64,000 nucleotides of DNA from NCBI RefSeq assembly GCF_000427965.1, contig NZ_ATZA01000010.1:1-64000 (forward strand), given 5' to 3'. Under the pieces are notes generated by a model. It saw only the letters and a program-made list of their open reading frames with translations, was not told the origin of the DNA and ran no database searches. Made by a program: the position numbers and the translations under genes. Position 1 is the first letter of the stretch, and every line of letters starts with the position of its first letter. This document shows positions 1 through 64,000 of the stretch, piece by piece. The DNA is from Olivibacter sitiensis DSM 17696. GTDB taxonomy: Bacteria > Bacteroidota > Bacteroidia > Sphingobacteriales > Sphingobacteriaceae.

Positions 1-291
<291 letters not shown>

Positions 292-328
292 GTTTCAGTT
301 TTCTCTTTTAACTTACTACATTTGCTCC

Positions 329-1153
329 ATGTCACTATCCTTTGCATCCATCAATTCGGGCAGTAATGGCAATTGTTATTACGTAGGCAATGAGCATGAG
401 GCTGTTTTGGTCGATGCTGGTATCTCCTGCCGCGAGATTGAGAAGCGCATGAGGCGTATGGGACTGGACATGCACAAAGTGAAGGCCATCTTCATTTCCC
501 ACGAGCATACCGACCACATACGCGGCCTTTGTACTTTGACCAATAAATATCAGCTGCCGGTGTATATCACCGATGGCACCTTGAATGCCTGTAGGCTGGC
601 TATTCCCAGCAGATTGCTCCACTCGCTCAGTCGTTACCCAGTTGTGCAAATTGGCAATTTGACGGTGCAAGCCTTCCAAAAATACCACGATGCGGCGGAC
701 CCCTACAGCTTTACGGTAGAGCAAAACGACTTCACCGTAGGGGTCTTTACGGATTTGGGTCGCGTTTGCGACAACCTGATCGCGTATTTTGGCCGCTGCC
801 ATGCCGCTTTCCTGGAAGCCAACTACGATGAGGATATGCTGATCAATGGACGCTATCCTTATTTCTTGAAACACCGCATCCGTGGCGGCCATGGGCACCT
901 CTCCAATGCGCAGGCTTTGGATCTTTTCCTCCAACATCGTTCCCCCCGATTGAGCCACCTTCTGCTTTCGCACCTTTCCAAGGACAATAACGATCCGCAG
1001 CTTGTGCTCGACCTGTTCGCCCCACATCGAGGGAGTACCCAAGTGTCCGTAGCTTCGCGTTATGAAGAAAGTGCTGTGTTTTCGCTTGGTGAGGTAGAGA
1101 AGCCCGTCGTACAGATGGCTTTGTTTCCTGACCTAACTTCTAGAGTGGGCTAA
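329..1153 (+). CDS. MBL-fold metallohydrolase, WalJ/YycJ-like
   Basis: A 274-residue cytosolic protein of the metallo-beta-lactamase fold. The metal-binding motif SHEHTDH is at about residues 57-63 (H58, H60, D62, H63). Further ligand histidines are likely in RIRGGHGHLSN and LLSHLSKDNND. The opening SINSGSNGNCYYVGN is typical of the YycJ/WalJ group of putative nucleases, whose length it matches. The exact substrate is not known from sequence. A -7 box (TACATTTG, 317-324) with a TTTC 20 bases upstream ends four bases before the ATG, so transcription may start at the start codon itself. The IS3 end lies immediately upstream. Confidence 0.88.
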   Translation: MSLSFASINSGSNGNCYYVGNEHEAVLVDAGISCREIEKRMRRMGLDMHKVKAIFISHEHTDHIRGLCTLTNKYQLPVYITDGTLNACRLAIPSRLLHSLSRYPVVQIGNLTVQAFQKYHDAADPYSFTVEQNDFTVGVFTDLGRVCDNLIAYFGRCHAAFLEANYDEDMLINGRYPYFLKHRIRGGHGHLSNAQALDLFLQHRSPRLSHLLLSHLSKDNNDPQLVLDLFAPHRGSTQVSVASRYEESAVFSLGEVEKPVVQMALFPDLTSRVG

Positions 1154-1164
1154 TTCCCTCTTCT

Positions 1165-1268
1165 TGTAAATTGGAATTTTTTGTAAATTGCGTCACTATA
1201 CTGACCTAATTTATACAAACTGCGTCACTTAGCTGACCTAATTTATGTAAATTGCGCCACTTTATATG
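1165..1268 (+). repeat. 32-bp imperfect tandem repeat, about 2.7 copies, upstream of the DUF4143 ATPase
   Basis: Units run 1182-1213, 1214-1245 and 1246-1268 (partial). Each has tgtaaattgcgtcac or a close variant, then ctgacctaattta. An extra TGTAAATT lies at 1165-1172. TAAATT and AATTTA face each other across the unit joints; AATTTAtgTAAATT at 1240-1253 is a perfect inverted repeat. The array fills almost the whole gap between the metallohydrolase and the ATPase and stops 17 bases before the ATPase ATG, so it must overlap that gene's promoter or leader. Confidence 0.85.
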
Positions 1269-1285
1269 GTTTTAATTCGTAGATA

Positions 1286-2440
1286 ATGGCTATTCCGAGG
1301 TTAATTGAAAGGACAATGTTGTCTAAAATAGGGCTGCAAAAAGTATTGATGCTTTACGGTACGCGTAGGACAGGGAAGACCACCATAATTGAAAACATTG
1401 CTGCAGCGTATGGCGAAGACGCCTTGCTATTGCAGGGTGAAGATATGCAAGTTGCTTCTTTGTTGCAAAACAGAAGCATAGCGAACTATCGGCGATTGGT
1501 TGGGCAAAGAAAAGTGGTCATCATTGACGAAGCACAGGCTATCCCTGAAATAGGCAAGGCATTAAAGCTGATGGTTGACCAGATAAAGGGTATAACCATC
1601 ATTGCTACGGGTAGCAGTAGTTTTGATCTGGTGAATCACACTGGAGAACCGTTGGTCGGTCGAAATCTAGTGTATTTTCTATATCCAATAGCTCAGGTGG
1701 AGCTCTCTAAAGTAGAGGACTATTTGTCCACCAGGGGAAATCTGGAAGAGCGGCTCGTATATGGAAGCTACCCAGAGCTTTGGCAGCTAACAAGCAATGA
1801 GGACAAAGAAACCTATTTACGACAGTTGGTCAATTCTTATTTGCTCAAGGATTTGCTGGTATTGGATATGGTGAAAGGGGCAGACGTGCTTTATAAATTA
1901 CTGCAATTGCTAGCTTGGCAGGTAGGGAGTCAGGTAAGTACAACCGAACTGGGCAATCAGTTACAGATCAACAAAATTACCGTGGAGCGATATCTCGATC
2001 TGCTCGGCAAAGCATTTATCATTTATCCCCTCACAGGCTATAGCAACAACCTCCGCAAGGAAGTGACCAAGAGCAAAAAGTGGTATTTTTACGACAACGG
2101 CATACGAAATACGTTGATCAACAATTTTAGTGCACTTGGGTCTAGGAATGATGTGGGGCAATTGTGGGAACAATACGTATTAAGCGAACGCATAAAATAC
2201 AACAGTTATAGAGGCTATGCTCCTCAGTATTTCTTTTGGCGCACTTACGACGGGCAAGAGATCGATCTTTTGGAACTATACAATGGTCAATTGCAGGCCT
2301 TGGAATGCAAATGGAATTTGAATAAAGGCAAGGTGCCTGTGGCCTTTGCCAAGGCCTATCCTAATGCAAGTTTTGAGCTGGTGCACCGAGATAATTACTT
2401 GGATTGGATTGATGGAGTAATAGGAGAGGCAAACCAATAA
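1286..2440 (+). CDS. AAA+ ATPase with C-terminal DUF4143 domain
   Basis: A 384-residue protein. The N-terminal P-loop domain has Walker A YGTRRTGKTT (about residues 24-33), Walker B VVIIDEAQ (D81, E82) and a sensor-like ATGSSSFDL. The remaining part, including YGSYPELWQL, a winged-helix-like stretch and the final QEIDLLELYNG / LECKWN, matches the DUF4143 domain, which has a restriction-endonuclease-like core. Such ATPases are common and often multi-copy in Bacteroidota and archaea; their function is not established. Its setting between housekeeping genes, behind tandem repeats and near an IS end, suggests recent acquisition. That is inference. Confidence 0.88.
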   Translation: MAIPRLIERTMLSKIGLQKVLMLYGTRRTGKTTIIENIAAAYGEDALLLQGEDMQVASLLQNRSIANYRRLVGQRKVVIIDEAQAIPEIGKALKLMVDQIKGITIIATGSSSFDLVNHTGEPLVGRNLVYFLYPIAQVELSKVEDYLSTRGNLEERLVYGSYPELWQLTSNEDKETYLRQLVNSYLLKDLLVLDMVKGADVLYKLLQLLAWQVGSQVSTTELGNQLQINKITVERYLDLLGKAFIIYPLTGYSNNLRKEVTKSKKWYFYDNGIRNTLINNFSALGSRNDVGQLWEQYVLSERIKYNSYRGYAPQYFFWRTYDGQEIDLLELYNGQLQALECKWNLNKGKVPVAFAKAYPNASFELVHRDNYLDWIDGVIGEANQ

Positions 2441-2468
2441 CATTTGGAGGTCATGTTATACGTTTGTG

Positions 2469-2500
2469 GTTGCCTTAGCTTTTTACCCTGATTATATTTG
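2469..2500 (+). promoter_or_regulatory. Bacteroidota-type promoter for the aldo/keto reductase
   Basis: A -33 box GTTG at 2469-2472 is followed by exactly 20 bases and the -7 box TATATTTG at 2493-2500. This fits the TTTG / TAnnTTTG pattern of the primary sigma factor in this phylum. Predicted transcription begins near 2506, about 22 bases before the ATG at 2529. Confidence 0.6.
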
Positions 2501-2528
2501 AGCCTACACTTTATAAAAACACAGGAAT

Positions 2529-3518
2529 ATGGAATATAGAAGAATGGGCAAAACGGGCTTGCAGTTGAGCACCTTGTCATTTGGATCTTGGGTCACTTTT
2601 GCCAAGCAGATAGACGATGGCATCAGCGACAGGCTAATGGGCATAGCCTACGATGCGGGCGTGAACTTTTTCGACAATGCCGAAGTATATTCCGGAGGCG
2701 AATCGGAAAAAATGATGGGGAGGGTGCTCAAAAATAAAAATTGGGAACGTTCGTCCTATGTCGTTTCCAGTAAGGTATTCTTTGGATGGAAAGGAGCAGA
2801 TAAGAAACCCAATCAGCACGGCCTGAGCCGCAAGCATATCATGGAGGCCTGCCATGAAGCCTTGGATCGATTGCAGGTAGAGTACTTGGATCTGTACTAT
2901 TGCCACCGTCCAGACAAAAATACGCCCATCGAAGAGGTAGTACGTACCATGAACACCTTGATACAGCAGGGAAAGATATTTTACTGGGGCACCAGTGAAT
3001 GGAGTGCGGCCGAGATCGTGGAAGCACATGCGGTAGCCGCTCGCTTGGGATTGGAGCCGCCGGCCGTGGAACAGCCGGAATACAACCTGTTCACCCGTCA
3101 GAAGATGGAGGTCGATTATTTGCCCATATTCCGCGACTTGGGAATGGGAACGACAATTTGGAGCCCATTGGCCTCTGGCCTACTCACCGGAAAATATAAC
3201 GATGGTATTCCCGAAGGGTCAAGGCTCGCCTTGGAAGGTTATGAATGGTTGAAAGATAAAAGCTATACGCAACAAAAACTGGAAGCGGTACGCAAACTGG
3301 GACATCTGGCCGCAGAACTGGACACAAGTACGACCATCCTATCCTTGGCATGGACGGTAAGCAATCCCAACGTGACTACGGCTATCTTGGGCGCTACCAA
3401 AGAAAGTCAGCTGGAGGAAAACCTCAAGGCATTGGATGTACTGCCCAAATTGACACCGGATCTGTTGGCACAAATAGACGACATCATGGGTACAAAACCT
3501 TTGCTACCAGAATACTAG
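2529..3518 (+). CDS. Aldo/keto reductase, Kv-beta-like subgroup
   Basis: A 329-residue NADPH-dependent oxidoreductase of the TIM-barrel aldo/keto reductase family. The catalytic tetrad is visible as D49 and Y54 (FFDNAEVYSGGESE), K82 (VSSKVFF) and H126 (YYCHRP). The start MEYRRMGKTGLQLSTLSFGS and the WGTSEWSAAEI motif place it near the voltage-gated potassium channel beta-subunit-like enzymes. Substrates are probably small aldehydes; the physiological one cannot be named. It is monocistronic, with its own promoter. Confidence 0.92.
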   Translation: MEYRRMGKTGLQLSTLSFGSWVTFAKQIDDGISDRLMGIAYDAGVNFFDNAEVYSGGESEKMMGRVLKNKNWERSSYVVSSKVFFGWKGADKKPNQHGLSRKHIMEACHEALDRLQVEYLDLYYCHRPDKNTPIEEVVRTMNTLIQQGKIFYWGTSEWSAAEIVEAHAVAARLGLEPPAVEQPEYNLFTRQKMEVDYLPIFRDLGMGTTIWSPLASGLLTGKYNDGIPEGSRLALEGYEWLKDKSYTQQKLEAVRKLGHLAAELDTSTTILSLAWTVSNPNVTTAILGATKESQLEENLKALDVLPKLTPDLLAQIDDIMGTKPLLPEY

Positions 3519-3559
3519 AGCGGCATATACCAGTTTTCAGGTATTTTTTGCCAAGTCGC

Positions 3560-3589
3560 TTGTTCTTTTCATGTTTTGCTATATATTTG
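3560..3589 (+). promoter_or_regulatory. Promoter for the Bor-like lipoprotein
   Basis: TTG at 3560-3562, a 19-base spacer, and -7 box TATATTTG at 3582-3589. Predicted start near 3595 gives a leader of about 23 bases to the ATG at 3618. This argues against any start codon upstream of 3618. Confidence 0.55.
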
Positions 3590-3617
3590 GGTTGCTTTAA
3601 TATCTAAACTGTTTAAA

Positions 3618-3911
3618 ATGAGAAGAAAACTATTCAACCTAGCGCTGGCAGGATGCTTGTCTATGCTAATGACCTCATGTTATACCTACACTTATACGGT
3701 AGGTAGCGGCCCGAAATCTGGCCAGGAAGTAAAGGCAAAGAACCATTATTTGATTTATGGTTTGGCGCCTCTCAAAACGACCAGTCCAGTTGTGCTTGCT
3801 GGAGACTCAAAAGATTACGAAGTCACGCTGCAGCACACCTTTGTAGATGGATTGATCAATGCCATTACTTTTGGTATATATAATCCTACTACCACCACGG
3901 TAAAGAAATAG
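3618..3911 (+). CDS. Bor-like lipoprotein
   Basis: A 97-residue secreted lipoprotein. The signal peptide MRRKLFNLALAGCLSMLMTSC ends in a lipobox with the lipidated cysteine at residue 21. The mature part reads TYTVGSGPKSG, then HTFVDGLINAITFGIYNP, which parallels phage lambda Bor (TVGNKP... QTFVNGLLGFITLGIYTP). Bor is an outer-membrane lipoprotein linked to serum resistance in E. coli. In Bacteroidota such proteins are chromosomal and uncharacterised. The ATG at 3618 was chosen because it starts the signal peptide and lies just after a good promoter. Confidence 0.8.
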   Translation: MRRKLFNLALAGCLSMLMTSCYTYTYTVGSGPKSGQEVKAKNHYLIYGLAPLKTTSPVVLAGDSKDYEVTLQHTFVDGLINAITFGIYNPTTTTVKK

Positions 3912-3918
3912 TTTCCTT

Positions 3919-3950
3919 AATCAAGGTGGGGTTTTCTCCTCGCCTTGATT
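3919..3950 (+). terminator. Hairpin after the Bor-like gene
   Basis: AATCAAGG at 3919-3926 pairs with CCTTGATT at 3943-3950. It lies eight bases after the stop codon. There is no T run after it on the plus strand, so it may act as an mRNA 3' stabiliser or a weak terminator. Confidence 0.45.
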
Positions 3951-4122
3951 GTAACAAGGCTAATTCGTTCGTTTCCCGGATAAGACCGACTTTTGTTTTG
4001 GAATTCAGATCTCTTAGGGTGGTTTCGTAATAGACTAATTTCCCTTTTCCAAAATATGATTTCATGACCAAATAGTTGAAAATTTGCATTCCCTCGATCA
4101 TAGGTTTTGCCAAGGGCAATAT

Positions 4123-4344
4123 TTATCTGCGCTTTTGAAGTTGTTTTGCGAAAGCATAGATGAAGTTGCCCAACGGTGAAAATAGAGCGCTGTTCAACGC
4201 GTGCATAATAATGATGAATGCTTCGTTGTCACGAAGAAGTGGAAGAAGATCCTCTTGGTGTAACTTTTTATCCCAACCACCCCAGATTTTATCCCAAACA
4301 AGGCAGAGTATGTCTTTTGGTTGCTTAGTTTTACGCCATGAAAA
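4123..4344 (-). other. Possible decayed reading frame in the 3912-4337 gap
   Basis: The 426-base gap before the LytS-type kinase holds no intact gene. On the minus strand one frame stays open for 73 codons before a stop at 4123-4125. It reads like protein, for example DLLPLLRDNEAFIIIMHALN, then NFIYAFAKQLQKRR at the stop. It has no start codon except an internal ATG that would leave 32 residues. The same frame continues open past the stop down to 3889. I do not recognise a family. It may be a gene remnant or chance. Confidence 0.2.
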
Positions 4345-5348
4345 TCAAAGTGGTTTTTATACATGTCGTTGGCTGGCTTCTATTCTTGATTTATTCCTAC
4401 ACCTATTGGTTGGGGAAAGATGCGAGTAGAATCCAGTTTTGGGTAAGTATCTCCATGGATATCTGTCGTATCCTGCAGTTCTATTTTTGTTACCTACTCG
4501 TATATCCGCTTTTTATAAAGACCAGTAAACTGTGGCACCTCTCGTTGGGCATAGTAGGGGCTTTCTTTCTGTTCATCGGTCTACGTGCGGGCATAGAGGA
4601 AGTGATTTATCCCGTGACATTGGGTTTTCATAACTATTTCAAAGGTACTACGGTAGGTTATTATATTGTAGATAACATATACTATGCCGTTCCCTATATC
4701 GTGTTGTCTGCTGCGGTATTCTTCACGCAAAGGGCATTTGCCGAGATAAAGCGCAATAAGCTACTGCAGCAAGAAGCCACCAAGGCCGAGCTGGCCTTCC
4801 TGCGTTCGCAGATCAACCCCCATTTTTTGTACAATGCGCTCAATTATATGTACTCACTGGCCATTCCCGTTTCGGATGAGTTGGCAAAGGCCATCGTGAA
4901 GCTGTCGGACATTATGCGCTACACCTTTTCGGAGACCAAGGACGGCAGGGTGGAGCTCGTAAAGGAAGTGGAGTATGCCCAAGCTTATGTAGAGTTGCTT
5001 CGCATGCGCTTTGCACCGCAGTTTTTCGTGCAGTGGGAATTGGGTCCCCTGCCCGAAGAGGTGAAAATCGCACCCTTATTGCTCATACCTTTTGTTGAAA
5101 ATGCGTTGAAGCATGGGGTCATCAACGATCCGCAACGGCCTGTTAAGATCAAGTTGATTTATGTAAATGGCAAGTTGACACTGACGGTCAACAATAAGAT
5201 AGGCCAGCAGCAAAAAGACAGGTCCAGTGGCGTGGGGCTCGTCAACGTGCGGAGACGTTTGGAACTGATATATCCCGACAAGCATGAATTGTTGATTTCC
5301 AACAATGGAAGGAGCTATCGGGTCACATTGGTAATAGAACTAGAATGA
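4338..5348 (+). CDS. LytS/AlgZ-type sensor histidine kinase
   Basis: A 336-residue membrane kinase. About four hydrophobic segments fill residues 1-130. A short coiled coil then leads into the His_kinase domain (PF06580 type), with RSQINPHFLYNALN carrying the phospho-accepting H162. The ATPase part has PFVENALKHG (N box) and SSGVGLVNVRRRL (G box). Kinases of this class normally work with a LytTR response regulator encoded next to them. Here only a 29-codon remnant of that regulator follows at 5350-5436, so the kinase may be an orphan, signal through another regulator, or be losing function. Confidence 0.9.
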   Translation: MKIKVVFIHVVGWLLFLIYSYTYWLGKDASRIQFWVSISMDICRILQFYFCYLLVYPLFIKTSKLWHLSLGIVGAFFLFIGLRAGIEEVIYPVTLGFHNYFKGTTVGYYIVDNIYYAVPYIVLSAAVFFTQRAFAEIKRNKLLQQEATKAELAFLRSQINPHFLYNALNYMYSLAIPVSDELAKAIVKLSDIMRYTFSETKDGRVELVKEVEYAQAYVELLRMRFAPQFFVQWELGPLPEEVKIAPLLLIPFVENALKHGVINDPQRPVKIKLIYVNGKLTLTVNNKIGQQQKDRSSGVGLVNVRRRLELIYPDKHELLISNNGRSYRVTLVIELE

Positions 5349-5349
5349 G

Positions 5350-5436
5350 ATGATACGCTGTCTGTTGGCAAATAAATACTTGCCCATAGGGGAGAGCTAT
5401 AGGCAGGGATTCTATGAGCATATAAAGAAAACGTAA
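5350..5436 (+). pseudogene. Internally deleted LytTR response regulator
   Basis: Directly after the kinase stop an ATG opens a 28-residue frame, MIRCLLANKYLPIGESYRQG and so on, ending at TAA 5434-5436. The first five residues match the usual start of LytTR-family regulators (MIRCLIVDDEP). The rest, LPIGESYRQGFYEHIKK, matches the usual C-terminal tail of the LytTR DNA-binding domain. The receiver domain and almost all of the DNA-binding domain are missing, yet the junction is in frame. This looks like one internal deletion of roughly 200 codons. The reading is based on family knowledge and not on an alignment. Confidence 0.72.
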
Positions 5437-5538
5437 TTATTTATGATATAATGATTTATACCAAATCTAAATTCGTTTTTGATTCCACTAACACGTTCCT
5501 TTTTGTTAATATTGGATCACACTTGTACAAGCAATAGT

Positions 5539-6030
5539 ATGGAAAACGAAAAGGAAGAAAAAACCTTTGTGGTACAGAAGGTACAACCGGCATTATTGGG
5601 TTTAATGGATGGCTCTGTGTCTACATTGGCACCTATCTTTGCAGCGGCGGGACTTACCGCAAGGCCCATTCAGGCGTTTTATGTGGGCTTGGCTGCTTCG
5701 CTTGGGGCGGGCATCAGTATGGGCCTGGCCGAGGCACTGACGGATGATGGCACGATAACGGGTCGTGGAGGACCTTGGTCAAGAGGTTTCATTACGGGCT
5801 TGGGCACTGCCGTTGGTGGCATGTTGCACACCTTGCCCTTTCTTATCCCAAACATCCGCGTGGCACTCAATATTGCCTATTTGGTCGTAGGCATTGAATT
5901 GTTGCTCATCAGCTATATTCGGTACCGTTACATGAAGGCACCTTTGGGCAAAACCGTTGTACAGATTATCGTAGGTGGCGCTATCGTCTTTTTCCTGGGC
6001 ATCTATCTGGGAAATATGGGTGCGAACTGA
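5539..6030 (+). CDS. VIT1/CCC1-family membrane protein
   Basis: A 163-residue inner-membrane protein with four or five hydrophobic segments. The segment [20 protein letters not shown] followed by [16 protein letters not shown] resembles the VIT1/CCC1 family of iron and manganese transporters, where such membrane acidic residues bind metal. It is shorter than most members, which have about 230 residues and an extra cytosolic metal-binding loop. ATG 5539 is preferred over the upstream codon at 5479 because MENEKEEK is a normal hydrophilic start. Metal specificity is inferred. Confidence 0.75.
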
Positions 6031-6193
6031 CATAATTTCATGCTTTTCAATGCCTTGTGGTATTTTCGTGACACTGGCATATTTATTGAATCCCGACAAG
6101 CAGAACTTTCTGCACGATGGTTTGTTTAACGATTGCCGCCTGCGTAATCCTAGCGACAAAGCTCGTTCAGGGAGCGATATCAATAAAGCGCAT

Positions 6194-7135
6194 ATGGAAT
6201 ATATAGATTATTATAAAATATTAGGAATTGATAAGAATGCGAGTGGCGACGAAGTAAAAAAAGCCTATCGTAAACTAGCCCGAAAATACCATCCCGATCT
6301 CAATCCCGACGATAAGGAGGCACATAGCAAGTTTCAGCAGATTAACGAAGCCAACGAGGTGCTGAGCGACCCAGAAAAGCGTAAAAAGTACGACCAATAT
6401 GGTAAGGACTGGCAACACGCGGAAGCCTACGAACAGGCACGGAAGGCACAGGAAGCTGGCGGAGGCCAATACGCCGGGGGTAACCCTTTTGGTGGTGCGG
6501 GCGGTCCATTCGAGGGCTATTCTACAGGAGGTAGTGGCAACTTTGATGCTGGTGATTTCTCCGAGTTCTTCTCGTCTATGTTTGGCGGCGCCGCAGGGGG
6601 AAGGCGTGGTAGGACCGCATCCTTCAAAGGACAGGACTATCGGGCAGAACTGCACCTGAGTCTGCACGATGCCGCTGAAACGCACAAGCAGACCCTTACC
6701 GTCAACGGGAAGAACCTGCGGATTACCATTCCGGCAGGGGTGGCCAATGGTCAAGAAATACGGTTGAAAGGACAAGGTGGCCCCGGGGCAAACAATGGCC
6801 CGGCAGGCGATTTGTACATTACCTTTGTCATAGCCGAAGATCCCATTTTCAAACGCTTGAACAATGATCTTTACGTGCAACAGGACATTGACCTCTATAC
6901 TGCCGTGTTGGGCGGAGAGGTAATGATAGATACTCTCTCAGGCAAGGTGAAACTGAAAGTAAAGCCCGAAACGCAGAACGGCACCAAGGTCAGGTTGAAA
7001 GGCAAGGGATTTCCTGTGTACAAAAAAGATGGGGAATATGGCGATCTGTTCGTGACCTATAACGTGAAGATCCCTACAGGGCTGACCGAAGAACAGAAAG
7101 AACTATTCAGAAAATTGGCTGGTAGAACAGCTTAA
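6194..7135 (+). CDS. cbpA: CbpA-like DnaJ co-chaperone
   Basis: A 313-residue J-domain protein. The J domain is at about residues 1-70 ([19 protein letters not shown], with the HPD motif in [10 protein letters not shown]). A glycine-rich linker follows (about 80-140), then two DnaJ C-terminal substrate-binding domains. There is no cysteine-rich zinc domain, which separates CbpA from DnaJ. It stimulates DnaK and helps refold proteins. ATG 6194 starts the J domain; the open frame extends upstream but that part has no J-protein features. cbpM follows 13 bases downstream, the usual pair. Confidence 0.93.
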
Positions 7136-7148
7136 ATGATACGAAAAT

Positions 7149-7439
7149 ATGGCTACGGAACTGATTTTGCTACGTGAATACTGTACGCGTTGTGAGGTAG
7201 ATCCCACATTTGTACAGGTACTGGAAGACGAAGATATGATAGAGGTAACCCTGATAAGTGGGGAGCGCTATATTAGCGAAGATCAATTAGATATGCTATC
7301 GCGTTTCGTGAATTGGCATTACGACCTGGATATTAATGTGGAAGGCATTGATGCCATGAGGCACCTCATGGAGAAAATGCAGCGCATGCAAGAGCGCATA
7401 TATGAACTGGAAGCCAAGTTGCAGATCGGGCGGTTTTGA
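7149..7439 (+). CDS. cbpM: Chaperone modulator CbpM
   Basis: A 96-residue cytosolic protein with a MerR-like helix-turn-helix region (EDMIEVTLISGERYISEDQL) and a C-terminal helix (MEKMQRMQERIYELEAKL). CbpM binds the J domain of CbpA and inhibits its activation of DnaK. The length, the operon position right after cbpA and the HEK-type helix all agree with the family. Confidence 0.88.
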   Translation: MATELILLREYCTRCEVDPTFVQVLEDEDMIEVTLISGERYISEDQLDMLSRFVNWHYDLDINVEGIDAMRHLMEKMQRMQERIYELEAKLQIGRF

Positions 7440-7563
7440 TAATAGAGAAAGAAGAAGATTGTGTTTTTTCTACAGGAGATACAAAACAATTTGTGCCCCA
7501 TTGATATTAGTATCTATTGAGTAATATTAATGTTATTGGGTATAAACAATTAAGAAAGAAAGC

Positions 7564-7884
7564 ATGAGAGCAAAAATTTATTCATTGCTGGTTATTGTGA
7601 TGTTGGCATTCACATTTAGCAGCCCCGTATCGGCAAAAGATGATCCAAACAAGAAAATGGAAATGACCGAAGCAGAGGTCGAGGCGAAGTTGTCCGAAAT
7701 GCGCGTACGAGTGGCAGAGATCAAGTCGATAGACAAGTCTACCCTCACTAAGGAAGAGCGCAAGGCATTGAAAAAGGAACTTAAGGAGATGAATAAGAAG
7801 GCAAGAGCAATGGGTTCTGGAGGCGTTTACCTTTCTGTTGGTGCTATCATCATCATTATATTGGTGCTTATACTTATTCTTTAG
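7564..7884 (+). CDS. Small exported protein with C-terminal membrane anchor
   Basis: A 106-residue protein of unknown function. It has a signal peptide (residues 1-24, ending SSPVSA) and a charged helical middle rich in E and K (TEAEVEAKLSEMRVRVAEIK, then LTKEERKALKKELKEMNKKA). It ends in a hydrophobic helix, VYLSVGAIIIIILVLILIL, reaching the C-terminus. It resembles small stress-related proteins often seen in Sphingobacteriales, but I cannot name a family. It is monocistronic and ends in a clear terminator. Confidence 0.75.
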   Translation: MRAKIYSLLVIVMLAFTFSSPVSAKDDPNKKMEMTEAEVEAKLSEMRVRVAEIKSIDKSTLTKEERKALKKELKEMNKKARAMGSGGVYLSVGAIIIIILVLILIL

Positions 7885-7907
7885 GCGTCAATAGTTAAAT
7901 AGCAATG

Positions 7908-7940
7908 GAGGCGAGTGATTTCTAATCGTTCGCCTCTTTT
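7908..7940 (+). terminator. Rho-independent terminator
   Basis: GAGGCGA at 7908-7914 pairs with TCGCCTC at 7930-7936, with part of the loop also able to pair, and TTTT follows at 7937-7940. It closes the unit of the small exported protein and separates it from the signalling operon. Confidence 0.8.
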
Positions 7941-8035
7941 GATTTTCATGTATCCTTGATATTATCAGATTCGTAATAAAGAGATATAAATTAGTTATAA
8001 TTGTGTTTTGATGCTAAAAACTGCCTAATTATAGA

Positions 8036-9172
8036 ATGATACTTATAGTTGACGACAAAAAGGAAAACCTGTATTCCCTACAGAAGTTTTTGGAAATGAA
8101 CAATTTCAAGGTAGATACGGCCTCTTCCGGAGAGGAAGCACTAAAGAAAGTGTTGAAGCAGTCGTACGCCCTTATCATACTTGATGTTCAGATGCCGGGA
8201 ATGGATGGTTTTGAAGTGGCGCAGCTCATGTCTGGCTATAGCAAGGCGGTGGATACGCCATTGATATTTCTTTCTGCTGTTAACATCAGCAAGGAATTCA
8301 TTGCAAAGGGGTACCTGAATGGGGGCTTTGACTATATCACCAAACCCTTCGATCCAGATATACTCTTGCTGAAGATAAAGACGCTCTATCGCCTTTCCAA
8401 GCAAACGAAAGCCATGCATGACATGCAGGAAGAGCTGAAAAAGGAGATTATCTATAGAAAAGAATTGGAATCGAAGAAAGACGAGTTCATTAGTATTGCT
8501 AGCCATGAATTGAAAACACCGTTAACCAGCGTTAAAGGATATATACAGCTGCTGGAGCGCCTGCCCGATGTGAAAGGCAACGAGCGCATGAAGAATTTCA
8601 TTGCCAAGGCCAATCATCAAATTGCTAAACTGGGCGATTTGATAAACGACCTGTTAGATGTGTCCAATATAGAAAGCGGGAAAATGAAGTTCAATTTCAA
8701 GCAGTTCGACATCGGTGCGATGGTAAATAATACGATAGAAAATATTGGTCAGATTTATCCCGATTATACTATAATAAAAAGAGGAGATATCCACGAGCAT
8801 ATATGGGGAGATGAAATGAGACTGGAGCAGGTATTGATAAATTATCTTACCAACGCCGTGAAATATTCGCCTAATAAGAAAGAGATTGAGGTGGAAATAA
8901 AGGCGACGGAAGATGTGATGGTAGAGATAAGTGTGCGTGATTTTGGCATCGGTATCCCCGCTAATAAAATTCCCATGCTGTTCGAGAAATTTTATCGCGT
9001 AGAACAAGAAGGGTATAGCTTCCAAGGCATTGGCATGGGCCTTTATATCTGTGCCCAGATAGTAAAGCGACACGACGGTGAATTTGGAGTAGATAGCACG
9101 CTTGATGAAGGATCGACTTTCTATTTCAGAATACCTATGATTGATAAACCAACGACTGAGTTGCCCAAATAG
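8036..9172 (+). CDS. Receiver-histidine kinase (REC-HisKA-HATPase)
   Basis: A 378-residue soluble protein. Residues 1-120 are a receiver domain, with the acidic pair D6/D7, phospho-acceptor D50 (IILDVQMPGMDG) and K103 (ITKPFD). A short coiled coil leads to the HisKA domain with H157 (SIASHELKTPL), then the HATPase domain (N box LINYLTNAVKYS, G boxes DFGIGIP and GIGMGLYI). It has no membrane segment, so it takes its input from another phosphodonor, probably the hybrid kinase starting five bases downstream. It is the first gene of a four-gene unit through 14464. Confidence 0.93.
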   Translation: MILIVDDKKENLYSLQKFLEMNNFKVDTASSGEEALKKVLKQSYALIILDVQMPGMDGFEVAQLMSGYSKAVDTPLIFLSAVNISKEFIAKGYLNGGFDYITKPFDPDILLLKIKTLYRLSKQTKAMHDMQEELKKEIIYRKELESKKDEFISIASHELKTPLTSVKGYIQLLERLPDVKGNERMKNFIAKANHQIAKLGDLINDLLDVSNIESGKMKFNFKQFDIGAMVNNTIENIGQIYPDYTIIKRGDIHEHIWGDEMRLEQVLINYLTNAVKYSPNKKEIEVEIKATEDVMVEISVRDFGIGIPANKIPMLFEKFYRVEQEGYSFQGIGMGLYICAQIVKRHDGEFGVDSTLDEGSTFYFRIPMIDKPTTELPK

Positions 9173-9177
9173 AGATA

Positions 9178-12100
9178 ATGACTAAGAGTAAATTCAACCT
9201 TATTCCCCTGAACTATAAGCTGGCTCTTATAGCTATAGTACCCGTTATTGTATTGATTTTTTTCTTCTACAAGGTAGAAAAGGAACAAGATCTAAAAATT
9301 AATGCGGCGGAAAGCTATGACCAAAAGCTTCGATTTTCCAATGCTATCAATACCCTGAAGTATGAGGTGCTTATGGAACGGCGCTATAGCTTGGGTAAGC
9401 TTTTTGATAAGAACGGTACCAATAAGTTAATAGAGCAAAGGGTGGTTACAGATCGTGCTATACAGGATTTGGACGAATTCATAAGTTTGGAAGAAGTGGA
9501 TACTGCTTATCGGGAATACATTTTTTTGGACTCATTGCCCTATTGGAGAGAGGAGATTGATAATGATCATTTGTCCTTTGGCGATATATTCAGCAATTAT
9601 CAGAAAATAAACGATCGCCTCGATTTCTTTTCCAATGCTAGCTATTTGCTGTCTGATAAGCGATTGGATGATATGATGCGCTTGAGTCACTTACTTTCCT
9701 ATGCCGCTGGCTACATAACCACCCTGCGCCTCAATGTCTATTTCCATTTGATTTCCCCTACTGAAAGTCCGATTTCGATGACAGATTACAACATGAACTA
9801 TGATTTGTTGCAATCTTACGTTAAGGAGATGTCCGATATTACAAAGCACAATACGTTTCAAAAGTATGATGCTAAGATGTTGTCTGACAGAAATGTAGCA
9901 GGCACTTTGGCGCAGTTGAAGGATATTTATCAAAAGCAGGAAGTTGGCGCCGAATATAATGCAGAAAGATGGTGGAATAGCTCGGCAGCGGCTGTAGATG
10001 CCTTGAAAGGAGTACAGGACGATTTGGTAGATGAAGTGTCCAAAGGCATTGAGCAGTTAAAGTCAAATGAGCTGAGAAGCGTGTACAACAATAGGCTCCT
10101 GTTGATAGCCTGTTTGATTGCCGTGGTCGTCATGTTGTTTTATATTTTGCGCAATATAGCGGATCATTTGTTCAAACTGCAAACAGTCGCTTCTAAAATA
10201 GCTCTTGGGCATACCGATGTAGAGTTCCCCAACTTTGCCAAGGATTACATCGGTAAGCTGGCCATTGCCATGCAAAAAATTGATGAACGCAACAAGGAAA
10301 TGGCTCACGCTGCCAGCGCATTGGGTGAGAATAACTACGGCGTACCCATCATCGCCAAAGGCGAGCACGACGTTTTGGGAACGGCTATGCAACAGATGAA
10401 GCAGTCGTTGTATGAGCATTATCTAAATGACCAAAAAGCGATTTGGCTATATAATGGTAAGGAGAATATCAATAAAGTTCTCATCGTATCGCGCACCTTG
10501 GAAGAATTTAGTACAAATGTATTGGAAGCCATAGCGGGCTATCTGGATGCCAGCGTAGGGGCGTTTTATGTATTGGATGGGGAGGAGATTACGGTCATGG
10601 CTAACCTGGGAATGAAGACTCCTCAAAGAAACCTGATGGATTTTGATCGGGGTGATTCATTGATAGGCAAGGCTTATATCAGCAAAAAAACGAGCCTATA
10701 CGAAAACCATTCAGTGGTCCAAGAAGAGGGCGTATCCATAGAAGCGGGCACTTCTTATGTGCAGGCAAGGTGGATAATGGTCATTCCTATTGTGCACGAA
10801 AGGAAAGTGTTGGCAATTATAGAGCTCGCCTCAGTGATGCCAGCACAAAAATATGCCAAAGAGTTTGTGGAACAAATACATAGCAATATCGCTTCGGCTT
10901 TAATAGAAATAAAAATACAGATGCGTCTGAAAGAGCTGTTGGAAGAAACACAGGCGCAAACTGAGGAATTGCAGGCGCAGCACGCGGAGCTGGAAAGCCT
11001 CAATGTAGAACTAGAGGCGCAAACAAACAAATTACAAGCTTCTGAAGAGGAACTGAGAGTCCAGCAAGCCGAGCTAATGGAAAACAATCGTCAGCTAGAG
11101 TTTCATTCACGCTCGTTGGAGGAAAAAAACCAGATTATCATCGAGCGCAATATGGATATCAGGCAAAAAGCCGAGGCCCTTGAACTCAGTACGAGGTACA
11201 AATCGGAGTTTTTGGCCAATATGTCTCACGAATTGCGTACTCCCTTGAATAGTATTTTACTTTTGAGTAGGTTATTGTCCGAAAATCATGAGGGCACCTT
11301 AGGTGCAGAACAGGTTGAATATGCCAATGTGATAATGAATTCGGGAAATAGTCTCTTATCTCTTATTGATGAAATTCTGGATCTATCCAAGATAGAGTCT
11401 GGAAAGATGACGGTAGAGCGAGAGCACGTGGAACTAGAAGTGCTACTTTCGGATATGAAAGCCCTATTTATGCCCATAGCAGCGGAGAAAGGAATTGAAC
11501 TGATTTTTTCCGTCGATGAAAACACACCTCAAACCATTCATACCGATAACCTTAGGCTGCAGCAGATATTGCGCAACCTAATTTCCAATGCCATTAAATT
11601 TACAGCGCGGGGAAATGTGACAGTAACGGTCGAGCCTCATCCCGATGAAAAAGGAAATATCAATTTCCGGGTGCTAGATACCGGTATTGGCATTCCATTG
11701 GAGAAGCAGCAATTGGTTTTTGATGCCTTCCAACAGGCGGATGGATCTACGAGAAGAAAATACGGCGGCACGGGCCTTGGCCTATCTATCAGCAGAGAAT
11801 TGGCTAAGTTGTTAGGAGGGCATCTTTACGTGAACAGCGAAGTGACGGATGGTGCTGAGTTTGTACTGACCATGCCTGTACAAAACGACGGGGATAGTGA
11901 ACAGCAGCCAAGTATAGGAGAGCTACTGAATGAAGATAATGTACAGGCCTTGCCTGAACAACCCCCCCTTGCATTCAAAGATGAGGGAAAAGCTAAAAAA
12001 GCAGCGGAGAAATCAAAAGTGAGGACGGTAAAGAATATTCCAGCGGAGTTGGACGATGACAGAAACGAAATAGGTGCCAACGATAAAGTAATTTTAATAA

Positions 12101-13254
12101 TTGAAGATGATACCAATTTTGCCAAGGTGTTGATGGATTATTCGCGTAAAAACGGCTATAAAGTACTTTCTACCGTAAGAGGCGACATAGGGGTGGAATT
12201 GACTCGGCAATACCTGCCCCTGGCAGTTTTGCTGGACATAGAGCTGCCTGTAAAGAATGGTTGGCAAGTGATGGAAGAAATCAAAAGTGATCCGCACACT
12301 AGGCATATCCCTGTCCATATCATGTCCTCACATGAGGCTAAGCGCGAAAGTATCAGTCAGGGAGCTATAGATTTTATCCGTAAGCCCATGGCCCTGGATC
12401 AGATAGCTGACGTGTTTAGGAAAATAGAGGAAGCATTGAAAGCGGGTCCAAGAAAAGTACTTATATTGGAAGAAAACTTGAAACATGCCCAAGCCTTATC
12501 CAACTACCTACAAAATTACGGGGTGAAAGCTGAAATAGGGGAAACCGTACAATCCAGTATAGACTCTCTGAAAAGCCATGAGATAGATTGTGTTATACTC
12601 GATATGGGAATACCGGACGCTTCGGCTTACAAGACGCTAGAAACGATTAAGGCCGATGCACAAATGGAGAATTTACCTGTCATTATCTTCACTGGAAAGA
12701 ATATATCACAAAGTGAGGAGAAGAAAATCAAACAATATGCAGATTCTATAGTCATCAAAACGGCTCATTCTTACGAACGTATCTTGGACGAGGTAGGACT
12801 TTTTTTACATTTGATAGAGAATAACAGGGAAAATATTAACCTGGAAGGACGGAACAGATTGTTGTTGGATAATGCCTTGAAGGGGAAAACGGTGCTAATA
12901 GCCGATGATGACATAAGAAATGTCTTTTCGCTCACAAAAGTACTGGAGGGATATAAAATGATAGTGTTGGTAGCCAATGATGGTAAGGAGGCGATAGAAA
13001 TATTAAATGCCAATGGCAAGGATATAGATGTTGTACTGATGGATATGATGATGCCCGAAATGGATGGCTATGAAACCATTAGCCTGATAAGGAAAGATGC
13101 GAGGTTTACTAAGTTGCCTATTCTATCTGTTACAGCAAAGGCCATGACGGGTGATAGGGAACGATGCATCGCCGTAGGCGCTTCAGATTATATCTCTAAG
13201 CCGGTAGATACGGATCAGTTGGTCTCTTTGCTAAGAGTGTGGTTGTATAATTAA
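9178..13254 (+). CDS. Large hybrid sensor kinase: NIT-like sensor, HAMP, GAF, HisKA, HATPase, three REC domains
   Basis: 1358 residues. A membrane segment lies near 15-30 and another near 305-325. The periplasmic part between them, with a KLRFSNAINTLKYEVLMERR stretch, resembles nitrate/nitrite-sensing (NIT) domains. HAMP-type linkers follow (about 325-420), then a GAF domain (about 440-580) and a long glutamine/glutamate-rich coiled coil (about 580-670). The phospho-acceptor H684 is in NMSHELRTPLN, and the HATPase runs to about 905. Three receivers follow with aspartates D1020, D1142 and D1289. The middle receiver has LEEN where the acidic pair DD is usual. It is likely the input unit of this operon; the ligand is unknown. 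Confidence 0.93.
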   Translation: MTKSKFNLIPLNYKLALIAIVPVIVLIFFFYKVEKEQDLKINAAESYDQKLRFSNAINTLKYEVLMERRYSLGKLFDKNGTNKLIEQRVVTDRAIQDLDEFISLEEVDTAYREYIFLDSLPYWREEIDNDHLSFGDIFSNYQKINDRLDFFSNASYLLSDKRLDDMMRLSHLLSYAAGYITTLRLNVYFHLISPTESPISMTDYNMNYDLLQSYVKEMSDITKHNTFQKYDAKMLSDRNVAGTLAQLKDIYQKQEVGAEYNAERWWNSSAAAVDALKGVQDDLVDEVSKGIEQLKSNELRSVYNNRLLLIACLIAVVVMLFYILRNIADHLFKLQTVASKIALGHTDVEFPNFAKDYIGKLAIAMQKIDERNKEMAHAASALGENNYGVPIIAKGEHDVLGTAMQQMKQSLYEHYLNDQKAIWLYNGKENINKVLIVSRTLEEFSTNVLEAIAGYLDASVGAFYVLDGEEITVMANLGMKTPQRNLMDFDRGDSLIGKAYISKKTSLYENHSVVQEEGVSIEAGTSYVQARWIMVIPIVHERKVLAIIELASVMPAQKYAKEFVEQIHSNIASALIEIKIQMRLKELLEETQAQTEELQAQHAELESLNVELEAQTNKLQASEEELRVQQAELMENNRQLEFHSRSLEEKNQIIIERNMDIRQKAEALELSTRYKSEFLANMSHELRTPLNSILLLSRLLSENHEGTLGAEQVEYANVIMNSGNSLLSLIDEILDLSKIESGKMTVEREHVELEVLLSDMKALFMPIAAEKGIELIFSVDENTPQTIHTDNLRLQQILRNLISNAIKFTARGNVTVTVEPHPDEKGNINFRVLDTGIGIPLEKQQLVFDAFQQADGSTRRKYGGTGLGLSISRELAKLLGGHLYVNSEVTDGAEFVLTMPVQNDGDSEQQPSIGELLNEDNVQALPEQPPLAFKDEGKAKKAAEKSKVRTVKNIPAELDDDRNEIGANDKVILIIEDDTNFAKVLMDYSRKNGYKVLSTVRGDIGVELTRQYLPLAVLLDIELPVKNGWQVMEEIKSDPHTRHIPVHIMSSHEAKRESISQGAIDFIRKPMALDQIADVFRKIEEALKAGPRKVLILEENLKHAQALSNYLQNYGVKAEIGETVQSSIDSLKSHEIDCVILDMGIPDASAYKTLETIKADAQMENLPVIIFTGKNISQSEEKKIKQYADSIVIKTAHSYERILDEVGLFLHLIENNRENINLEGRNRLLLDNALKGKTVLIADDDIRNVFSLTKVLEGYKMIVLVANDGKEAIEILNANGKDIDVVLMDMMMPEMDGYETISLIRKDARFTKLPILSVTAKAMTGDRERCIAVGASDYISKPVDTDQLVSLLRVWLYN

Positions 13255-13265
13255 AAAGGAGCAAT

Positions 13266-13628
13266 ATGTCAAAAATATTGATCGTAGACGATGAAGTACA
13301 CAATATATTTGCATTGAAGGCTGTATTGAAGTCGCGTGGATATACAATAGAAACTGCCAACAGTGTTCAGGAGATGTTCGGTAAGTTGGCTCAAGGAATA
13401 AATGTGGCACTTATATTGATGGACATGATGATGCCAGAAATAGATGGGTATGAGGCTACCCAGCAGCTCAAGCAAGATGAACGCTATAGGCATATTCCCG
13501 TGATAGCGGTAACCGCTCAAGCGATGAGCCATGACAGGGATAGGTGCTTGTCGGTAGGCGCATCAGAATATATCAGCAAACCTATTGATGTAGATAAGTT
13601 ATTGATAGCTATAAAAACTTGTAAATAA
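13266..13628 (+). CDS. Single-domain response regulator (CheY-like)
   Basis: 120 residues, one receiver domain with no output domain. Acidic pair D8/D9 (ILIVDDEVHN), phospho-acceptor D53 (LMDMMMPEIDG), a T/A switch in AVTAQAM, and lysine in YISKPID. It closely resembles the last receiver of the hybrid kinase immediately upstream (MDMMMPEMDGYE; CIAVGASDYISKPVD), which suggests that one copied the other. It probably shuttles phosphate between proteins. Its stop overlaps the start of cheR by one base (TAATG), so the two are translationally coupled. Confidence 0.93.
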   Translation: MSKILIVDDEVHNIFALKAVLKSRGYTIETANSVQEMFGKLAQGINVALILMDMMMPEIDGYEATQQLKQDERYRHIPVIAVTAQAMSHDRDRCLSVGASEYISKPIDVDKLLIAIKTCK

Positions 13629-14464
13629 TGGAACGCGAGATAGTGGGTGGACTTATGGTGGGGGACGATCAGATTGAATTGCTATTGGATGATCTGTTTG
13701 AAATACATGGATATGACTTTCACGACTACAGTCGCGCTTCGTTTAAGAGGCAGATTAACAGGTTGTTCCAAAAGGGTAAGTTCCCAAGCTTTGCGGAGTT
13801 TCGTTTCCGGTTGCGTACGGATAAAAGTTTTATTTCTTATTTTTTGGAGAAAGTTACGGTCAATGTGACCGAGATGTTTCGTGATCCCTCTTTTTTCAAG
13901 ATGCTTAGGGAGTCGGTTCTGCCTACACTGAATACCTATCCGTTCATAAGGATTTGGGTGGCCGGTTGTGCCACTGGAGAAGAAGCCTATTCTTTGGCCA
14001 TATTGCTCAAAGAGCTTAAAATGTTGCATAAAAGCCTTATATATGCTACAGATCTCAATCCGGTGGCACTAGAGTCGGCCAAACTAGGGCATATTCCATT
14101 GAAATACATGAAGCAATATAGCGAAAATTACATTGCAGCGGGAGGTACTGATGATTTTTCATCATACTATACAGCGAGTTACTATTACGTGCAGATAAAC
14201 AAAGACCTATTAAAAAATATGGTGTTTAGCTTGCACAATCTGGTCTCTGATCATTCGTTCAATGAGTTTCAACTCATCCTATGCCGTAATGTTTTTATAT
14301 ATTTCAACTCCACTCTACAAGATAGAGTCCTGAACTTATTTGACAATAGCCTAGCCAATTTGGGCTATCTCGCGCTGGGAAGTAAGGAAACGCTTCAACT
14401 GTCTTCTATTTCCAAAAAATACAGGGCCATTTCTACTAATGCTAAAATTTGGAGGAAACATTAG
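13628..14464 (+). CDS. CheR-family protein-glutamate O-methyltransferase
   Basis: A 278-residue methyltransferase. The N-terminal all-helical part (YDFHDYSRASFKRQINRL) and the SAM-binding core WVAGCATGEEAYSLAILLKE are those of CheR, as are VTEMFRDPSFF and LILCRNVFIYF. CheR normally methylates glutamates on chemoreceptors. No receptor, CheA, CheW, CheB or flagellar gene is present in the window, so its substrate here may be the hybrid kinase or another helical signalling protein. That is inference. It is the last gene of the signalling unit. Confidence 0.92.
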   Translation: MEREIVGGLMVGDDQIELLLDDLFEIHGYDFHDYSRASFKRQINRLFQKGKFPSFAEFRFRLRTDKSFISYFLEKVTVNVTEMFRDPSFFKMLRESVLPTLNTYPFIRIWVAGCATGEEAYSLAILLKELKMLHKSLIYATDLNPVALESAKLGHIPLKYMKQYSENYIAAGGTDDFSSYYTASYYYVQINKDLLKNMVFSLHNLVSDHSFNEFQLILCRNVFIYFNSTLQDRVLNLFDNSLANLGYLALGSKETLQLSSISKKYRAISTNAKIWRKH

Positions 14465-14480
14465 TATTTTTGTCCCGCAC

Positions 14481-15452
14481 ATGTCAACACTAGATAGTAT
14501 AAAAAAACCCATAGCGACAGAGCTAGATCTTTTCGAAAAAAGATTCCGAGCATCCATGAAGAGCAATGTTCCATTGCTGGATCGCATCACCTATTACATT
14601 GTAAAACGAAAGGGTAAACAAATGAGGCCCATGTTCGTTTTTTTCTCTGCAGGGATGTGCGGAGGCATTACTGATGCTACGCACAGGGGAGCGGCTTTGG
14701 TGGAACTTGTGCATACGGCTACTTTGGTACATGACGATGTAGTAGACAATTCTTATCAGCGGAGAGGTTTTTTCTCTGTCAATGCGCTTTGGAAAAATAA
14801 GGTAGCCGTATTGGTTGGCGATTTTCTGCTCAGCAAGGGGATGACACTGTCTGTGGAAAATCAGGATTTCGAATTTTTACGTATCCTAAATTCTGCAGTG
14901 ACCGATATGAGTGAAGGGGAGTTGCTACAGATGGAAAAGGCGAGGCGGCTGGATATCGATGAACAGGTTTATTTTGATGTTATCCGTAAGAAGACAGCGT
15001 CACTTATCGCTTCGTGCTGCGCTAGTGGCGCAGCCTCTGCTGGAGCGGAACCCGACGTGGTGAAGACCATGCATCAGTTGGGCGAAAAGATCGGTTTGGC
15101 ATTCCAGATCAAGGATGACCTGTTTGATTTCGGTACAGATGATATAGGTAAGCCAAAAGGTATTGACATCAAGGAGAAAAAAATGACGCTTCCGTTGATT
15201 TATGCGCTCAACCAAGCAGATAGAGCTACAAAAAGGCATGTCATCCAATTGGTGAAAACGCATAACAACGATAACAAGAAAATACAGGAGGTGATAGATT
15301 TCGTTCGAGATAATGGCGGACTGGATTATGCCAATCGCATGATGATTAAATACCAGGAAGAGGCCTTTGCTATATTGGGTAATTTTCCAGAGAGCGTTTA
15401 TAGGACTGGTCTAGAACAGTTAATACGTTTTACGACAGAAAGAAACAAATAA
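14481..15452 (+). CDS. Polyprenyl diphosphate synthase (trans-isoprenyl)
   Basis: A 323-residue all-helical prenyltransferase that extends allylic diphosphates with isopentenyl diphosphate, probably to make the menaquinone side chain. The two aspartate-rich motifs are LVHDDVVDNS and IKDDLFDFG, and GKQMRPMFVF is present near the start. Chain length is not predictable by eye. ATG 14481 gives the normal start; the open frame reaches back into cheR. A -7-like box TATTTTTG lies at 14465-14472, right after the cheR stop. Confidence 0.92.
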   Translation: MSTLDSIKKPIATELDLFEKRFRASMKSNVPLLDRITYYIVKRKGKQMRPMFVFFSAGMCGGITDATHRGAALVELVHTATLVHDDVVDNSYQRRGFFSVNALWKNKVAVLVGDFLLSKGMTLSVENQDFEFLRILNSAVTDMSEGELLQMEKARRLDIDEQVYFDVIRKKTASLIASCCASGAASAGAEPDVVKTMHQLGEKIGLAFQIKDDLFDFGTDDIGKPKGIDIKEKKMTLPLIYALNQADRATKRHVIQLVKTHNNDNKKIQEVIDFVRDNGGLDYANRMMIKYQEEAFAILGNFPESVYRTGLEQLIRFTTERNK

Positions 15453-15463
15453 AAAGATTAAAG

Positions 15464-16516
15464 ATGTCCAACGAAATACTTTTTTTCGCGAGCTTTTTGC
15501 TTTTCATTGCAGCCATGTTGGCCATAGACTTAGGTGTTTTTAATAAGAAAGACCATGTGGTATCTTTGAAAGAAGCAGGGATAATGAGTGCCGTTTGGGT
15601 GCTTTTTGCATTAGGTTTTTTTGTGATCCTTAGATATTACGGCGATCGACTGCACGATATCAATGATTTTGCTCGATTGGCGGAGGTCACAAAGAGCCAT
15701 ATGCACCAGATTAAGCTAGATGCATCGGATTTTGCTGGAAGCCTGCAGATATATAAACATAATCTCTCCGTAGAATTTATCACGGGATATGTAGTAGAAT
15801 ATGCGCTCTCCGTAGACAATATCTTTGTGATGGTGCTTATTTTTAGCTCATTTGGTGTACCTCCTCAGTACTATCATCGCGTGCTAGTTTGGGGTATATT
15901 GGGCGCCATAGTAATGCGCTTTATATTTATATTTCTTGGTGCCGCGTTAATTGCTCGTTTTGATTGGATTCTATACGTTTTTGGGGTGTTCTTGATATAT
16001 ACAGGTATCAATATGTTCATCAATAGAAACAAGGAAGAAGAAATAGACCCCAAAGAACATAAGGTCGTGAAATTTGCATCTAGGTATTTTTCGGTATACC
16101 CGGATTTTGTGGGCCATAATTTTACGCATAAGGAAAATGGGAAAAAATACATTACGCCCTTGCTTTTAGTGCTCTTGGTCATCGAATTTACCGATTTGAT
16201 CTTTGCAGTAGATTCCATACCGGCGATCTTTGCCGTCACGAAGGATCCCTATATTGTGTTCTTTTCCAATATTTTTGCTATTCTTGGCCTTCGGTCCATG
16301 TTCTTCCTATTGGTTGGTATCATTGATAAATTTCATTATCTTAAGGTTGGATTGGCCTTTCTGTTGGTCTTTATCGGAGGCAAGATGCTTGTCCACCATT
16401 GGCTGGAGTCTGTTGGCTTTAGCACGGCACATTCCTTATATATCATTGTTGGAATATTGGCGGTCAGCGTAATTGCATCCTTGCTCTTTCCCAAAAAGGA
16501 TGAGGTAACGGCTTAG
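15464..16516 (+). CDS. TerC-family integral membrane protein
   Basis: 350 residues with about eight hydrophobic segments. Conserved membrane acids appear in MLAIDLGVFN, ALSVDNIFVMVLIF and IEFTDLIFAVDSIPAIFAVT, the hallmark of TerC/Alx proteins. The family is linked to tellurite resistance and, more recently, to manganese export and metal loading of exocytoplasmic enzymes. It starts 11 bases after the prenyl synthase and may share its transcript. It is convergent with the phosphate transporter. Confidence 0.92.
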   Translation: MSNEILFFASFLLFIAAMLAIDLGVFNKKDHVVSLKEAGIMSAVWVLFALGFFVILRYYGDRLHDINDFARLAEVTKSHMHQIKLDASDFAGSLQIYKHNLSVEFITGYVVEYALSVDNIFVMVLIFSSFGVPPQYYHRVLVWGILGAIVMRFIFIFLGAALIARFDWILYVFGVFLIYTGINMFINRNKEEEIDPKEHKVVKFASRYFSVYPDFVGHNFTHKENGKKYITPLLLVLLVIEFTDLIFAVDSIPAIFAVTKDPYIVFFSNIFAILGLRSMFFLLVGIIDKFHYLKVGLAFLLVFIGGKMLVHHWLESVGFSTAHSLYIIVGILAVSVIASLLFPKKDEVTA

Positions 16517-16539
16517 TTTGCGAAATTTTTTGTTGATTA

Positions 16540-17550
16540 TCAGTTGAGGAAAAGATGCATGATGCCATAGACCAATCCAGCCAAAGTAGCCGAAACGGGT
16601 ATGGTGAGTACCCAAGCCCACAGCAGGCTGATGGTAACGCCCCACCTTACGGCAGAGACCCTTTTTACTACGCCTACGCCAATAATGGCACCAGTAATGG
16701 TATGTGTAGTAGAGACAGGTATGCCGTAATGTTCTGTAATGCCTAACGTAATGGCCCCTGCCGTTTCCGCTCCGACACCTTCCAACGGAGTTACTTTTGT
16801 GATCTTGGATCCCATCGTTTTGACAATCTTCCATCCGCCGCTCATCGTGCCCAATGAGATAGCACTATAACAGGTAAGTGGTATCCATTCAGGCATATGG
16901 TCTGTATTGGGCAGATATCCTCCAGCTACCATTGCCACTACGATGATCCCCATTACTTTTTGGGCATCGTTGCCCCCATGCGCAAAACTAAGCGCAGCAG
17001 AAGAAACCAATTGCAGCCTTTTGAACCAGCGTTCGGCAGTTGCGGGGCGCGCATTTTTTGCCAAGTGTAGAATGATGAGGGTAATGATAATCGAAATAGT
17101 CATGCCAATGACGGGAGCTAGGACGATAAAGGATACAATCCTGAGGGTTGGCCCAAGGTTGATGGCACCAATGGCAGACTCGCCAAGTAAGAGGGCGTGT
17201 GCCATCCCAGCACCTGCAAATCCACCAATAAGCGTATGTGAAGAACTGGAGGGAATACCATAGTACCACGTGAACAGGTTCCAGCCAATTGCGGCAAGTA
17301 AGCCTGCAAAAATGACCTCTAGTGTTATGTATTGTTCCAAGACGGTCTTGGCAATGGTGTTGGCAACATTGTGTTCCGTGAAATAGAAGTAAGCTGCAAA
17401 ATTGAACAACGCGGCCCACAACACGGCCTGAAATGGGGAAAGTACTTTGGTAGATACTATAGTAGCGATAGAGTTGGCAGCATCGTGGAATCCATTGATA
17501 TAATCAAATGCGATGGCCAAAATTACGACCACTATCAATAATGGCATCAT
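16540..17550 (-). CDS. PiT-family inorganic phosphate transporter
   Basis: A 336-residue membrane protein with about ten hydrophobic segments. The duplicated PiT signatures are FDYINGFHDAANSIATIVST near the N-terminus and ALSFAHGGNDAQKVMGII in the second half. It imports phosphate, probably as a metal-phosphate complex, using the proton or sodium gradient. The DUF47 gene lies 90 bases upstream on the same strand, the usual Pit accessory pairing, and a PhoR-like kinase gene comes before that. Confidence 0.94.
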   Translation of the reverse strand: MMPLLIVVVILAIAFDYINGFHDAANSIATIVSTKVLSPFQAVLWAALFNFAAYFYFTEHNVANTIAKTVLEQYITLEVIFAGLLAAIGWNLFTWYYGIPSSSSHTLIGGFAGAGMAHALLLGESAIGAINLGPTLRIVSFIVLAPVIGMTISIIITLIILHLAKNARPATAERWFKRLQLVSSAALSFAHGGNDAQKVMGIIVVAMVAGGYLPNTDHMPEWIPLTCYSAISLGTMSGGWKIVKTMGSKITKVTPLEGVGAETAGAITLGITEHYGIPVSTTHTITGAIIGVGVVKRVSAVRWGVTISLLWAWVLTIPVSATLAGLVYGIMHLFLN

Positions 17551-17640
17551 ATGCTAGAGAGTAATAAGTAAAAAATCAAAAGTAAAAAAGCCTGACGCCC
17601 AATAGCGAAAACTATAAAGCGGCAGAACAATAAATTTTAT

Positions 17641-18288
17641 CTAAGCGTTTTTCACCAAGATGCTTTCAAGCACATTGGCTACATCTTCGCACTTATCAGT
17701 TGCTGTTTCCAAAGTTCCCAAAACTTCCTTATGCTTGATAAGCGCAATGGCATCCGTCTCAAACTCAAACAAGTCGGCAACGGCCTTATTGTATACGATA
17801 TCCGCTTTGTTTTCCACGCTGTTGATACGTACGCAGGCATCTGCTATAGCGCGCACGTTTTTGAGGTTGCGCAACTCCTGTATCCCTTTGTTTAAGGCTT
17901 CCACTGCTTCTACAATAAGTAAGGCAAGTTCCTTAATGACTGGGGTCATCTCCGTTACATGATAGAGATCCATGCGATTGGCCGAATCATAGATAAAATC
18001 GGCTACATCGTCCAATGAACTGGCTAAGGTATGTATATCTTCACGGTCAAAAGGAGTGATGAAGTTTCTGCCCAGTTCTAGGTGAATCTGATGCGTGATA
18101 TCATCTCCTTTATGTTCCAGGTCTCTTACCCTTTTATAGGCTTCTTTTCTTTTGGAGGGATCCTCAATGTTGACGGCTTCATTAAGCGCATTGGCAATAT
18201 CTATGAGATTAAGACTTGCTTGCTCAAAAAGAGGGAAGAATTTCTTATCCTTTGGGACAAAATACTGAAAGATGCTGTTCAGTGACAT
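17641..18288 (-). CDS. DUF47 (PhoU-like) Pit accessory protein
   Basis: 215 residues, all-helical, of the DUF47/PhoU-like family. The start MSLNSIFQYFVPKDKKFF and the motifs DLEHKGDDITHQIHLEL, DREDIHTLASSLDDVADFI and NKADIVYNKAV-like helices are typical. It is thought to control PiT transport. ATG 18288 is preferred; the TTG seven codons upstream lies inside a -7-like box (TACCTTTG on the minus strand, 18307-18314). PiT follows downstream. Confidence 0.9.
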   Translation of the reverse strand: MSLNSIFQYFVPKDKKFFPLFEQASLNLIDIANALNEAVNIEDPSKRKEAYKRVRDLEHKGDDITHQIHLELGRNFITPFDREDIHTLASSLDDVADFIYDSANRMDLYHVTEMTPVIKELALLIVEAVEALNKGIQELRNLKNVRAIADACVRINSVENKADIVYNKAVADLFEFETDAIALIKHKEVLGTLETATDKCEDVANVLESILVKNA

Positions 18289-18306
18289 ATGTTGGAAATT
18301 ATGGGA

Positions 18307-18343
18307 CAAAGGTAATACCCTAATGTTAAGTTAATGTTAACTT
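18307..18343 (-). promoter_or_regulatory. Promoter box plus Pho-box-like repeat before DUF47-PiT
   Basis: On the minus strand TTAACA occurs twice with an 11-base period (18335-18340 and 18324-18329), followed by a -7 box TACCTTTG at 18307-18314. The TTAACA-N5-TTAACA form is that of PhoP/PhoB-type direct repeats in other phyla. The same DNA also holds a perfect inverted repeat, AAGTTAAtgTTAACTT (18328-18343). Position before phosphate-transport genes and after a PhoR-like kinase fits phosphate control, but the regulator is not in the window. Confidence 0.45.
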
Positions 18344-18367
18344 TCCTGCAAAGCTATAAGATTAAAG

Positions 18368-19405
18368 TCAAAATTTGGGCTTTGCTTTCTGTATAGTGAA
18401 AGCAAATGTAGAGCCAATTCCTTCGGTGCTTCTGACCGAAATGGTCTGTTGGTGAGCTTCGAGGATATGCTTAACGATAGCTAAGCCTAAGCCCGACCCT
18501 CCTACTTGGCGAGACCTGCTCTTTTCGGTACGGAAAAAACGCTCGAATAGGCGCGGTAAGTACCGTTCTTCGATACCCATGCCGTCATCCGTTACTTCAA
18601 TCAATATCTGGTCAAAAAGTTCATAGGTTTTTATGTGCGTATATCCATCTTCTTTGCCGTATTTGATGGAATTGGAAACTAGATTGATCAGAACCTGCCT
18701 CATCTTTTCCCTGTCTGCATAAACCCAGGTGGGGCCGTGGTACTTTTCCTTGAATACAAGATGGATATGGTATTTTTTGGCTTTTAGATCTAAAGATTCC
18801 AGTACCTCCTTGATAAGAGAAGCGATATCAAATCGGGTATAGTTCATTCTTATCTCCCTGTTTTCCAGCTTAGAAATCTCGTTCAGATCGTTTATTAGGT
18901 AATTGAGGCGGTCTACGTTTTGGGAAGCCTTGTCCAAGAATTTCTGAGCGGTTTGGACGTCTTCTTCTATTAAGCCATCCTTCAAAGCTTCCAGATAACC
19001 CTGTACTGCAAATAGTGGAGTCTTAAATTCGTGTGAAATATTTGAAAGGAACTCACGACGAAATTGTTCTTGATTCTTTAGTGTATCTATCTCCGCCTTT
19101 TTCTCAATGGCCCATTCGCGTACTTCTTTCTGCAAATCGTTAATAGGGTCGTCAGAACGATGCTCGCCTATGACATTCTTCAGGTCTTTCCCCAATTTGA
19201 GGTTATGAATGAATTTGTATATGAGCAGGATGCGGCGATGCACGTATTTTTCTATCATATAATAGAAAACAAGAAAGCTCAAGGCAAATGCAATAGCAAA
19301 AGTGTACAATGCCTCTTCTAAATTGCGTTGGAAATAAAAATGCATGCAAGCCAAGCTCATGGAGACCACAAGAGCATTGATGAAAACTAACAGGCGAAAT
19401 TGCAT
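18368..19405 (-). CDS. PhoR-like sensor histidine kinase
   Basis: 345 residues. Two adjacent membrane segments (about 5-22 and 33-51) enclose a very short outer loop, then a linker and HisKA domain with H125 (LSNISHEFKTPL). The HATPase domain has LINLVSNSIKYG, DDGMGIEE and GGSGLGLAIVKH. The short sensing region and overall form match PhoR/VicK-type kinases. Its position directly before DUF47 and PiT favours a phosphate role. No PhoB-like regulator is seen on either side, so the partner is elsewhere. The psd gene ends 24 bases upstream. Confidence 0.88.
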   Translation of the reverse strand: MQFRLLVFINALVVSMSLACMHFYFQRNLEEALYTFAIAFALSFLVFYYMIEKYVHRRILLIYKFIHNLKLGKDLKNVIGEHRSDDPINDLQKEVREWAIEKKAEIDTLKNQEQFRREFLSNISHEFKTPLFAVQGYLEALKDGLIEEDVQTAQKFLDKASQNVDRLNYLINDLNEISKLENREIRMNYTRFDIASLIKEVLESLDLKAKKYHIHLVFKEKYHGPTWVYADREKMRQVLINLVSNSIKYGKEDGYTHIKTYELFDQILIEVTDDGMGIEERYLPRLFERFFRTEKSRSRQVGGSGLGLAIVKHILEAHQQTISVRSTEGIGSTFAFTIQKAKPKF

Positions 19406-19429
19406 GATCTGTTTCTGTCCTTTGTTATG

Positions 19430-20092
19430 TTAAATATTTAGTTGGGCGATAGTGCTTACTCCGCCCGTCACTTTGTCTCCAAGCTTAACTTGAATTTCCG
19501 TACCAAGTGGAAGGAAGACGTCTACGCGCGAGCCAAATTTTATAAAACCGAATTCCTCCCCTTGTTTCACTTCCTTGCCCTCCTCTACATACCAAACGAT
19601 CCGCCTGGCAAGGGCTCCCGCTATCTGTCTGAAAAGAATGGGTATGCCCCTTTCATTTTCTACGACGATAGTTGTGCGTTCATTCAATGTAGATGATTTT
19701 GGATTCCATGCCATTAGGTATTTGCCCGGATGGTATTTGAAAAAGCGAACCACGCCCTTTATCGGACTTCGGTTGCTATGCACATTTATGGGAGACATGA
19801 AAATGGATATTTGAATCCGCTTGTCATGAAAGTATTCTGTTTCCTCTGTTTCTTCTATAACCACCACCTTTCCGTCTGCTGGACTTACGATGGCCAAATC
19901 ATCGGCTGTCAATTTGCGAATAGGACTCCTAAAAAACTGTACTATAGTTATAAAAAGCAGGAAGGATAAGATATAAACGGCCCATATCAAATAGCTGTTT
20001 TCAGAAAAATAAAAATGAATCAACGCATTGGCGACAAATATGAACAATACGCAAATGGCTAAAGTGCTATACCCTTCCTTGTGAAACTTCAT
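19430..20092 (-). CDS. psd: Phosphatidylserine decarboxylase, short proenzyme type
   Basis: 220 residues. It makes phosphatidylethanolamine from phosphatidylserine. The N-terminal two hydrophobic segments anchor it to the inner membrane. The conserved SPADGKV (about 70-76) and SPINVH (H105) precede the self-cleavage site FGSRVD, where S188 becomes the pyruvoyl group. The length of about 220 residues is that of the short bacterial form. hpt lies 62 bases upstream and the PhoR-like kinase 24 bases downstream, all on one strand. Confidence 0.94.
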   Translation of the reverse strand: MKFHKEGYSTLAICVLFIFVANALIHFYFSENSYLIWAVYILSFLLFITIVQFFRSPIRKLTADDLAIVSPADGKVVVIEETEETEYFHDKRIQISIFMSPINVHSNRSPIKGVVRFFKYHPGKYLMAWNPKSSTLNERTTIVVENERGIPILFRQIAGALARRIVWYVEEGKEVKQGEEFGFIKFGSRVDVFLPLGTEIQVKLGDKVTGGVSTIAQLNI

Positions 20093-20154
20093 GACCTATA
20101 TTTTGCAGCAAAGATAGTCAATCGTAAGGTTATTGTTCAGTGTGGCCGGATATT

Positions 20155-20700
20155 TTAAGGGATCTCTCTTTTCAATCGGTAGATGTCTTTTAAATTTCGT
20201 CCTAAGCCATTGTAGTCCAGGCCATACCCAACCACAAATTCATTCTCAATCTCGAAGCCTACGTAAGCGATCTCGTCAAAATCGTGCTGTAATGCAGCAG
20301 GTTTTAGCAACAAGGTACAAACGGCCACGCTGGCAGGTTTTTCTTTCTTAACAAGCTCTATTACCTGTTTCAGCGTATTGCCGCTCTCCACAATGTCTTC
20401 CAAGATAATAACCTCCCTGTCCTGAAGGCTCATGTTTAGGCCTATCAGGTTCTTTATTTGCTCACTCTGCCGCTCACCTTGGTAGGACGCAAGCTTCACA
20501 AAAGATATTTCGCAGCCTATTTCGATTTCTTTCAACAAATCGGCTGCAAACATAAAAGAACCATTCAATACACTGATAAAAACAGGTAAACGCTTTTCGT
20601 AGGCGACGTTAATTTGAATCCCGATGAGTCGAATATTCTTTTCGATTTGGTCGTATTCAAGCAACAACTCAAATTCTTTCTTATCTATCTGTATCGTCAT
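20155..20700 (-). CDS. hpt: Hypoxanthine phosphoribosyltransferase
   Basis: 181 residues, a type I phosphoribosyltransferase that salvages hypoxanthine and guanine. The PRPP loop is VIILEDIVESGNTL, and the early VLNGSFMFAADLL and late FVVGYGLDYNG agree with HPRT. ATG 20700 is chosen because MTIQIDKKEFELLL is the normal start. The gene begins 20 bases inside the end of the transglycosylase gene, so the two are translationally coupled. Confidence 0.92.
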   Translation of the reverse strand: MTIQIDKKEFELLLEYDQIEKNIRLIGIQINVAYEKRLPVFISVLNGSFMFAADLLKEIEIGCEISFVKLASYQGERQSEQIKNLIGLNMSLQDREVIILEDIVESGNTLKQVIELVKKEKPASVAVCTLLLKPAALQHDFDEIAYVGFEIENEFVVGYGLDYNGLGRNLKDIYRLKREIP

Positions 20701-22750
20701 CTTCGTTTTTCTCTTTTTTGCCTCCGCCAAATATACGTTGGAATAGGTTTCTTTTTTCTTCAACTTCTTCGTCTATATAAATGGAGTCGATAGCCAATGA
20801 GTCTGTTTCTAAATAGGCAGGTTTGGCAGGGCGCAACGGTTCGCGGAGACTTACATTATACATCCCATAAGTATTGGTGCTGTCATAAGGAGCCAATCCT
20901 CTACGTGCCATAATACCCCCAATCAACCGATAATACGCTCCCATGTAAGGTTTTAGCTCTCCGGTATATTGGAAAGGATATAGGCCAGTTTTCGGTTTGG
21001 GCACAATACTGGTCAGGTAAATACTTTCGCCCAAATTGAGCTCAGAAGCGCTTTTTCCAAAATAATACCTAGAAGCTTCCCCTATTCCATATACGTTTCT
21101 ACCCCATTCTATGATGTTTAGGTAGACTTCAAACATACGTTCCTTGCTGGATACCCTGTTGTTTTCTATAAGCCATACCATCAATATTTCCTCTATTTTC
21201 CTAGCCAAGGTTTTTTCACGACCGAGGTAAACGTTTTTTACCAATTGCATGGATATTGTACTCCCTCCTCTTTTAAACGACTTCACCTTGATGTTCGTGG
21301 CGATGGAATTTCGAATAGCTTCGTTTACGAAGCCTTTGTGGCTAAAGAAAGAAGGGTCTTCTGCTGTAAGTATAGCGTTTTTTAAGTAGGGAGAAATCTG
21401 ATCAATAGGGGTGAAGTTGGGGTTTTCCGTGCTCACTAGGATATTTCGCATAGGTTTTCCGTACTCATATGGCGTATATACGAAAGGAGCGTTTATCTTG
21501 GATAAATTTGTCTTGCCCCAAGAGTTGATCTTGAAATCTTTTTTGTCCAAGGAAGAATATAGCTTGACACTATCGGGCATATTCATGTCTATCGCAAAGT
21601 CAAGAGTATATTTGAGCTTGCCTGCCACGCGTATACCTTCCAGGTTGTCAAAAAGGCCGTGAGGGAGTGCGTCAAAAAAATCCTGGGCGGATTGTTCCGG
21701 CATTCTTAACCCCAGCTGGACCTTCTTGCTGCTGTCAAGTGTTAATTTCGCATATGGATGCGCCATCATGTTCTTTAGGTGAAATGTTGACTTGTCTTTC
21801 AGCTCTATATAGTTTTTGCCTATGGATAAAATTGCCTCGATGTGTGCGTTGTCTACGGTAACGGGCTCTTCATTAATGCGCCAGTGGTGTATAGAAAGAT
21901 TGCTGACGCCGCCACCACCGACAATTTCCAGGTTATCACCTTGCCTAAAAGATACCTGATCCAAGTTGGCAGACAGTGTGTCGAAGCGTAGGGTAAGACC
22001 ATATTTTTTCTTTATAACAGGCAGTTCTATAGGCTGATTTTCTGCAAATAGCTTGATGTTGAAGTGCTTGTTCCCAGGGTCAACCTTGCCTGTTAAGTGC
22101 CATAGTGCTTCTTTCGCGTTTAGCCAGATAGTGCTTTGCAAATTCCCATTTCTTATCGTTGCCTCTGGGACGGTGAGCCGTTGGTTAAGGCTGTCATCGC
22201 GGTAGGACCAAATAAGGTTGCTCAGCTCCATATTGTCGGGTATCTTGTAAAGCACACTGTTTATAATGCCGTCGGCAAGCTGGGCAAGGTTGGTGGATGT
22301 GTTTTTGTCTATGAGATCTTTTTCTTTGTCCTGTTTGCGGAACAGAAAGTCATAGTTGCTAGTGGTGTCTCTTTTCACAAACTGTAGATGAATATCCGCT
22401 GTTTGTACTTCCGAGACCTGTATCTCTCCTTTTAGTAGAGGCCAAAACTTCACGCTTACCGCCAAAGTATTCATGGTCAAAAGGGTGTCGCGTTGTTGAG
22501 GAACCAAGGAGATGTTTGATAAATAGACGGTTTTGAAACCAGAAAAACCATATTTGCCTGTCTGAAAATCTATTTCATAATCTTCAAGCAATTTGGCTTT
22601 TGTCTTAGCGATGGCATGCTTAAGCAAATCGTCTCTTTTTTTGTAAATAACGAATAGCGCAATGAGCGCCACTAAAAAAAATGCACCAATGATATAGGCA
22701 GCCACTTTCAGGTGCCTATGTTGCAACTTGATTTTTTTTATATCAAACAT
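20681..22750 (-). CDS. Transglycosylase (GT51) with AsmA-like N-terminal region
   Basis: 689 residues. A single membrane segment lies near residues 17-36. A long beta-rich region (about 40-430) resembles AsmA-type proteins. The GT51 peptidoglycan polymerase domain follows, with catalytic AILTAEDPSFFSHKG and the FKRGGSTISMQLVKNVYLG and RKIEEILMVWLIE motifs. There is no penicillin-binding transpeptidase domain. The C-terminus is a charged tail (GGGKKEKNEDDDTDR). It probably polymerises lipid II at the outer face of the inner membrane. The divergent gene is mrp, 217 bases away. Confidence 0.88.
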   Translation of the reverse strand: MFDIKKIKLQHRHLKVAAYIIGAFFLVALIALFVIYKKRDDLLKHAIAKTKAKLLEDYEIDFQTGKYGFSGFKTVYLSNISLVPQQRDTLLTMNTLAVSVKFWPLLKGEIQVSEVQTADIHLQFVKRDTTSNYDFLFRKQDKEKDLIDKNTSTNLAQLADGIINSVLYKIPDNMELSNLIWSYRDDSLNQRLTVPEATIRNGNLQSTIWLNAKEALWHLTGKVDPGNKHFNIKLFAENQPIELPVIKKKYGLTLRFDTLSANLDQVSFRQGDNLEIVGGGGVSNLSIHHWRINEEPVTVDNAHIEAILSIGKNYIELKDKSTFHLKNMMAHPYAKLTLDSSKKVQLGLRMPEQSAQDFFDALPHGLFDNLEGIRVAGKLKYTLDFAIDMNMPDSVKLYSSLDKKDFKINSWGKTNLSKINAPFVYTPYEYGKPMRNILVSTENPNFTPIDQISPYLKNAILTAEDPSFFSHKGFVNEAIRNSIATNIKVKSFKRGGSTISMQLVKNVYLGREKTLARKIEEILMVWLIENNRVSSKERMFEVYLNIIEWGRNVYGIGEASRYYFGKSASELNLGESIYLTSIVPKPKTGLYPFQYTGELKPYMGAYYRLIGGIMARRGLAPYDSTNTYGMYNVSLREPLRPAKPAYLETDSLAIDSIYIDEEVEEKRNLFQRIFGGGKKEKNEDDDTDR

Positions 22751-22927
22751 GTGTATTGCAGAATAGGAGACAATGTCTCTGGCACATAAGCAAGATTTGA
22801 GCCAAATATTGCGTTCTGTTGCCTTTGTTGACCATACTTGCGCCCATCCATTTGTTGATTTTATGTAGAATAAGCGGCAAAGATCATTATTATGGCGTAA
22901 GGATCAAATTAATAGCCGATGATTTAG

Positions 22928-22935
22928 TAAATTTG
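22928..22935 (+). promoter_or_regulatory. -7 box for mrp
   Basis: TAAATTTG matches TAnnTTTG and lies 32 bases before the mrp ATG. No good -33 box is seen at the usual distance. The rest of the 217-base gap between the two divergent genes shows nothing I can name. Confidence 0.4.
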
Positions 22936-22967
22936 TATTCTTCAAAAAAAGACGGAATTTAAAGGAT

Positions 22968-24044
22968 ATGATTACGAGAGAACAGGTGCTAGTGGCGTTG
23001 AGCAATGTGGAAGATCCGGATTTCAAGAAAGATCTGGTCACCTTAAACATGATTAGGGATATAGAAATTACGCCAAATCGCTTGCGGTTCAGTGTCGTGT
23101 TGACAACTCCAGCTTGCCCTATGAAAGATCATATTGAACATGCTTGTAGAAATGCCATTAGCTATTTTGTAGACAAAGATATTGAAGTAGATATCCATAT
23201 GACTTCGAAAGTGACCGCTTTGCCGGAGCAGGCGCAACTGGCGGACATAAAGAATATCATCCTGGTAGCTTCAGGAAAAGGAGGAGTGGGTAAGTCTACC
23301 GTAGCTGCCAACCTGGCACTTTCACTGGCGGAAAAGGGCGCAAAGGTGGGCTTGCTGGACGCAGATATATATGGGCCATCACAACCGCTGATGTTTGGCG
23401 TAGAAGGTGCCAGGCCACAAGCCTCGCAAACACCAGACGGGAAAACACGTATTCAGCCTATTGAACGATTTGGTATTAAACTGCTCTCAATAGGTTTCTT
23501 TACAGATCCTAGGCAGCCTGTGCCATGGCGGGGCCCAATGGTAAGCGCTGCGATCAAGCAGCTTTTTAGCGATGCGGATTGGGGAGAGCTGGACTATCTG
23601 GTAGTGGACCTCCCTCCAGGCACTGGCGATATCCATATAACAGTGGCGCAAAACTATCCCATCACTGGTGCTGTGATTGTGACTACGCCGCAGCAAGTGG
23701 CCTTGGCCGATGCAATCAAGGGGATGGGCATGTTTATGATGAATAACATTGATATTCCCATACTTGGCATAGTGGAAAACATGGCCTATTTCACTCCTGC
23801 AGAATTGCCCGAAAGCAAATATTATATCTTCGGAAAAGACGGAGGGAAGCGCTTGGCAAAGGATTTTGACCTTCCCTTTCTCGGAGAAGTGCCTCTAGTG
23901 AAAAGCATGAGCGATGCAGGGGATAATGGGTTCCCTATTGTATTGGATGAAGATTCTCCAATTGCTGGGGTATTTGCAACCATTGCTGAACGTATGGCGC
24001 AACAGGTCTCGCTGCTGCATGTAAGGGAAAAGGAGAACGTTTGA
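22968..24044 (+). CDS. mrp: Mrp/ApbC-family Fe-S cluster carrier ATPase
   Basis: 358 residues. Residues 1-85 are the MIP18/DUF59 domain, including LTTPACPMKDH. The ParA-like ATPase follows, with GKGGVGKST (103-111) and LLDADIYGPSQP. These proteins carry Fe-S clusters to target enzymes. The C-terminal CxxC that holds the shared cluster in many members is missing; the corresponding ENMAYFTPAELPESKYYIFG has no cysteine. I believe this is usual in Bacteroidota. A NifU-domain gene follows 60 bases downstream, in line with a role in cluster assembly. Confidence 0.92.
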   Translation: MITREQVLVALSNVEDPDFKKDLVTLNMIRDIEITPNRLRFSVVLTTPACPMKDHIEHACRNAISYFVDKDIEVDIHMTSKVTALPEQAQLADIKNIILVASGKGGVGKSTVAANLALSLAEKGAKVGLLDADIYGPSQPLMFGVEGARPQASQTPDGKTRIQPIERFGIKLLSIGFFTDPRQPVPWRGPMVSAAIKQLFSDADWGELDYLVVDLPPGTGDIHITVAQNYPITGAVIVTTPQQVALADAIKGMGMFMMNNIDIPILGIVENMAYFTPAELPESKYYIFGKDGGKRLAKDFDLPFLGEVPLVKSMSDAGDNGFPIVLDEDSPIAGVFATIAERMAQQVSLLHVREKENV

Positions 24045-24104
24045 TTTGTGCTGCATTTATTTTGATAAAAAATAAGTATCTTTACAGTTTAAAATAACCA
24101 GATT

Positions 24105-24389
24105 ATGGGAGCGAGTTTAAAAGAAAAAGTGGAGCAGGCATTGGATACGATGAGGCCGTATTTGGAAGCAGACGGAGGGAACGTGTCAATCGAGGAGATT
24201 ACTCCAGATAATGTAGTGAAGCTTCGTCTGTTGGGTTCTTGTGCTTCCTGCTCAATGAGCATTATGACTTTCAAGGCGGGGTTGGAGCAGGCAATAAAAA
24301 AGGCTGTTCCAGAAATTAGCAGCGTGGAGGCGATCAATATTACAGATATAAAAGATGCGAATGCTATTAGCCCCAATGCTTTGGGCTAG
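24105..24389 (+). CDS. NifU C-terminal-domain Fe-S scaffold protein
   Basis: 94 residues, only the NifU C-terminal (Nfu) domain. MRPYLEADGGNVSIEEI and LLGSCASCSMSIMT, with the cluster-binding CxxC, are the family signatures. It holds or passes on a 4Fe-4S cluster between two subunits. It follows mrp, and the two probably act in the same pathway. A -7-like TATCTTTA at 24077-24084 suggests it also has its own promoter. Confidence 0.93.
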   Translation: MGASLKEKVEQALDTMRPYLEADGGNVSIEEITPDNVVKLRLLGSCASCSMSIMTFKAGLEQAIKKAVPEISSVEAINITDIKDANAISPNALG

Positions 24390-24472
24390 AAAATTTAAGA
24401 TTGAGCTATGTGCGTAGGGCAATTAACATATTTTAACGAAATTAAGCCCTTGATATTTTATAGCTTTACAAC

Positions 24473-25129
24473 TTGATGATGAGATATTTTTCGTTTCTGA
24501 TATTTGTGATGTTTTTTGCTGGTATAACAGAAGTTTCATCCCAGCAATTATCTAAAGAGAAGAAGTTGGTACAATTTAGTGGCATGATACGCAATGCTAC
24601 AACAGGAGAGGTAGTGCCTTACGTGACCTTAGTAAACCTTTCGCATCTTGAGGAAATCCATAACGCAAACCATCAAGGGTTCTTCTCTTTTGCGGCCAAT
24701 GTAGGCGACACTATTCGTTTGAGTGCCGTGGGCTATGAAAGAGTCGTTTTTGTGGTGCCACAGGCCGACGGGTTCAATGTGACCACCAAAATAGAGATGT
24801 CTCCACATATCGTAGACTTGCCCGTGGTGGACATTTATCCATGGGCCAGCGTTGAAGAATTTACGTATGATTTTATGAATTTGCAAATCGCTGACGACGA
24901 TTATCTTATTGCTCAGCGTAATCTCAGTTATGAAAGCATAATGGCTCTAAAGGAAAACACGCCTATGGATGCTACAGAGATGCAAAACTGGAGTTATAAT
25001 GCAAGACATCATAATATGTCTATCAAGAACATTAACCAGCGCATGGCCAACCCCTTACTCAACCCTTTTGCCTGGGGGTCTTTGATTCAACAAATAAGCA
25101 AAGGAAAGGCTAGCAGCCAGAAAAAATAA
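24473..25129 (+). CDS. Exported protein with carboxypeptidase-D regulatory-like domain
   Basis: 218 residues. A signal peptide covers about residues 1-24 (SFLIFVMFFAGITEVSSQ). The next 75 residues form a CarboxypepD_reg-like beta sandwich: FSGMIRNATTGEVVPYVTLV, then GFFSFAANVGDTIRLSAVGY. The rest is not recognised. Such domains occur in TonB receptors and stand-alone periplasmic proteins of Bacteroidota. ATG codons at 24473, 24476 and 24479 are in tandem, so the exact start is uncertain by two residues. Confidence 0.8.
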   Translation: MMMRYFSFLIFVMFFAGITEVSSQQLSKEKKLVQFSGMIRNATTGEVVPYVTLVNLSHLEEIHNANHQGFFSFAANVGDTIRLSAVGYERVVFVVPQADGFNVTTKIEMSPHIVDLPVVDIYPWASVEEFTYDFMNLQIADDDYLIAQRNLSYESIMALKENTPMDATEMQNWSYNARHHNMSIKNINQRMANPLLNPFAWGSLIQQISKGKASSQKK

Positions 25130-25167
25130 AACCCGACTCCCCGTTTATTAATAGCGTAAGCCGGGTT
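25121..25167 (-). terminator. Terminator of the nitroreductase gene
   Basis: On the minus strand AACCCGGCT (from 25167) pairs with AGTCGGGTT (to 25130), with one mismatch. The T-rich tract TTATTTTTT (25129-25121) follows. The tract overlaps the last codons of the convergent plus-strand gene. It lies 33 bases past the nitroreductase stop. Confidence 0.65.
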
Positions 25168-25199
25168 AATCCCTTTCGTTGATATTCAAAATTGCCTAA

Positions 25200-25781
25200 C
25201 TATCCTTCAATCCAGGTGATTTTCTCACTAATAGGTGTACGCACACTTTCCCTTTCTGCTTCGCTGTGATAGCCCATATAAAATAATCCTAAGCATTGTT
25301 GGTTCTCTTTGAGATTGAGGAACTCGCTTAGTTGGGTGGCAGAACTAGGGCTACTCCAATAGCTGCCGATGCCCTTTGCCGCTGCTGCCAACCAGATATT
25401 CTGGACAGCACACGATACGGCTGCTAGTTCCTCCCATTCCGGAACCTTACCACTATAGTTTACAACAATGGCTAAAACAGCACTGGATTGTGTGACCTTT
25501 TCGTAGGTTACATCGTATTTCTTCTGAACGAAAAGTTCGTTATCTACGCTATCCTTATAGATCTCGGCAAGTTTCTCGGCCAAGCGAACCAGCCCTTGCT
25601 TTCTAAATACGGTAAAGCGCCATGGCTCTGTGCGCTTATGCGTCGGGGCATCATTTGCACATTCCAACAAGGTAATGAGTGTATCCTTGGAGATCTCTTG
25701 ATCAGAGTAGCTTGCAGGAAAGATGCTCCTTCTATATTTTATATTGTGAATTACGGTTTCCGCTGTTGTATCTTCCTTCAT
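25200..25781 (-). CDS. Nitroreductase-family flavoprotein
   Basis: 193 residues, FMN-binding nitroreductase fold. YRRSIFP near the start binds the flavin phosphate. ANDAPTHKRTEPWRFTVF and AAAKGIGSYWSSP are typical of the YdjA-like subgroup of small nitroreductases. It reduces nitroaromatics or quinone-like substrates with NAD(P)H; the natural substrate is unknown. ATG 25781 is used, since the frame upstream starts only at a TTG. Confidence 0.88.
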   Translation of the reverse strand: MKEDTTAETVIHNIKYRRSIFPASYSDQEISKDTLITLLECANDAPTHKRTEPWRFTVFRKQGLVRLAEKLAEIYKDSVDNELFVQKKYDVTYEKVTQSSAVLAIVVNYSGKVPEWEELAAVSCAVQNIWLAAAAKGIGSYWSSPSSATQLSEFLNLKENQQCLGLFYMGYHSEAERESVRTPISEKITWIEG

Positions 25782-25819
25782 TATGATTTGCAACTATTAA
25801 ATCTTATTAAACGAGCCAA

Positions 25820-28006
25820 TTACTTATACGCTACAGCCGCTAGCTTGGCGGTAGGACCGTTTAATTTTAGATAATCCGCTAAGACGTTTAAACTTTCATC
25901 CCTTATGAAGTCATCATCGGTACGAGGGATAGCCTCTCCCTTTTTCAAAGGAGGTAATCCCCTAAGAGCGCGTTGCGCATTTGCGCGCGCTAGATTCTTC
26001 GCTTCTAAATCATCCCTCTCTTCTTTCAACGTCTTTTCCTCTAGAGAAACGGAAGACTCTTCCTGGCGTTTATTTAAAAGTGCAATGTCTTCCAGCAGGT
26101 ATTTGTATTCGGGAGAAGACTCCATCCGCGCCTTATGCTCTTTCTCTAGTTCTGTCTTGATCTTCGAAAGATCTGCCCAAGGAGTATAATTTGAAGTTTT
26201 TATCTGATCCCAAGGCAAGGCTGCCTTTTCCGAACTCTCGCCAAACTTATCCACTGGATAAATCGAAGGGAAAGTGATGTCGGGCATCACTCCTTTATGT
26301 TGTGTACTACTGCCATTTACTCGATAAAACTTATAGGTAGTGAAATTGATCTGCCCAAATTGGGGGGCACCTTCTGGGGCTACCTCCTCAGAGATGTTTT
26401 CTCCATCATTTTTTGCCTTGAGGAGCAAACGATCGGTACGGCTGATAAACTGGTCCATCGGAACAGCACTCTGTACGGTTCCTTTTCCGTAAGACTGTGA
26501 GCCCAAAATGATGCCTCTGCCGTAATCTTGGATAGCTCCTGCAAATATCTCGGAAGCCGATGCGCTCGTGCGGTCTATTAGCACGCCTAAGGGACCATTC
26601 CAAGCGATGGAAGGGTCTTCATCACTGTTTACCTCAATGCGGTTCTGTGGGTCGCGTACTTGTACCACGGGGCCTTCTTTTATGAAAAGTCCCGTTAGTT
26701 CCACTGCTTCTATAAGTGAGCCCCCTCCATTGCCTCTTAAGTCAAGCAAAACGGCATCTACATGTTGGGTCTTCAAGGTGTCGAGAATAAGCCTCACGTC
26801 TCGCGTAGTACTTTTATAATTGGGGTCTCCCTTACGCATGGCGTTAAAGTCCAAATAGAAAGCAGGCACCGTTATAATGCCTATTTTATAGGTGGTACCG
26901 TCCGATCCCTTCACTTCTTTAAGCAGTTTCTTTGCAGACTGTTCCTCGTTGATGATTTTGTCTCTTACAAGGGTGATGATTTTTGGCGTGGAAGTTAGTT
27001 GTTGGCCAGCTGGAATTACCTTTAAGCGAACGGTCGTCCCTTTAGGTCCCTTGATCTTTGATACAACACTTTGGAGGCGCCAACCTATGACATCCACAAA
27101 CTCACCATCCGCACCCTGGGCTACAGCTACTATGCGGTCATCAGGCTTCAGGGTTTTGTCCCTAAACGCTGGACCGCCCGGAACGACGCTCACGATCTTT
27201 ACAACTTCATTCTCTACCCCTAAAAGAGCACCTATTCCCTCGAAAGAGCGAGACATGTTTTCGTTGAAACGCTGGGCCTCATCGGGTATAAAATAGTTGG
27301 TGTGTGGATCTACCGCTCCAGTAAAGGCATTCATCATATATTGAAAAGCGTCGTTACTATTCGATTTTTTTTCCTGGTTGATAAGGTCCTGATAACGCTG
27401 CTTTAAGGTGGTGATCTGTTTCGCTTCTTCGCCCTCCTTACCAGTACTGCTAAGTTTCAAATTTAACCTGTCGTACTTAACGCGCTTGGTCCATGCATCT
27501 TGTGCCTCCTTCTCACTAGCAAACCAGTTTTCGTTTTCCCTGTTGTAGATGAATCGTTCATCTTTGGTGAAATCAAATTGTTTGTCTATCTGTGAGAGTG
27601 CATAGCTAAGATTTTCTATATATCTATTGCGGTATATATTGTAGATATAGAACATGGAAGATAAATCTCCGTTCTGTATATCGCCCAGCATGGTGTGGCG
27701 AAATTTTTCGAAACTATCAATATCGCTTTTCAGAAAATAATTTTTGCCCGCATCCAGTGATTCGATGTAGTTGTCGAACACCACGTTTGACAACGAATCA
27801 TTGAAAGGAACTTTCTTATAATGTGCTTTTTGTAAAAGTACCGACAGGTCTTTTGCAATGATACCTTGTTTGGCACTTGGTTTTAGTGCATTATTTCCCT
27901 CGTCGTTTAAATTCACACGTGGGCTGGCACTACATGCTACGGTAGTAACAACAAACAAGGCCAAAAACAAATTTTTTAACATCTTTTGAATTGCTTTATA
28001 ATCCAT
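25820..28006 (-). CDS. prc: C-terminal processing peptidase (Tsp/Prc), S41 family lipoprotein
   Basis: 728 residues. A signal peptide ends in a lipobox (LFVVTTVAC), so it is a probable periplasmic lipoprotein. A helical N-terminal part is followed by a PDZ domain (RSFEGIGALLGVENEVVKIV) and the S41 protease core, with LLDLRGNGGGSL, the serine in RTSASASEIF and the lysine in GSQSYGKGTVQ. A Tsp-type C-terminal domain (LEKEHKARMESSPEYKYL) follows. It degrades tagged or misfolded periplasmic proteins. The first ATG is used; a second at codon 9 is also possible. Confidence 0.93.
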   Translation of the reverse strand: MDYKAIQKMLKNLFLALFVVTTVACSASPRVNLNDEGNNALKPSAKQGIIAKDLSVLLQKAHYKKVPFNDSLSNVVFDNYIESLDAGKNYFLKSDIDSFEKFRHTMLGDIQNGDLSSMFYIYNIYRNRYIENLSYALSQIDKQFDFTKDERFIYNRENENWFASEKEAQDAWTKRVKYDRLNLKLSSTGKEGEEAKQITTLKQRYQDLINQEKKSNSNDAFQYMMNAFTGAVDPHTNYFIPDEAQRFNENMSRSFEGIGALLGVENEVVKIVSVVPGGPAFRDKTLKPDDRIVAVAQGADGEFVDVIGWRLQSVVSKIKGPKGTTVRLKVIPAGQQLTSTPKIITLVRDKIINEEQSAKKLLKEVKGSDGTTYKIGIITVPAFYLDFNAMRKGDPNYKSTTRDVRLILDTLKTQHVDAVLLDLRGNGGGSLIEAVELTGLFIKEGPVVQVRDPQNRIEVNSDEDPSIAWNGPLGVLIDRTSASASEIFAGAIQDYGRGIILGSQSYGKGTVQSAVPMDQFISRTDRLLLKAKNDGENISEEVAPEGAPQFGQINFTTYKFYRVNGSSTQHKGVMPDITFPSIYPVDKFGESSEKAALPWDQIKTSNYTPWADLSKIKTELEKEHKARMESSPEYKYLLEDIALLNKRQEESSVSLEEKTLKEERDDLEAKNLARANAQRALRGLPPLKKGEAIPRTDDDFIRDESLNVLADYLKLNGPTAKLAAVAYK

Positions 28007-28182
28007 TTATTTCTTTGTAATTCAATTTAGCTTTCTTAGCGCTAAAGCGAGTAAAAGTATCAAAAAAACAACCAATAATTAAACCTCAGATACAACAATT
28101 GACATTTAGTTGGGTAAAGGCGCCTTTTTTCACATTTTTTAACATTTAGCGCTGCTAAGATGGCGTGGGTAAGTTCCTATGG

Positions 28183-29409
28183 CTAAAGCCTGTCGGGCCA
28201 CTTTTGTGCAATAAGTGTGGAGTTTTGTAGAAGCGCTTGTGCAAGTTCTTGTTTTGCATAGCGCAAGAGGTCTTGTTTCAATAAATAGTGTGTGCTGATG
28301 CATTTTTTTGCGTTTCCATAGTCGCCAACCGCCATGTATGCTTTGCACAAGCCATCATTGATTTTTAAAAGAAGTTCCTGGTCTTTGCTCTGCAAGGCAA
28401 AACCTTCGGCAGCTTTATAATCGGTGATGGCGAGAGCGTATTCTGCGATTTGATTTTTAACGGCAGCCAATTGATAGAGGCTGGTGGCTAGGCCCGAATA
28501 GTGATTTCTTAAGGAAGCTATCTCAACGGCCTGTAGGTAAAACCACCTGGATTCGGTAAATTTTTTCTCTTCCAAATAGAATGAGGCAAGATTTTGAAAT
28601 GCTTCTATCCTGCCTGCATCGTTTTTTGCACGTCTATATAGAGGTATTATTTTCTTGATAACATCGTTCTGAGCCTCTGAGATACGGTTATTTTTTGCCT
28701 TGATCTGTGCCAGATGGGATAGGGCTTCGGCTTGCATGTTCAGATCCCTGTCTTTATCGGCCATTTTTGCCACTTGTTCAAAATAGCCTGTAGCTTCAGG
28801 ATAGGCGGCAGTATGTTGATATACGAAAGCAATGTTTCTTATAATGATTTTTTGGGCTACTCGATCCTCCAGCAATTCTTTTTCTTGCAGGGCCTTATGA
28901 AAGAGAGCGACAGCTTCGTGGTATTTTGACTCTTGGGCATAGTGCATGGCGAGCCGATTCTGAAGGTCGCTCATAGCACGGCGATTTTCCAGCTTCTGAT
29001 AAAAACCGATAGAAGCTATTAAGGATTTTTCAGTGCTATTTTCAGCCTTTAGGCTGTCTCTCTCTGAAAATAAGGAAGACATAGCCACAATTGGGCTATC
29101 TCCACATTCGGAAAGATGACGATATAAATCTTGTTTTTTGAAGTGATTTATAAGGATTTCAGCGTCATTTTTCATGACAGCATAACGGTCTTCAAGTAAT
29201 TGTTCGTCTGTTTTTCGCGGAGGAAGATGATAAGGGACGGGGCCGATGCCACGAAAGGATTCTCGCCTTAAAGCTATAGAATCAGTAGGTTTGTCCATAT
29301 AGAGTTCTTGCTCAGGTTCCTGGGCGCAAGCTGCATTTGCAAAACCTAACAGGATGAGAACAGCAGTGATCGCTCCCTTAAATTTTCCATGAAGTGCTTT
29401 TATTAGCAT
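28183..29409 (-). CDS. Exported tetratricopeptide-repeat protein
   Basis: 408 residues. A signal peptide covers about residues 1-29 (AVLILLGFANAACAQ). From about residue 120 onward the protein is made of helical TPR-type repeats, for example QNRLAMHYAQESKYHEAVAL, ATGYFEQVAKMADKDRDL and NLASFYLEEKKFTESRW. The end (LRYAKQELAQALLQNST) is helical. It resembles the TPR sensor part of some Bacteroidota two-component proteins but has no kinase domain. The role is unknown, possibly a periplasmic scaffold. The 176-base gap to prc holds no gene. Confidence 0.8.
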   Translation of the reverse strand: MLIKALHGKFKGAITAVLILLGFANAACAQEPEQELYMDKPTDSIALRRESFRGIGPVPYHLPPRKTDEQLLEDRYAVMKNDAEILINHFKKQDLYRHLSECGDSPIVAMSSLFSERDSLKAENSTEKSLIASIGFYQKLENRRAMSDLQNRLAMHYAQESKYHEAVALFHKALQEKELLEDRVAQKIIIRNIAFVYQHTAAYPEATGYFEQVAKMADKDRDLNMQAEALSHLAQIKAKNNRISEAQNDVIKKIIPLYRRAKNDAGRIEAFQNLASFYLEEKKFTESRWFYLQAVEIASLRNHYSGLATSLYQLAAVKNQIAEYALAITDYKAAEGFALQSKDQELLLKINDGLCKAYMAVGDYGNAKKCISTHYLLKQDLLRYAKQELAQALLQNSTLIAQKWPDRL

Positions 29410-29480
29410 ATATGAAATCCTTACTGTAATTCTTCACTAAATGTAAGGCAGCAATACCAGTGTTGCGGCCATACATTGTT

Positions 29481-29510
29481 CAAATATAAGCAATAGATGT
29501 GAATAACAAC
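29481..29510 (-). promoter_or_regulatory. Promoter for the TPR protein
   Basis: On the minus strand GTTG at 29510-29507, an 18-base spacer and the -7 box TATATTTG at 29488-29481. The predicted start near 29475 leaves a leader of about 65 bases. Nothing else is seen in the 248-base gap to rarA except the rarA promoter. Confidence 0.5.
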
Positions 29511-29618
29511 AATCGGTCACCACATTATGCGACGGATCCATTGTTGAGAAATACGGATTTTTCTGTCTTTCAAATAGAGGCACTGTTCCAAAAAATGCTA
29601 TAAAACTTGGCTTTATTC

Positions 29619-29650
29619 GTTGTGTTATAGAACAAATTTGGTTAGATTTG
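29619..29650 (+). promoter_or_regulatory. Promoter for rarA, very close to the start codon
   Basis: GTTG at 29619-29622, exactly 20 bases, then TAGATTTG at 29643-29650. The box ends eight bases before the ATG at 29658, so the leader would be almost absent. Confidence 0.55.
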
Positions 29651-29657
29651 CTAATAG

Positions 29658-30938
29658 ATGAATACCAATGTACCATTAGCTGAACGGATGCGTCCTTCCT
29701 CGATAAGCGATTACGCGGGGCAGCAACATCTAATAGGACCAAACTCCGTTTTGAGAAAAGCAATAGATAGTGGCGCACTTCCTTCGATGATATTATGGGG
29801 TCCGCCTGGGGTGGGCAAAACCACCTTGGCGCATATTATATCCCAGCAATTGAACCGCCCTTTCTTTAGCCTTAGTGCCATTAGCTCTGGCGTGAAGGAT
29901 ATCAGGGATGTATTGGAAAGTGCCCAGCGAAGCAAGGATGCATTTTCGGAGCAGCCCATACTTTTTATCGACGAAATTCACCGTTTTTCCAAATCACAAC
30001 AAGACTCCCTGCTTGGGGCCGTAGAACGAGGCCTAGTCACCTTAATAGGAGCTACGACAGAAAACCCCTCCTTCGAGGTTATTTCTGCCTTGCTATCTCG
30101 CTGCCAGGTGTACGTCCTGAAGCCATTGGACGAAAAGGATTTGCAAGGGCTGATGGAAAAGGCCTTGCGAGAAGATGAGTTGCTGAAAGAAAGGCGAGTA
30201 GAAATAAAAGAGCACGAAGCCTTGCTGCGAATTTCGGGAGGCGATGCCAGAAAGTTGTTGAATGTGTTGGAATTGGTCATCAATGCCCTGCCGAAAGATA
30301 CCAAGGATATTACAAATGATTTTGTATTGCAACAAGTGCAGCAGAACATGGCGCTCTATGATAAAACAGGAGAGCAACATTATGATATTATATCGGCATT
30401 CATCAAATCGATAAGGGGAAGTGATCCCAATGCAGCTGTCTATTGGTTGGCAAGAATGATAGAAGGGGGAGAAGACCCCTCTTTTATTGCGCGAAGGTTG
30501 CTTATATTAGCTTCAGAAGATATCGGTAATGCCAATCCCAATGCCTTGTTGTTGGCGAATAATTGTTTTCAGGCTGTCAATGTGATAGGCTGGCCCGAGT
30601 CGCGTATCATCCTTTCCCAAACGGTGACCTATTTGGCATCTTCTCCCAAGAGCAATGCTTCCTATGAAGCGATAGGCAAAGCACAGGCCTTAGTGAAGCA
30701 AACCGGGGACTTGCCAGTACCGCTTCACCTCAGGAATGCCCCCACAAAGCTGATGAAAAACCTGAATTATGGACAGGACTATAAATATGCACATGCCTAT
30801 GAAGGGAACTTTGTAACGCAGGAGTTCCTGCCAGAAGCAATTAGCGGGCATAAACTCTATGACCCTGGGCAAAATGCGGCAGAACAAAAGCACAGAGAGC
30901 GTTTGCGGAGCCTGTGGAATAAAAAATATGGCTATTGA
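29658..30938 (+). CDS. rarA: Replication-associated recombination protein A (AAA+)
   Basis: 426 residues. Walker A GPPGVGKTT (48-56) and Walker B FIDEIHRFSK (D105, E106) belong to the AAA+ clamp-loader-like core. The opening PLAERMRPSSISDYAGQQHL and the C-terminal tetramerisation part (RMIEGGEDPSFIARRLLILA, NYGQDYKYAHAYEGNF) are diagnostic for RarA/MgsA. It acts at stalled replication forks. Length is normal. It is monocistronic. Confidence 0.95.
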   Translation: MNTNVPLAERMRPSSISDYAGQQHLIGPNSVLRKAIDSGALPSMILWGPPGVGKTTLAHIISQQLNRPFFSLSAISSGVKDIRDVLESAQRSKDAFSEQPILFIDEIHRFSKSQQDSLLGAVERGLVTLIGATTENPSFEVISALLSRCQVYVLKPLDEKDLQGLMEKALREDELLKERRVEIKEHEALLRISGGDARKLLNVLELVINALPKDTKDITNDFVLQQVQQNMALYDKTGEQHYDIISAFIKSIRGSDPNAAVYWLARMIEGGEDPSFIARRLLILASEDIGNANPNALLLANNCFQAVNVIGWPESRIILSQTVTYLASSPKSNASYEAIGKAQALVKQTGDLPVPLHLRNAPTKLMKNLNYGQDYKYAHAYEGNFVTQEFLPEAISGHKLYDPGQNAAEQKHRERLRSLWNKKYGY

Positions 30939-31013
30939 TATTCTTGTGGATTATATGTTTTTGTGAATTTCCTCTTTAAAACTCCCAACGGAAAAGGAGA
31001 AAACGCATTTATA

Positions 31014-31044
31014 TTGCTTGCTAAGAGGAATTTGCCTAAGTTTG
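31014..31044 (+). promoter_or_regulatory. Promoter for the ABC exporter genes
   Basis: TTG at 31014-31016, 20 bases, then TAAGTTTG at 31037-31044. Predicted start near 31050, well before the chosen ATG at 31118, and after an alternative TTG start at 31046. Confidence 0.5.
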
Positions 31045-31117
31045 CTTGTCACTATTAAGTACTATAACAATAGGCAGTGTCGAATGCTCAATTGGTGCCA
31101 CCTTAATCCGCCAAACT

Positions 31118-32590
31118 ATGTTGTTCACTTTTTTGCATCATCAATGGATACAATTTTGGAGATCCAGAAATAAGGGAGTAGGCCTTGCTTCGCAAATTAT
31201 CCTTGGACTGTTTATGGCATACCTGCTGCTAATAGCGCTCTTCTTGGGCTATGCGTTGCCTGACATCCTAGCAAGAGCATTCGGTGGGCAATCTGCCCTT
31301 AGGAGCTTCAATGGGCTGCTGCTGTATTATTTCGCTATAGATCTCATCCTACGCTTGCAACTACAGGAGTTGCCTACATTGAGCATTGTCCCCTATCTGC
31401 ATCTTCGCATAAAAAAAGCTACCATTGTCCAGTTTTTGAATATCAAGGCGCTGTTTTCTTTTTTTAATCTCTGGCCGCTTATCTTGTTTTTTCCTTTCTG
31501 TGTCTCTGTGGTGTATAGTGATCTTGGAACGATGCCGATGATTGCTTATATGGTAACGTTACTATCCTTGATATTTTTTAATAACTACCTCGCCTTGTAC
31601 CTTAAGCGTCAGGGTACAGCCAATTCTGGTTATCTCATCGGTGGTTTTGCCTCTATTGTGGCCATAATGCTGTGCGATTATTACGGCCTTTTTTCCTTAA
31701 TGTCTCTTTCCGATGGTCTTTTCCGCTTATTGGCCAATAGGCCTTATTTATGTGTTTCTTTCGTTCTTGCCGCGGCATGTGTTTTCTGGTGGAACAGTCG
31801 TTACATAACGGACAATCTTTACGAGGAAGAAATGAGCGGTTCCGAAAAGGAAAAATCAAGCACAGATATGCCTTTTTTTGATCGCTTTGGACAGGTAGGC
31901 GACCTTGCGGCATTGGAGTTGAAGCTCATTTTACGGCATAAGCGCTCGAGATCCACCGTGATGACGGGATTGATTTTTATGGCATATGGATTTATATTTT
32001 ACAAGAAAGAGGCATTGGCTTCCGATTCTTTTGGGCTGATGCTTTTTGCCGCCTTGTTCATGACGGGTACCCTAATCCTCTTTTATGGGCAGTTTATGTT
32101 TGCCTGGCAAAGTGCTCACTTCGATGGACTTTTGGTAAATAGACTTTCTATTGAAAGTTTCCTAAAGGCGAAGCTTTTGCTATTCACCATTTATACAATC
32201 GCTGTTACGGCTATCATTAGTTTATATGGGCTCATCAGCTGGAAAATATTACTTATACAGCTCGTTGCTGCACTTTATAATATTGGTTTTGGGTCGATCG
32301 TTGTGCTCTATATGGCCACTTTTAACTATAAAAGGCTTGATTTAAGTTCATCATCTGCCATGAATTGGCAGGGAGTGGGTGCCTCCCAATGGTTGATGAT
32401 GTTGCCTTACCTGCTCATTCCTTACTTTATCTACGTTCCTTTCAAAATCTTTGGCAATGGCTATTGGGCATTGCTGGCTTTGGGAATTTTTGGCGCCTTG
32501 ATGTGGTTGATGCGGAACTTTTGGTTGGGCTTTCTGGTCAAGGCATTTGAAAAGAAGCGATATAAGATAGCCGAAGGGTTTAGGGAATAA
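31118..32590 (+). CDS. DUF5687-type ABC transporter permease
   Basis: 490 residues with about ten to twelve hydrophobic segments. The start LFTFLHHQWIQFWRSRNKG is typical of DUF5687, an ABC-2-like permease group of Bacteroidota. A hydrophilic loop lies near residues 240-275 (EEEMSGSEKEKSSTDM). ATG 31118 is chosen; the frame reaches back to a TTG at 31046 that would add 24 residues without family character. The ATPase gene follows after ten bases. Together they form an exporter of unknown substrate. Confidence 0.82.
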   Translation: MLFTFLHHQWIQFWRSRNKGVGLASQIILGLFMAYLLLIALFLGYALPDILARAFGGQSALRSFNGLLLYYFAIDLILRLQLQELPTLSIVPYLHLRIKKATIVQFLNIKALFSFFNLWPLILFFPFCVSVVYSDLGTMPMIAYMVTLLSLIFFNNYLALYLKRQGTANSGYLIGGFASIVAIMLCDYYGLFSLMSLSDGLFRLLANRPYLCVSFVLAAACVFWWNSRYITDNLYEEEMSGSEKEKSSTDMPFFDRFGQVGDLAALELKLILRHKRSRSTVMTGLIFMAYGFIFYKKEALASDSFGLMLFAALFMTGTLILFYGQFMFAWQSAHFDGLLVNRLSIESFLKAKLLLFTIYTIAVTAIISLYGLISWKILLIQLVAALYNIGFGSIVVLYMATFNYKRLDLSSSSAMNWQGVGASQWLMMLPYLLIPYFIYVPFKIFGNGYWALLALGIFGALMWLMRNFWLGFLVKAFEKKRYKIAEGFRE

Positions 32591-32600
32591 AAAAAATATA

Positions 32601-33299
32601 ATGATTATAGAAGTACAGCATCTTAAGAAGATATATGGCAGTCGCACCGTAGTGGACATCGAACACCTAGGCATTGAAGCCGGGGAGACCATCGGATTGG
32701 TAGGCAATAATGGCGCAGGGAAGACAACTTTCTTCCGTATGCTGCTCAACCTAATCCGTCCCGATTTCGGTCTTGTTCTGAGCAAGGGCATGGATGTTTC
32801 CAAATCGGATGATTGGAAGCAATATACGGCGTCTTATCTAGACGAGGGGTTTTTAATAGATTACCTTACGCCAGAAGAGTATTTCTTTTTCATCGGGGGG
32901 TTGTCTGGTTACACCAAGGCCGAAACGCTACATAAATTAGAGGCCTTTAAGGATTTTTTTAATGGCGAGATATTGAAAAGTGGCAAATATATTCGTGATT
33001 TTTCCAAAGGAAATCAAAACAAAGTGGGAATTGCAGCGGCGCTATTACAGCAGCCAGAGATATTGGTATTGGACGAGCCTTTTGCCAATCTAGATCCTAC
33101 CACGCAAATAAGGTTAAAAAATCTGTTGAAAGAATGGAGTAGCAAGGGGCTCACCTCATTGATCTCTAGTCATGACCTTAACCATGTTACCGAGGTATGT
33201 CAGCGCATTATCCTGTTGGAGAAAGGGCAAGTAATTCGTTCCATTGAAACCAATGAAGGCACTTTGGAGGAGCTAAAAGGCTATTTTGGCGAGGATTGA
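32601..33299 (+). CDS. ABC transporter ATP-binding protein
   Basis: 232 residues, one nucleotide-binding domain. Walker A GNNGAGKTT (35-43), Walker B ILVLDEPFANLDP and the switch histidine in SSHDLNHV are clear. The signature motif reads FSKGNQNK instead of LSGGQ, as in some ABC-2 type exporters. It pairs with the DUF5687 permease just upstream. It is convergent with rnc, ending five bases from it. Confidence 0.93.
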   Translation: MIIEVQHLKKIYGSRTVVDIEHLGIEAGETIGLVGNNGAGKTTFFRMLLNLIRPDFGLVLSKGMDVSKSDDWKQYTASYLDEGFLIDYLTPEEYFFFIGGLSGYTKAETLHKLEAFKDFFNGEILKSGKYIRDFSKGNQNKVGIAAALLQQPEILVLDEPFANLDPTTQIRLKNLLKEWSSKGLTSLISSHDLNHVTEVCQRIILLEKGQVIRSIETNEGTLEELKGYFGED

Positions 33300-33304
33300 G
33301 GGCG

Positions 33305-34036
33305 TTAAAGAATATGCAATTTCTCGCACGCTTTCTCTGCTGCCAGTTTTTCCGCATTTTTCTTGTTGTAGTCCCTTCCAGAACCTTCTATTTGCCCATC
33401 AATGAGTACATTAATGGTAAATAGTTTGGAGCTTTCTCCTTCTGCATTTTCTACTTGTTCGAAAGAGATAGATTTGTTCTCAGACTGGCACCACTCTATT
33501 AACCTACTTTTGAAATTGGTCTCCGTTCGTTCCAACAGGTGAATATCGATGTGATTTTTGATAATTCTGTTGAGTACAAAGCTTTTGGTTTTCGTGTATC
33601 CTTTATCCAGATAGATGGCACCGATGAGCGCCTCGAAAGCATCTCCCAGAAGGGAAGGCGATTTTCCGTAGTGGCTAACCATTTTTGGGTCATAGCGCAG
33701 CAGCTCGTTAAAGCCCAGTTTGAGGGCGAGCTGATTGAGGCTAGCCCTGCTGACAATCTTTGACCGCATTTCAGTAAGAAACCCCTCACCCTTATAGGGA
33801 TAAAGTTTAAAAAGTTGCTCTGCAACGATCACACCCAATACCGCATCACCCAGAAATTCTAAGCGCTCATTGCTGTTTTTTGCTCCTTTTTTTATGGTTA
33901 CGGCAACAGATTTATGCCTGAAAGCCATGGAATATAGGTGCACATTGCCGGGAACGAAACCTAAAAGGTTTTTCAGTGCCCTTACAAATTTGCGATTGGG
34001 AGACACATAGAGTTTATATACATTTGAAATAAACAT
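33305..34036 (-). CDS. rnc: Ribonuclease III
   Basis: 243 residues. The endonuclease signature NERLEFLGDAVLGV (about 56-69) carries the metal-binding acids. GDAFEALIGAIYLDKG gives the second acidic pair. A C-terminal double-stranded-RNA-binding domain ends the protein (GSGRDYNKKNAEKLAAEKAC). It processes rRNA and structured mRNAs. It lies downstream of fabF and acpP in the order common in Bacteroidota. A 13-bp perfect hairpin stands between fabF and rnc. Confidence 0.95.
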   Translation of the reverse strand: MFISNVYKLYVSPNRKFVRALKNLLGFVPGNVHLYSMAFRHKSVAVTIKKGAKNSNERLEFLGDAVLGVIVAEQLFKLYPYKGEGFLTEMRSKIVSRASLNQLALKLGFNELLRYDPKMVSHYGKSPSLLGDAFEALIGAIYLDKGYTKTKSFVLNRIIKNHIDIHLLERTETNFKSRLIEWCQSENKSISFEQVENAEGESSKLFTINVLIDGQIEGSGRDYNKKNAEKLAAEKACEKLHIL

Positions 34037-34089
34037 CTTTAGAAAGTAGGCTGTTAGACGGAAGGAAGCATTGTGTCTCTCGCAGAGAG

Positions 34090-34125
34090 CATATTGCTAT
34101 GAACGCAGTGTTTCATAGCAATATG
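34090..34125 (-). promoter_or_regulatory. Perfect 13-bp stem-loop in the fabF-rnc gap
   Basis: CATATTGCTATGA at 34090-34102 and its exact complement at 34113-34125 flank a ten-base loop. It begins 16 bases after the fabF stop and ends 53 bases before the rnc start. No T run follows on the minus strand, so it is not a standard terminator. It may be an RNase III processing site or an mRNA stability element. Confidence 0.55.
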
Positions 34126-34141
34126 TTGGATGTTTCTTGCA

Positions 34142-35395
34142 TTATTCTTCGTATTTTTTGAATACGACAGAAGCATTGTGACCGCCAAAGCCAAAAGTGT
34201 TGCTCATTGCGTATTGTACCTTGCGTTGCTGAGCTTTGTTAAACGTGAAATTGAGCTTCGGATCCAATTGCGGGTCGTCCGTGAAATGATTGATTGTCGG
34301 AGGAACCGTATCGTTCTTGATTGCCAAAATGGAGGCTATAGACTCTACCGCTCCCGCTGCACCAAGCAAATGCCCTGTCATAGATTTTGTGCTGCTTATG
34401 TTCAATTCATAAGCATGAGAGCCAAACAAATCCAATATAGCTTTAGACTCGCTTATGTCGCCCAATGGGGTCGAGGTACCATGTACGTTGATGTAATCGA
34501 TATCATCAACGGATAGGTTAGCATCTTTCAGCGCGTTGGTCATGACCAATTTGGCACCTAAACCTTCTGGATGGGGTGCGGTAATGTGATTGGCATCGGC
34601 ACTCATGCCACCGCCAACTATTTCTGCATAAATCTTGGCTCCCCGTGCCTTAGCATGCTCTAGGCTCTCTAAGATAATGGTACCGGAACCCTCGCCTGCC
34701 ACGAAACCATCCCTGTCCTTGTCGAAAGGACGCGAAGCGGTGGCTGGGTCGTCATTACGGGTAGATAAAGCGTGCATGGCGTTGAATCCGCCAATTCCTG
34801 CTTCATTGATAATAGCTTCAGATCCGCCGCTGATAATAACGTCTGCAAATCCGGTACGGATATACTGGCAAGCATCAATTAATGCATTGGTAGACGAAGC
34901 GCAAGCAGAAACCGTGGAAAAATTGGGACCGCGCAACCCATATTTGATGGAAATATGACCGGGAGCAATGTCCAGAATCATCTTGGGAATGAAAAATGGG
35001 TTGAAACGGGGGGTACCATCCCCATTTGCAAAATTGGAAACCTCGTCCAAAAACGTCTTCAAACCGCCTATGCCAGAACCCCATATCACGCCTATCCTCT
35101 GGGTATCCAAGTGTTGGAAGTCCAGGCCTGAATCGAGAACGGCTTCGTGAGTAGAAGCCATGGCATAATGAACAAATGGATCTACCTTTCTCGCTTCTTT
35201 TCGATCCATAAAATCAGTAGGGTCGAAATCCTTTACCTCACAGGCAAATTTTGTCTTAAACTTTTCAGCATCAAAATGCGTGATAGGAGCAGCTCCGCTT
35301 ACTCCATTGACCAACCCATCCCAAAATTTTGGAACGGTGTTCCCAATAGGAGTAAGCGCACCTAATCCTGTTACAACTACTCTTTTAAGCTCCAT
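34142..35395 (-). CDS. fabF: Beta-ketoacyl-ACP synthase II
   Basis: 417 residues, a condensing enzyme of fatty-acid elongation. The catalytic triad is C165 (TVSACASSTNA), H305 (NVHGTSTPLGD) and H342 (SMTGHLLGAAGA). Length and start MELKRVVVTGLGALTPIGN are normal. The acpP gene lies 23 bases upstream, and rnc follows after 105 bases. Confidence 0.96.
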   Translation of the reverse strand: MELKRVVVTGLGALTPIGNTVPKFWDGLVNGVSGAAPITHFDAEKFKTKFACEVKDFDPTDFMDRKEARKVDPFVHYAMASTHEAVLDSGLDFQHLDTQRIGVIWGSGIGGLKTFLDEVSNFANGDGTPRFNPFFIPKMILDIAPGHISIKYGLRGPNFSTVSACASSTNALIDACQYIRTGFADVIISGGSEAIINEAGIGGFNAMHALSTRNDDPATASRPFDKDRDGFVAGEGSGTIILESLEHAKARGAKIYAEIVGGGMSADANHITAPHPEGLGAKLVMTNALKDANLSVDDIDYINVHGTSTPLGDISESKAILDLFGSHAYELNISSTKSMTGHLLGAAGAVESIASILAIKNDTVPPTINHFTDDPQLDPKLNFTFNKAQQRKVQYAMSNTFGFGGHNASVVFKKYEE

Positions 35396-35418
35396 TTATC
35401 CGATTTGGCCTAATTAAA

Positions 35419-35658
35419 TTAGTTATTAACGTTTTTTTCCAGGTAAGCAACTGCTTGCCCTACAGTGCTGATAGTTTCAGCCTGGTCGTCAGGGATAGCT
35501 ACGTTGAATTCCTTTTCAAATTCCATGATCAACTCTACGGTATCCAAAGAATCTGCGCCTAAATCATTGGTGAAAGAAGCCTCCGGTGTAACTTCGTTTT
35601 CGTCAACACCTAATTTTTCAACGATAATTGCTTTTACTCTTGAAGCGATATCAGACAT
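35419..35658 (-). CDS. acpP: Acyl carrier protein
   Basis: 79 residues, acidic and helical. The phosphopantetheine attachment site is S37 in [16 protein letters not shown]. It carries growing acyl chains for FabF, FabD and others. It is first in the acpP-fabF-rnc unit. A -7-like box (TTTCTTTG on the minus strand, 35692-35699) lies about 35 bases upstream. Confidence 0.97.
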
Positions 35659-35707
35659 GATTTTTATGGTTTTATGTTTAATAAATCAGTGCAAAGAAAA
35701 ATAAAAT

Positions 35708-35851
35708 TCAGTAAATATCAAATCTTTTTGATTTAAGCCGCTTTTTTATTCGCTCATCATCAAATTGTTCCTCTAGTGTTTCTTGGCAAAGAAGTCCTTT
35801 TTGGATAACGCTGGTTTGTACTTTGACCTGATACCTGTTTCGGTCTCGGGT
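35708..35851 (-). other. Start-less coding-like frame upstream of acpP
   Basis: On the minus strand 47 codons stay open to a TGA at 35708-35710 and read like protein, for example RYQVKVQTSVIQKGLLCQET then LEEQFDDERIKKRLKSK. No ATG, GTG or TTG start is present and a TAA precedes it. It may be the end of a lost gene or chance. The other parts of the 275-base gap hold the promoters of acpP and the IPExxxVDY gene. Confidence 0.2.
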
Positions 35852-35933
35852 TTAAATAATTATTAATATTGCTTTATTTTTTTAAGCCAAATTTTTTGTG
35901 CTAATTTTGTTTTGCATATTAAGTTGTACCTAA

Positions 35934-36365
35934 GTGAGTAAAATTACATTAAAATTTGACCTCGACTTCGATTTTAGGTTGGTGGCGATTACTTGCCCGA
36001 TGCGGGATTACAGAGTCGTACATTTTATAAATGGATGCCTAGATCTGGGATTTGTACGCGTGGCGCTAGACGAAGAGCATCGGCTGGAATTGGGCTCCAA
36101 AGGCGCTACTTTGGTCTTCAGCAAATTTAAGTACTACGATCCAGAACTCGATATGGAATATTACCTCTTGGCAAATAAGGGATATGAAGGGGGGTACCTT
36201 GTGCCTGAGATGAAAGGGACAGATTATTTTTTCTTGGTCAAGAATGCTTTTGATGAAGAGCTGCTTAATAAGCAGATAGATTACATGAAGAAAATACCTC
36301 ATATTATAGCAGTAGCCAAAATAGACCCATATAAGTTGAAATCAAAAGAAAATTTACTATTTTAG
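35934..36365 (+). CDS. IPExxxVDY-family protein
   Basis: 143 residues of a small family known only from Bacteroidota. The name-giving motif appears as VPEMKGTDYF, with V and T replacing I and V. The start MSKITLKFDLDFDFRLVAIT is typical. The function is unknown. Translation must begin at GTG 35934, since a stop codon lies directly upstream in frame. A -7 box TAATTTTG is at 35902-35909. It is divergent from acpP and followed by pyk after 131 bases. Confidence 0.85.
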   Translation: MSKITLKFDLDFDFRLVAITCPMRDYRVVHFINGCLDLGFVRVALDEEHRLELGSKGATLVFSKFKYYDPELDMEYYLLANKGYEGGYLVPEMKGTDYFFLVKNAFDEELLNKQIDYMKKIPHIIAVAKIDPYKLKSKENLLF

Positions 36366-36496
36366 CGCAAAATAAGGCAAAGTGTAAAATGTACACTGAT
36401 TGGTTTATTTCCAGGTAATTGGACATGATGAACCTTCAAAAATAGTTATAATCAAAACCGAAAAAGATAGTTTAAACAATAAAAACAACAACTGAG

Positions 36497-37927
36497 ATGA
36501 ATAAAGTTCAAAAGAGAACTAAAATTGTAGCGACATTGGGACCGGCCTCAGCGCCTAAGGAGATACTTACTAGTCTTATTGAAAAGGGAGTGGATGTTTG
36601 CCGGCTTAATTTTTCTCATGGAAGCCAAGAAGATCATTTGAAAGTGATTCATACCATACGGGAAATAAATGAGGAGTATAGCCTTAATATAGGGATTTTG
36701 GCCGACTTGCAAGGCCCGAAAATCCGCATAGGAAAGATGAAAGAAGGTGGCGCATTGTTGCAAAACGGACATATCTTGGAAATTACTACGCACGAGCTTA
36801 TTGGTGATGAAAATAAGATCTACATTACTTATCAGACTTTCCCTAAGGATGTGACCAAGGGAGAGATCATCCTGCTGGATGACGGTAAGCTCCAATTGGA
36901 AGTATTAGACACAAACCGGTTAGATACGGTGACGTGCAGGGTGATTCATGGAGGTATACTGACGAGCAGGAAGGGAGTTAATCTGCCCAACACGAAGGTA
37001 TCTATCCCTAGCCTTACTGAAGAGGATCTTTCCAATCTGAATTTCGTGCTCGATTCAGATGTAGAATGGATAGGCATGTCGTTTGTACGTACAGCAGATG
37101 ATATATATGAATTGAAGAAAATCATTGCTGAAAGGGGCAAGGATGCCCGGGTTATAGCCAAAATAGAAAAGCCAGAAGCTATACAGAATATCGACTCGAT
37201 TATAGAAGCTACCGATGGTATCATGGTGGCTCGTGGCGATCTTGGGGTGGAGATTCCAATGGAACAAGTTCCCGTGTTGCAGAAGTTGATAGTAAAGAAA
37301 TGCCGTGACGCTGCCAAGCCAGTGATCATTGCGACCCAGATGCTAGAAAGCATGATCACCACACCCAGACCTACGCGTGCAGAGGTGAATGATGTGGCCA
37401 ATTCCGTATTGGATGGTGCCGATGCAGTGATGTTGAGCGGCGAGACCTCGGTGGGCGAGTTCCCTGAAATCGTAATAGAAACGATGACCAAAATCGTGAA
37501 AAATATCGAAGAGTCCTCCTATCCTTATTTCTCAGCAAGAAAGCCGGGAACAAACCCTGAGACATCGATTCCCGATTCGATATGTGCTTCTTCAGTATAC
37601 TTGGCGCAACAGGTCAACGCAAAAGCTATTGTAGCTATGACCTCCTCGGGATATACTGCTTTTGAAATAGCGAGCCACAGGCCCAATGCGGATATTCATA
37701 CTTTTACAAGCAATAAGGCCCTGCTAAACACATTGAGCTTGTTGTGGGGCGTGAAAGGCTTCTTCTACGACGGAGAAGAGAGCACGGATGCTTCCATTGC
37801 CGATATCAATGGGCAGCTCAAGGACAAGGGGCTGATTGCTTCGGGCGAGCTTGTCGTCAACACCGCTTCTATCCCTATTGCAGAAAAGGGTAGAACAAAC
37901 ATGATCAAGGTGTCAGTAATCAAATAG
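36497..37927 (+). CDS. pyk: Pyruvate kinase
   Basis: 476 residues. It makes pyruvate and ATP from phosphoenolpyruvate in the last step of glycolysis. TKIVATLGPAS at the start, the signature IAKIEKPEAI with the catalytic lysine, MVARGDLGVEIP, and ATQMLESMITTPRPTRAEV are all present. A C-terminal allosteric-type domain follows. Length is normal. It follows the IPExxxVDY gene on the same strand. Confidence 0.97.
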   Translation: MNKVQKRTKIVATLGPASAPKEILTSLIEKGVDVCRLNFSHGSQEDHLKVIHTIREINEEYSLNIGILADLQGPKIRIGKMKEGGALLQNGHILEITTHELIGDENKIYITYQTFPKDVTKGEIILLDDGKLQLEVLDTNRLDTVTCRVIHGGILTSRKGVNLPNTKVSIPSLTEEDLSNLNFVLDSDVEWIGMSFVRTADDIYELKKIIAERGKDARVIAKIEKPEAIQNIDSIIEATDGIMVARGDLGVEIPMEQVPVLQKLIVKKCRDAAKPVIIATQMLESMITTPRPTRAEVNDVANSVLDGADAVMLSGETSVGEFPEIVIETMTKIVKNIEESSYPYFSARKPGTNPETSIPDSICASSVYLAQQVNAKAIVAMTSSGYTAFEIASHRPNADIHTFTSNKALLNTLSLLWGVKGFFYDGEESTDASIADINGQLKDKGLIASGELVVNTASIPIAEKGRTNMIKVSVIK

Positions 37928-37941
37928 CGGCAACAACAACG

Positions 37942-37996
37942 GTGTAAGGTATAAGGTGTTATGATTTTTCATTACATCCCTATATCTTACACTTTT
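37942..37996 (+). terminator. Long hairpin between convergent pyk and GH15 genes
   Basis: GTGTAAGGTATA at 37942-37953 pairs with TATATCTTACAC at 37981-37992 (11 of 12), with a 27-base loop and TTTT after it on the plus strand. It lies 14 bases after the pyk stop. It could end transcription from both sides. Confidence 0.4.
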
Positions 37997-38024
37997 ATAT
38001 CCTTAATATAATCCTCTTGCACCT

Positions 38025-39815
38025 TTACTTCTCTAATAAAAACCTGGGCAATCCCAGCTTTACGCTAATGCGGTATACTGCATTGATGAGCCCTACATGG
38101 CTGTAGGCCTGAGGAAAGTTTCCCCATTGCGAGCCGTCGTCTTCATCTATATCTTCACTGAACAATAACAGGTCGTTTGCATAAGTAAGAAGATGTTCAA
38201 ACGTTTTTACGGCATCATCTAGCCTACCTACACATGCCAATGCTTCAACATACCAAAAGGCACATATAAGGAAGGTACTTTTCGGCTTTCCAAAATCATC
38301 CGCGTGCAGGTATCGGTAAAATAGACCCTTTTCGGTTTTTAATTCCTTTTCTAGCGCTTTCAAGTGGTTTTTTGCCTTTTCGGAATTTGGATCCAAGTAA
38401 TTCATGATAATAAGCTGTAGCGTGCTGGCATCGAGATGAGGACTTCCTACCGCGTGTGTATAAACTTTGCGTTCTGGATCATAGCAAGACTCAATATGTC
38501 CTACAGCCTTTTCAAGAATTACTCCTGCCCTGGTAACCAATTGTGGTGCGTCCAGGGTTTTCGCTATGCGCATGGCTGCCTTTGCTCCAGCCCATTGAAA
38601 CAAGTTGGTATAACAGTGATAGTTGGCAAAATTTCTAAACTCCCATATACCGGCATCTTTTTCGTCTATGGTAGCTTCCATTTTGGCTATGATCGCCTCT
38701 AGCCAATCTATGGAGCTGCTGCGCTCGCCTATGACGAAGCGGTGATCGGTATATAAAGGCAGTAAGGAGAGAAGAACCTGCCCATATACGTCGTTCTGTA
38801 TATGTTCGTAAGCTTGATTGCCTATACGTACGGGTTGATTGTCCAGATAGCCTGAAAGATAGCTCAGTTCCTCCTCTATAAGTTCCTTCCTACCAGTAAT
38901 GCTATATAATGGTTGAAAACGCCCTTTTTCGTTGGCCGAAATATTACCTATATAGTCGGCATAATGTTCCATCTCCTCAAACTGGCCTATATGCAACAAT
39001 GTAGAAAGGACATAAAAGCTGTCCCTGATCCAACAATAACGGTAGTCCCAGTTCCTTCCGCTACCGGGATGCTCGGGCAGACTAGTGGTGCTGGCAGCGA
39101 TAATGGCGCCTGTATCTTCGTATTGGTGTATTTTCAGCACTAGGGCAGAACGTATAACGGCATCTTGATAGTGGTTCGAGATGGAGGTGTGTTTGATCCA
39201 TCGGCGCCAGTAGCTGGTGGTTTTCATAAGGAAGTTCTCAACGGTACCTGCTAAAGGAGCTTCTAGCGGCTGTCCATATGTCAAAACCAAATAAATGGTG
39301 TCTCGCAATAATATGGATCCCGGTTCAAAGAAATGGCTGATAGGCATGTTTGTGGTCAGGCGCATCTCGTCCTCCCCTCCCAGAAACTGTACGTGATTGC
39401 TGCCGCGATGCCTACTTTGCGCCTTTTTTCCATATTCAGTTACCGGATAACAGCGTACTCTTATTTGGGATTCTCCGCGTATGCGCTCCACTTTGCGGAT
39501 GAGCATCAAAGGTTTGTAATAACGTTCATGCAAGCCAAAGCGAGGAGCGAAGTCGGTTACTCGGTATGCGCCATTGTCCGTGAAGATTTCTGTTTGCAGA
39601 ACATTGGTATTGCTAATGTATTTTTGTCTGGAGCGGAATTCGCCATCTGGCTTGATGGAAAATTCGCCACCCTTGTTTGGGTCCAGTTTGCTCCCGAAAA
39701 CAAAGGTGCTGTCAAAAGCCGGCCAGCAAAGCCAGGATACATTGGTGTCCGATTGTACATGAGCGATATAAGAACAGTTCCCAATGATGCCACTTTCATA
39801 AATGTGTTTCTCCAT
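38025..39815 (-). CDS. Glycoside hydrolase family 15 (glucoamylase/trehalase-like)
   Basis: 596 residues. An N-terminal beta-sandwich domain begins GIIGNCSYIAHVQSDTNVSW. The (alpha/alpha)6 catalytic barrel has GRNWDYRYCWIRDSFYVLST, the GH15 signature. DIDEDDGSQWGNFPQAYSHV near the C-terminus holds a conserved acidic stretch. No signal peptide is present, so it is cytosolic. Related enzymes split trehalose or alpha-glucans. A trehalose synthesis gene lies at the far end of the window. The mqnD gene lies 77 bases upstream on the same strand. Confidence 0.92.
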   Translation of the reverse strand: MEKHIYESGIIGNCSYIAHVQSDTNVSWLCWPAFDSTFVFGSKLDPNKGGEFSIKPDGEFRSRQKYISNTNVLQTEIFTDNGAYRVTDFAPRFGLHERYYKPLMLIRKVERIRGESQIRVRCYPVTEYGKKAQSRHRGSNHVQFLGGEDEMRLTTNMPISHFFEPGSILLRDTIYLVLTYGQPLEAPLAGTVENFLMKTTSYWRRWIKHTSISNHYQDAVIRSALVLKIHQYEDTGAIIAASTTSLPEHPGSGRNWDYRYCWIRDSFYVLSTLLHIGQFEEMEHYADYIGNISANEKGRFQPLYSITGRKELIEEELSYLSGYLDNQPVRIGNQAYEHIQNDVYGQVLLSLLPLYTDHRFVIGERSSSIDWLEAIIAKMEATIDEKDAGIWEFRNFANYHCYTNLFQWAGAKAAMRIAKTLDAPQLVTRAGVILEKAVGHIESCYDPERKVYTHAVGSPHLDASTLQLIIMNYLDPNSEKAKNHLKALEKELKTEKGLFYRYLHADDFGKPKSTFLICAFWYVEALACVGRLDDAVKTFEHLLTYANDLLLFSEDIDEDDGSQWGNFPQAYSHVGLINAVYRISVKLGLPRFLLEK

Positions 39816-39892
39816 GTATATGTGTTTTGTTGTTCCAACTGCTATTCTAACATAGATAGCTGTCGCTTTGTGTGATCGCTCTCGACGTTTTG

Positions 39893-40759
39893 CTAGTTTA
39901 GGAAGAGCTTCTTGTTTGTTTTTGGCGCTAGTCCTAAGGCGTGGGCCCTATCAAATAATGTATTGATAGCTCTCCTGCCAGTTTCTCCCAGGTCAACTGA
40001 AAAACGATTGACATATAATTCAATGTGCTTGTACATTACTTCTTCGCTCATTTCTTGCGCATGCGATCTAATAAAATCTAATCCAGACTGAGGGTTTGCA
40101 AAGGCATATTCGACACTTTTTCTGACCAAACGATTCACTTTTTGCTTTAACTCATCCGGTAGATCTCTTCTGATGGCGATGCCTCCAAGAGGAATGGGGC
40201 TGGAAGTTTCCTTCTCCCAAAAGTCGCCCAAATCGATGATCTTATGCAGTCCCTTTTCCTGATAAGTAAATCTGTTTTCGTGAATGATTAATCCTAAATC
40301 TATCTTTCCGCTCAACAATTCCCTTTCGATGTCCGAGAACAACATGATCCGTTTGTTTACGAGCTGGGGAAAGGCTATTCCGAGAAGAAAATTGGCAGTG
40401 GTGTATTTGCCAGGTATTCCCACGATCGTGTCCAGGTTGAATTCTGCATGTATGTCGGCCCATTTTTTATCGCTGCATATCAATAAAGGCCCTACGCCAA
40501 AACCTAGCGCACTTCCCGCATCGAGAAGCACATAGTTTTCCGCAGCATGGGCATATGCATAAAAGCTTAATTTGGTGATGTCGGCCTCTTTGCCAAAGGC
40601 CTTGTTGTTGAGCGATTCTACATCTTCATAACTTACCTCAAAATCCAAACCTTCGGTGTCTATTTTATGATGTATGAGTGCGTCAAATATGAATGTGTCG
40701 TTAGGACAAGGGGAGAAGCCTAACTTTAGTTTGTTATTATTATTAGTTAACGTGGACAT
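39893..40759 (-). CDS. mqnD: 1,4-dihydroxy-6-naphthoate synthase
   Basis: 288 residues with a periplasmic-binding-protein-like fold but no signal peptide. KLGFSPCPNDTFIFDALIH, DITKLSFYAYAH and the later VGIPGKYTTANFLL are typical of MqnD. It acts on cyclic dehypoxanthine futalosine in the alternative menaquinone pathway. It lies 46 bases after mqnB, so the two form an operon. Confidence 0.94.
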   Translation of the reverse strand: MSTLTNNNNKLKLGFSPCPNDTFIFDALIHHKIDTEGLDFEVSYEDVESLNNKAFGKEADITKLSFYAYAHAAENYVLLDAGSALGFGVGPLLICSDKKWADIHAEFNLDTIVGIPGKYTTANFLLGIAFPQLVNKRIMLFSDIERELLSGKIDLGLIIHENRFTYQEKGLHKIIDLGDFWEKETSSPIPLGGIAIRRDLPDELKQKVNRLVRKSVEYAFANPQSGLDFIRSHAQEMSEEVMYKHIELYVNRFSVDLGETGRRAINTLFDRAHALGLAPKTNKKLFLN

Positions 40760-40805
40760 GTTACAAAAGTAGTGATTATGTTTTTCTGTCTATTTCTTGG
40801 ATTGT

Positions 40806-41429
40806 TTATCGAGCTAGGCGGCGGTGGAGAAACTCGTGGAGCGATTGGATAGCTTTGCCTATATCCCATGCAGCTTTATTGCGCCGCTCGACATAATTGG
40901 AGATGGCGCGCAACTGGACGCAAGGCTGATTTGCTTGATGGCAGCTATAATAAAAGGCAGCACCTTCCATGGACTCTACTTTGGCATCCGTTCTCTGCCG
41001 CAGCAAGGCAATGCTATGTTCGCTTCCATGCACCTTATTTACGGTAATGCCCGATACTTCTGGCAGCTCATGGATGAACTGTAAGGCGGTGGAATTAGGA
41101 ATGGCCTTATACCTACTTTGGCCGAATCCAAGCATATCGATGCTTAGAAACTGGTCTCCATCTTCTGCTCCCAGTTCGATAAAGCAGTCCTCATTTACGT
41201 AGACAATGTCACCTATAGAAAGCGATCTGCAGAGCGCGCCAGCTATTCCCAGGTTAATGACTAGGTCGTATTGATGCTGGCTTAGATGCCGACCCAGTGC
41301 ATAGGCGGTGGCTACCATCCCCGCTCCAGTAACCAAGATGGAAATATGGTGCTGGCCGACTGCGTGTTCAGGAGGTACTGGAGTGCTTGGAGCCTCTTCA
41401 TTCGTGGCTACGACTAACAACAAGTTCAT
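40806..41429 (-). CDS. mqnB: Futalosine hydrolase
   Basis: 207 residues, nucleoside-phosphorylase-like fold. GIAGALCRSLSIGDIVYVNE and VESMEGAAFYY, with the catalytic-type ME pair, match MqnB. It releases hypoxanthine from futalosine. Together with mqnD it shows that the organism makes menaquinone by the futalosine route. It is divergent from the PTPS-like gene. Confidence 0.93.
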   Translation of the reverse strand: MNLLLVVATNEEAPSTPVPPEHAVGQHHISILVTGAGMVATAYALGRHLSQHQYDLVINLGIAGALCRSLSIGDIVYVNEDCFIELGAEDGDQFLSIDMLGFGQSRYKAIPNSTALQFIHELPEVSGITVNKVHGSEHSIALLRQRTDAKVESMEGAAFYYSCHQANQPCVQLRAISNYVERRNKAAWDIGKAIQSLHEFLHRRLAR

Positions 41430-41462
41430 GTGCGAATATAGCTATTTATCATATCTTATCCT

Positions 41463-41470
41463 TATCTTTG
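41463..41470 (+). promoter_or_regulatory. -7 box for the PTPS-like-folE unit
   Basis: TATCTTTG, the most common form of the phylum's -7 box, lies 18 bases before the ATG at 41489. No convincing -33 box is seen. Confidence 0.45.
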
Positions 41471-41488
41471 CGGGCTAATTGGTTAGGC

Positions 41489-41902
41489 ATGATTTATATT
41501 ACACGTAGGGAGCGCTTTAGTGCGGCACATAAGCTGTATCGTGCTGATTGGTCTTTACAGGAAAATGAGGAGACCTTTGGTAAATGCAGCAATCCAAATT
41601 GGCATGGGCACAATTATGATCTTTTCGTGACAGTAAAGGGAGACGTTGACCCCGATACTGGTTTCGTTATGGATCTGCGGGAGCTTAAGTCTATTATTTT
41701 GGAAGAAGTGATAGAGAAGGTTGATCATCGCAATATCAATCTGGATGTAGACTTTATGCAAGGAAAAATGGCATCTACCGAAGTACTTGCCATGGAGATA
41801 TTTCGGCAGCTGCGCCCCAGGATTGAGCAGCACAATGTATTGTTGCATTCGGTGAAGCTGCAGGAAACTGAAAACAACTATGTCGAGTATTTAGGTGACT
41901 AA
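41489..41902 (+). CDS. 6-pyruvoyl-tetrahydropterin synthase/QueD-family protein
   Basis: 137 residues. Zinc ligands are H14 (FSAAHKLY), H39 and H41 (NPNWHGHNYDL), with catalytic C33 in GKCSNPNW. The text GDVDPDTGFVMDLRELK and VDHRNINLDV is close to animal-type 6-pyruvoyl-tetrahydropterin synthase. QueD, for queuosine synthesis, belongs to the same family and cannot be excluded. folE begins three bases after its stop, so both act on the same pterin: FolE makes dihydroneopterin triphosphate, which is this enzyme's substrate. No other queuosine gene is nearby. Confidence 0.88.
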   Translation: MIYITRRERFSAAHKLYRADWSLQENEETFGKCSNPNWHGHNYDLFVTVKGDVDPDTGFVMDLRELKSIILEEVIEKVDHRNINLDVDFMQGKMASTEVLAMEIFRQLRPRIEQHNVLLHSVKLQETENNYVEYLGD

Positions 41903-41905
41903 GAA

Positions 41906-42553
41906 ATGAATAATCTAGACAAGGCGGTCAAAACGGCGATGCAAGAAGAGGATATGGACGGATATGTGAAGATAGATCGTTATAATCCGGAGAAAATTGC
42001 CAACATTGCATCACATTATGAGGATATTCTACGCAACTTGGGAGAAGACCCCAGTCGCGAGGGATTATTGAAAACACCAGAACGGGTAGCGAAAGCACTT
42101 CAATACCTTACCCATGGCTATGATTTGAATCCCTCCGAGATATTGAAAGGGGCGATGTTTAAGGAAGATTATAGCCAAATGGTTGTTGTGAAGGACATAG
42201 AAGTCTATTCGATGTGCGAGCATCACATGCTGCCTTTCTTTGGCAAGGCACATATAGCGTACATACCCAATGGCCATATTGTAGGGCTAAGCAAAATACC
42301 CAGGGTGGTAGAGGCCTTTGCTAGGCGCTTGCAGGTACAGGAAAGACTTACCAATGAAATACGCGATTGCATTCAAGAAACATTGCAGCCACTGGGAGTG
42401 GCCGTGGTCATCGAATGCCGCCATCTTTGCATGGCGATGCGTGGTGTGCAAAAACAAAACTCGGTTACTACCACTTCGGCATTTACTGGCGCTTTTTCTG
42501 GAGAGCGTACAAGAGCGGAGTTTTTGAGGCTCATCACGGCCAGCTTAGATTAA
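41906..42553 (+). CDS. folE: GTP cyclohydrolase I
   Basis: 215 residues. It converts GTP to 7,8-dihydroneopterin triphosphate, first step of folate and pterin synthesis. [20 protein letters not shown] and [17 protein letters not shown] hold the zinc-binding cysteines and histidine. The first 30 residues are a poorly conserved extension. It is coupled to the PTPS-like gene just upstream. Confidence 0.96.
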
Positions 42554-42631
42554 TGCGGATCTGCTCAAGACGGATGCTGCTTCGATCAGGCTTTCCATTT
42601 AATTTTGAATCTTTAATGTCGAATTAGAAAT

Positions 42632-43516
42632 ATGAAAAAAGCTTATATTTTCCCCGGGCAGGGGGCGCAGTTCGTGGGGATGGGGAAAGAATTGTACCAA
42701 CTTGGAGGTGCTACCAAGGACTTGTTCAAAAAAGCCGACGATATACTCGGTTTTGGGTTGACGGATGTTATGTTTGAAGGAACAGATGAAGCACTAAAGC
42801 AAACCAATGTGACGCAGCCAGCTATTTTCTTACATTCGGTGGCTATGGCTTACGCGTTGGGTGATGCTTTTTTGCCAGAGATGGTGGCAGGGCATTCGTT
42901 GGGTGAGTTCTCGGCCTTAGTTGCTGCAAAAGCATTGGGTTTTGAGGATGGCTTGCGACTGGTTGCCAAGCGCGCAAATGCGATGCAAAAGGCCTGCGAA
43001 GAGCAACCATCTACTATGGCCGCAATCTTAGGATTGGATGATGCCGTGGTGGAGCAGATATGTTCTCAAGTGGACGAGGTGGTGGTGCCTGCCAACTATA
43101 ACTGCCCAGGACAACTGGTGATATCTGGTTCATTGGCCGGAATAGACAAGGCATGTGCGCTTTTGACCGAGGCAGGCGCAAAAAGGGCATTGAAGTTGAA
43201 TGTGGGAGGAGCGTTTCACTCTCCGTTGATGGAGTCTGCAAGAGCCGAACTCCAGGAAGCGATACAGGCTGTGGATATTGTAGCACCTATTTGTCCTATC
43301 TATCAAAATGTTGACGCCTTGCCTCATACCGATCCGGAAAAAATCAAGGAAAATTTGATTGCTCAGCTTACAGGAGCCGTAAAATGGACACAGATTGTAG
43401 AGCATATGTTGGCAGATGGCGCTACTTCCTTCGTAGAAGTGGGGCCTGGCAAAGTGTTGCAGGGACTTGTGAAAAAAGTGGACAGACAGGCGGAGACGAG
43501 TTCTGCTGCTGTATAA
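42632..43516 (+). CDS. fabD: Malonyl-CoA-acyl carrier protein transacylase
   Basis: 294 residues. The catalytic serine S89 is in VAGHSLGEFSAL, the histidine in VGGAFHSPLM. The start AYIFPGQGAQFVGMG is diagnostic. It loads malonyl groups onto the acyl carrier protein. A -7 box TAATTTTG at 42600-42607 gives it a promoter separate from folE, and a strong terminator follows. Confidence 0.96.
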   Translation: MKKAYIFPGQGAQFVGMGKELYQLGGATKDLFKKADDILGFGLTDVMFEGTDEALKQTNVTQPAIFLHSVAMAYALGDAFLPEMVAGHSLGEFSALVAAKALGFEDGLRLVAKRANAMQKACEEQPSTMAAILGLDDAVVEQICSQVDEVVVPANYNCPGQLVISGSLAGIDKACALLTEAGAKRALKLNVGGAFHSPLMESARAELQEAIQAVDIVAPICPIYQNVDALPHTDPEKIKENLIAQLTGAVKWTQIVEHMLADGATSFVEVGPGKVLQGLVKKVDRQAETSSAAV

Positions 43517-43570
43517 AGGATAGTGCAGGAGTAAGCTAATTGCCATTTTGTTATTTATAATTATAAAGGG

Positions 43571-43600
43571 CCTCTTGATGCTACATCAAGAGGTTTTTTT
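43571..43600 (+). terminator. Rho-independent terminator after fabD
   Basis: CCTCTTGATG pairs with CATCAAGAGG around a three-base loop, and seven T follow (43594-43600). It is the strongest terminator in the window. It ends 31 bases before the next gene's GTG start. Confidence 0.92.
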
Positions 43601-43631
43601 GTTACATTTACATGTATATTACGGATAAATA

Positions 43632-46600
43632 GTGAAGGTAAAGCTACGGATAAGACTGATTCTGTTGATTCTGGCCTTGTGCCTATCAGGTACGGCCTTG
43701 ACTATCCATTACGTTATGTCTCCGAAGATTCTTTTGGAGGCGCAAGCCAAGAAACTTCAAAATAGGTTACATGTAAAAGAGCGGGAAGTGCACAAGCTGC
43801 TGCACGATGAGCAGGTTTACAAGCGATTGGAGCAGATCGAAAACGACTTGGATTTTCAGCGAGAGCTGATAACAAACTATACTAATAAAAAAAACATATA
43901 TTTTCTTGTCTATCAGGATCATCGACTGAAATTTTGGTCAAGCGATTTGATTGTGTACGATTCGGACTTAGGAATTGAAGAGGGAAGTTATCTTATTGAC
44001 TCGGACAATGGGTATTACGAGGCCATTAAATTGACGAAAGGCAATGTGGCAGTAATAGGCCTCATTCCCATAAAAAGCAAATATAATATAAACAATGTCT
44101 TTCTTTCTACCGAGTTTGTGCCTGACTTAAGCAAGAGCAACAATCTGGATGTAGCATCGTATCAGGACAGAGAAGTGTATTATCTGAGGAATTTTGAAGG
44201 GAAATACCTGTTTTCTGTCAAGATGAACCCTAAGAACACCACTTACCTGAAGACCGACCTAGAATTGTACCTCTGGATAGCTACTGCAATTTTGACCTTA
44301 TTGCTTGTTATCATGCTATGTGCGCAGATAGCAAAAAAGGGTTATTTCAAACTTTCCGTTCTGCTGTTGTTCGCGGTGCTTTTCTTGTTTCGCTTTGTAG
44401 ATTTAAAATACAAACTACTGGAATCCCAATTCTCTTCGGAAATATTCAATCCAAAATATTACGCTACAGACGAAGTATTCCCTTCATTGGGAGCTTTTAT
44501 GCTGAACATACTCTTCGTGTATTGCTTTGTCATCTATGTATATTCCCATAGGGAGCAGATAGTTAGTAAAAGGCGTAATTATACATTTTTCGGTAAGGGA
44601 GTAAGCTTTGCTATCTGTGCTATTGTGCTTTTTCTTGCTCTGCATGCTAGCACAAATTTGTTCGAGGGATTGGTGCACAATTCCAATATCTCCTTTGATC
44701 TGTCTAATATATTAAGACTCGATTGGTTTAGCTGGATAGGGGTTATTTCGCTGTGCGTGGTGGGACATATATTGTTTCTCCTTTTGGATATAATGCTTAA
44801 TGTCGTGGCAAACTTGGGGATAACAAGAAAGGAGTTTTTCCTGTTATTGAGCATATGCGTTTTGCCGCTCTTTGTGGTGGAATTGGTCTATTACCAGTTC
44901 GATTTCAGTATGTTTATATGCTTGGTCATCATCGTTTTAAGAAGTTATCATTTGTTTGGCGGTCAGAAACCAGCCTTAGCCAATATGCTGGTCATCTTGC
45001 TGTTGTATTCCGTAATCTGTTACATAAAAAAAAGCAAGTTTATACACGATAAGGATGTGGAAAATATGCAGTTGGCTTTGCAACGCATCGAATATGCAGA
45101 TGATATAAATGCTATTCCACTTTTTATTAAGACGGAGAAAGAAATAGCAGAGGATCCAATATTAATCGATTATTTTGCCAATATAGAAAGATACAATAGC
45201 CAGCTGGTGAATGATTACGTCCGTAAAACCTATTTCAGCGGATATCTTTCTAAATATGAGTTTGGCCTTTTTGTGCAGCCTTCCGATGTCTCCAGAGACA
45301 GTGTTACACAACGTAGACTTGATGAGTACCGAAGGCAGGTAGAACTAGGAGCGATAAAAGTGAGTGACAATTTCTATCGAAGCGACAAAGGATTTGGCCT
45401 GCTTCATTATTTCGCGGTGATACCCGTTAAAGGGGAAGACGAGGACGACGTGGGCATCTTGATCATAGATCTTTCCAATAGACTTTATGAAGAATACGTC
45501 CATTTTCCACCGGTACTGGCAGAAGGCAATTATGATGATAGAAACGATTTTCAAAACAAGTCGCTCGCTATCTATAAAAAAGGCGAATTGGTAAATCAAG
45601 TGGGATCCGAAACATTTGATATGTTTCAGCCCTTCGAACAACTGGAACTATTTCATTTTGTGCTGAAGGAGACAGGAGATCGTTTACAAGTGGCTTACCG
45701 CATGGAACCAGACGTGGTCCTGGTGCTCAGCCAGAAAAAATTGGGTGTTTGGGAACAGCTAGCTTCACTTTCGTTTCTATTCCTTTGTTTCTTAGTTTTT
45801 GCCTTAATAGTTCTAGCCAGGAAGATTCTTTTTAGCAATCTTGCTTTATATGAATTGAATTGGACAAGCTTGAAAAGATGGATTATTATCTCTTACAACA
45901 GAATTCTGTACAGTACCCGTATTAAGGCAATATTCATTATCGGTATTCTTTTTACCCTATTGGTCATGGGAAGTATCACCTATGTTGGGATCAGCAACCA
46001 GCATAGGATACTAAGTGACATGGGAGCGACGAAAAGTGTGAAACGAGTTGTATCTACTTTGCAAGAGGCAATTGTTCAAGATAAAGCACTGGTCTTAAGC
46101 GAAAACGAAGAGCGAATGATCCATGCCGTGGCCAAGTCGAGTGATATAGATGTTAACATATATGGATTGAACGGCAAGCTTTTGTTCTCTACACAGCAGA
46201 AAATTTATGACTTGGGATTTCTGTCTAATTACATGGATCCCTATGCCTATTTGAACATGAACAGTTATGAACGAAATGATTTTCTGCAAACCGAGTCCAT
46301 TAGCCTACTTCACTATAGGGCTGTATATGCGCCCATAAAAGATGCAAACGATTATACGGTTGCTTATTTGGGGTTGCCAGATTATTTGAGCGAGAGCAGG
46401 ATAAATGAGCGTATCGGTTTTTTGTTGAATACGCTTATCAATGTATATGCCCTGGTTATAGTTGTTCTTGGTTTAGTGGCAGTTTATTTGGCGAGGGGCG
46501 TCACCTACCCGTTGATGCTTGTGCAACGGAGCCTGTCCAAGACCGATATCGTGAAAAATAACGAACCCATCAGTTGGCATAGGAATGACGAGATTGGTGC

Positions 46601-47378
46601 TTTGGTAAAGGCCTATAATCAGATGATTATGGCGTTGAAAGATAGCGCCAGCAGACTAGCCCAATCGGAACGTGAATCTGCTTGGCGCGAAATGGCCAAA
46701 CAAGTAGCACATGAGATAAAAAACCCGTTGACACCGCTCAAATTGGGGGTTCAGTTGTTGGAAAGAGCCTGGCGCGAAGGCGACCCTGACTTCGATCGCA
46801 AGTTCGACCGCTTTAGTAAATCATTTATAGAGCAGATAGATAGTTTGGCGTTCATTGCATCGGAGTTTTCCAATTTTGCAAAAATGCCCGAGGGTAAAAT
46901 GCAAGAGGTCGATATTTGTGACGTCCTGGAAACGGCCATTGACGTTTACCGGAACAATCCAGCTGTAGAAATCTTCTTTTCTATAGACTTGAATGAAAAT
47001 CTTTACGTAAAGGGCGACCGCGATCAGTTACTCAGGTCATTTAACAACCTGTTGAAAAATGCGATTGAAGCTGGAGGGAACATGCTTTGCATAATAGACA
47101 TTAGTGTGTGGGTAGATAAAAAAAGTATGGTTCAGATTAGCATCAGGGACAATGGGAGCGGTATAGACAACGATGTGAAGGACAAGATTTTTCAGCCTAA
47201 TTTTACTACGAAGAGTTCAGGAACGGGGTTGGGACTGGCCTTTGTGAAGCAGACAGTAGAAGGTATAGGGGGACTTATTAGTTATTCCACCGTATCGGGC
47301 AAAGGAACTATATTTTACATCACTATTCCATTAGTTCGCACGGCGACTGGAGAACGGGAGGAAGATGTTGGCTTATGA
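43632..47378 (+). CDS. Very large multi-pass sensor histidine kinase
   Basis: 1248 residues, starting at GTG 43632. One membrane segment at 7-27 is followed by an outer sensor-like part to about 215. Seven or eight membrane segments follow (about 217-465), then a second outer region (about 470-715), further segments near 722 and 777, a third outer region, and a last segment near 950-975. A HAMP-type linker leads to the kinase core, with H1027 (KQVAHEIKNPLTPLKLG), NNLLKNAIEAGG, DNGSGID and SSGTGLGLAFVKQ. The core is NtrY-like. No response regulator lies beside it. The signal is unknown. Confidence 0.9.
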   Translation: MKVKLRIRLILLILALCLSGTALTIHYVMSPKILLEAQAKKLQNRLHVKEREVHKLLHDEQVYKRLEQIENDLDFQRELITNYTNKKNIYFLVYQDHRLKFWSSDLIVYDSDLGIEEGSYLIDSDNGYYEAIKLTKGNVAVIGLIPIKSKYNINNVFLSTEFVPDLSKSNNLDVASYQDREVYYLRNFEGKYLFSVKMNPKNTTYLKTDLELYLWIATAILTLLLVIMLCAQIAKKGYFKLSVLLLFAVLFLFRFVDLKYKLLESQFSSEIFNPKYYATDEVFPSLGAFMLNILFVYCFVIYVYSHREQIVSKRRNYTFFGKGVSFAICAIVLFLALHASTNLFEGLVHNSNISFDLSNILRLDWFSWIGVISLCVVGHILFLLLDIMLNVVANLGITRKEFFLLLSICVLPLFVVELVYYQFDFSMFICLVIIVLRSYHLFGGQKPALANMLVILLLYSVICYIKKSKFIHDKDVENMQLALQRIEYADDINAIPLFIKTEKEIAEDPILIDYFANIERYNSQLVNDYVRKTYFSGYLSKYEFGLFVQPSDVSRDSVTQRRLDEYRRQVELGAIKVSDNFYRSDKGFGLLHYFAVIPVKGEDEDDVGILIIDLSNRLYEEYVHFPPVLAEGNYDDRNDFQNKSLAIYKKGELVNQVGSETFDMFQPFEQLELFHFVLKETGDRLQVAYRMEPDVVLVLSQKKLGVWEQLASLSFLFLCFLVFALIVLARKILFSNLALYELNWTSLKRWIIISYNRILYSTRIKAIFIIGILFTLLVMGSITYVGISNQHRILSDMGATKSVKRVVSTLQEAIVQDKALVLSENEERMIHAVAKSSDIDVNIYGLNGKLLFSTQQKIYDLGFLSNYMDPYAYLNMNSYERNDFLQTESISLLHYRAVYAPIKDANDYTVAYLGLPDYLSESRINERIGFLLNTLINVYALVIVVLGLVAVYLARGVTYPLMLVQRSLSKTDIVKNNEPISWHRNDEIGALVKAYNQMIMALKDSASRLAQSERESAWREMAKQVAHEIKNPLTPLKLGVQLLERAWREGDPDFDRKFDRFSKSFIEQIDSLAFIASEFSNFAKMPEGKMQEVDICDVLETAIDVYRNNPAVEIFFSIDLNENLYVKGDRDQLLRSFNNLLKNAIEAGGNMLCIIDISVWVDKKSMVQISIRDNGSGIDNDVKDKIFQPNFTTKSSGTGLGLAFVKQTVEGIGGLISYSTVSGKGTIFYITIPLVRTATGEREEDVGL

Positions 47379-47406
47379 TTGTAAAAGAGCGAAGAGTTGC
47401 GCATGA

Positions 47407-48354
47407 CTAATTCAGCGCAATGTTGGCCCTGCCCATACTCTCTCCATCATGGTAAAGCACGATGGTATAGATGCCCTTTTTGAATTTGTCTTTGTTGTTA
47501 TCCCACCTATAAATGTATTCCTTGCCATCATTATTGAAAGGCAATACCATCTTGGATGTGTACTGCATTTCGTTATATGGAGACGTTATGGCATTGTCGT
47601 TTCCTTTTGGGAGTACGAGGTTTCCATTAGGGTCTATTATGCGGATATAAATATCTTTTTGTTCCCTGTTTGCTAAGGGATTGTCCGTGATTGTGAAAAC
47701 AACTTTAAGTTCCTCCGTACGTTTTGCCTTGCTTTCCATCTTTTCTTCCTGTTTTCTGGTATAGGAAAGCGGATTGATAGTTATGGCGGAAATCTTCAGA
47801 TGGGCTACTGATTTTATTTTGGCTTCTAGGGAGGAGTTCTCGTTTTTTAACTGTTCCACGTTTGAATGGGCATGGGAGACTTCTTCCTTTAAACTATCTC
47901 TTTCTACCACCAATAGCATGTTTTCTTGTCGAAGGAGTTCCGAGTCGTTTTTGAATTTGTCTACCGCTACGCGCAAGTGCTCGATTTGCGTTTTTGCTTG
48001 ATTCAATTGCTGTTGGGTAAGATTGTTTTGAGTGAGCTTGATGCGTAAATCTTCTATCGTTTTCTTTGCCTGTTGCTGTTCTAGCGCAAGTTGGTCGGAA
48101 AGGTGTTGGTTTTCTACATTCACACGATCCAACTCTAGTTCTATGCGGTCCAGTTCTGCCTCCAATTGGTTTTTCTCGCCCAACATGGATACTACATTGC
48201 TGCTGGATGTTCGGTACTTTGTATAAAAATAGATATTTGTTGCTACCAATGCTCCAATGGCCAAAACAAAAAGATATATTTTTGCCGAATATGATGAGGA
48301 TCGATCTTTTTCCTCAACCTCAGATCTATTAGATAGTGTTGTTTTGTCTAACAT
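47407..48354 (-). CDS. Membrane-anchored coiled-coil protein
   Basis: 315 residues, not recognised as a named family. One membrane segment lies near residues 26-43 (IYLFVLAIGALVATNIYFY). A long coiled coil runs about 58-190 (heptads such as LEAELDRIELELDRVNVENQ). The C-terminal 120 residues look like a beta sandwich (FTITDNPLANREQKDIYIRI, GIYTIVLYHDGESMG). Probably the last domain faces the periplasm. It is divergent from the GHL10 gene. Confidence 0.8.
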   Translation of the reverse strand: MLDKTTLSNRSEVEEKDRSSSYSAKIYLFVLAIGALVATNIYFYTKYRTSSSNVVSMLGEKNQLEAELDRIELELDRVNVENQHLSDQLALEQQQAKKTIEDLRIKLTQNNLTQQQLNQAKTQIEHLRVAVDKFKNDSELLRQENMLLVVERDSLKEEVSHAHSNVEQLKNENSSLEAKIKSVAHLKISAITINPLSYTRKQEEKMESKAKRTEELKVVFTITDNPLANREQKDIYIRIIDPNGNLVLPKGNDNAITSPYNEMQYTSKMVLPFNNDGKEYIYRWDNNKDKFKKGIYTIVLYHDGESMGRANIALN

Positions 48355-48510
48355 GATTTATAACTCCCATGGCCTCGTAAAAAAGGCTAAGAATTGTCAG
48401 CAAAAATTGTTCCAAGTCTTGAGGCGATAATTGCCTTCTATAGGCTTTTTCTATTTATGCTGTTGAAATATAACAGTATTGATGTTCAATATGTATATTT
48501 GGCGACTAAA

Positions 48511-50064
48511 ATGGAATATAGCATACACAAACAAGCAAAAACAATTTTCCTGGTCTTGATGGCCATTTTTCTCTGGAGTGGGAAGCTTCTAGCGCAACGG
48601 GCTCTAGTGCCTAAGAGAGAATTGAGGGGAGTTTGGGTGGCTACGGTAGTCAATATAGATTGGCCTTCTAAGGATGGCCTCAGTGTTGCGCAGCAAAAAG
48701 AGGAATTACTTCGTATATTGGACGCACACCAACGCGCGGGGATCAATGCCGTGTTCTTTCAGGTCAGGCCATCAGCAGATGCGTTTTATGCCAAGAGCGA
48801 TGAGCCCTGGAGTAGATTCTTGAACGGGAAGCCAGGGAAGGCGCCCTCACCTGCATACGATCCCTTGGAATTCATTATTAAGGAAACGCACCTTAGGGGA
48901 ATGGAGCTTCATGCTTGGTTCAATCCATATCGTGCTACCATGACCCTTTCTGATGAGCATGTAACCTCCAATCACATTACCAAGCGGAGACCAGAATGGT
49001 TCTTTTCATATGGGGCCAAAAAGCTCTTTAATCCGGGTATACCTGCCGTGAGGGACTACATTGTGGACATTATTATGAACGTCGTTAAAAACTACGATAT
49101 TGATGGGGTACACTTCGACGACTATTTTTATCCATATCCAGATAAAGGCCAAGCTATACCGGATGCGGCCACCTTTAGGCAATATGGAAATGGGTTTTCT
49201 AAAATAGATGAATGGAGGCGAGATAATGTCAACTTACTGATCCATACGTTGAACGATCAAATCCATATCGAGAAGCCCTATCTGAAATTTGGAGTAAGTC
49301 CATTTGGCATATGGCAGAATAAAAATCAACATCCCGATGGATCAGAAAGCTCCGGCTTGAGTGGCTACTCTCAGCTATATGCCGACGCAAAGGCTTGGCT
49401 AGATAATCACTGGGTAGATTATATTACTCCTCAAGTATATTTCACGTTCGATAATAAGGCGGCACCCTATGAGAAGCTGGTGGACTGGTGGGCCAATGTA
49501 GCAAATGGCAGACATGTTTATATAGGACATGCCGCCTACCGGGCTGGGGACAAAACAGTGGGATGGAGAGACAGGTCCCAATTGCCCAATCAGATTAGAT
49601 ACCTCCGCACCAACCCATCTATTAATGGCAGTGTATATTTCAGTTCCAAATCCCTGGTGAACAACCTTGGTGGTTTTCGGGATTCTTTACAGTATGATTT
49701 TTATCGTTTTAAGGCATTGCCTCCCAAGATGCCCTGGTTAGACAGCATAGCTCCAAACGCACCTGTACATTTCGAATGTACGGCATTGTCTTCTGGTGAT
49801 ATTTCTTTAAAATGGGATGAACCGTTGCCTGCAGCGGATGGAGAAAGGGCCTATGGTTATGTGGTGTACCGATTCAATGAAGGTGAAGATGTTAATCTTG
49901 GCCGCTCGCAGAGTATATTGGAAATCATTTACGACTCTAAGAGGACGTATTTCACAGATGTATCGGTGAGGAGAAATTCGCGCTATATTTACATTATCAC
50001 AGCTTTGGACAGGGTGAAAAATGAAAGTTTGCCATCTAGACCTCAAATTGTTATAGCGCAATAG
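48511..50064 (+). CDS. GHL10-family glycosidase, exported
   Basis: 517 residues. A signal peptide ends near residue 28 (LWSGKLLAQ). The main domain, KRELRGVWVATVVNIDWPSK to about residue 370, is the glycosyl-hydrolase-like 10 (DUF187) TIM barrel, with DGVHFDDYFYPYPD as likely active-site region. A fibronectin-III-like domain closes the protein (CTALSSGDISLKWDEP). Relatives are thought to act on cell-wall or other glycans. ATG 48511 is chosen because it starts the signal peptide and follows a -7 box TATATTTG (48494-48501). Confidence 0.88.
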   Translation: MEYSIHKQAKTIFLVLMAIFLWSGKLLAQRALVPKRELRGVWVATVVNIDWPSKDGLSVAQQKEELLRILDAHQRAGINAVFFQVRPSADAFYAKSDEPWSRFLNGKPGKAPSPAYDPLEFIIKETHLRGMELHAWFNPYRATMTLSDEHVTSNHITKRRPEWFFSYGAKKLFNPGIPAVRDYIVDIIMNVVKNYDIDGVHFDDYFYPYPDKGQAIPDAATFRQYGNGFSKIDEWRRDNVNLLIHTLNDQIHIEKPYLKFGVSPFGIWQNKNQHPDGSESSGLSGYSQLYADAKAWLDNHWVDYITPQVYFTFDNKAAPYEKLVDWWANVANGRHVYIGHAAYRAGDKTVGWRDRSQLPNQIRYLRTNPSINGSVYFSSKSLVNNLGGFRDSLQYDFYRFKALPPKMPWLDSIAPNAPVHFECTALSSGDISLKWDEPLPAADGERAYGYVVYRFNEGEDVNLGRSQSILEIIYDSKRTYFTDVSVRRNSRYIYIITALDRVKNESLPSRPQIVIAQ

Positions 50065-50087
50065 TCCTTCCTTATATTAAGTTAATT

Positions 50088-50450
50088 CTATAAAAAAGGA
50101 TTACCAACACCGATCATTTGAAGGCTTTCCAAGGCTGCGGTTTGATTGAACTTCTCGGTTAGCTGCTTATAATTGATTAGATCAACAATTGTGCCTATTA
50201 GACAAAGGCCTCCCGTTATGAAATAGATGATTCCCAATGCGATTTGCCCTAACATAAAGCGCTGAATGCCAGCAATACCTATTAATCCCAATAAGGTGAA
50301 CAATAAAATATCTTGTTCTGACTTTCTTTTTGCCGTATAAAAATAAACAAATTCTTTAACCTTCTCTTCGCTCAACTCTTTTGTAAGACTTTGAATATAG
50401 TACATTTCTGAGGGGGTTAATCCCGGTATGCTATAAAAATAATTTTTCAT
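50088..50450 (-). CDS. TM2-domain membrane protein
   Basis: 120 residues. Two membrane helices joined by a short loop form a TM2 domain (LLGLIGIAGIQRFMLGQIAL, then YFITGGLCLIGTIVDLINY). The N-terminal 45 residues are charged and helical. The function of bacterial TM2 proteins is not known. It is convergent with the GHL10 gene and divergent from the DUF4197 gene. Confidence 0.85.
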   Translation of the reverse strand: MKNYFYSIPGLTPSEMYYIQSLTKELSEEKVKEFVYFYTAKRKSEQDILLFTLLGLIGIAGIQRFMLGQIALGIIYFITGGLCLIGTIVDLINYKQLTEKFNQTAALESLQMIGVGNPFL

Positions 50451-50620
50451 CTTGAAATAAATCTTATACTGATTAGATGCTCGAAAAATTCAATTGTTAC
50501 AGTGATTAATTTGTACATGCTAAGGCTTCTTCGCATAAAAATTTTAACTTTACGGCATCGGTAAGTCAGCGCGAAAAATCTCGCCAGTGACAGGTAGCTT
50601 ATTTAGTGGTTTTCAATTCA

Positions 50621-51388
50621 ATGGATAAAAATATTTTTATTTTAGGGCTTGCTATTTGTTTGATTGGTTTTAGCCAATGTGATACGCTCAATCAGGTGGC
50701 GCAAGGTGGAAGTACGTCTTCTTCCAGCAGTTCTTCTTCCGCTGGTGGTGGGCAATCAGTGTCTAGCACGGAAATTTCATCTGGTATCAAACAGGCGTTG
50801 AACCAGGGCCTGCAAGCAAGCATTCAGCAGTTATCTGCCAAAGATGGTTTTTTGGGAAATGCGGCGGTAAAGATTTTGTTGCCTCCGGAAGTACAGAAAG
50901 TAGAAAGTGCGTTGCGCAGCGTAGGTTTGGGGAATCTGGCGGACAATTTGGTGACCAATATGAATAGGGCGGCAGAGGCTGCCGTAAGTGAAGCTGCTCC
51001 TATATTTGTCAATTCGCTGAGCCAGCTTACGATAAAAGATGCCACAAACATCTTGTTAAGCGGGCAGAAAGATGCCGCAACCTCTTTCTTTAAAAGAACA
51101 ACTTCGGATCAGCTGACCGAAAAGTTCTCGCCTGTAGTCAGCAGTAATTTAGGGAAGTTCAATGTGTCCAAATATTGGACGGATCTAACCTCTGCATACA
51201 ATGCTTTGCCCATGGCTACAAATAAGATTAATACCGATCTGAATGCATATGTGACGCAAAAGGCAATAGATGGCCTTTTTGTGCAGGTGGCCAGTGAAGA
51301 ATTGAAGATCCGCGAAAATATTGGTGGCTCTAGGTCGACAACTCTTTTGCAAAAGGTGTTTGGATATGCCGACAAGGAAAGTGAATGA
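50621..51388 (+). CDS. DUF4197 lipoprotein
   Basis: 255 residues. A signal peptide with a lipobox-like end (LIGFSQC) makes C20 or so the probable lipidated residue. A serine-rich linker (about 30-50) follows. The helical body with AAVKILLPPEVQKVESALRS and NRAAEAAVSEAAPIFVNSL is DUF4197. The function is unknown. ATG 50621 starts the signal peptide; a GTG five codons earlier is less likely. Confidence 0.88.
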   Translation: MDKNIFILGLAICLIGFSQCDTLNQVAQGGSTSSSSSSSSAGGGQSVSSTEISSGIKQALNQGLQASIQQLSAKDGFLGNAAVKILLPPEVQKVESALRSVGLGNLADNLVTNMNRAAEAAVSEAAPIFVNSLSQLTIKDATNILLSGQKDAATSFFKRTTSDQLTEKFSPVVSSNLGKFNVSKYWTDLTSAYNALPMATNKINTDLNAYVTQKAIDGLFVQVASEELKIRENIGGSRSTTLLQKVFGYADKESE

Positions 51389-51427
51389 CACCTTGATGTT
51401 TTTGTAGTACCATAAATCCGTACAACC

Positions 51428-52258
51428 ATGAAAAATGTTTTGATTCCTGTAGATTTTTCAGAAATTTCCTTTGCCGCTGCCCGTTATGCTGCTGGACTTG
51501 TATCACAGCTCCACTCCGAGACGATCGTATTATACCACTCATATGCGGAAGTGTTGCGTGATACCGGCTTTGTAAACACGGACGAGCAAGAGCAGGAAGC
51601 GTGTATGTCGAAATTGGTTTTCATGAAGAAACGTTTGCAGAAGTTGATACCGAGTGACGTGAATATCGAGCTTTTCTGCGACAAAAAAACGGTGAAAAAG
51701 GGAATTCAGCAGATATTGAAGGAACGCACGGTCTCTTTCATCGTGATGGGGGTTTCTGGCTTAGAGCACCTAGATCGCGACGATAGAGCATTGGGGAAGC
51801 ATACTCGAGATATCATGTCAATCAAGGAGGTACCCCTATTGGTTGTTCCGAGGTTTGTGAAATTTCGACCTGTCACCAAGGTGGCCCTGTCAACGGATCT
51901 GAAGGGGATTGACGACAATTTTCCAACAGTTCACATACGCAAAATAGTCGAGCAGCTGCATGCAGAGCTTGAGATAATTTATGTGAACTTGCCACAGAAT
52001 AAATTGGAAGGAGAAGAGAAGCAAAAAGCTAGCGAAGCCTTGAAAATATATTTGCAGGGGATCAACTACAGTTTTCAAATTCTTGAAAGCGAAGACGATG
52101 TGCCTCATAGCGTCTTGGATTTTGTGCAGCAAAGCAATTCGGATCTTCTGGTGCTGGTGTCCAAAGATTATAATTTCTTTAATAGGCTTTTTCACCACAG
52201 CGTGAGCAAGCGGGTTCTTGAGGAGACCCACATACCCGTATTTATAGCTAGGGAATGA
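51428..52258 (+). CDS. Tandem universal stress protein
   Basis: 276 residues made of two UspA-like domains. The first (about 1-145) begins MKNVLIPVDFSEISFAAARY. The second (about 148-276) begins KVALSTDLKGIDDNFP. The nucleotide-binding loop GVSGLEHLDRDDRALGKHT is only partly like the ATP-binding G-2x-G-9x-G pattern. Such proteins respond to stress in unclear ways. Its end overlaps the convergent alkyltransferase-like gene by 11 bases. Confidence 0.9.
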   Translation: MKNVLIPVDFSEISFAAARYAAGLVSQLHSETIVLYHSYAEVLRDTGFVNTDEQEQEACMSKLVFMKKRLQKLIPSDVNIELFCDKKTVKKGIQQILKERTVSFIVMGVSGLEHLDRDDRALGKHTRDIMSIKEVPLLVVPRFVKFRPVTKVALSTDLKGIDDNFPTVHIRKIVEQLHAELEIIYVNLPQNKLEGEEKQKASEALKIYLQGINYSFQILESEDDVPHSVLDFVQQSNSDLLVLVSKDYNFFNRLFHHSVSKRVLEETHIPVFIARE

Positions 52259-52592
52259 TGGAGTCATCCGTTGGCCTCCAGATTACTTTTTGGAAATCAA
52301 CTACCTTGTCGTCTTTGATAGTAAGGCCTTCGCTCTCCAGCAATTCTTGCATCAGCGTCGGTCCCGCGAATGCATGCTTGGCACTCAATACTCCCTTACT
52401 GTTTACTACTCGATGAGCCGGTACAGGTGGATGGGTGCTGCCTGCCCTTGATAGGGCATAACCTATTTGTCTAGCCGCCCCTTCTTTGTTTAGCATTTTA
52501 GCTATATGGCCATATGTTGAGACCTTCCCTTCAGGAATCTGCCTTACCAATTCGTATATCTGGCTGTAAAATCGACTGTTTTTCTGTTCCAT
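52248..52592 (-). CDS. Alkyltransferase-like protein (ATL) of the MGMT family
   Basis: 114 residues, the DNA-binding domain of O6-alkylguanine-DNA methyltransferase (EGKVSTYGHIAKMLNKEGAA, RQIGYALSR). The active-site motif PCHRV reads PAHRV here, with alanine at residue 59 in place of the alkyl-accepting cysteine. It therefore cannot repair by alkyl transfer. Known ATL proteins bind alkylated guanine and pass it to nucleotide excision repair. ATG 52592 begins the domain. Confidence 0.88.
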   Translation of the reverse strand: MEQKNSRFYSQIYELVRQIPEGKVSTYGHIAKMLNKEGAARQIGYALSRAGSTHPPVPAHRVVNSKGVLSAKHAFAGPTLMQELLESEGLTIKDDKVVDFQKVIWRPTDDSIIP

Positions 52593-52674
52593 GGTTTTCC
52601 AATGCAAGAATAAAATTAATAAAAATGTAGAAGAACGAAACGGGGCTATGGTGAAAATATTTGCATATTTGAGG

Positions 52675-53385
52675 ATGTCTTTAGGAACATTATACCTTAT
52701 CCCGGTACCTTTGTCTGAAACTGCAGACGAGGCCACGTTTACGCTTTTTGCCAAGCAAATCATGCATCAAGTGGACGAATATATCGTAGAAAATGCCAAA
52801 ACGGCAAGAAAATTTCTCAAATTGGCGGGAACTCCCATTCCGCAGAATAAGCTTATATTGCATGATTACGGAAAGCATGCGAGGCAACAGGCAGATAAGA
52901 GCTTTTTTTTCAAGGGTTTGTTGGCGGGCAAGGATGTGGGACTGATGAGTGAGGCAGGCTGTCCAGGTATTGCTGATCCGGGAGCCGAGATTGTGGCAGA
53001 AGCACATCGCTTGGGAGTTAAAGTGGTGCCGTTGGTTGGTCCCAGTTCCATCGTGCTGGCGCTGATGGCTTCGGGTTTCAACGGACAGAGTTTTGCTTTT
53101 CAGGGCTATTTGCCCATAGACAAGGCTGCTAGAAACAAAAAATTGAAACAATTGGAAACCACTGTCAGAAGCTTGGAACAAACTCAGATCTTTATAGAGA
53201 CACCCTTTAGAAACAACCAGTTGTTGGAAGAGATTATACGGGCCTGCAGCCCTAATACCAGGCTTTGCATCGCTTGTAACCTCACTGCACCCAACGAATG
53301 GATAGCTAGCATGCCTTTGTCAAAATGGAAGGGAAGAGATATCGACCTCCATAAAAAGCCAGCTATATTCCTCATGGGAAGCTAG
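52675..53385 (+). CDS. RsmI-like SAM-dependent methyltransferase
   Basis: 236 residues of the tetrapyrrole-methylase fold. GTLYLIPVPLSET at the start, VGLMSEAGCPGIADPGAEIV and VVPLVGPSSIVLALMASGFN match RsmI, which 2'-O-methylates 16S rRNA C1402. This is the shorter Bacteroidota variant, without the usual C-terminal domain, so the target may differ. ATG 52675 is chosen since the family starts here; earlier in-frame ATGs at 52591 and 52648 exist. It is divergent from the ATL gene. Confidence 0.85.
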   Translation: MSLGTLYLIPVPLSETADEATFTLFAKQIMHQVDEYIVENAKTARKFLKLAGTPIPQNKLILHDYGKHARQQADKSFFFKGLLAGKDVGLMSEAGCPGIADPGAEIVAEAHRLGVKVVPLVGPSSIVLALMASGFNGQSFAFQGYLPIDKAARNKKLKQLETTVRSLEQTQIFIETPFRNNQLLEEIIRACSPNTRLCIACNLTAPNEWIASMPLSKWKGRDIDLHKKPAIFLMGS

Positions 53386-53419
53386 ACAGTGGAAGTTTGG
53401 AAAGATATGCCTTATACTA

Positions 53420-53492
53420 CCATTTTGCCCAAGAAATTATTTAATCCTTGGGCAAAATGGATTAACTAAACTATTAGCTAGTTAGGTTTTTT
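53420..53492. terminator. Double hairpin between convergent genes
   Basis: CCATTTTGCCCAAG at 53420-53433 has an exact 14-base complement at 53447-53460. A second, weaker hairpin (53466-53485) is followed by six T (53487-53492) on the plus strand. They separate the RsmI-like gene from the convergent DUF3127 gene and probably stop transcription from both sides. Confidence 0.7.
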
Positions 53493-53511
53493 GCGCCTTG
53501 ATCAAGTAATT

Positions 53512-53883
53512 TTAGAACGGCAAATCGTCATCCTCGTCTGGAGAAGATGTGATGTCAATAGGTGGAGGGGTTGGTTGCGCAGTTGTCGATGCCGGAGTAG
53601 CTGCAGCAATTTTGTTTACCCGCCATGCCACCAGTGAATTGAAATAGGTGGTAATTCCGTCTTTGTTGGTCCATGGACGTCCGCGTAGGTTAAAAGATAC
53701 TTCTACTTCTTCTCCTGGTGTCAAATTGTCAAAAAGGGATGTGCGATCCTGCGTGGCTTCAAAGCGAATATATTCTAGGTATTGTGGATTTTCAGCATAT
53801 TCCACAATCAAATCCCTTTTTTTGAATGTATCCGTAACTTGTTGTACTGCTCCTATTTCGTGAACTTTTCCTTTAATTTCCAT
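53512..53883 (-). CDS. DUF3127 protein with SSB-like acidic tail
   Basis: 123 residues. The first 90 form the DUF3127 domain, probably a beta-barrel (MEIKGKVHEIGAVQQVTDTF, FNLRGRPWTNKDGITTYFNS). A proline/threonine-rich linker follows, and the last residues are PDEDDDLPF. This end is nearly the same as the C-terminal tip of single-stranded-DNA-binding protein, which recruits repair proteins. A role in DNA metabolism is likely but not shown. It is divergent from the THUMP methyltransferase. Confidence 0.88.
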   Translation of the reverse strand: MEIKGKVHEIGAVQQVTDTFKKRDLIVEYAENPQYLEYIRFEATQDRTSLFDNLTPGEEVEVSFNLRGRPWTNKDGITTYFNSLVAWRVNKIAAATPASTTAQPTPPPIDITSSPDEDDDLPF

Positions 53884-53957
53884 AACTCAAACCGATAATA
53901 AAGTGTAAAATTAAGGTTTTTTAGTGACAATAATCAGTACCTTCGCATATTTAAGAT

Positions 53958-55145
53958 ATGGAAGTTTTCAACACCAAAAGTAAAGTAATCATCACTTGCA
54001 ACAAAAGGCTCTCTACTTATTTAGAACAAGAAGTCAAGGATTTGGGTTATGCTGTCCAGAGGGTTTTTTCCACTGGGCTAGAGCTGTTTGTCAGTGTAAA
54101 TGATTGTATCCGTCTCAATCTCAATCTCCGTTGTGCCAGCCAGATATTATACTCGATCAAAGAGTTCAATGCTGCAAATGCCGATGACCTTTACAAGGAG
54201 GCAAGGGAAGTCCTTTGGGACGAACTGATAGATTTTAATGGTTATTTTTCTGTCAATTCCAATGTGGATAACGAGACGATCAGCACCCCGCTTTTTGCCA
54301 ATTTAAAAGTAAAAGATGCTATAGTAGATAGCATTAAGGAGAAAAAAAACCTAAGGCCCAATTCGGGGCCTGAGCTGAACAGCGTCGTTGTACATCTTTA
54401 CTGGAAAGATACAAGAGCAGAACTTTTTCTAGATACTTCAGGAGAGACTTTGGCCAAGCATGGCTATCGCAAGTTTCCTGGAAAAGCACCTATGTTAGAA
54501 GCATTGGCGGCAGGTGTAATATATGCAAGTGGCTGGGACGGGAGCTCGCCTTTTGTCAATCCCATGTGTGGCTCTGGCACCTTGGCTATAGAGGCTGCTC
54601 TAATAGCTACCAATCGCAAACCGGGCCTGTTTCGAATGAACTATGCATTCATGCACCTCCTGGGCTATGATGAACAAGTGTTTTTCGCGGAAAGAAAGCG
54701 CTTAAAAGACCTGGTAAAAAAAGAAGATCCGCCAGTAATCATCGCTTCAGACCTGTCTGAAGAGGCCATTAAGATTACCGAACTGAATGCCAAAACCGCT
54801 GGGGTGAATAATATCATCAAATTCCAAGTGTGCGATTTTGCAGATACTGAGGTGCCGCAGGGAGAAAATGGAGTGGTGATGTTCAATCCCGAGTATGGAG
54901 ATCGGCTTGGAGTGCATACGAAGCTAGAGCTGACCTATAGGCGTATCGGGGATTTCATGAAAAAAGATTGTAAGGGGTACAGAGGGTTCGTTTTTACAGG
55001 CAATTCGGAACTTGCCAAGAAAGTAGGACTTAAAGCTTCCAGACGTATTGAGTTTTATAATGGCAAGCTGGATTGTAGACTGCTCGTGTACGATTTATAT
55101 GAAGGAAGTAAAAGGGGCGAGAAATCTTCCGCTTTTGAATATTAA
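53958..55145 (+). CDS. THUMP-domain class I RNA methyltransferase
   Basis: 395 residues. A THUMP RNA-binding domain lies at about 50-165, followed by a Rossmann methyltransferase. NPMCGSGTLAIEAALIA binds SAM, and VMFNPEYGDRLGVHTKLE is the catalytic N-P-x-Y motif, here NPEY where many relatives have NPPY. The family (RlmL N-terminal part, YpsC) makes m2G in 23S rRNA. The target here is inferred. It is followed by a cupin gene after 16 bases and an HD gene. Confidence 0.9.
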   Translation: MEVFNTKSKVIITCNKRLSTYLEQEVKDLGYAVQRVFSTGLELFVSVNDCIRLNLNLRCASQILYSIKEFNAANADDLYKEAREVLWDELIDFNGYFSVNSNVDNETISTPLFANLKVKDAIVDSIKEKKNLRPNSGPELNSVVVHLYWKDTRAELFLDTSGETLAKHGYRKFPGKAPMLEALAAGVIYASGWDGSSPFVNPMCGSGTLAIEAALIATNRKPGLFRMNYAFMHLLGYDEQVFFAERKRLKDLVKKEDPPVIIASDLSEEAIKITELNAKTAGVNNIIKFQVCDFADTEVPQGENGVVMFNPEYGDRLGVHTKLELTYRRIGDFMKKDCKGYRGFVFTGNSELAKKVGLKASRRIEFYNGKLDCRLLVYDLYEGSKRGEKSSAFEY

Positions 55146-55161
55146 TTTTATTGGTTAAGCT

Positions 55162-55551
55162 ATGATAGAAGCTGTTAGATTGTTTACAGGGGAGGATGGC
55201 AATTCGCATTTCGAGCATGGTCATTTGATGTTGGGAACACATCTTGATGCCGTTGGAATTCATTTCAAGGAAACTGCGGCGGGCTCAAGCTATGATTGGC
55301 ACACTGCGCCTGTTGCCCAGTTTGTGATCACACTTTCCGGGCTCTTGAAATTTGAAGTGCTGGGAGGTGAAAGCTTTTTGTTAAAGCCCGGCATGATCCT
55401 GATTGCCGAAGATCTTACCGGAACGGGGCACAAATGGGAGATTATAGGAAGTGACCCATGGAAAAGAGGGTACGTGCCTTTTGCCGATGGGCAGAAATTG
55501 CCTTTTGTGAGTGAGGTACGTCAACAGGTGGACGTAAATAATAGCTTGTAA
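55162..55551 (+). CDS. Cupin-fold protein
   Basis: 129 residues, a single beta-barrel. SYDWHTAPVAQFVITLSGLL followed by FLLKPGMILIAEDLTGTGHK are the two cupin motifs with likely metal-binding histidines and an acid. The reaction is unknown. It lies between the methyltransferase and the HD gene with very short gaps, so the three genes may be one operon. Confidence 0.82.
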   Translation: MIEAVRLFTGEDGNSHFEHGHLMLGTHLDAVGIHFKETAAGSSYDWHTAPVAQFVITLSGLLKFEVLGGESFLLKPGMILIAEDLTGTGHKWEIIGSDPWKRGYVPFADGQKLPFVSEVRQQVDVNNSL

Positions 55552-55555
55552 ATAT

Positions 55556-56206
55556 ATGTCTAAGGTTAAACGGCTGGAGACCGTCGCTTTCGTAAAAGAA
55601 CGCTTGGACGGTGCGGAGGCGGGTCATGATTGGCTCCATACAGAGCGCGTTTGGCAGAACGCATTGCACTTGATGAGGTATGAGCTGGCAGATGAAGAAG
55701 TGGTGGAATATGCATCGCTGTTACATGACATTGCGGATAGCAAATTCCATGATGGAGATGAGGAGCTTGGGCCGAGACTGGCAAACGAATTCCTAACGGC
55801 GATTGGGGTTAGTGAACGTGTCGTTGAACATGTCTGTCAAATTATTCGTTACATGTCATACCGATCGAGCTTGAGCGGCGAAGGATTTCGATCTAAGGAA
55901 CTGGAGGTGGTCCAGGATGCAGATCGCCTGGATGCCATAGGTGCTATCGGCATCGCGCGAGCTTTCAATTATGGGGGGCATAAGAATAGATTGATTTATG
56001 ACCCATTGGAGGAACCGTTAATACATACTTCAAAAGAAGCATATCAACAAAGTACTGCTTCTACTATTAGTCACTTCTATGAGAAGCTGCTGCTTTTGAA
56101 AGACAAGATGAACACACAGGCAGCTCGGAAAATAGCAGAGAGTAGGCATAGGTTTATGGAGCTGTACCTAGAGCAGTTTTATGGGGAATGGAATGGCAAA
56201 AGGTGA
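55556..56206 (+). CDS. HD-domain phosphohydrolase (YedJ-like)
   Basis: 216 residues. The HD signature is ASLLHDIADSKFHDGDEE, with a preceding HDWLHTERVWQNALHL histidine and later VVQDADRLDAIGAIGIAR. These bind the metal of HD phosphohydrolases. The YedJ group contains small stand-alone enzymes with uncertain nucleotide or phosphoester substrates. It begins four bases after the cupin stop. Confidence 0.9.
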   Translation: MSKVKRLETVAFVKERLDGAEAGHDWLHTERVWQNALHLMRYELADEEVVEYASLLHDIADSKFHDGDEELGPRLANEFLTAIGVSERVVEHVCQIIRYMSYRSSLSGEGFRSKELEVVQDADRLDAIGAIGIARAFNYGGHKNRLIYDPLEEPLIHTSKEAYQQSTASTISHFYEKLLLLKDKMNTQAARKIAESRHRFMELYLEQFYGEWNGKR

Positions 56207-56241
56207 TTTGGCGCCATTAAAAAACTCCGTGATGCGTACGC

Positions 56242-56274
56242 AAAAAAAGCCTCTGCCATTTGTTTGACAGAGGC
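56242..56274 (-). terminator. Terminator of the ribosomal operon after rplS
   Basis: On the minus strand GCCTCTG and CAGAGGC form a stem (56274-56249), followed by seven T (56248-56242). On the plus strand the tail aatattttt is also T-rich, so it may end the HD-domain transcript as well. It lies 34 bases past the rplS stop. Confidence 0.88.
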
Positions 56275-56308
56275 AATATTTTTACTGCAATTGGACTTTC
56301 TGAGGAAA

Positions 56309-56656
56309 TTAAACTCGCCTTGTTTTAATACGGGCGGCTTTCCCTTTCAGGTTGCGCAAGTAGAACAACTTGGCCCTACGTACTTTTCCGTAAGAGTCTA
56401 CTACTATCTTGTCAATGTTTGGGGAATTGATAGGGAAGATACGCTCAACGCCAACACTGTTTGATACTTTACGCACGGTAAAGGTCTCGTTTGAACCAAA
56501 GCTGTTGCGTTGAATGACAACTCCTTTGTATACCTGTATACGCTCTTTATTTCCTTCGCGAATTTTATAGTGAACACTCACGGTATCACCTGCCTTGAAT
56601 GCGGGAACTTCATTTTTTGCTACCGCTTGCTCTTCTACAAATTTTACTAAATCCAT
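56309..56656 (-). CDS. rplS: 50S ribosomal protein L19
   Basis: 115 residues. [20 protein letters not shown] and [10 protein letters not shown], then [19 protein letters not shown] and [16 protein letters not shown] are typical. L19 lies at the interface of the 30S and 50S subunits. It is last in the rpsP-rimM-trmD-rplS unit. A 121-base gap before it contains a small inverted repeat (CGATTTT/AAAATCG, 56676-56698) in its leader. Confidence 0.97.
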
Positions 56657-56777
56657 GATTTTAAGTAATTAACAACGATTTTCAACCCGTAAAAATCGGA
56701 TTGCAATATTAGGAATAATTTTTCAGAATAAGAAGAAAAGCAGAAAGATTGTGAAATATTATTTTTCACTCCTGTCT

Positions 56778-57455
56778 TTAGTCTTCTAATAAGTCGGGCC
56801 TGCGCTTTTTTGTCCTTTCGAGCGCCTGTTCATAACGCCAGTTGTCTATGGCTGCCTGGTTGCCGCTTAGAAGTATGTCGGGCACCTTATGTCCGCGCCA
56901 GTCGGCTGGGCGGCTATATACAGGGGCATCCAGTAAATCCCCCTGAAAAGAGTCCGATAGGGCCGACGTCTCGTCTGAAAGCACGCCCGGTATTAGCCTG
57001 GATATGGCGTCTACCAACACCGCTGCGGGCAGTTCGCCGCCAGACAACACGTAGTCGCCAATGGATATTTCCCGCGTCACATATAGATCCCTAATGCGTT
57101 GGTCTATTCCCTTGTAGTGCCCACAAAGGATTATTACGTTTTGCACGGATGACAGCTCGTTGGCAACAGACTGGTTGAGGGTGGTGCCGTCAGGGGTCAT
57201 AAAGATGATTTCGTCGTATTTTCGTTGCTCCTGCAATGATTCTATGCAGTTGGCGAAAGGTTCTATTTGCATTACCATGCCGCTGCCACCGCCATAAGGG
57301 TAGTCATCTACGCTTTTATGCTTGTTGGTTGCATAATCCCTAAGGTTGTGTACGGAAACCTCTACCAACCCCTTTTTTTGTGCTCTCTGCAGTATGGAGT
57401 GAGCAAATGGACTTTCGAGCAAGCCCGGCAATACGGTGATGATGTCAAAACGCAT
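56778..57455 (-). CDS. trmD: tRNA (guanine-37-N1)-methyltransferase
   Basis: 225 residues, a SPOUT-class enzyme that methylates G37 of tRNAs to prevent frameshifting. [49 protein letters not shown] and [14 protein letters not shown] form the trefoil-knot SAM site. Length is normal. It follows rimM after 48 bases of A-rich DNA. Confidence 0.97.
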
Positions 57456-57503
57456 GTTGAAAAGTAAAAAACAAAAAGTAAAAAAACAAGAAAAACGAAT
57501 GCG

Positions 57504-58031
57504 CTAACCTTTATACATCTCTACCAGTCCCTCTGGCAATTGTACCTCTAATATGCGGTCTTCTTCATTGATCTCAATAATGAAATCGTCAATTATGGGG
57601 AATAGCAGTTCTCGGTTGTTATAGTTTACAGTCGCGACGTCTTGTTGTGGAAATTCGTTTATTTCGATGATCTCTCCTAGCCTGCCGTGGGTTTGATCAT
57701 GCACGATAAAGCCCTTTAGGTCCGAGGTGTAAAATTCCCCTTCCTCCCTTACGGGCAACTTTTCTTTTTGCAGGTAAATTGATTTTTTTACCAATGCCTG
57801 GGCCTTGTCTATATGGTCTATATCTTCAAGAAAAAAATAGCCCGTGCTGTTTTTGTGCAGTTGAGCTTGTTCAACAAAAAAGGGTACGAGCTTCTTGTCT
57901 ATTTCTATGAATAGCAGCTCGTAATCTATCTCATCGTATGCCTCATGGTCAAAATACACTTGCAACTCTCCTTTCAGTCCGCGTGTTTTGGTAATGTAGC
58001 CAATTTTGACCGTGTCGTTTACAGATGTCAT
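57504..58031 (-). CDS. rimM: 16S rRNA processing protein RimM
   Basis: 175 residues. The N-terminal RimM barrel (KIGYITKTRGLKGELQVYFD) and C-terminal PRC-barrel (TSDLKGFIVHDQTHGRLGEI) are both present, ending in EVQLPEGLVEMY. It helps assemble the 30S head near S19. A terminator-like hairpin lies between rpsP and rimM. Confidence 0.96.
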   Translation of the reverse strand: MTSVNDTVKIGYITKTRGLKGELQVYFDHEAYDEIDYELLFIEIDKKLVPFFVEQAQLHKNSTGYFFLEDIDHIDKAQALVKKSIYLQKEKLPVREEGEFYTSDLKGFIVHDQTHGRLGEIIEINEFPQQDVATVNYNNRELLFPIIDDFIIEINEEDRILEVQLPEGLVEMYKG

Positions 58032-58065
58032 TCTTTACCTTCTAATTAAATAATATGGTTTGGCC

Positions 58066-58105
58066 AAACAAAAAAATGCCATTCACCAATGGCGAATGAC
58101 ATTTT
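58066..58105 (-). terminator. Terminator-like hairpin inside the rpsP operon
   Basis: On the minus strand AAAATGTCATTC (58105-58094) pairs with GAATGGCATTTT (58084-58073), 11 of 12, and a T run continues to about 58070. It lies 33 bases after the rpsP stop and 42 bases before rimM. It may let more transcript stop after rpsP than pass on to rimM-trmD-rplS. Confidence 0.65.
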
Positions 58106-58137
58106 GCTTCTTGTGCAGAATCGTTTTAGAAACTGAA

Positions 58138-58665
58138 TTATGCGTTTTCTTCGCCTTCAGCAGCTGTTTCTTCACCTTCTGGCTCCGCTACAGGCTCTTC
58201 TGCTGGAGGAGTATTTTTCGCTGCGATGGCAGCGGCCCTTTCCTCTTTTATTTTTGCTTCGGCTGCCAAAGCGGCTTTCTTGCGCTCTTCAGAGGAAGTA
58301 GCAAGGTTTTCTTTCTTGCCTTCTATCTTTGCTTCCTTGGACTTCAGCCATTCTTCGAACTTCACATCGGCTGCTGCTTCGTCAAATGCACCTTTTTTGA
58401 TGCCTCCTTGAAGGTGTTTTTTGTAAAGTACACCCTTGTAGGAAAGGATGGCACGGGCAGTATCCGTAGGCTGTGCGCCTTTGTTCAACCAATCTAGGGC
58501 TTTGTCGAAATTCAATTCGATAGTGGCTGGATTGGTATTAGGATTGTAGGAACCCAAACGCTCAATGAACTTGCCGTCACGGGGTGCACGAGAGTCCGCT
58601 ACTACAACATGGTAAAAAGGTTTTCCTTTTTTACCGAATCTTTGCAATCTTATTTTAGTTGCCAT
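58138..58665 (-). CDS. rpsP: 30S ribosomal protein S16 with long C-terminal extension
   Basis: 175 residues. The first 80 are the S16 domain ([39 protein letters not shown]). About 95 extra residues follow, rich in lysine, alanine and glutamate, ending with [20 protein letters not shown]. Such tails are common in Bacteroidota S16; E. coli S16 has only 82 residues. It is first in its operon. Confidence 0.96.
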
Positions 58666-58720
58666 TCTTAATTATATTATGTATTCAACATATTTCCCGG
58701 AGCTTCATGCTGCGGGGCTG

Positions 58721-58728
58721 CAAAGATA
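58721..58728 (-). promoter_or_regulatory. -7 box of the rpsP operon
   Basis: The minus strand reads TATCTTTG, the consensus -7 box. The predicted start lies near 58716, giving a leader of about 50 bases to the rpsP ATG. Confidence 0.5.
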
Positions 58729-58869
58729 ATTAATATATTTTGCATTCCTATATAAATTTGATTTTTACCCTCAAAGCTAACCGCGTGGTTTAGAAGTTTC
58801 GAGTGGTAGCTTTTCGGTAAATAGAAAATTTGATAAGCTAAAGTAGTGGCCGTCCGTTGTGAAATCGGT

Positions 58870-58901
58870 ATTGCATATGAAGGCAAGGTTTTCTATGTTT
58901 G
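58870..58901 (+). promoter_or_regulatory. Promoter for the MscS-type channel gene
   Basis: ATTG at 58870-58873, exactly 20 bases, then TATGTTTG at 58894-58901. Transcription would begin near 58907, eleven bases before the ATG at 58918. This supports 58918, not 59056, as the original start of the channel gene. Confidence 0.6.
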
Positions 58902-58917
58902 CTAACATTGATAAGCA

Positions 58918-59046
58918 ATGGTTAGATTTTTTCTTTTTTCTTTTTCGCAGCTATTATTAGTGTTTCTACCGATGATGTCTTCTGGACAGCAGCTGAGCGA
59001 TAGCGATTCGTTGAACAACGAGCAGCTTTTGATCAACTCGTCCTAG
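58918..59046 (+). pseudogene. Signal-peptide segment of the MscS channel gene, ended by an in-frame amber codon
   Basis: ATG 58918 opens 42 codons: a signal peptide MVRFFLFSFSQLLLVFLPMM, cleavable after about SSGQ, then SDSDSLNNEQLLINSS. The codon TAG at 59044-59046 stops it. The same frame then continues with IQRMDSIHRADSLKQGA straight into the channel at 59056. A single change from CAG (Gln) to TAG would explain it. The fragment alone has no visible function. Confidence 0.75.
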
Positions 59047-59055
59047 ATTCAGAGG

Positions 59056-60708
59056 ATGGATTCTATTCATCGAGCGGACTCGCTTAAGCAGGGCGCTTTG
59101 CAACAAGAGCTGGAAAGACTGAAAACAACGGACAATCTCAAAAAAGTAGAATTGCTTGAAGAGATGAATTCATTGCGCAATCAGGAGAAGATACGCAACG
59201 AATCGCGCAAGGCAAGAATAGATTCCATGCGCAATAAGGTGAGAGGCTATGCCGTAGCACCCTACTATGATACCTTATTTTTAGTTTATTCTAAGCTGGG
59301 GCCATATAGCCCTCAGCAAAGAGCTGCCACCGCCAGTGCTCGCATTAAGGAAATAGCGGAAGATTATGGTTTTACGGCCGATTCGATTTTGTTGGTTTCT
59401 ACCGATGAGAGCGTGGATTTGACATATAGGAACGAGATTTTGCTGTCGGTCACAGATTTGGATGCCATCTGGGCCAATGCAGATAAACAGTCATTGGCGG
59501 CCGAATACAGGCAGAGAATAATAAAATCTGTAGAAAAACATATCGAAGAAAATAAGCTCGGCAATATCGTCAAAAATATCTTGGCGGCGCTTTTGGTTAT
59601 TTTTGTGTTTTTTCTGGTGGTAAATGGGATGAACATCCTGTTCAGAAGGCTGAAGATGTCTGTACTGCAAGGTAAAAACAAATGGTATCACGGCATCAAA
59701 ATTCGCTCCTATGAACTGTTCAGCGTGAGGAGACAGGCTAGTCTTTTTCTCACGGTGATCAATTTGATTAAATGGCTGTTCATCATCACGGCTTTATACC
59801 TCTCCTTGCTGAGCTTATTCAGTGTGTTGCCTTGGACAAAGCCGATAGCCGATAGGCTATTGGACTATTTTTTGAGCCCTCTGAGGATTATTGGCATATC
59901 TGCATGGCACTATCTTCCCAATCTGGTAACGATATTTGTCATATTGCTGGTATTTAGGTATGTGCTCCGTCTCATCCGTTATTTCCGAGACGAGGTACAG
60001 CGGGGTGCTTTGGTAATTCCCGGATTCTATCCGGAGTGGGCGGCACCTACGTACCATATCATTAGGATTTTGGCCTTTGCATTTATTGTAGTGGTTGTAT
60101 ACCCTTATCTGCCAAACTCTGATAGCCCCGTATTTAAGGGGGTCTCCGTGTTTCTGGGCTTTTTGCTCACCTTTGGGTCCGCGGGCTCTTTGTCCAATGT
60201 TATCGCGGGCTTGGTATTGACCTATACCCGTTCGTTCCAGGTTGGAGACAGGGTCAAGATTGGGGAAACCATTGGAGATATCACGGAGAAGAACCTGCTC
60301 GTAACTAGGGTGCGGACTATTAACAACGAAGATGTGACTATCCCCAATGCCACCGTCATGGGCAATCACGTGGTCAACTATAGTAGTTCGTCCAAAACCT
60401 TAGGCTTATGTCTGAGTACCGCGGTTACCGTAAGATACAATGTTCCCTGGAAAAAGGTAGTCGAGCTGCTGGAAACGGCGGCAAAGCGTACGCCCGGAAT
60501 TTTGCCTCTCCCCCAACCCTATGTTTTGCAGCGCGAACTAGGAAATACCGGCGTGGTCTATGAGCTAAATGCATATACCAATAGTGCGGACCGGCAATTT
60601 ACTCTACATTCATCCTTAAGGGCAAATATCCAAGATGTGTTTTTCGAAGCAGGCATAGATCTAACTACGCCCGTGGTGCTCAGCCAAGGAAATGAGAGAA
60701 CTAATTAG
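59056..60708 (+). CDS. MscS-type mechanosensitive ion channel (5' part lost to an amber codon)
   Basis: 550 residues from ATG 59056. A coiled, charged region (about 1-160) precedes membrane segments near 171-196, 230-256, 283-305, 335-351 and 362-390. The last is the pore helix and runs into the MscS beta domain, with TYTRSFQVGDRVKIGETIG. The channel releases solutes on osmotic downshock. With this start the signal peptide is missing, so membrane insertion and topology may be disturbed. An intact gene would begin at 58918 and encode 596 residues. Functional state is uncertain: pseudogene, readthrough or re-initiation. Confidence 0.85.
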   Translation: MDSIHRADSLKQGALQQELERLKTTDNLKKVELLEEMNSLRNQEKIRNESRKARIDSMRNKVRGYAVAPYYDTLFLVYSKLGPYSPQQRAATASARIKEIAEDYGFTADSILLVSTDESVDLTYRNEILLSVTDLDAIWANADKQSLAAEYRQRIIKSVEKHIEENKLGNIVKNILAALLVIFVFFLVVNGMNILFRRLKMSVLQGKNKWYHGIKIRSYELFSVRRQASLFLTVINLIKWLFIITALYLSLLSLFSVLPWTKPIADRLLDYFLSPLRIIGISAWHYLPNLVTIFVILLVFRYVLRLIRYFRDEVQRGALVIPGFYPEWAAPTYHIIRILAFAFIVVVVYPYLPNSDSPVFKGVSVFLGFLLTFGSAGSLSNVIAGLVLTYTRSFQVGDRVKIGETIGDITEKNLLVTRVRTINNEDVTIPNATVMGNHVVNYSSSSKTLGLCLSTAVTVRYNVPWKKVVELLETAAKRTPGILPLPQPYVLQRELGNTGVVYELNAYTNSADRQFTLHSSLRANIQDVFFEAGIDLTTPVVLSQGNERTN

Positions 60709-60864
60709 GATTTATTTAAAATTGATTTCACTGGATTTTTCTGCCTAGCTCGATAACTATCGGATTAAATTTTCTTAACTGTAAGAATTTACTGGGCTTT
60801 TTCTTATAGAATGTAATTTTTAATCTATTAAAACATTGTGAATCAGTGTCAAACAAGATTTTTT

Positions 60865-60896
60865 TTTGAATTCTAGAAAATTAATGATTAGTTTTG
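60865..60896 (+). promoter_or_regulatory. Promoter for the lipoprotein at 60945
   Basis: TTTG at 60865-60868, exactly 20 bases, then TAGTTTTG at 60889-60896. This is the best match to the full TTTG / TAnnTTTG pattern in the window. Predicted leader about 43 bases. Nothing else is seen in the 236-base gap after the channel gene. Confidence 0.65.
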
Positions 60897-60944
60897 GAAG
60901 TGTTCGGTTAAGGTTTTTTGTTTTTTACTCCTTACTTTTTTGCC

Positions 60945-62036
60945 ATGAAATACCTACTCTCGTTTTCTATACTTTTCTGCGTTATATATTTCTTTACTTC
61001 ATGTAGAAAGGTAGAATATATAACTATTGAAGATGAAATGGAAGATGATACTATGTGGAAAATGGATTCTAGTTTTTTTGGAGAGAATAAATACCTACTC
61101 ACGTCTTATCCCATAGATGATACTACACTGGCAGTTTCCAATCAGCATTTTCTTGCTTATGTATACGCTAGTCGTTCTGGACTCACTGGCGGTGGCTACC
61201 TAAGTTCTAAACTCTCCATTCCCGTTGCGCCCAGTCTTTCCAAAAGTTTCGGCATTAATTACATCGACTCGCAAACGCTGCGTTTCTTTCCCATAAGAAG
61301 GCCTACGAATTCTGCAAGCGTATTCTATAGTCCAACGTATTCCGATGCTCTCTTTTCCCAAAAGAGCTTTCCAGTGCCGCTTTATGGGAGAGGATACCCT
61401 ATAGTAGGCAACAGGGCGTTAATACCGATAGAGATTATGAATAATGAGGCCATATTGCATCTCATGGAAGTATACACTGGCATTGACCTTTCAATGGAAG
61501 TGATAAAGGAGATTGTGTTGACGCCTCATGGTCCAGATAGGGGGTTTGAGAGTTTCGGTTATTATTCCTATGCATTCTTCGACAGGTATTTTATAATGTG
61601 GAATGCGCAATTATACAGGATCGATAACGATGGTAACGTGAAATCTTTTGGGTCTAGTTTTGTGCCTGGTGAATACGCTCCTCATCAAATATTCCAACTG
61701 AGAGAATATCTTTTTGCCATTACGGACGATGCCCTGTTGATTTCCATCGATCAAGGTGAAAACTGGTCGACTTATATTAAAAACATCAGCCAAGATTTGC
61801 TGAGATTGACTTATCAAAATATTGGTGATGAGCTTTACGGTTTTTCTGGTTCACAGATTGTCAAGTTTTCGATGGATGGAGAAAGCATAGTTTTTTATGA
61901 ATTGGAAAATAAAGGGCTCGAAACCCATCATATCACTTCCATAAATAAATTGGGCAATTATTATTATACTACCACCTTATCTGGCTTGTTTTATAAGGAT
62001 GCTGAATACTTTTTAACCCAAAGAGTTCGCGAATGA
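60945..62036 (+). CDS. Lipoprotein of unknown function, possibly beta-propeller
   Basis: 363 residues. A signal peptide ends in a lipobox (CVIYFFTSC, lipidated C20), followed by an acidic spacer (EDEMEDDTMWKMDSSF). The rest is rich in beta strands, with repeated phrases such as FDRYFIMWNAQLYRIDNDGN, REYLFAITDDALLISIDQGE and NKLGNYYYTTTLSGLFYKD, that look like propeller blades. I do not recognise a family. ATG 60945 starts the signal peptide. It is convergent with a very small membrane-protein gene, five bases away. Confidence 0.75.
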   Translation: MKYLLSFSILFCVIYFFTSCRKVEYITIEDEMEDDTMWKMDSSFFGENKYLLTSYPIDDTTLAVSNQHFLAYVYASRSGLTGGGYLSSKLSIPVAPSLSKSFGINYIDSQTLRFFPIRRPTNSASVFYSPTYSDALFSQKSFPVPLYGRGYPIVGNRALIPIEIMNNEAILHLMEVYTGIDLSMEVIKEIVLTPHGPDRGFESFGYYSYAFFDRYFIMWNAQLYRIDNDGNVKSFGSSFVPGEYAPHQIFQLREYLFAITDDALLISIDQGENWSTYIKNISQDLLRLTYQNIGDELYGFSGSQIVKFSMDGESIVFYELENKGLETHHITSINKLGNYYYTTTLSGLFYKDAEYFLTQRVRE

Positions 62037-62041
62037 TTTAA

Positions 62042-62212
62042 CTAGGAGAGTCTAAACCTCCCATACCTAAATATCAAGTATAGCCAAAGTGCCAGGATGG
62101 TCCAGCCCACTATTTTCCCTAGGGGTTTCTTTAGGGTCTGCGGCATGCCCCTAAAGTACCAGATAGCCAGAAAGAGCGTGGCAATAAGAAAATATACGAG
62201 CAATTTTTTCAT
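62042..62212 (-). CDS. Small two-helix membrane protein (56 residues)
   Basis: The minus strand encodes MKKLLVYFLIATLFLAIWYF, a charged turn (GMPQTLKKPLGK), then IVGWTILALWLYLIFRYG and a basic end. Two membrane helices with positive flanks are a typical real small-protein design. A -7 box TAATTTTG (62228-62221 on the minus strand) ends nine bases before the ATG. The function is unknown. It is divergent from the trehalose gene. Confidence 0.65.
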   Translation of the reverse strand: MKKLLVYFLIATLFLAIWYFRGMPQTLKKPLGKIVGWTILALWLYLIFRYGRFRLS

Positions 62213-62348
62213 TAATTGCTCAAAATTAAGTATATTCCGCCGTCTCGCCTCCCATAGGGGAGATATTTTGTTAAAAATTTAAAAACCATGACAGCTTATG
62301 TTGAGTTGTTATGTTGAAAACCATATAGTCCAAAAAAGGGAGATAAAA

Positions 62349-64000
62349 GTGAGCAAGACCATCATAGTTTCAAATAGATTACCTGTAAAGGCCAGCTATA
62401 AAAGTGGAAAGTTAGAGATTAAGCAAAGCGAAGGAGGGCTAGCTACAGGGCTGGGGTCTATATATAAACAGGGGAATAATATTTGGATAGGTTGGCCTGG
62501 TTTGGAGGTTGAAAATGACAAAGAACAGCATGAGATAATTGATAAGTTGAGCGATTTGAATCTGGTTCCGGTTTTTTTAAACGAGGATCAGATAAAGGGC
62601 TATTACGAAGGGTTTAGCAATGAGGTGTTATGGCCAGTTTTCCATTACTTGTCTCCATATGCAAAATATGATTACAACAATTGGATAAGTTATGTGGAGG
62701 TAAACAAGTTGTTCAGGGATGTAGTGATGCAGCACCTAGAACCGGGAGATACCGTTTGGGTGCACGACTATCAGTTGTTGCTCTTGCCCGGTCTTATCCG
62801 TTTGGAGCAATCCAATGTCTCCATCGCATTCTTCAATCATATTCCTTTCCCGTCGCAAGAGCTTTTCAGGTTGATCCCCTGGAGGGAGGAAATACTACAG
62901 GGGATGTTAGGGGCGGATCTTTTGGGCTTTCACACGTTTGATGATGTCAGGCATTTTATCAGTGCGGCGACACATTTGCTACCTGTACATGTCGATGCCA
63001 ATAGGCTGAAGGTTGGTAACAGATTGGTAGTGGCAGAACCATTTCCAATGGGCATGGATAGTGAGAAATTTTCAAAATTGGGCGATAACCCTAAAGTGAA
63101 AAGTATCGTTGCTAAATTAAAAGACAATTTCAAAGACAAGAAACTTGTCTTGTCGATTGATCGACTGGATTATAGCAAGGGAATCATCGAACGACTCAAT
63201 GCATTTGAGCTGCTGCTGGAAAAAAATCCGGAATATATCGAAAAGATCAATCTTTATATGATTGTCGTCCCATCTAGGGATACCGTAGAGCAATATAAAA
63301 TATTGAAAGATGATATAGATCGCCTGGTGGGGCATATCAATGCACGGTTCAGGACCTTCAGTTGGCATCCAATCGCTTATTTTTATCATGGATATCCCAT
63401 AGAAATCGTATCTGCACTATACAACGTGGCTGACGTTTGCTTAGTAACACCCATGCGTGATGGCATGAACCTGGTGAGCAAGGAATACGTAGCAAGTAGG
63501 AATGATAACTCGGGGGTGCTGATATTGAGTGAAATGGCTGGCGCTTCAAAGGAATTAAACGATGCTTTATTGGTCAATCCCAATAGCATCAACGATATCA
63601 GGAAGGCTTTGATCAAGGCCTTGAACATGCCTCGGGAGGAAATGGAAGAGCGCATGAAGGCCATGCGGGCAGTGGTATTTAAGTTTAACGTGAAGCATTG
63701 GGTACGGATTTTTATGGCAAGACTACAAGATATAAAGAAAATGCAGGCAGCAACTAGGGCAAAATTGGTAAGTGAAGATTTATTAAAACATATTAGTGAC
63801 CGATATGCTTCGGCATCCAATAGGCTTTTATTGCTCGATTATGACGGCACTTTGGTTGACTTCAAGAAAGAGATAGACGATGCCGCTCCTGACCAAGAGC
63901 TGTATGATTTGCTGGATGAGATCAATGCAGATGAAAAAAACCAATTGGTTATCATCAGCGGAAGAAAACATACTACCTTGGATAAATGGTTTGGCGGCAG
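62349..64000 (+). CDS. Bifunctional trehalose-6-phosphate synthase/phosphatase (3' end outside window)
   Basis: 550 codons are visible and the frame is open at the window end. It starts at GTG 62349 after a purine-rich AGGGAG; MSKTIIVSNRLPVK is the normal OtsA start. The GT20 synthase domain shows GGLATGLGS, TVWVHDYQLLLLP, SIDRLDYSKGI and VTPMRDGMNLVSKEYVA. It joins glucose from UDP-glucose to glucose-6-phosphate. From about residue 480 an OtsB-type HAD phosphatase begins, with LLLLDYDGTL (D497, D499) and VIISGRKHTTLD. Both steps of trehalose synthesis are thus in one protein. Confidence 0.95.
   Translation, partial: MSKTIIVSNRLPVKASYKSGKLEIKQSEGGLATGLGSIYKQGNNIWIGWPGLEVENDKEQHEIIDKLSDLNLVPVFLNEDQIKGYYEGFSNEVLWPVFHYLSPYAKYDYNNWISYVEVNKLFRDVVMQHLEPGDTVWVHDYQLLLLPGLIRLEQSNVSIAFFNHIPFPSQELFRLIPWREEILQGMLGADLLGFHTFDDVRHFISAATHLLPVHVDANRLKVGNRLVVAEPFPMGMDSEKFSKLGDNPKVKSIVAKLKDNFKDKKLVLSIDRLDYSKGIIERLNAFELLLEKNPEYIEKINLYMIVVPSRDTVEQYKILKDDIDRLVGHINARFRTFSWHPIAYFYHGYPIEIVSALYNVADVCLVTPMRDGMNLVSKEYVASRNDNSGVLILSEMAGASKELNDALLVNPNSINDIRKALIKALNMPREEMEERMKAMRAVVFKFNVKHWVRIFMARLQDIKKMQAATRAKLVSEDLLKHISDRYASASNRLLLLDYDGTLVDFKKEIDDAAPDQELYDLLDEINADEKNQLVIISGRKHTTLDKWFGG

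Follow-up and report, generated by a model that had tools for sequence, protein, structure and literature searches.

A LytTR response-regulator gene probably reduced to 28 codons by an internal deletion behind an intact LytS-type kinase in Olivibacter sitiensis

Two kinds of known system come close to the locus described here. The first are the LytSR/YehUT-like kinase-regulator pairs, which form a subfamily in the Sphingobacteriaceae. As in these pairs, the kinase is full length; it is 52-56% identical to Pedobacter-group orthologues, which occur in many genomes of the family. Behind it, a remnant frame occupies the place that the regulator takes in nearly all relatives. In contrast to these pairs, the regulator appears cut to 28 codons, with no receiver and no usable LytTR domain. 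The second kind are remnants of internal-deletion pseudogenes in two-component operons, which leave an orphan kinase. Here, too, the first gene is intact and its partner is reduced to two ends; the sole difference is that the deletion at this locus is in frame. The part of the literature covered by our search held no directly relevant precedent.

We propose that the remnant is a LytTR gene after one internal deletion, that its peptide is debris and that the kinase is intact but orphan. We give this reading a probability of about 0.92. The features are collected in Table 1. Positions refer to the window, the whole stretch of 64,000 nucleotides that was analysed.

Table 1. Kinase and putative regulator remnant in the window
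Feature	Position	Strand	Basis
LytS/YehU-type histidine kinase, intact, 336 aa	4338..5348	+	His_kinase PF06580, E 7e-23
Probable 28-codon remnant of the cognate LytTR response regulator	5350..5436	+	best regulator-tail match in the window, and position
5' part of the remnant, MIRCL (codons 1-5)	5350..5364	+	orthologous regulators that were read share this start
3' part of the remnant, LANKYLPIGESYRQGFYEHIKKT	5365..5433	+	aligned to orthologue tails INDQSIPIGETYKEEFFKVVR

The kinase belongs to the LytS/YehU type by its PF06580 domain with conserved H-box and ATP-binding motifs; the H-box INPHFLYN and the N-box PFVENAxKHG are both conserved. It retains 62 of the 66 positions that are invariant in the subfamily, both boxes included, and so the kinase itself seems free of decay. 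No intact regulator adjoins it. Judged by its sequence, the kinase would be an orphan through the loss of its neighbour and not through any decay of its own.

The remnant frame opens one base beyond the TGA of the kinase (5346-5348). Its translation of 28 residues, MIRCLLANKYLPIGESYRQGFYEHIKKT, consists of MIRCL joined to LANKYLPIGESYRQGFYEHIKKT. To score its tail, we built a position-specific profile from the tails of LytTR regulators and ran it over all 60,846 stop-free 18-mers in the six frames of the window. The top score, 13.6 bits, fell on ANKYLPIGESYRQGFYEH at 5368 (runner-up 10.0; mean -28). Because the frame with this top score also opens with MIRCL and directly follows a LytS kinase, the likeness to a LytTR regulator is, on sequence grounds, beyond chance. 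An earlier note on this DNA had described the frame as the MIRCL start and the last ~23 residues of a LytTR regulator, lying in frame behind an intact LytS kinase. Our analysis confirms the coordinates, the extent of the tail, and the kinase with its length, its domain and its stop one base ahead of the frame.

By origin, that is by position and by the sequence of its start and its end, the frame belongs with the LytTR response regulators. By content it does not. Pfam finds no domain in the 28 residues: both the Response_reg receiver (PF00072), with its acidic pocket and phospho-acceptor Asp, and the LytTR DNA-binding domain (PF04397) are absent.

The pair of kinase and regulator is conserved in relatives. 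From 400 genomes of the family, we assembled 80 kinases of the same subfamily matched with regulators. A full-length regulator lies on the same strand within about 1.3 kb of the kinase in 78 of the 80, directly downstream in 68 and within about 1.3 kb in 10. At two loci with a gap (L038 and L117), a gene of the beta-lactamase family (PF00144) or a similar gene stands between kinase and regulator. Two loci depart from this pattern: in G086 the full-length regulator in place behind the kinase is more divergent, and in G224 the regulator is located elsewhere in the genome. A second collection of 80 loci contains mostly more distant kinases, and a regulator adjoins nearly all of them, including all close kinases (L136-L141, L143 and L144). 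Breakage also occurs elsewhere in the subfamily, as a stop codon in the G217 kinase and in the G220 regulator; thus loss within the pair is not unique.

In the four relatives that were read, a divergent gene for a large outer-membrane beta-barrel stands beside the kinase-regulator pair and is a candidate target (L116:2936-5347, L117:9469-11886, L118:6143-8692 and L119:2035-4437). It belongs to PF14905 in L116, and the other three look alike by sequence. Such a gene is absent beside the window kinase. The two closest homologues in the genome are 33-34% identical (C100:68451-73311), one of them with an internal stop.

The orthologous regulators are 239-245 residues long, start with MIRCLAVDDE and end at about INDQSIPIGETYKEEFFKVVR. 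The earlier note had proposed an alignment to the regulators beside the closest homologous kinases. We ran it, and both ends of the remnant align to full-length genes. Codons 1-5 and the final ~22-23 codons are kept, and 208-212 codons, or 624-636 bp, are missing by this alignment. Identity on the 5' side extends up to CTG (5364) and on the 3' side begins at about 5368; the deletion junction lies at ~5362-5370. In the orthologues, PF00072 covers residues 5-109, of which all except residue 5 fall in the deleted part. The LytTR domain covers residues 146-234, and the remnant retains only its last ~19 positions, the final strand region. The alignment thus bears out the internal in-frame deletion of the receiver and most of the DNA-binding domain that had been suggested.

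Hence we picture the following course of events. Originally, the LytS-type kinase would have been followed directly by the gene of its LytTR response regulator. A single internal deletion of ~624-636 bp would then have taken out the receiver together with almost the entire DNA-binding domain, staying in frame by a 1-in-3 chance. The earlier note regarded in-frame loss as unusual. This argument carries little weight: a deletion keeps the frame in one case out of three, and the in-frame state therefore needs no special explanation. The product of the remnant should be unable to accept a phosphoryl group or to bind DNA as a LytTR protein, and would thus be debris.

Alternatively, the regulator gene could be intact in the organism and have collapsed in the assembly, which is a draft of 110 contigs. 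Such a collapse would need a repeat at both edges that is at least as long as the k-mer or overlap of the assembler. We searched for a relevant repeat around the junction and found none. The site also lies 5 kb from the start of a 133 kb contig, not at its very end. Since no more than a few junction bases fit both ends, we consider an assembly collapse very unlikely.

If the short frame had a function, it might be kept in relatives in the place of a regulator, and the earlier note had named such a finding as one that would speak against its reading. Among the 400 family genomes, we found no 28-codon frame in place of the regulator behind a kinase. Matches to the 28-residue peptide in these genomes are the C-termini of frames of 237-267 residues, with one exception. 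This exception, a frame of 95 residues in G114, looks like a chance match; no regulator or kinase was found near it.

The same survey bears on the idea that the cell produces the 28-residue peptide and has kept it as a small modulator. It would be a microprotein that is translationally coupled to the kinase and modulates either this kinase or one of the paralogous LytTR regulators. Coupling is possible because the frame is open and starts one base past the kinase stop, and the tail is still recognisable as the best profile match in the window. However, the frame has no counterpart in the family genomes surveyed, and what survives comes from the end of the DNA-binding domain, whereas the surface that docks to the kinase belongs to the receiver. 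Furthermore, an in-frame deletion leaves an open frame automatically. A functional peptide is therefore extremely improbable. Of the two fates named before, binding to the kinase loses ground because no relative has the frame, whereas debris fits a product with neither receiver nor usable DNA-binding domain.

We infer that a single deletion, specific to this lineage, left a remnant without function. The tail has kept its sequence well (identity to orthologues up to 45%, similarity about 73%), as has the kinase, suggesting either that the deletion is recent or, less likely, that the peptide is under constraint. Four other genomes of the genus contain no orthologue of the window kinase (best match 33-34%). 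They thus offer no undeleted locus from which the exact junction, the ancestral sequence and the age of the deletion could be read. The locus is a clear example of a kinase becoming an orphan, in which the kinase is intact and the partner gene is trimmed to its ends. It is otherwise ordinary gene decay in one lineage.

After the deletion, the orphan kinase would either have lost its output or serve a different LytTR regulator encoded in the genome. The genome encodes about 22 LytTR-type regulators, nearly all of them beside their own kinases. No relocated full-length copy of the lost regulator was found in it, in agreement with the earlier view that the kinase was left without its partner. The best match, a regulator at C3:119505 (57%), follows its own kinase at C3:118505, and this pair is genus-wide and lies outside the clade of the window kinase. 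The unpaired candidates, regulators at C26:42488 and C26:24859 and a frame with only a LytTR domain at C65:15799, reach just 29-47% identity, so none is clearly the lost gene in a new place. That the kinase may serve another LytTR regulator is speculation, and the locus could be used to ask whether an orphan kinase rewires in this way.

On C65 of the same genome, a LytTR-only frame of 115 residues has no receiver (L216:4761-5108, minus strand). It overlaps an upstream gene resembling a Crp-type cNMP-binding protein. Judged by eye, its neighbours include ParA- and relaxase-like genes and seem to be carried on a plasmid or transposon.

In the flanks of the window locus (3912-4337 and 5437-5545), a search for further remnants of the Pedobacter neighbourhood gave nothing above noise. 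Between 2529 and 9200, the gene order is AKR, Bor-like lipoprotein, kinase, VIT, DnaJ and CbpM-like. This order is not kept in four genomes of the same genus, in which the AKR and DnaJ genes are in separate places. About 4 kb from the kinase, positions 1-219 of the window (plus strand) encode the C-terminus of an IS3-type transposase, with an integrase core (rve_2, E 7e-17).
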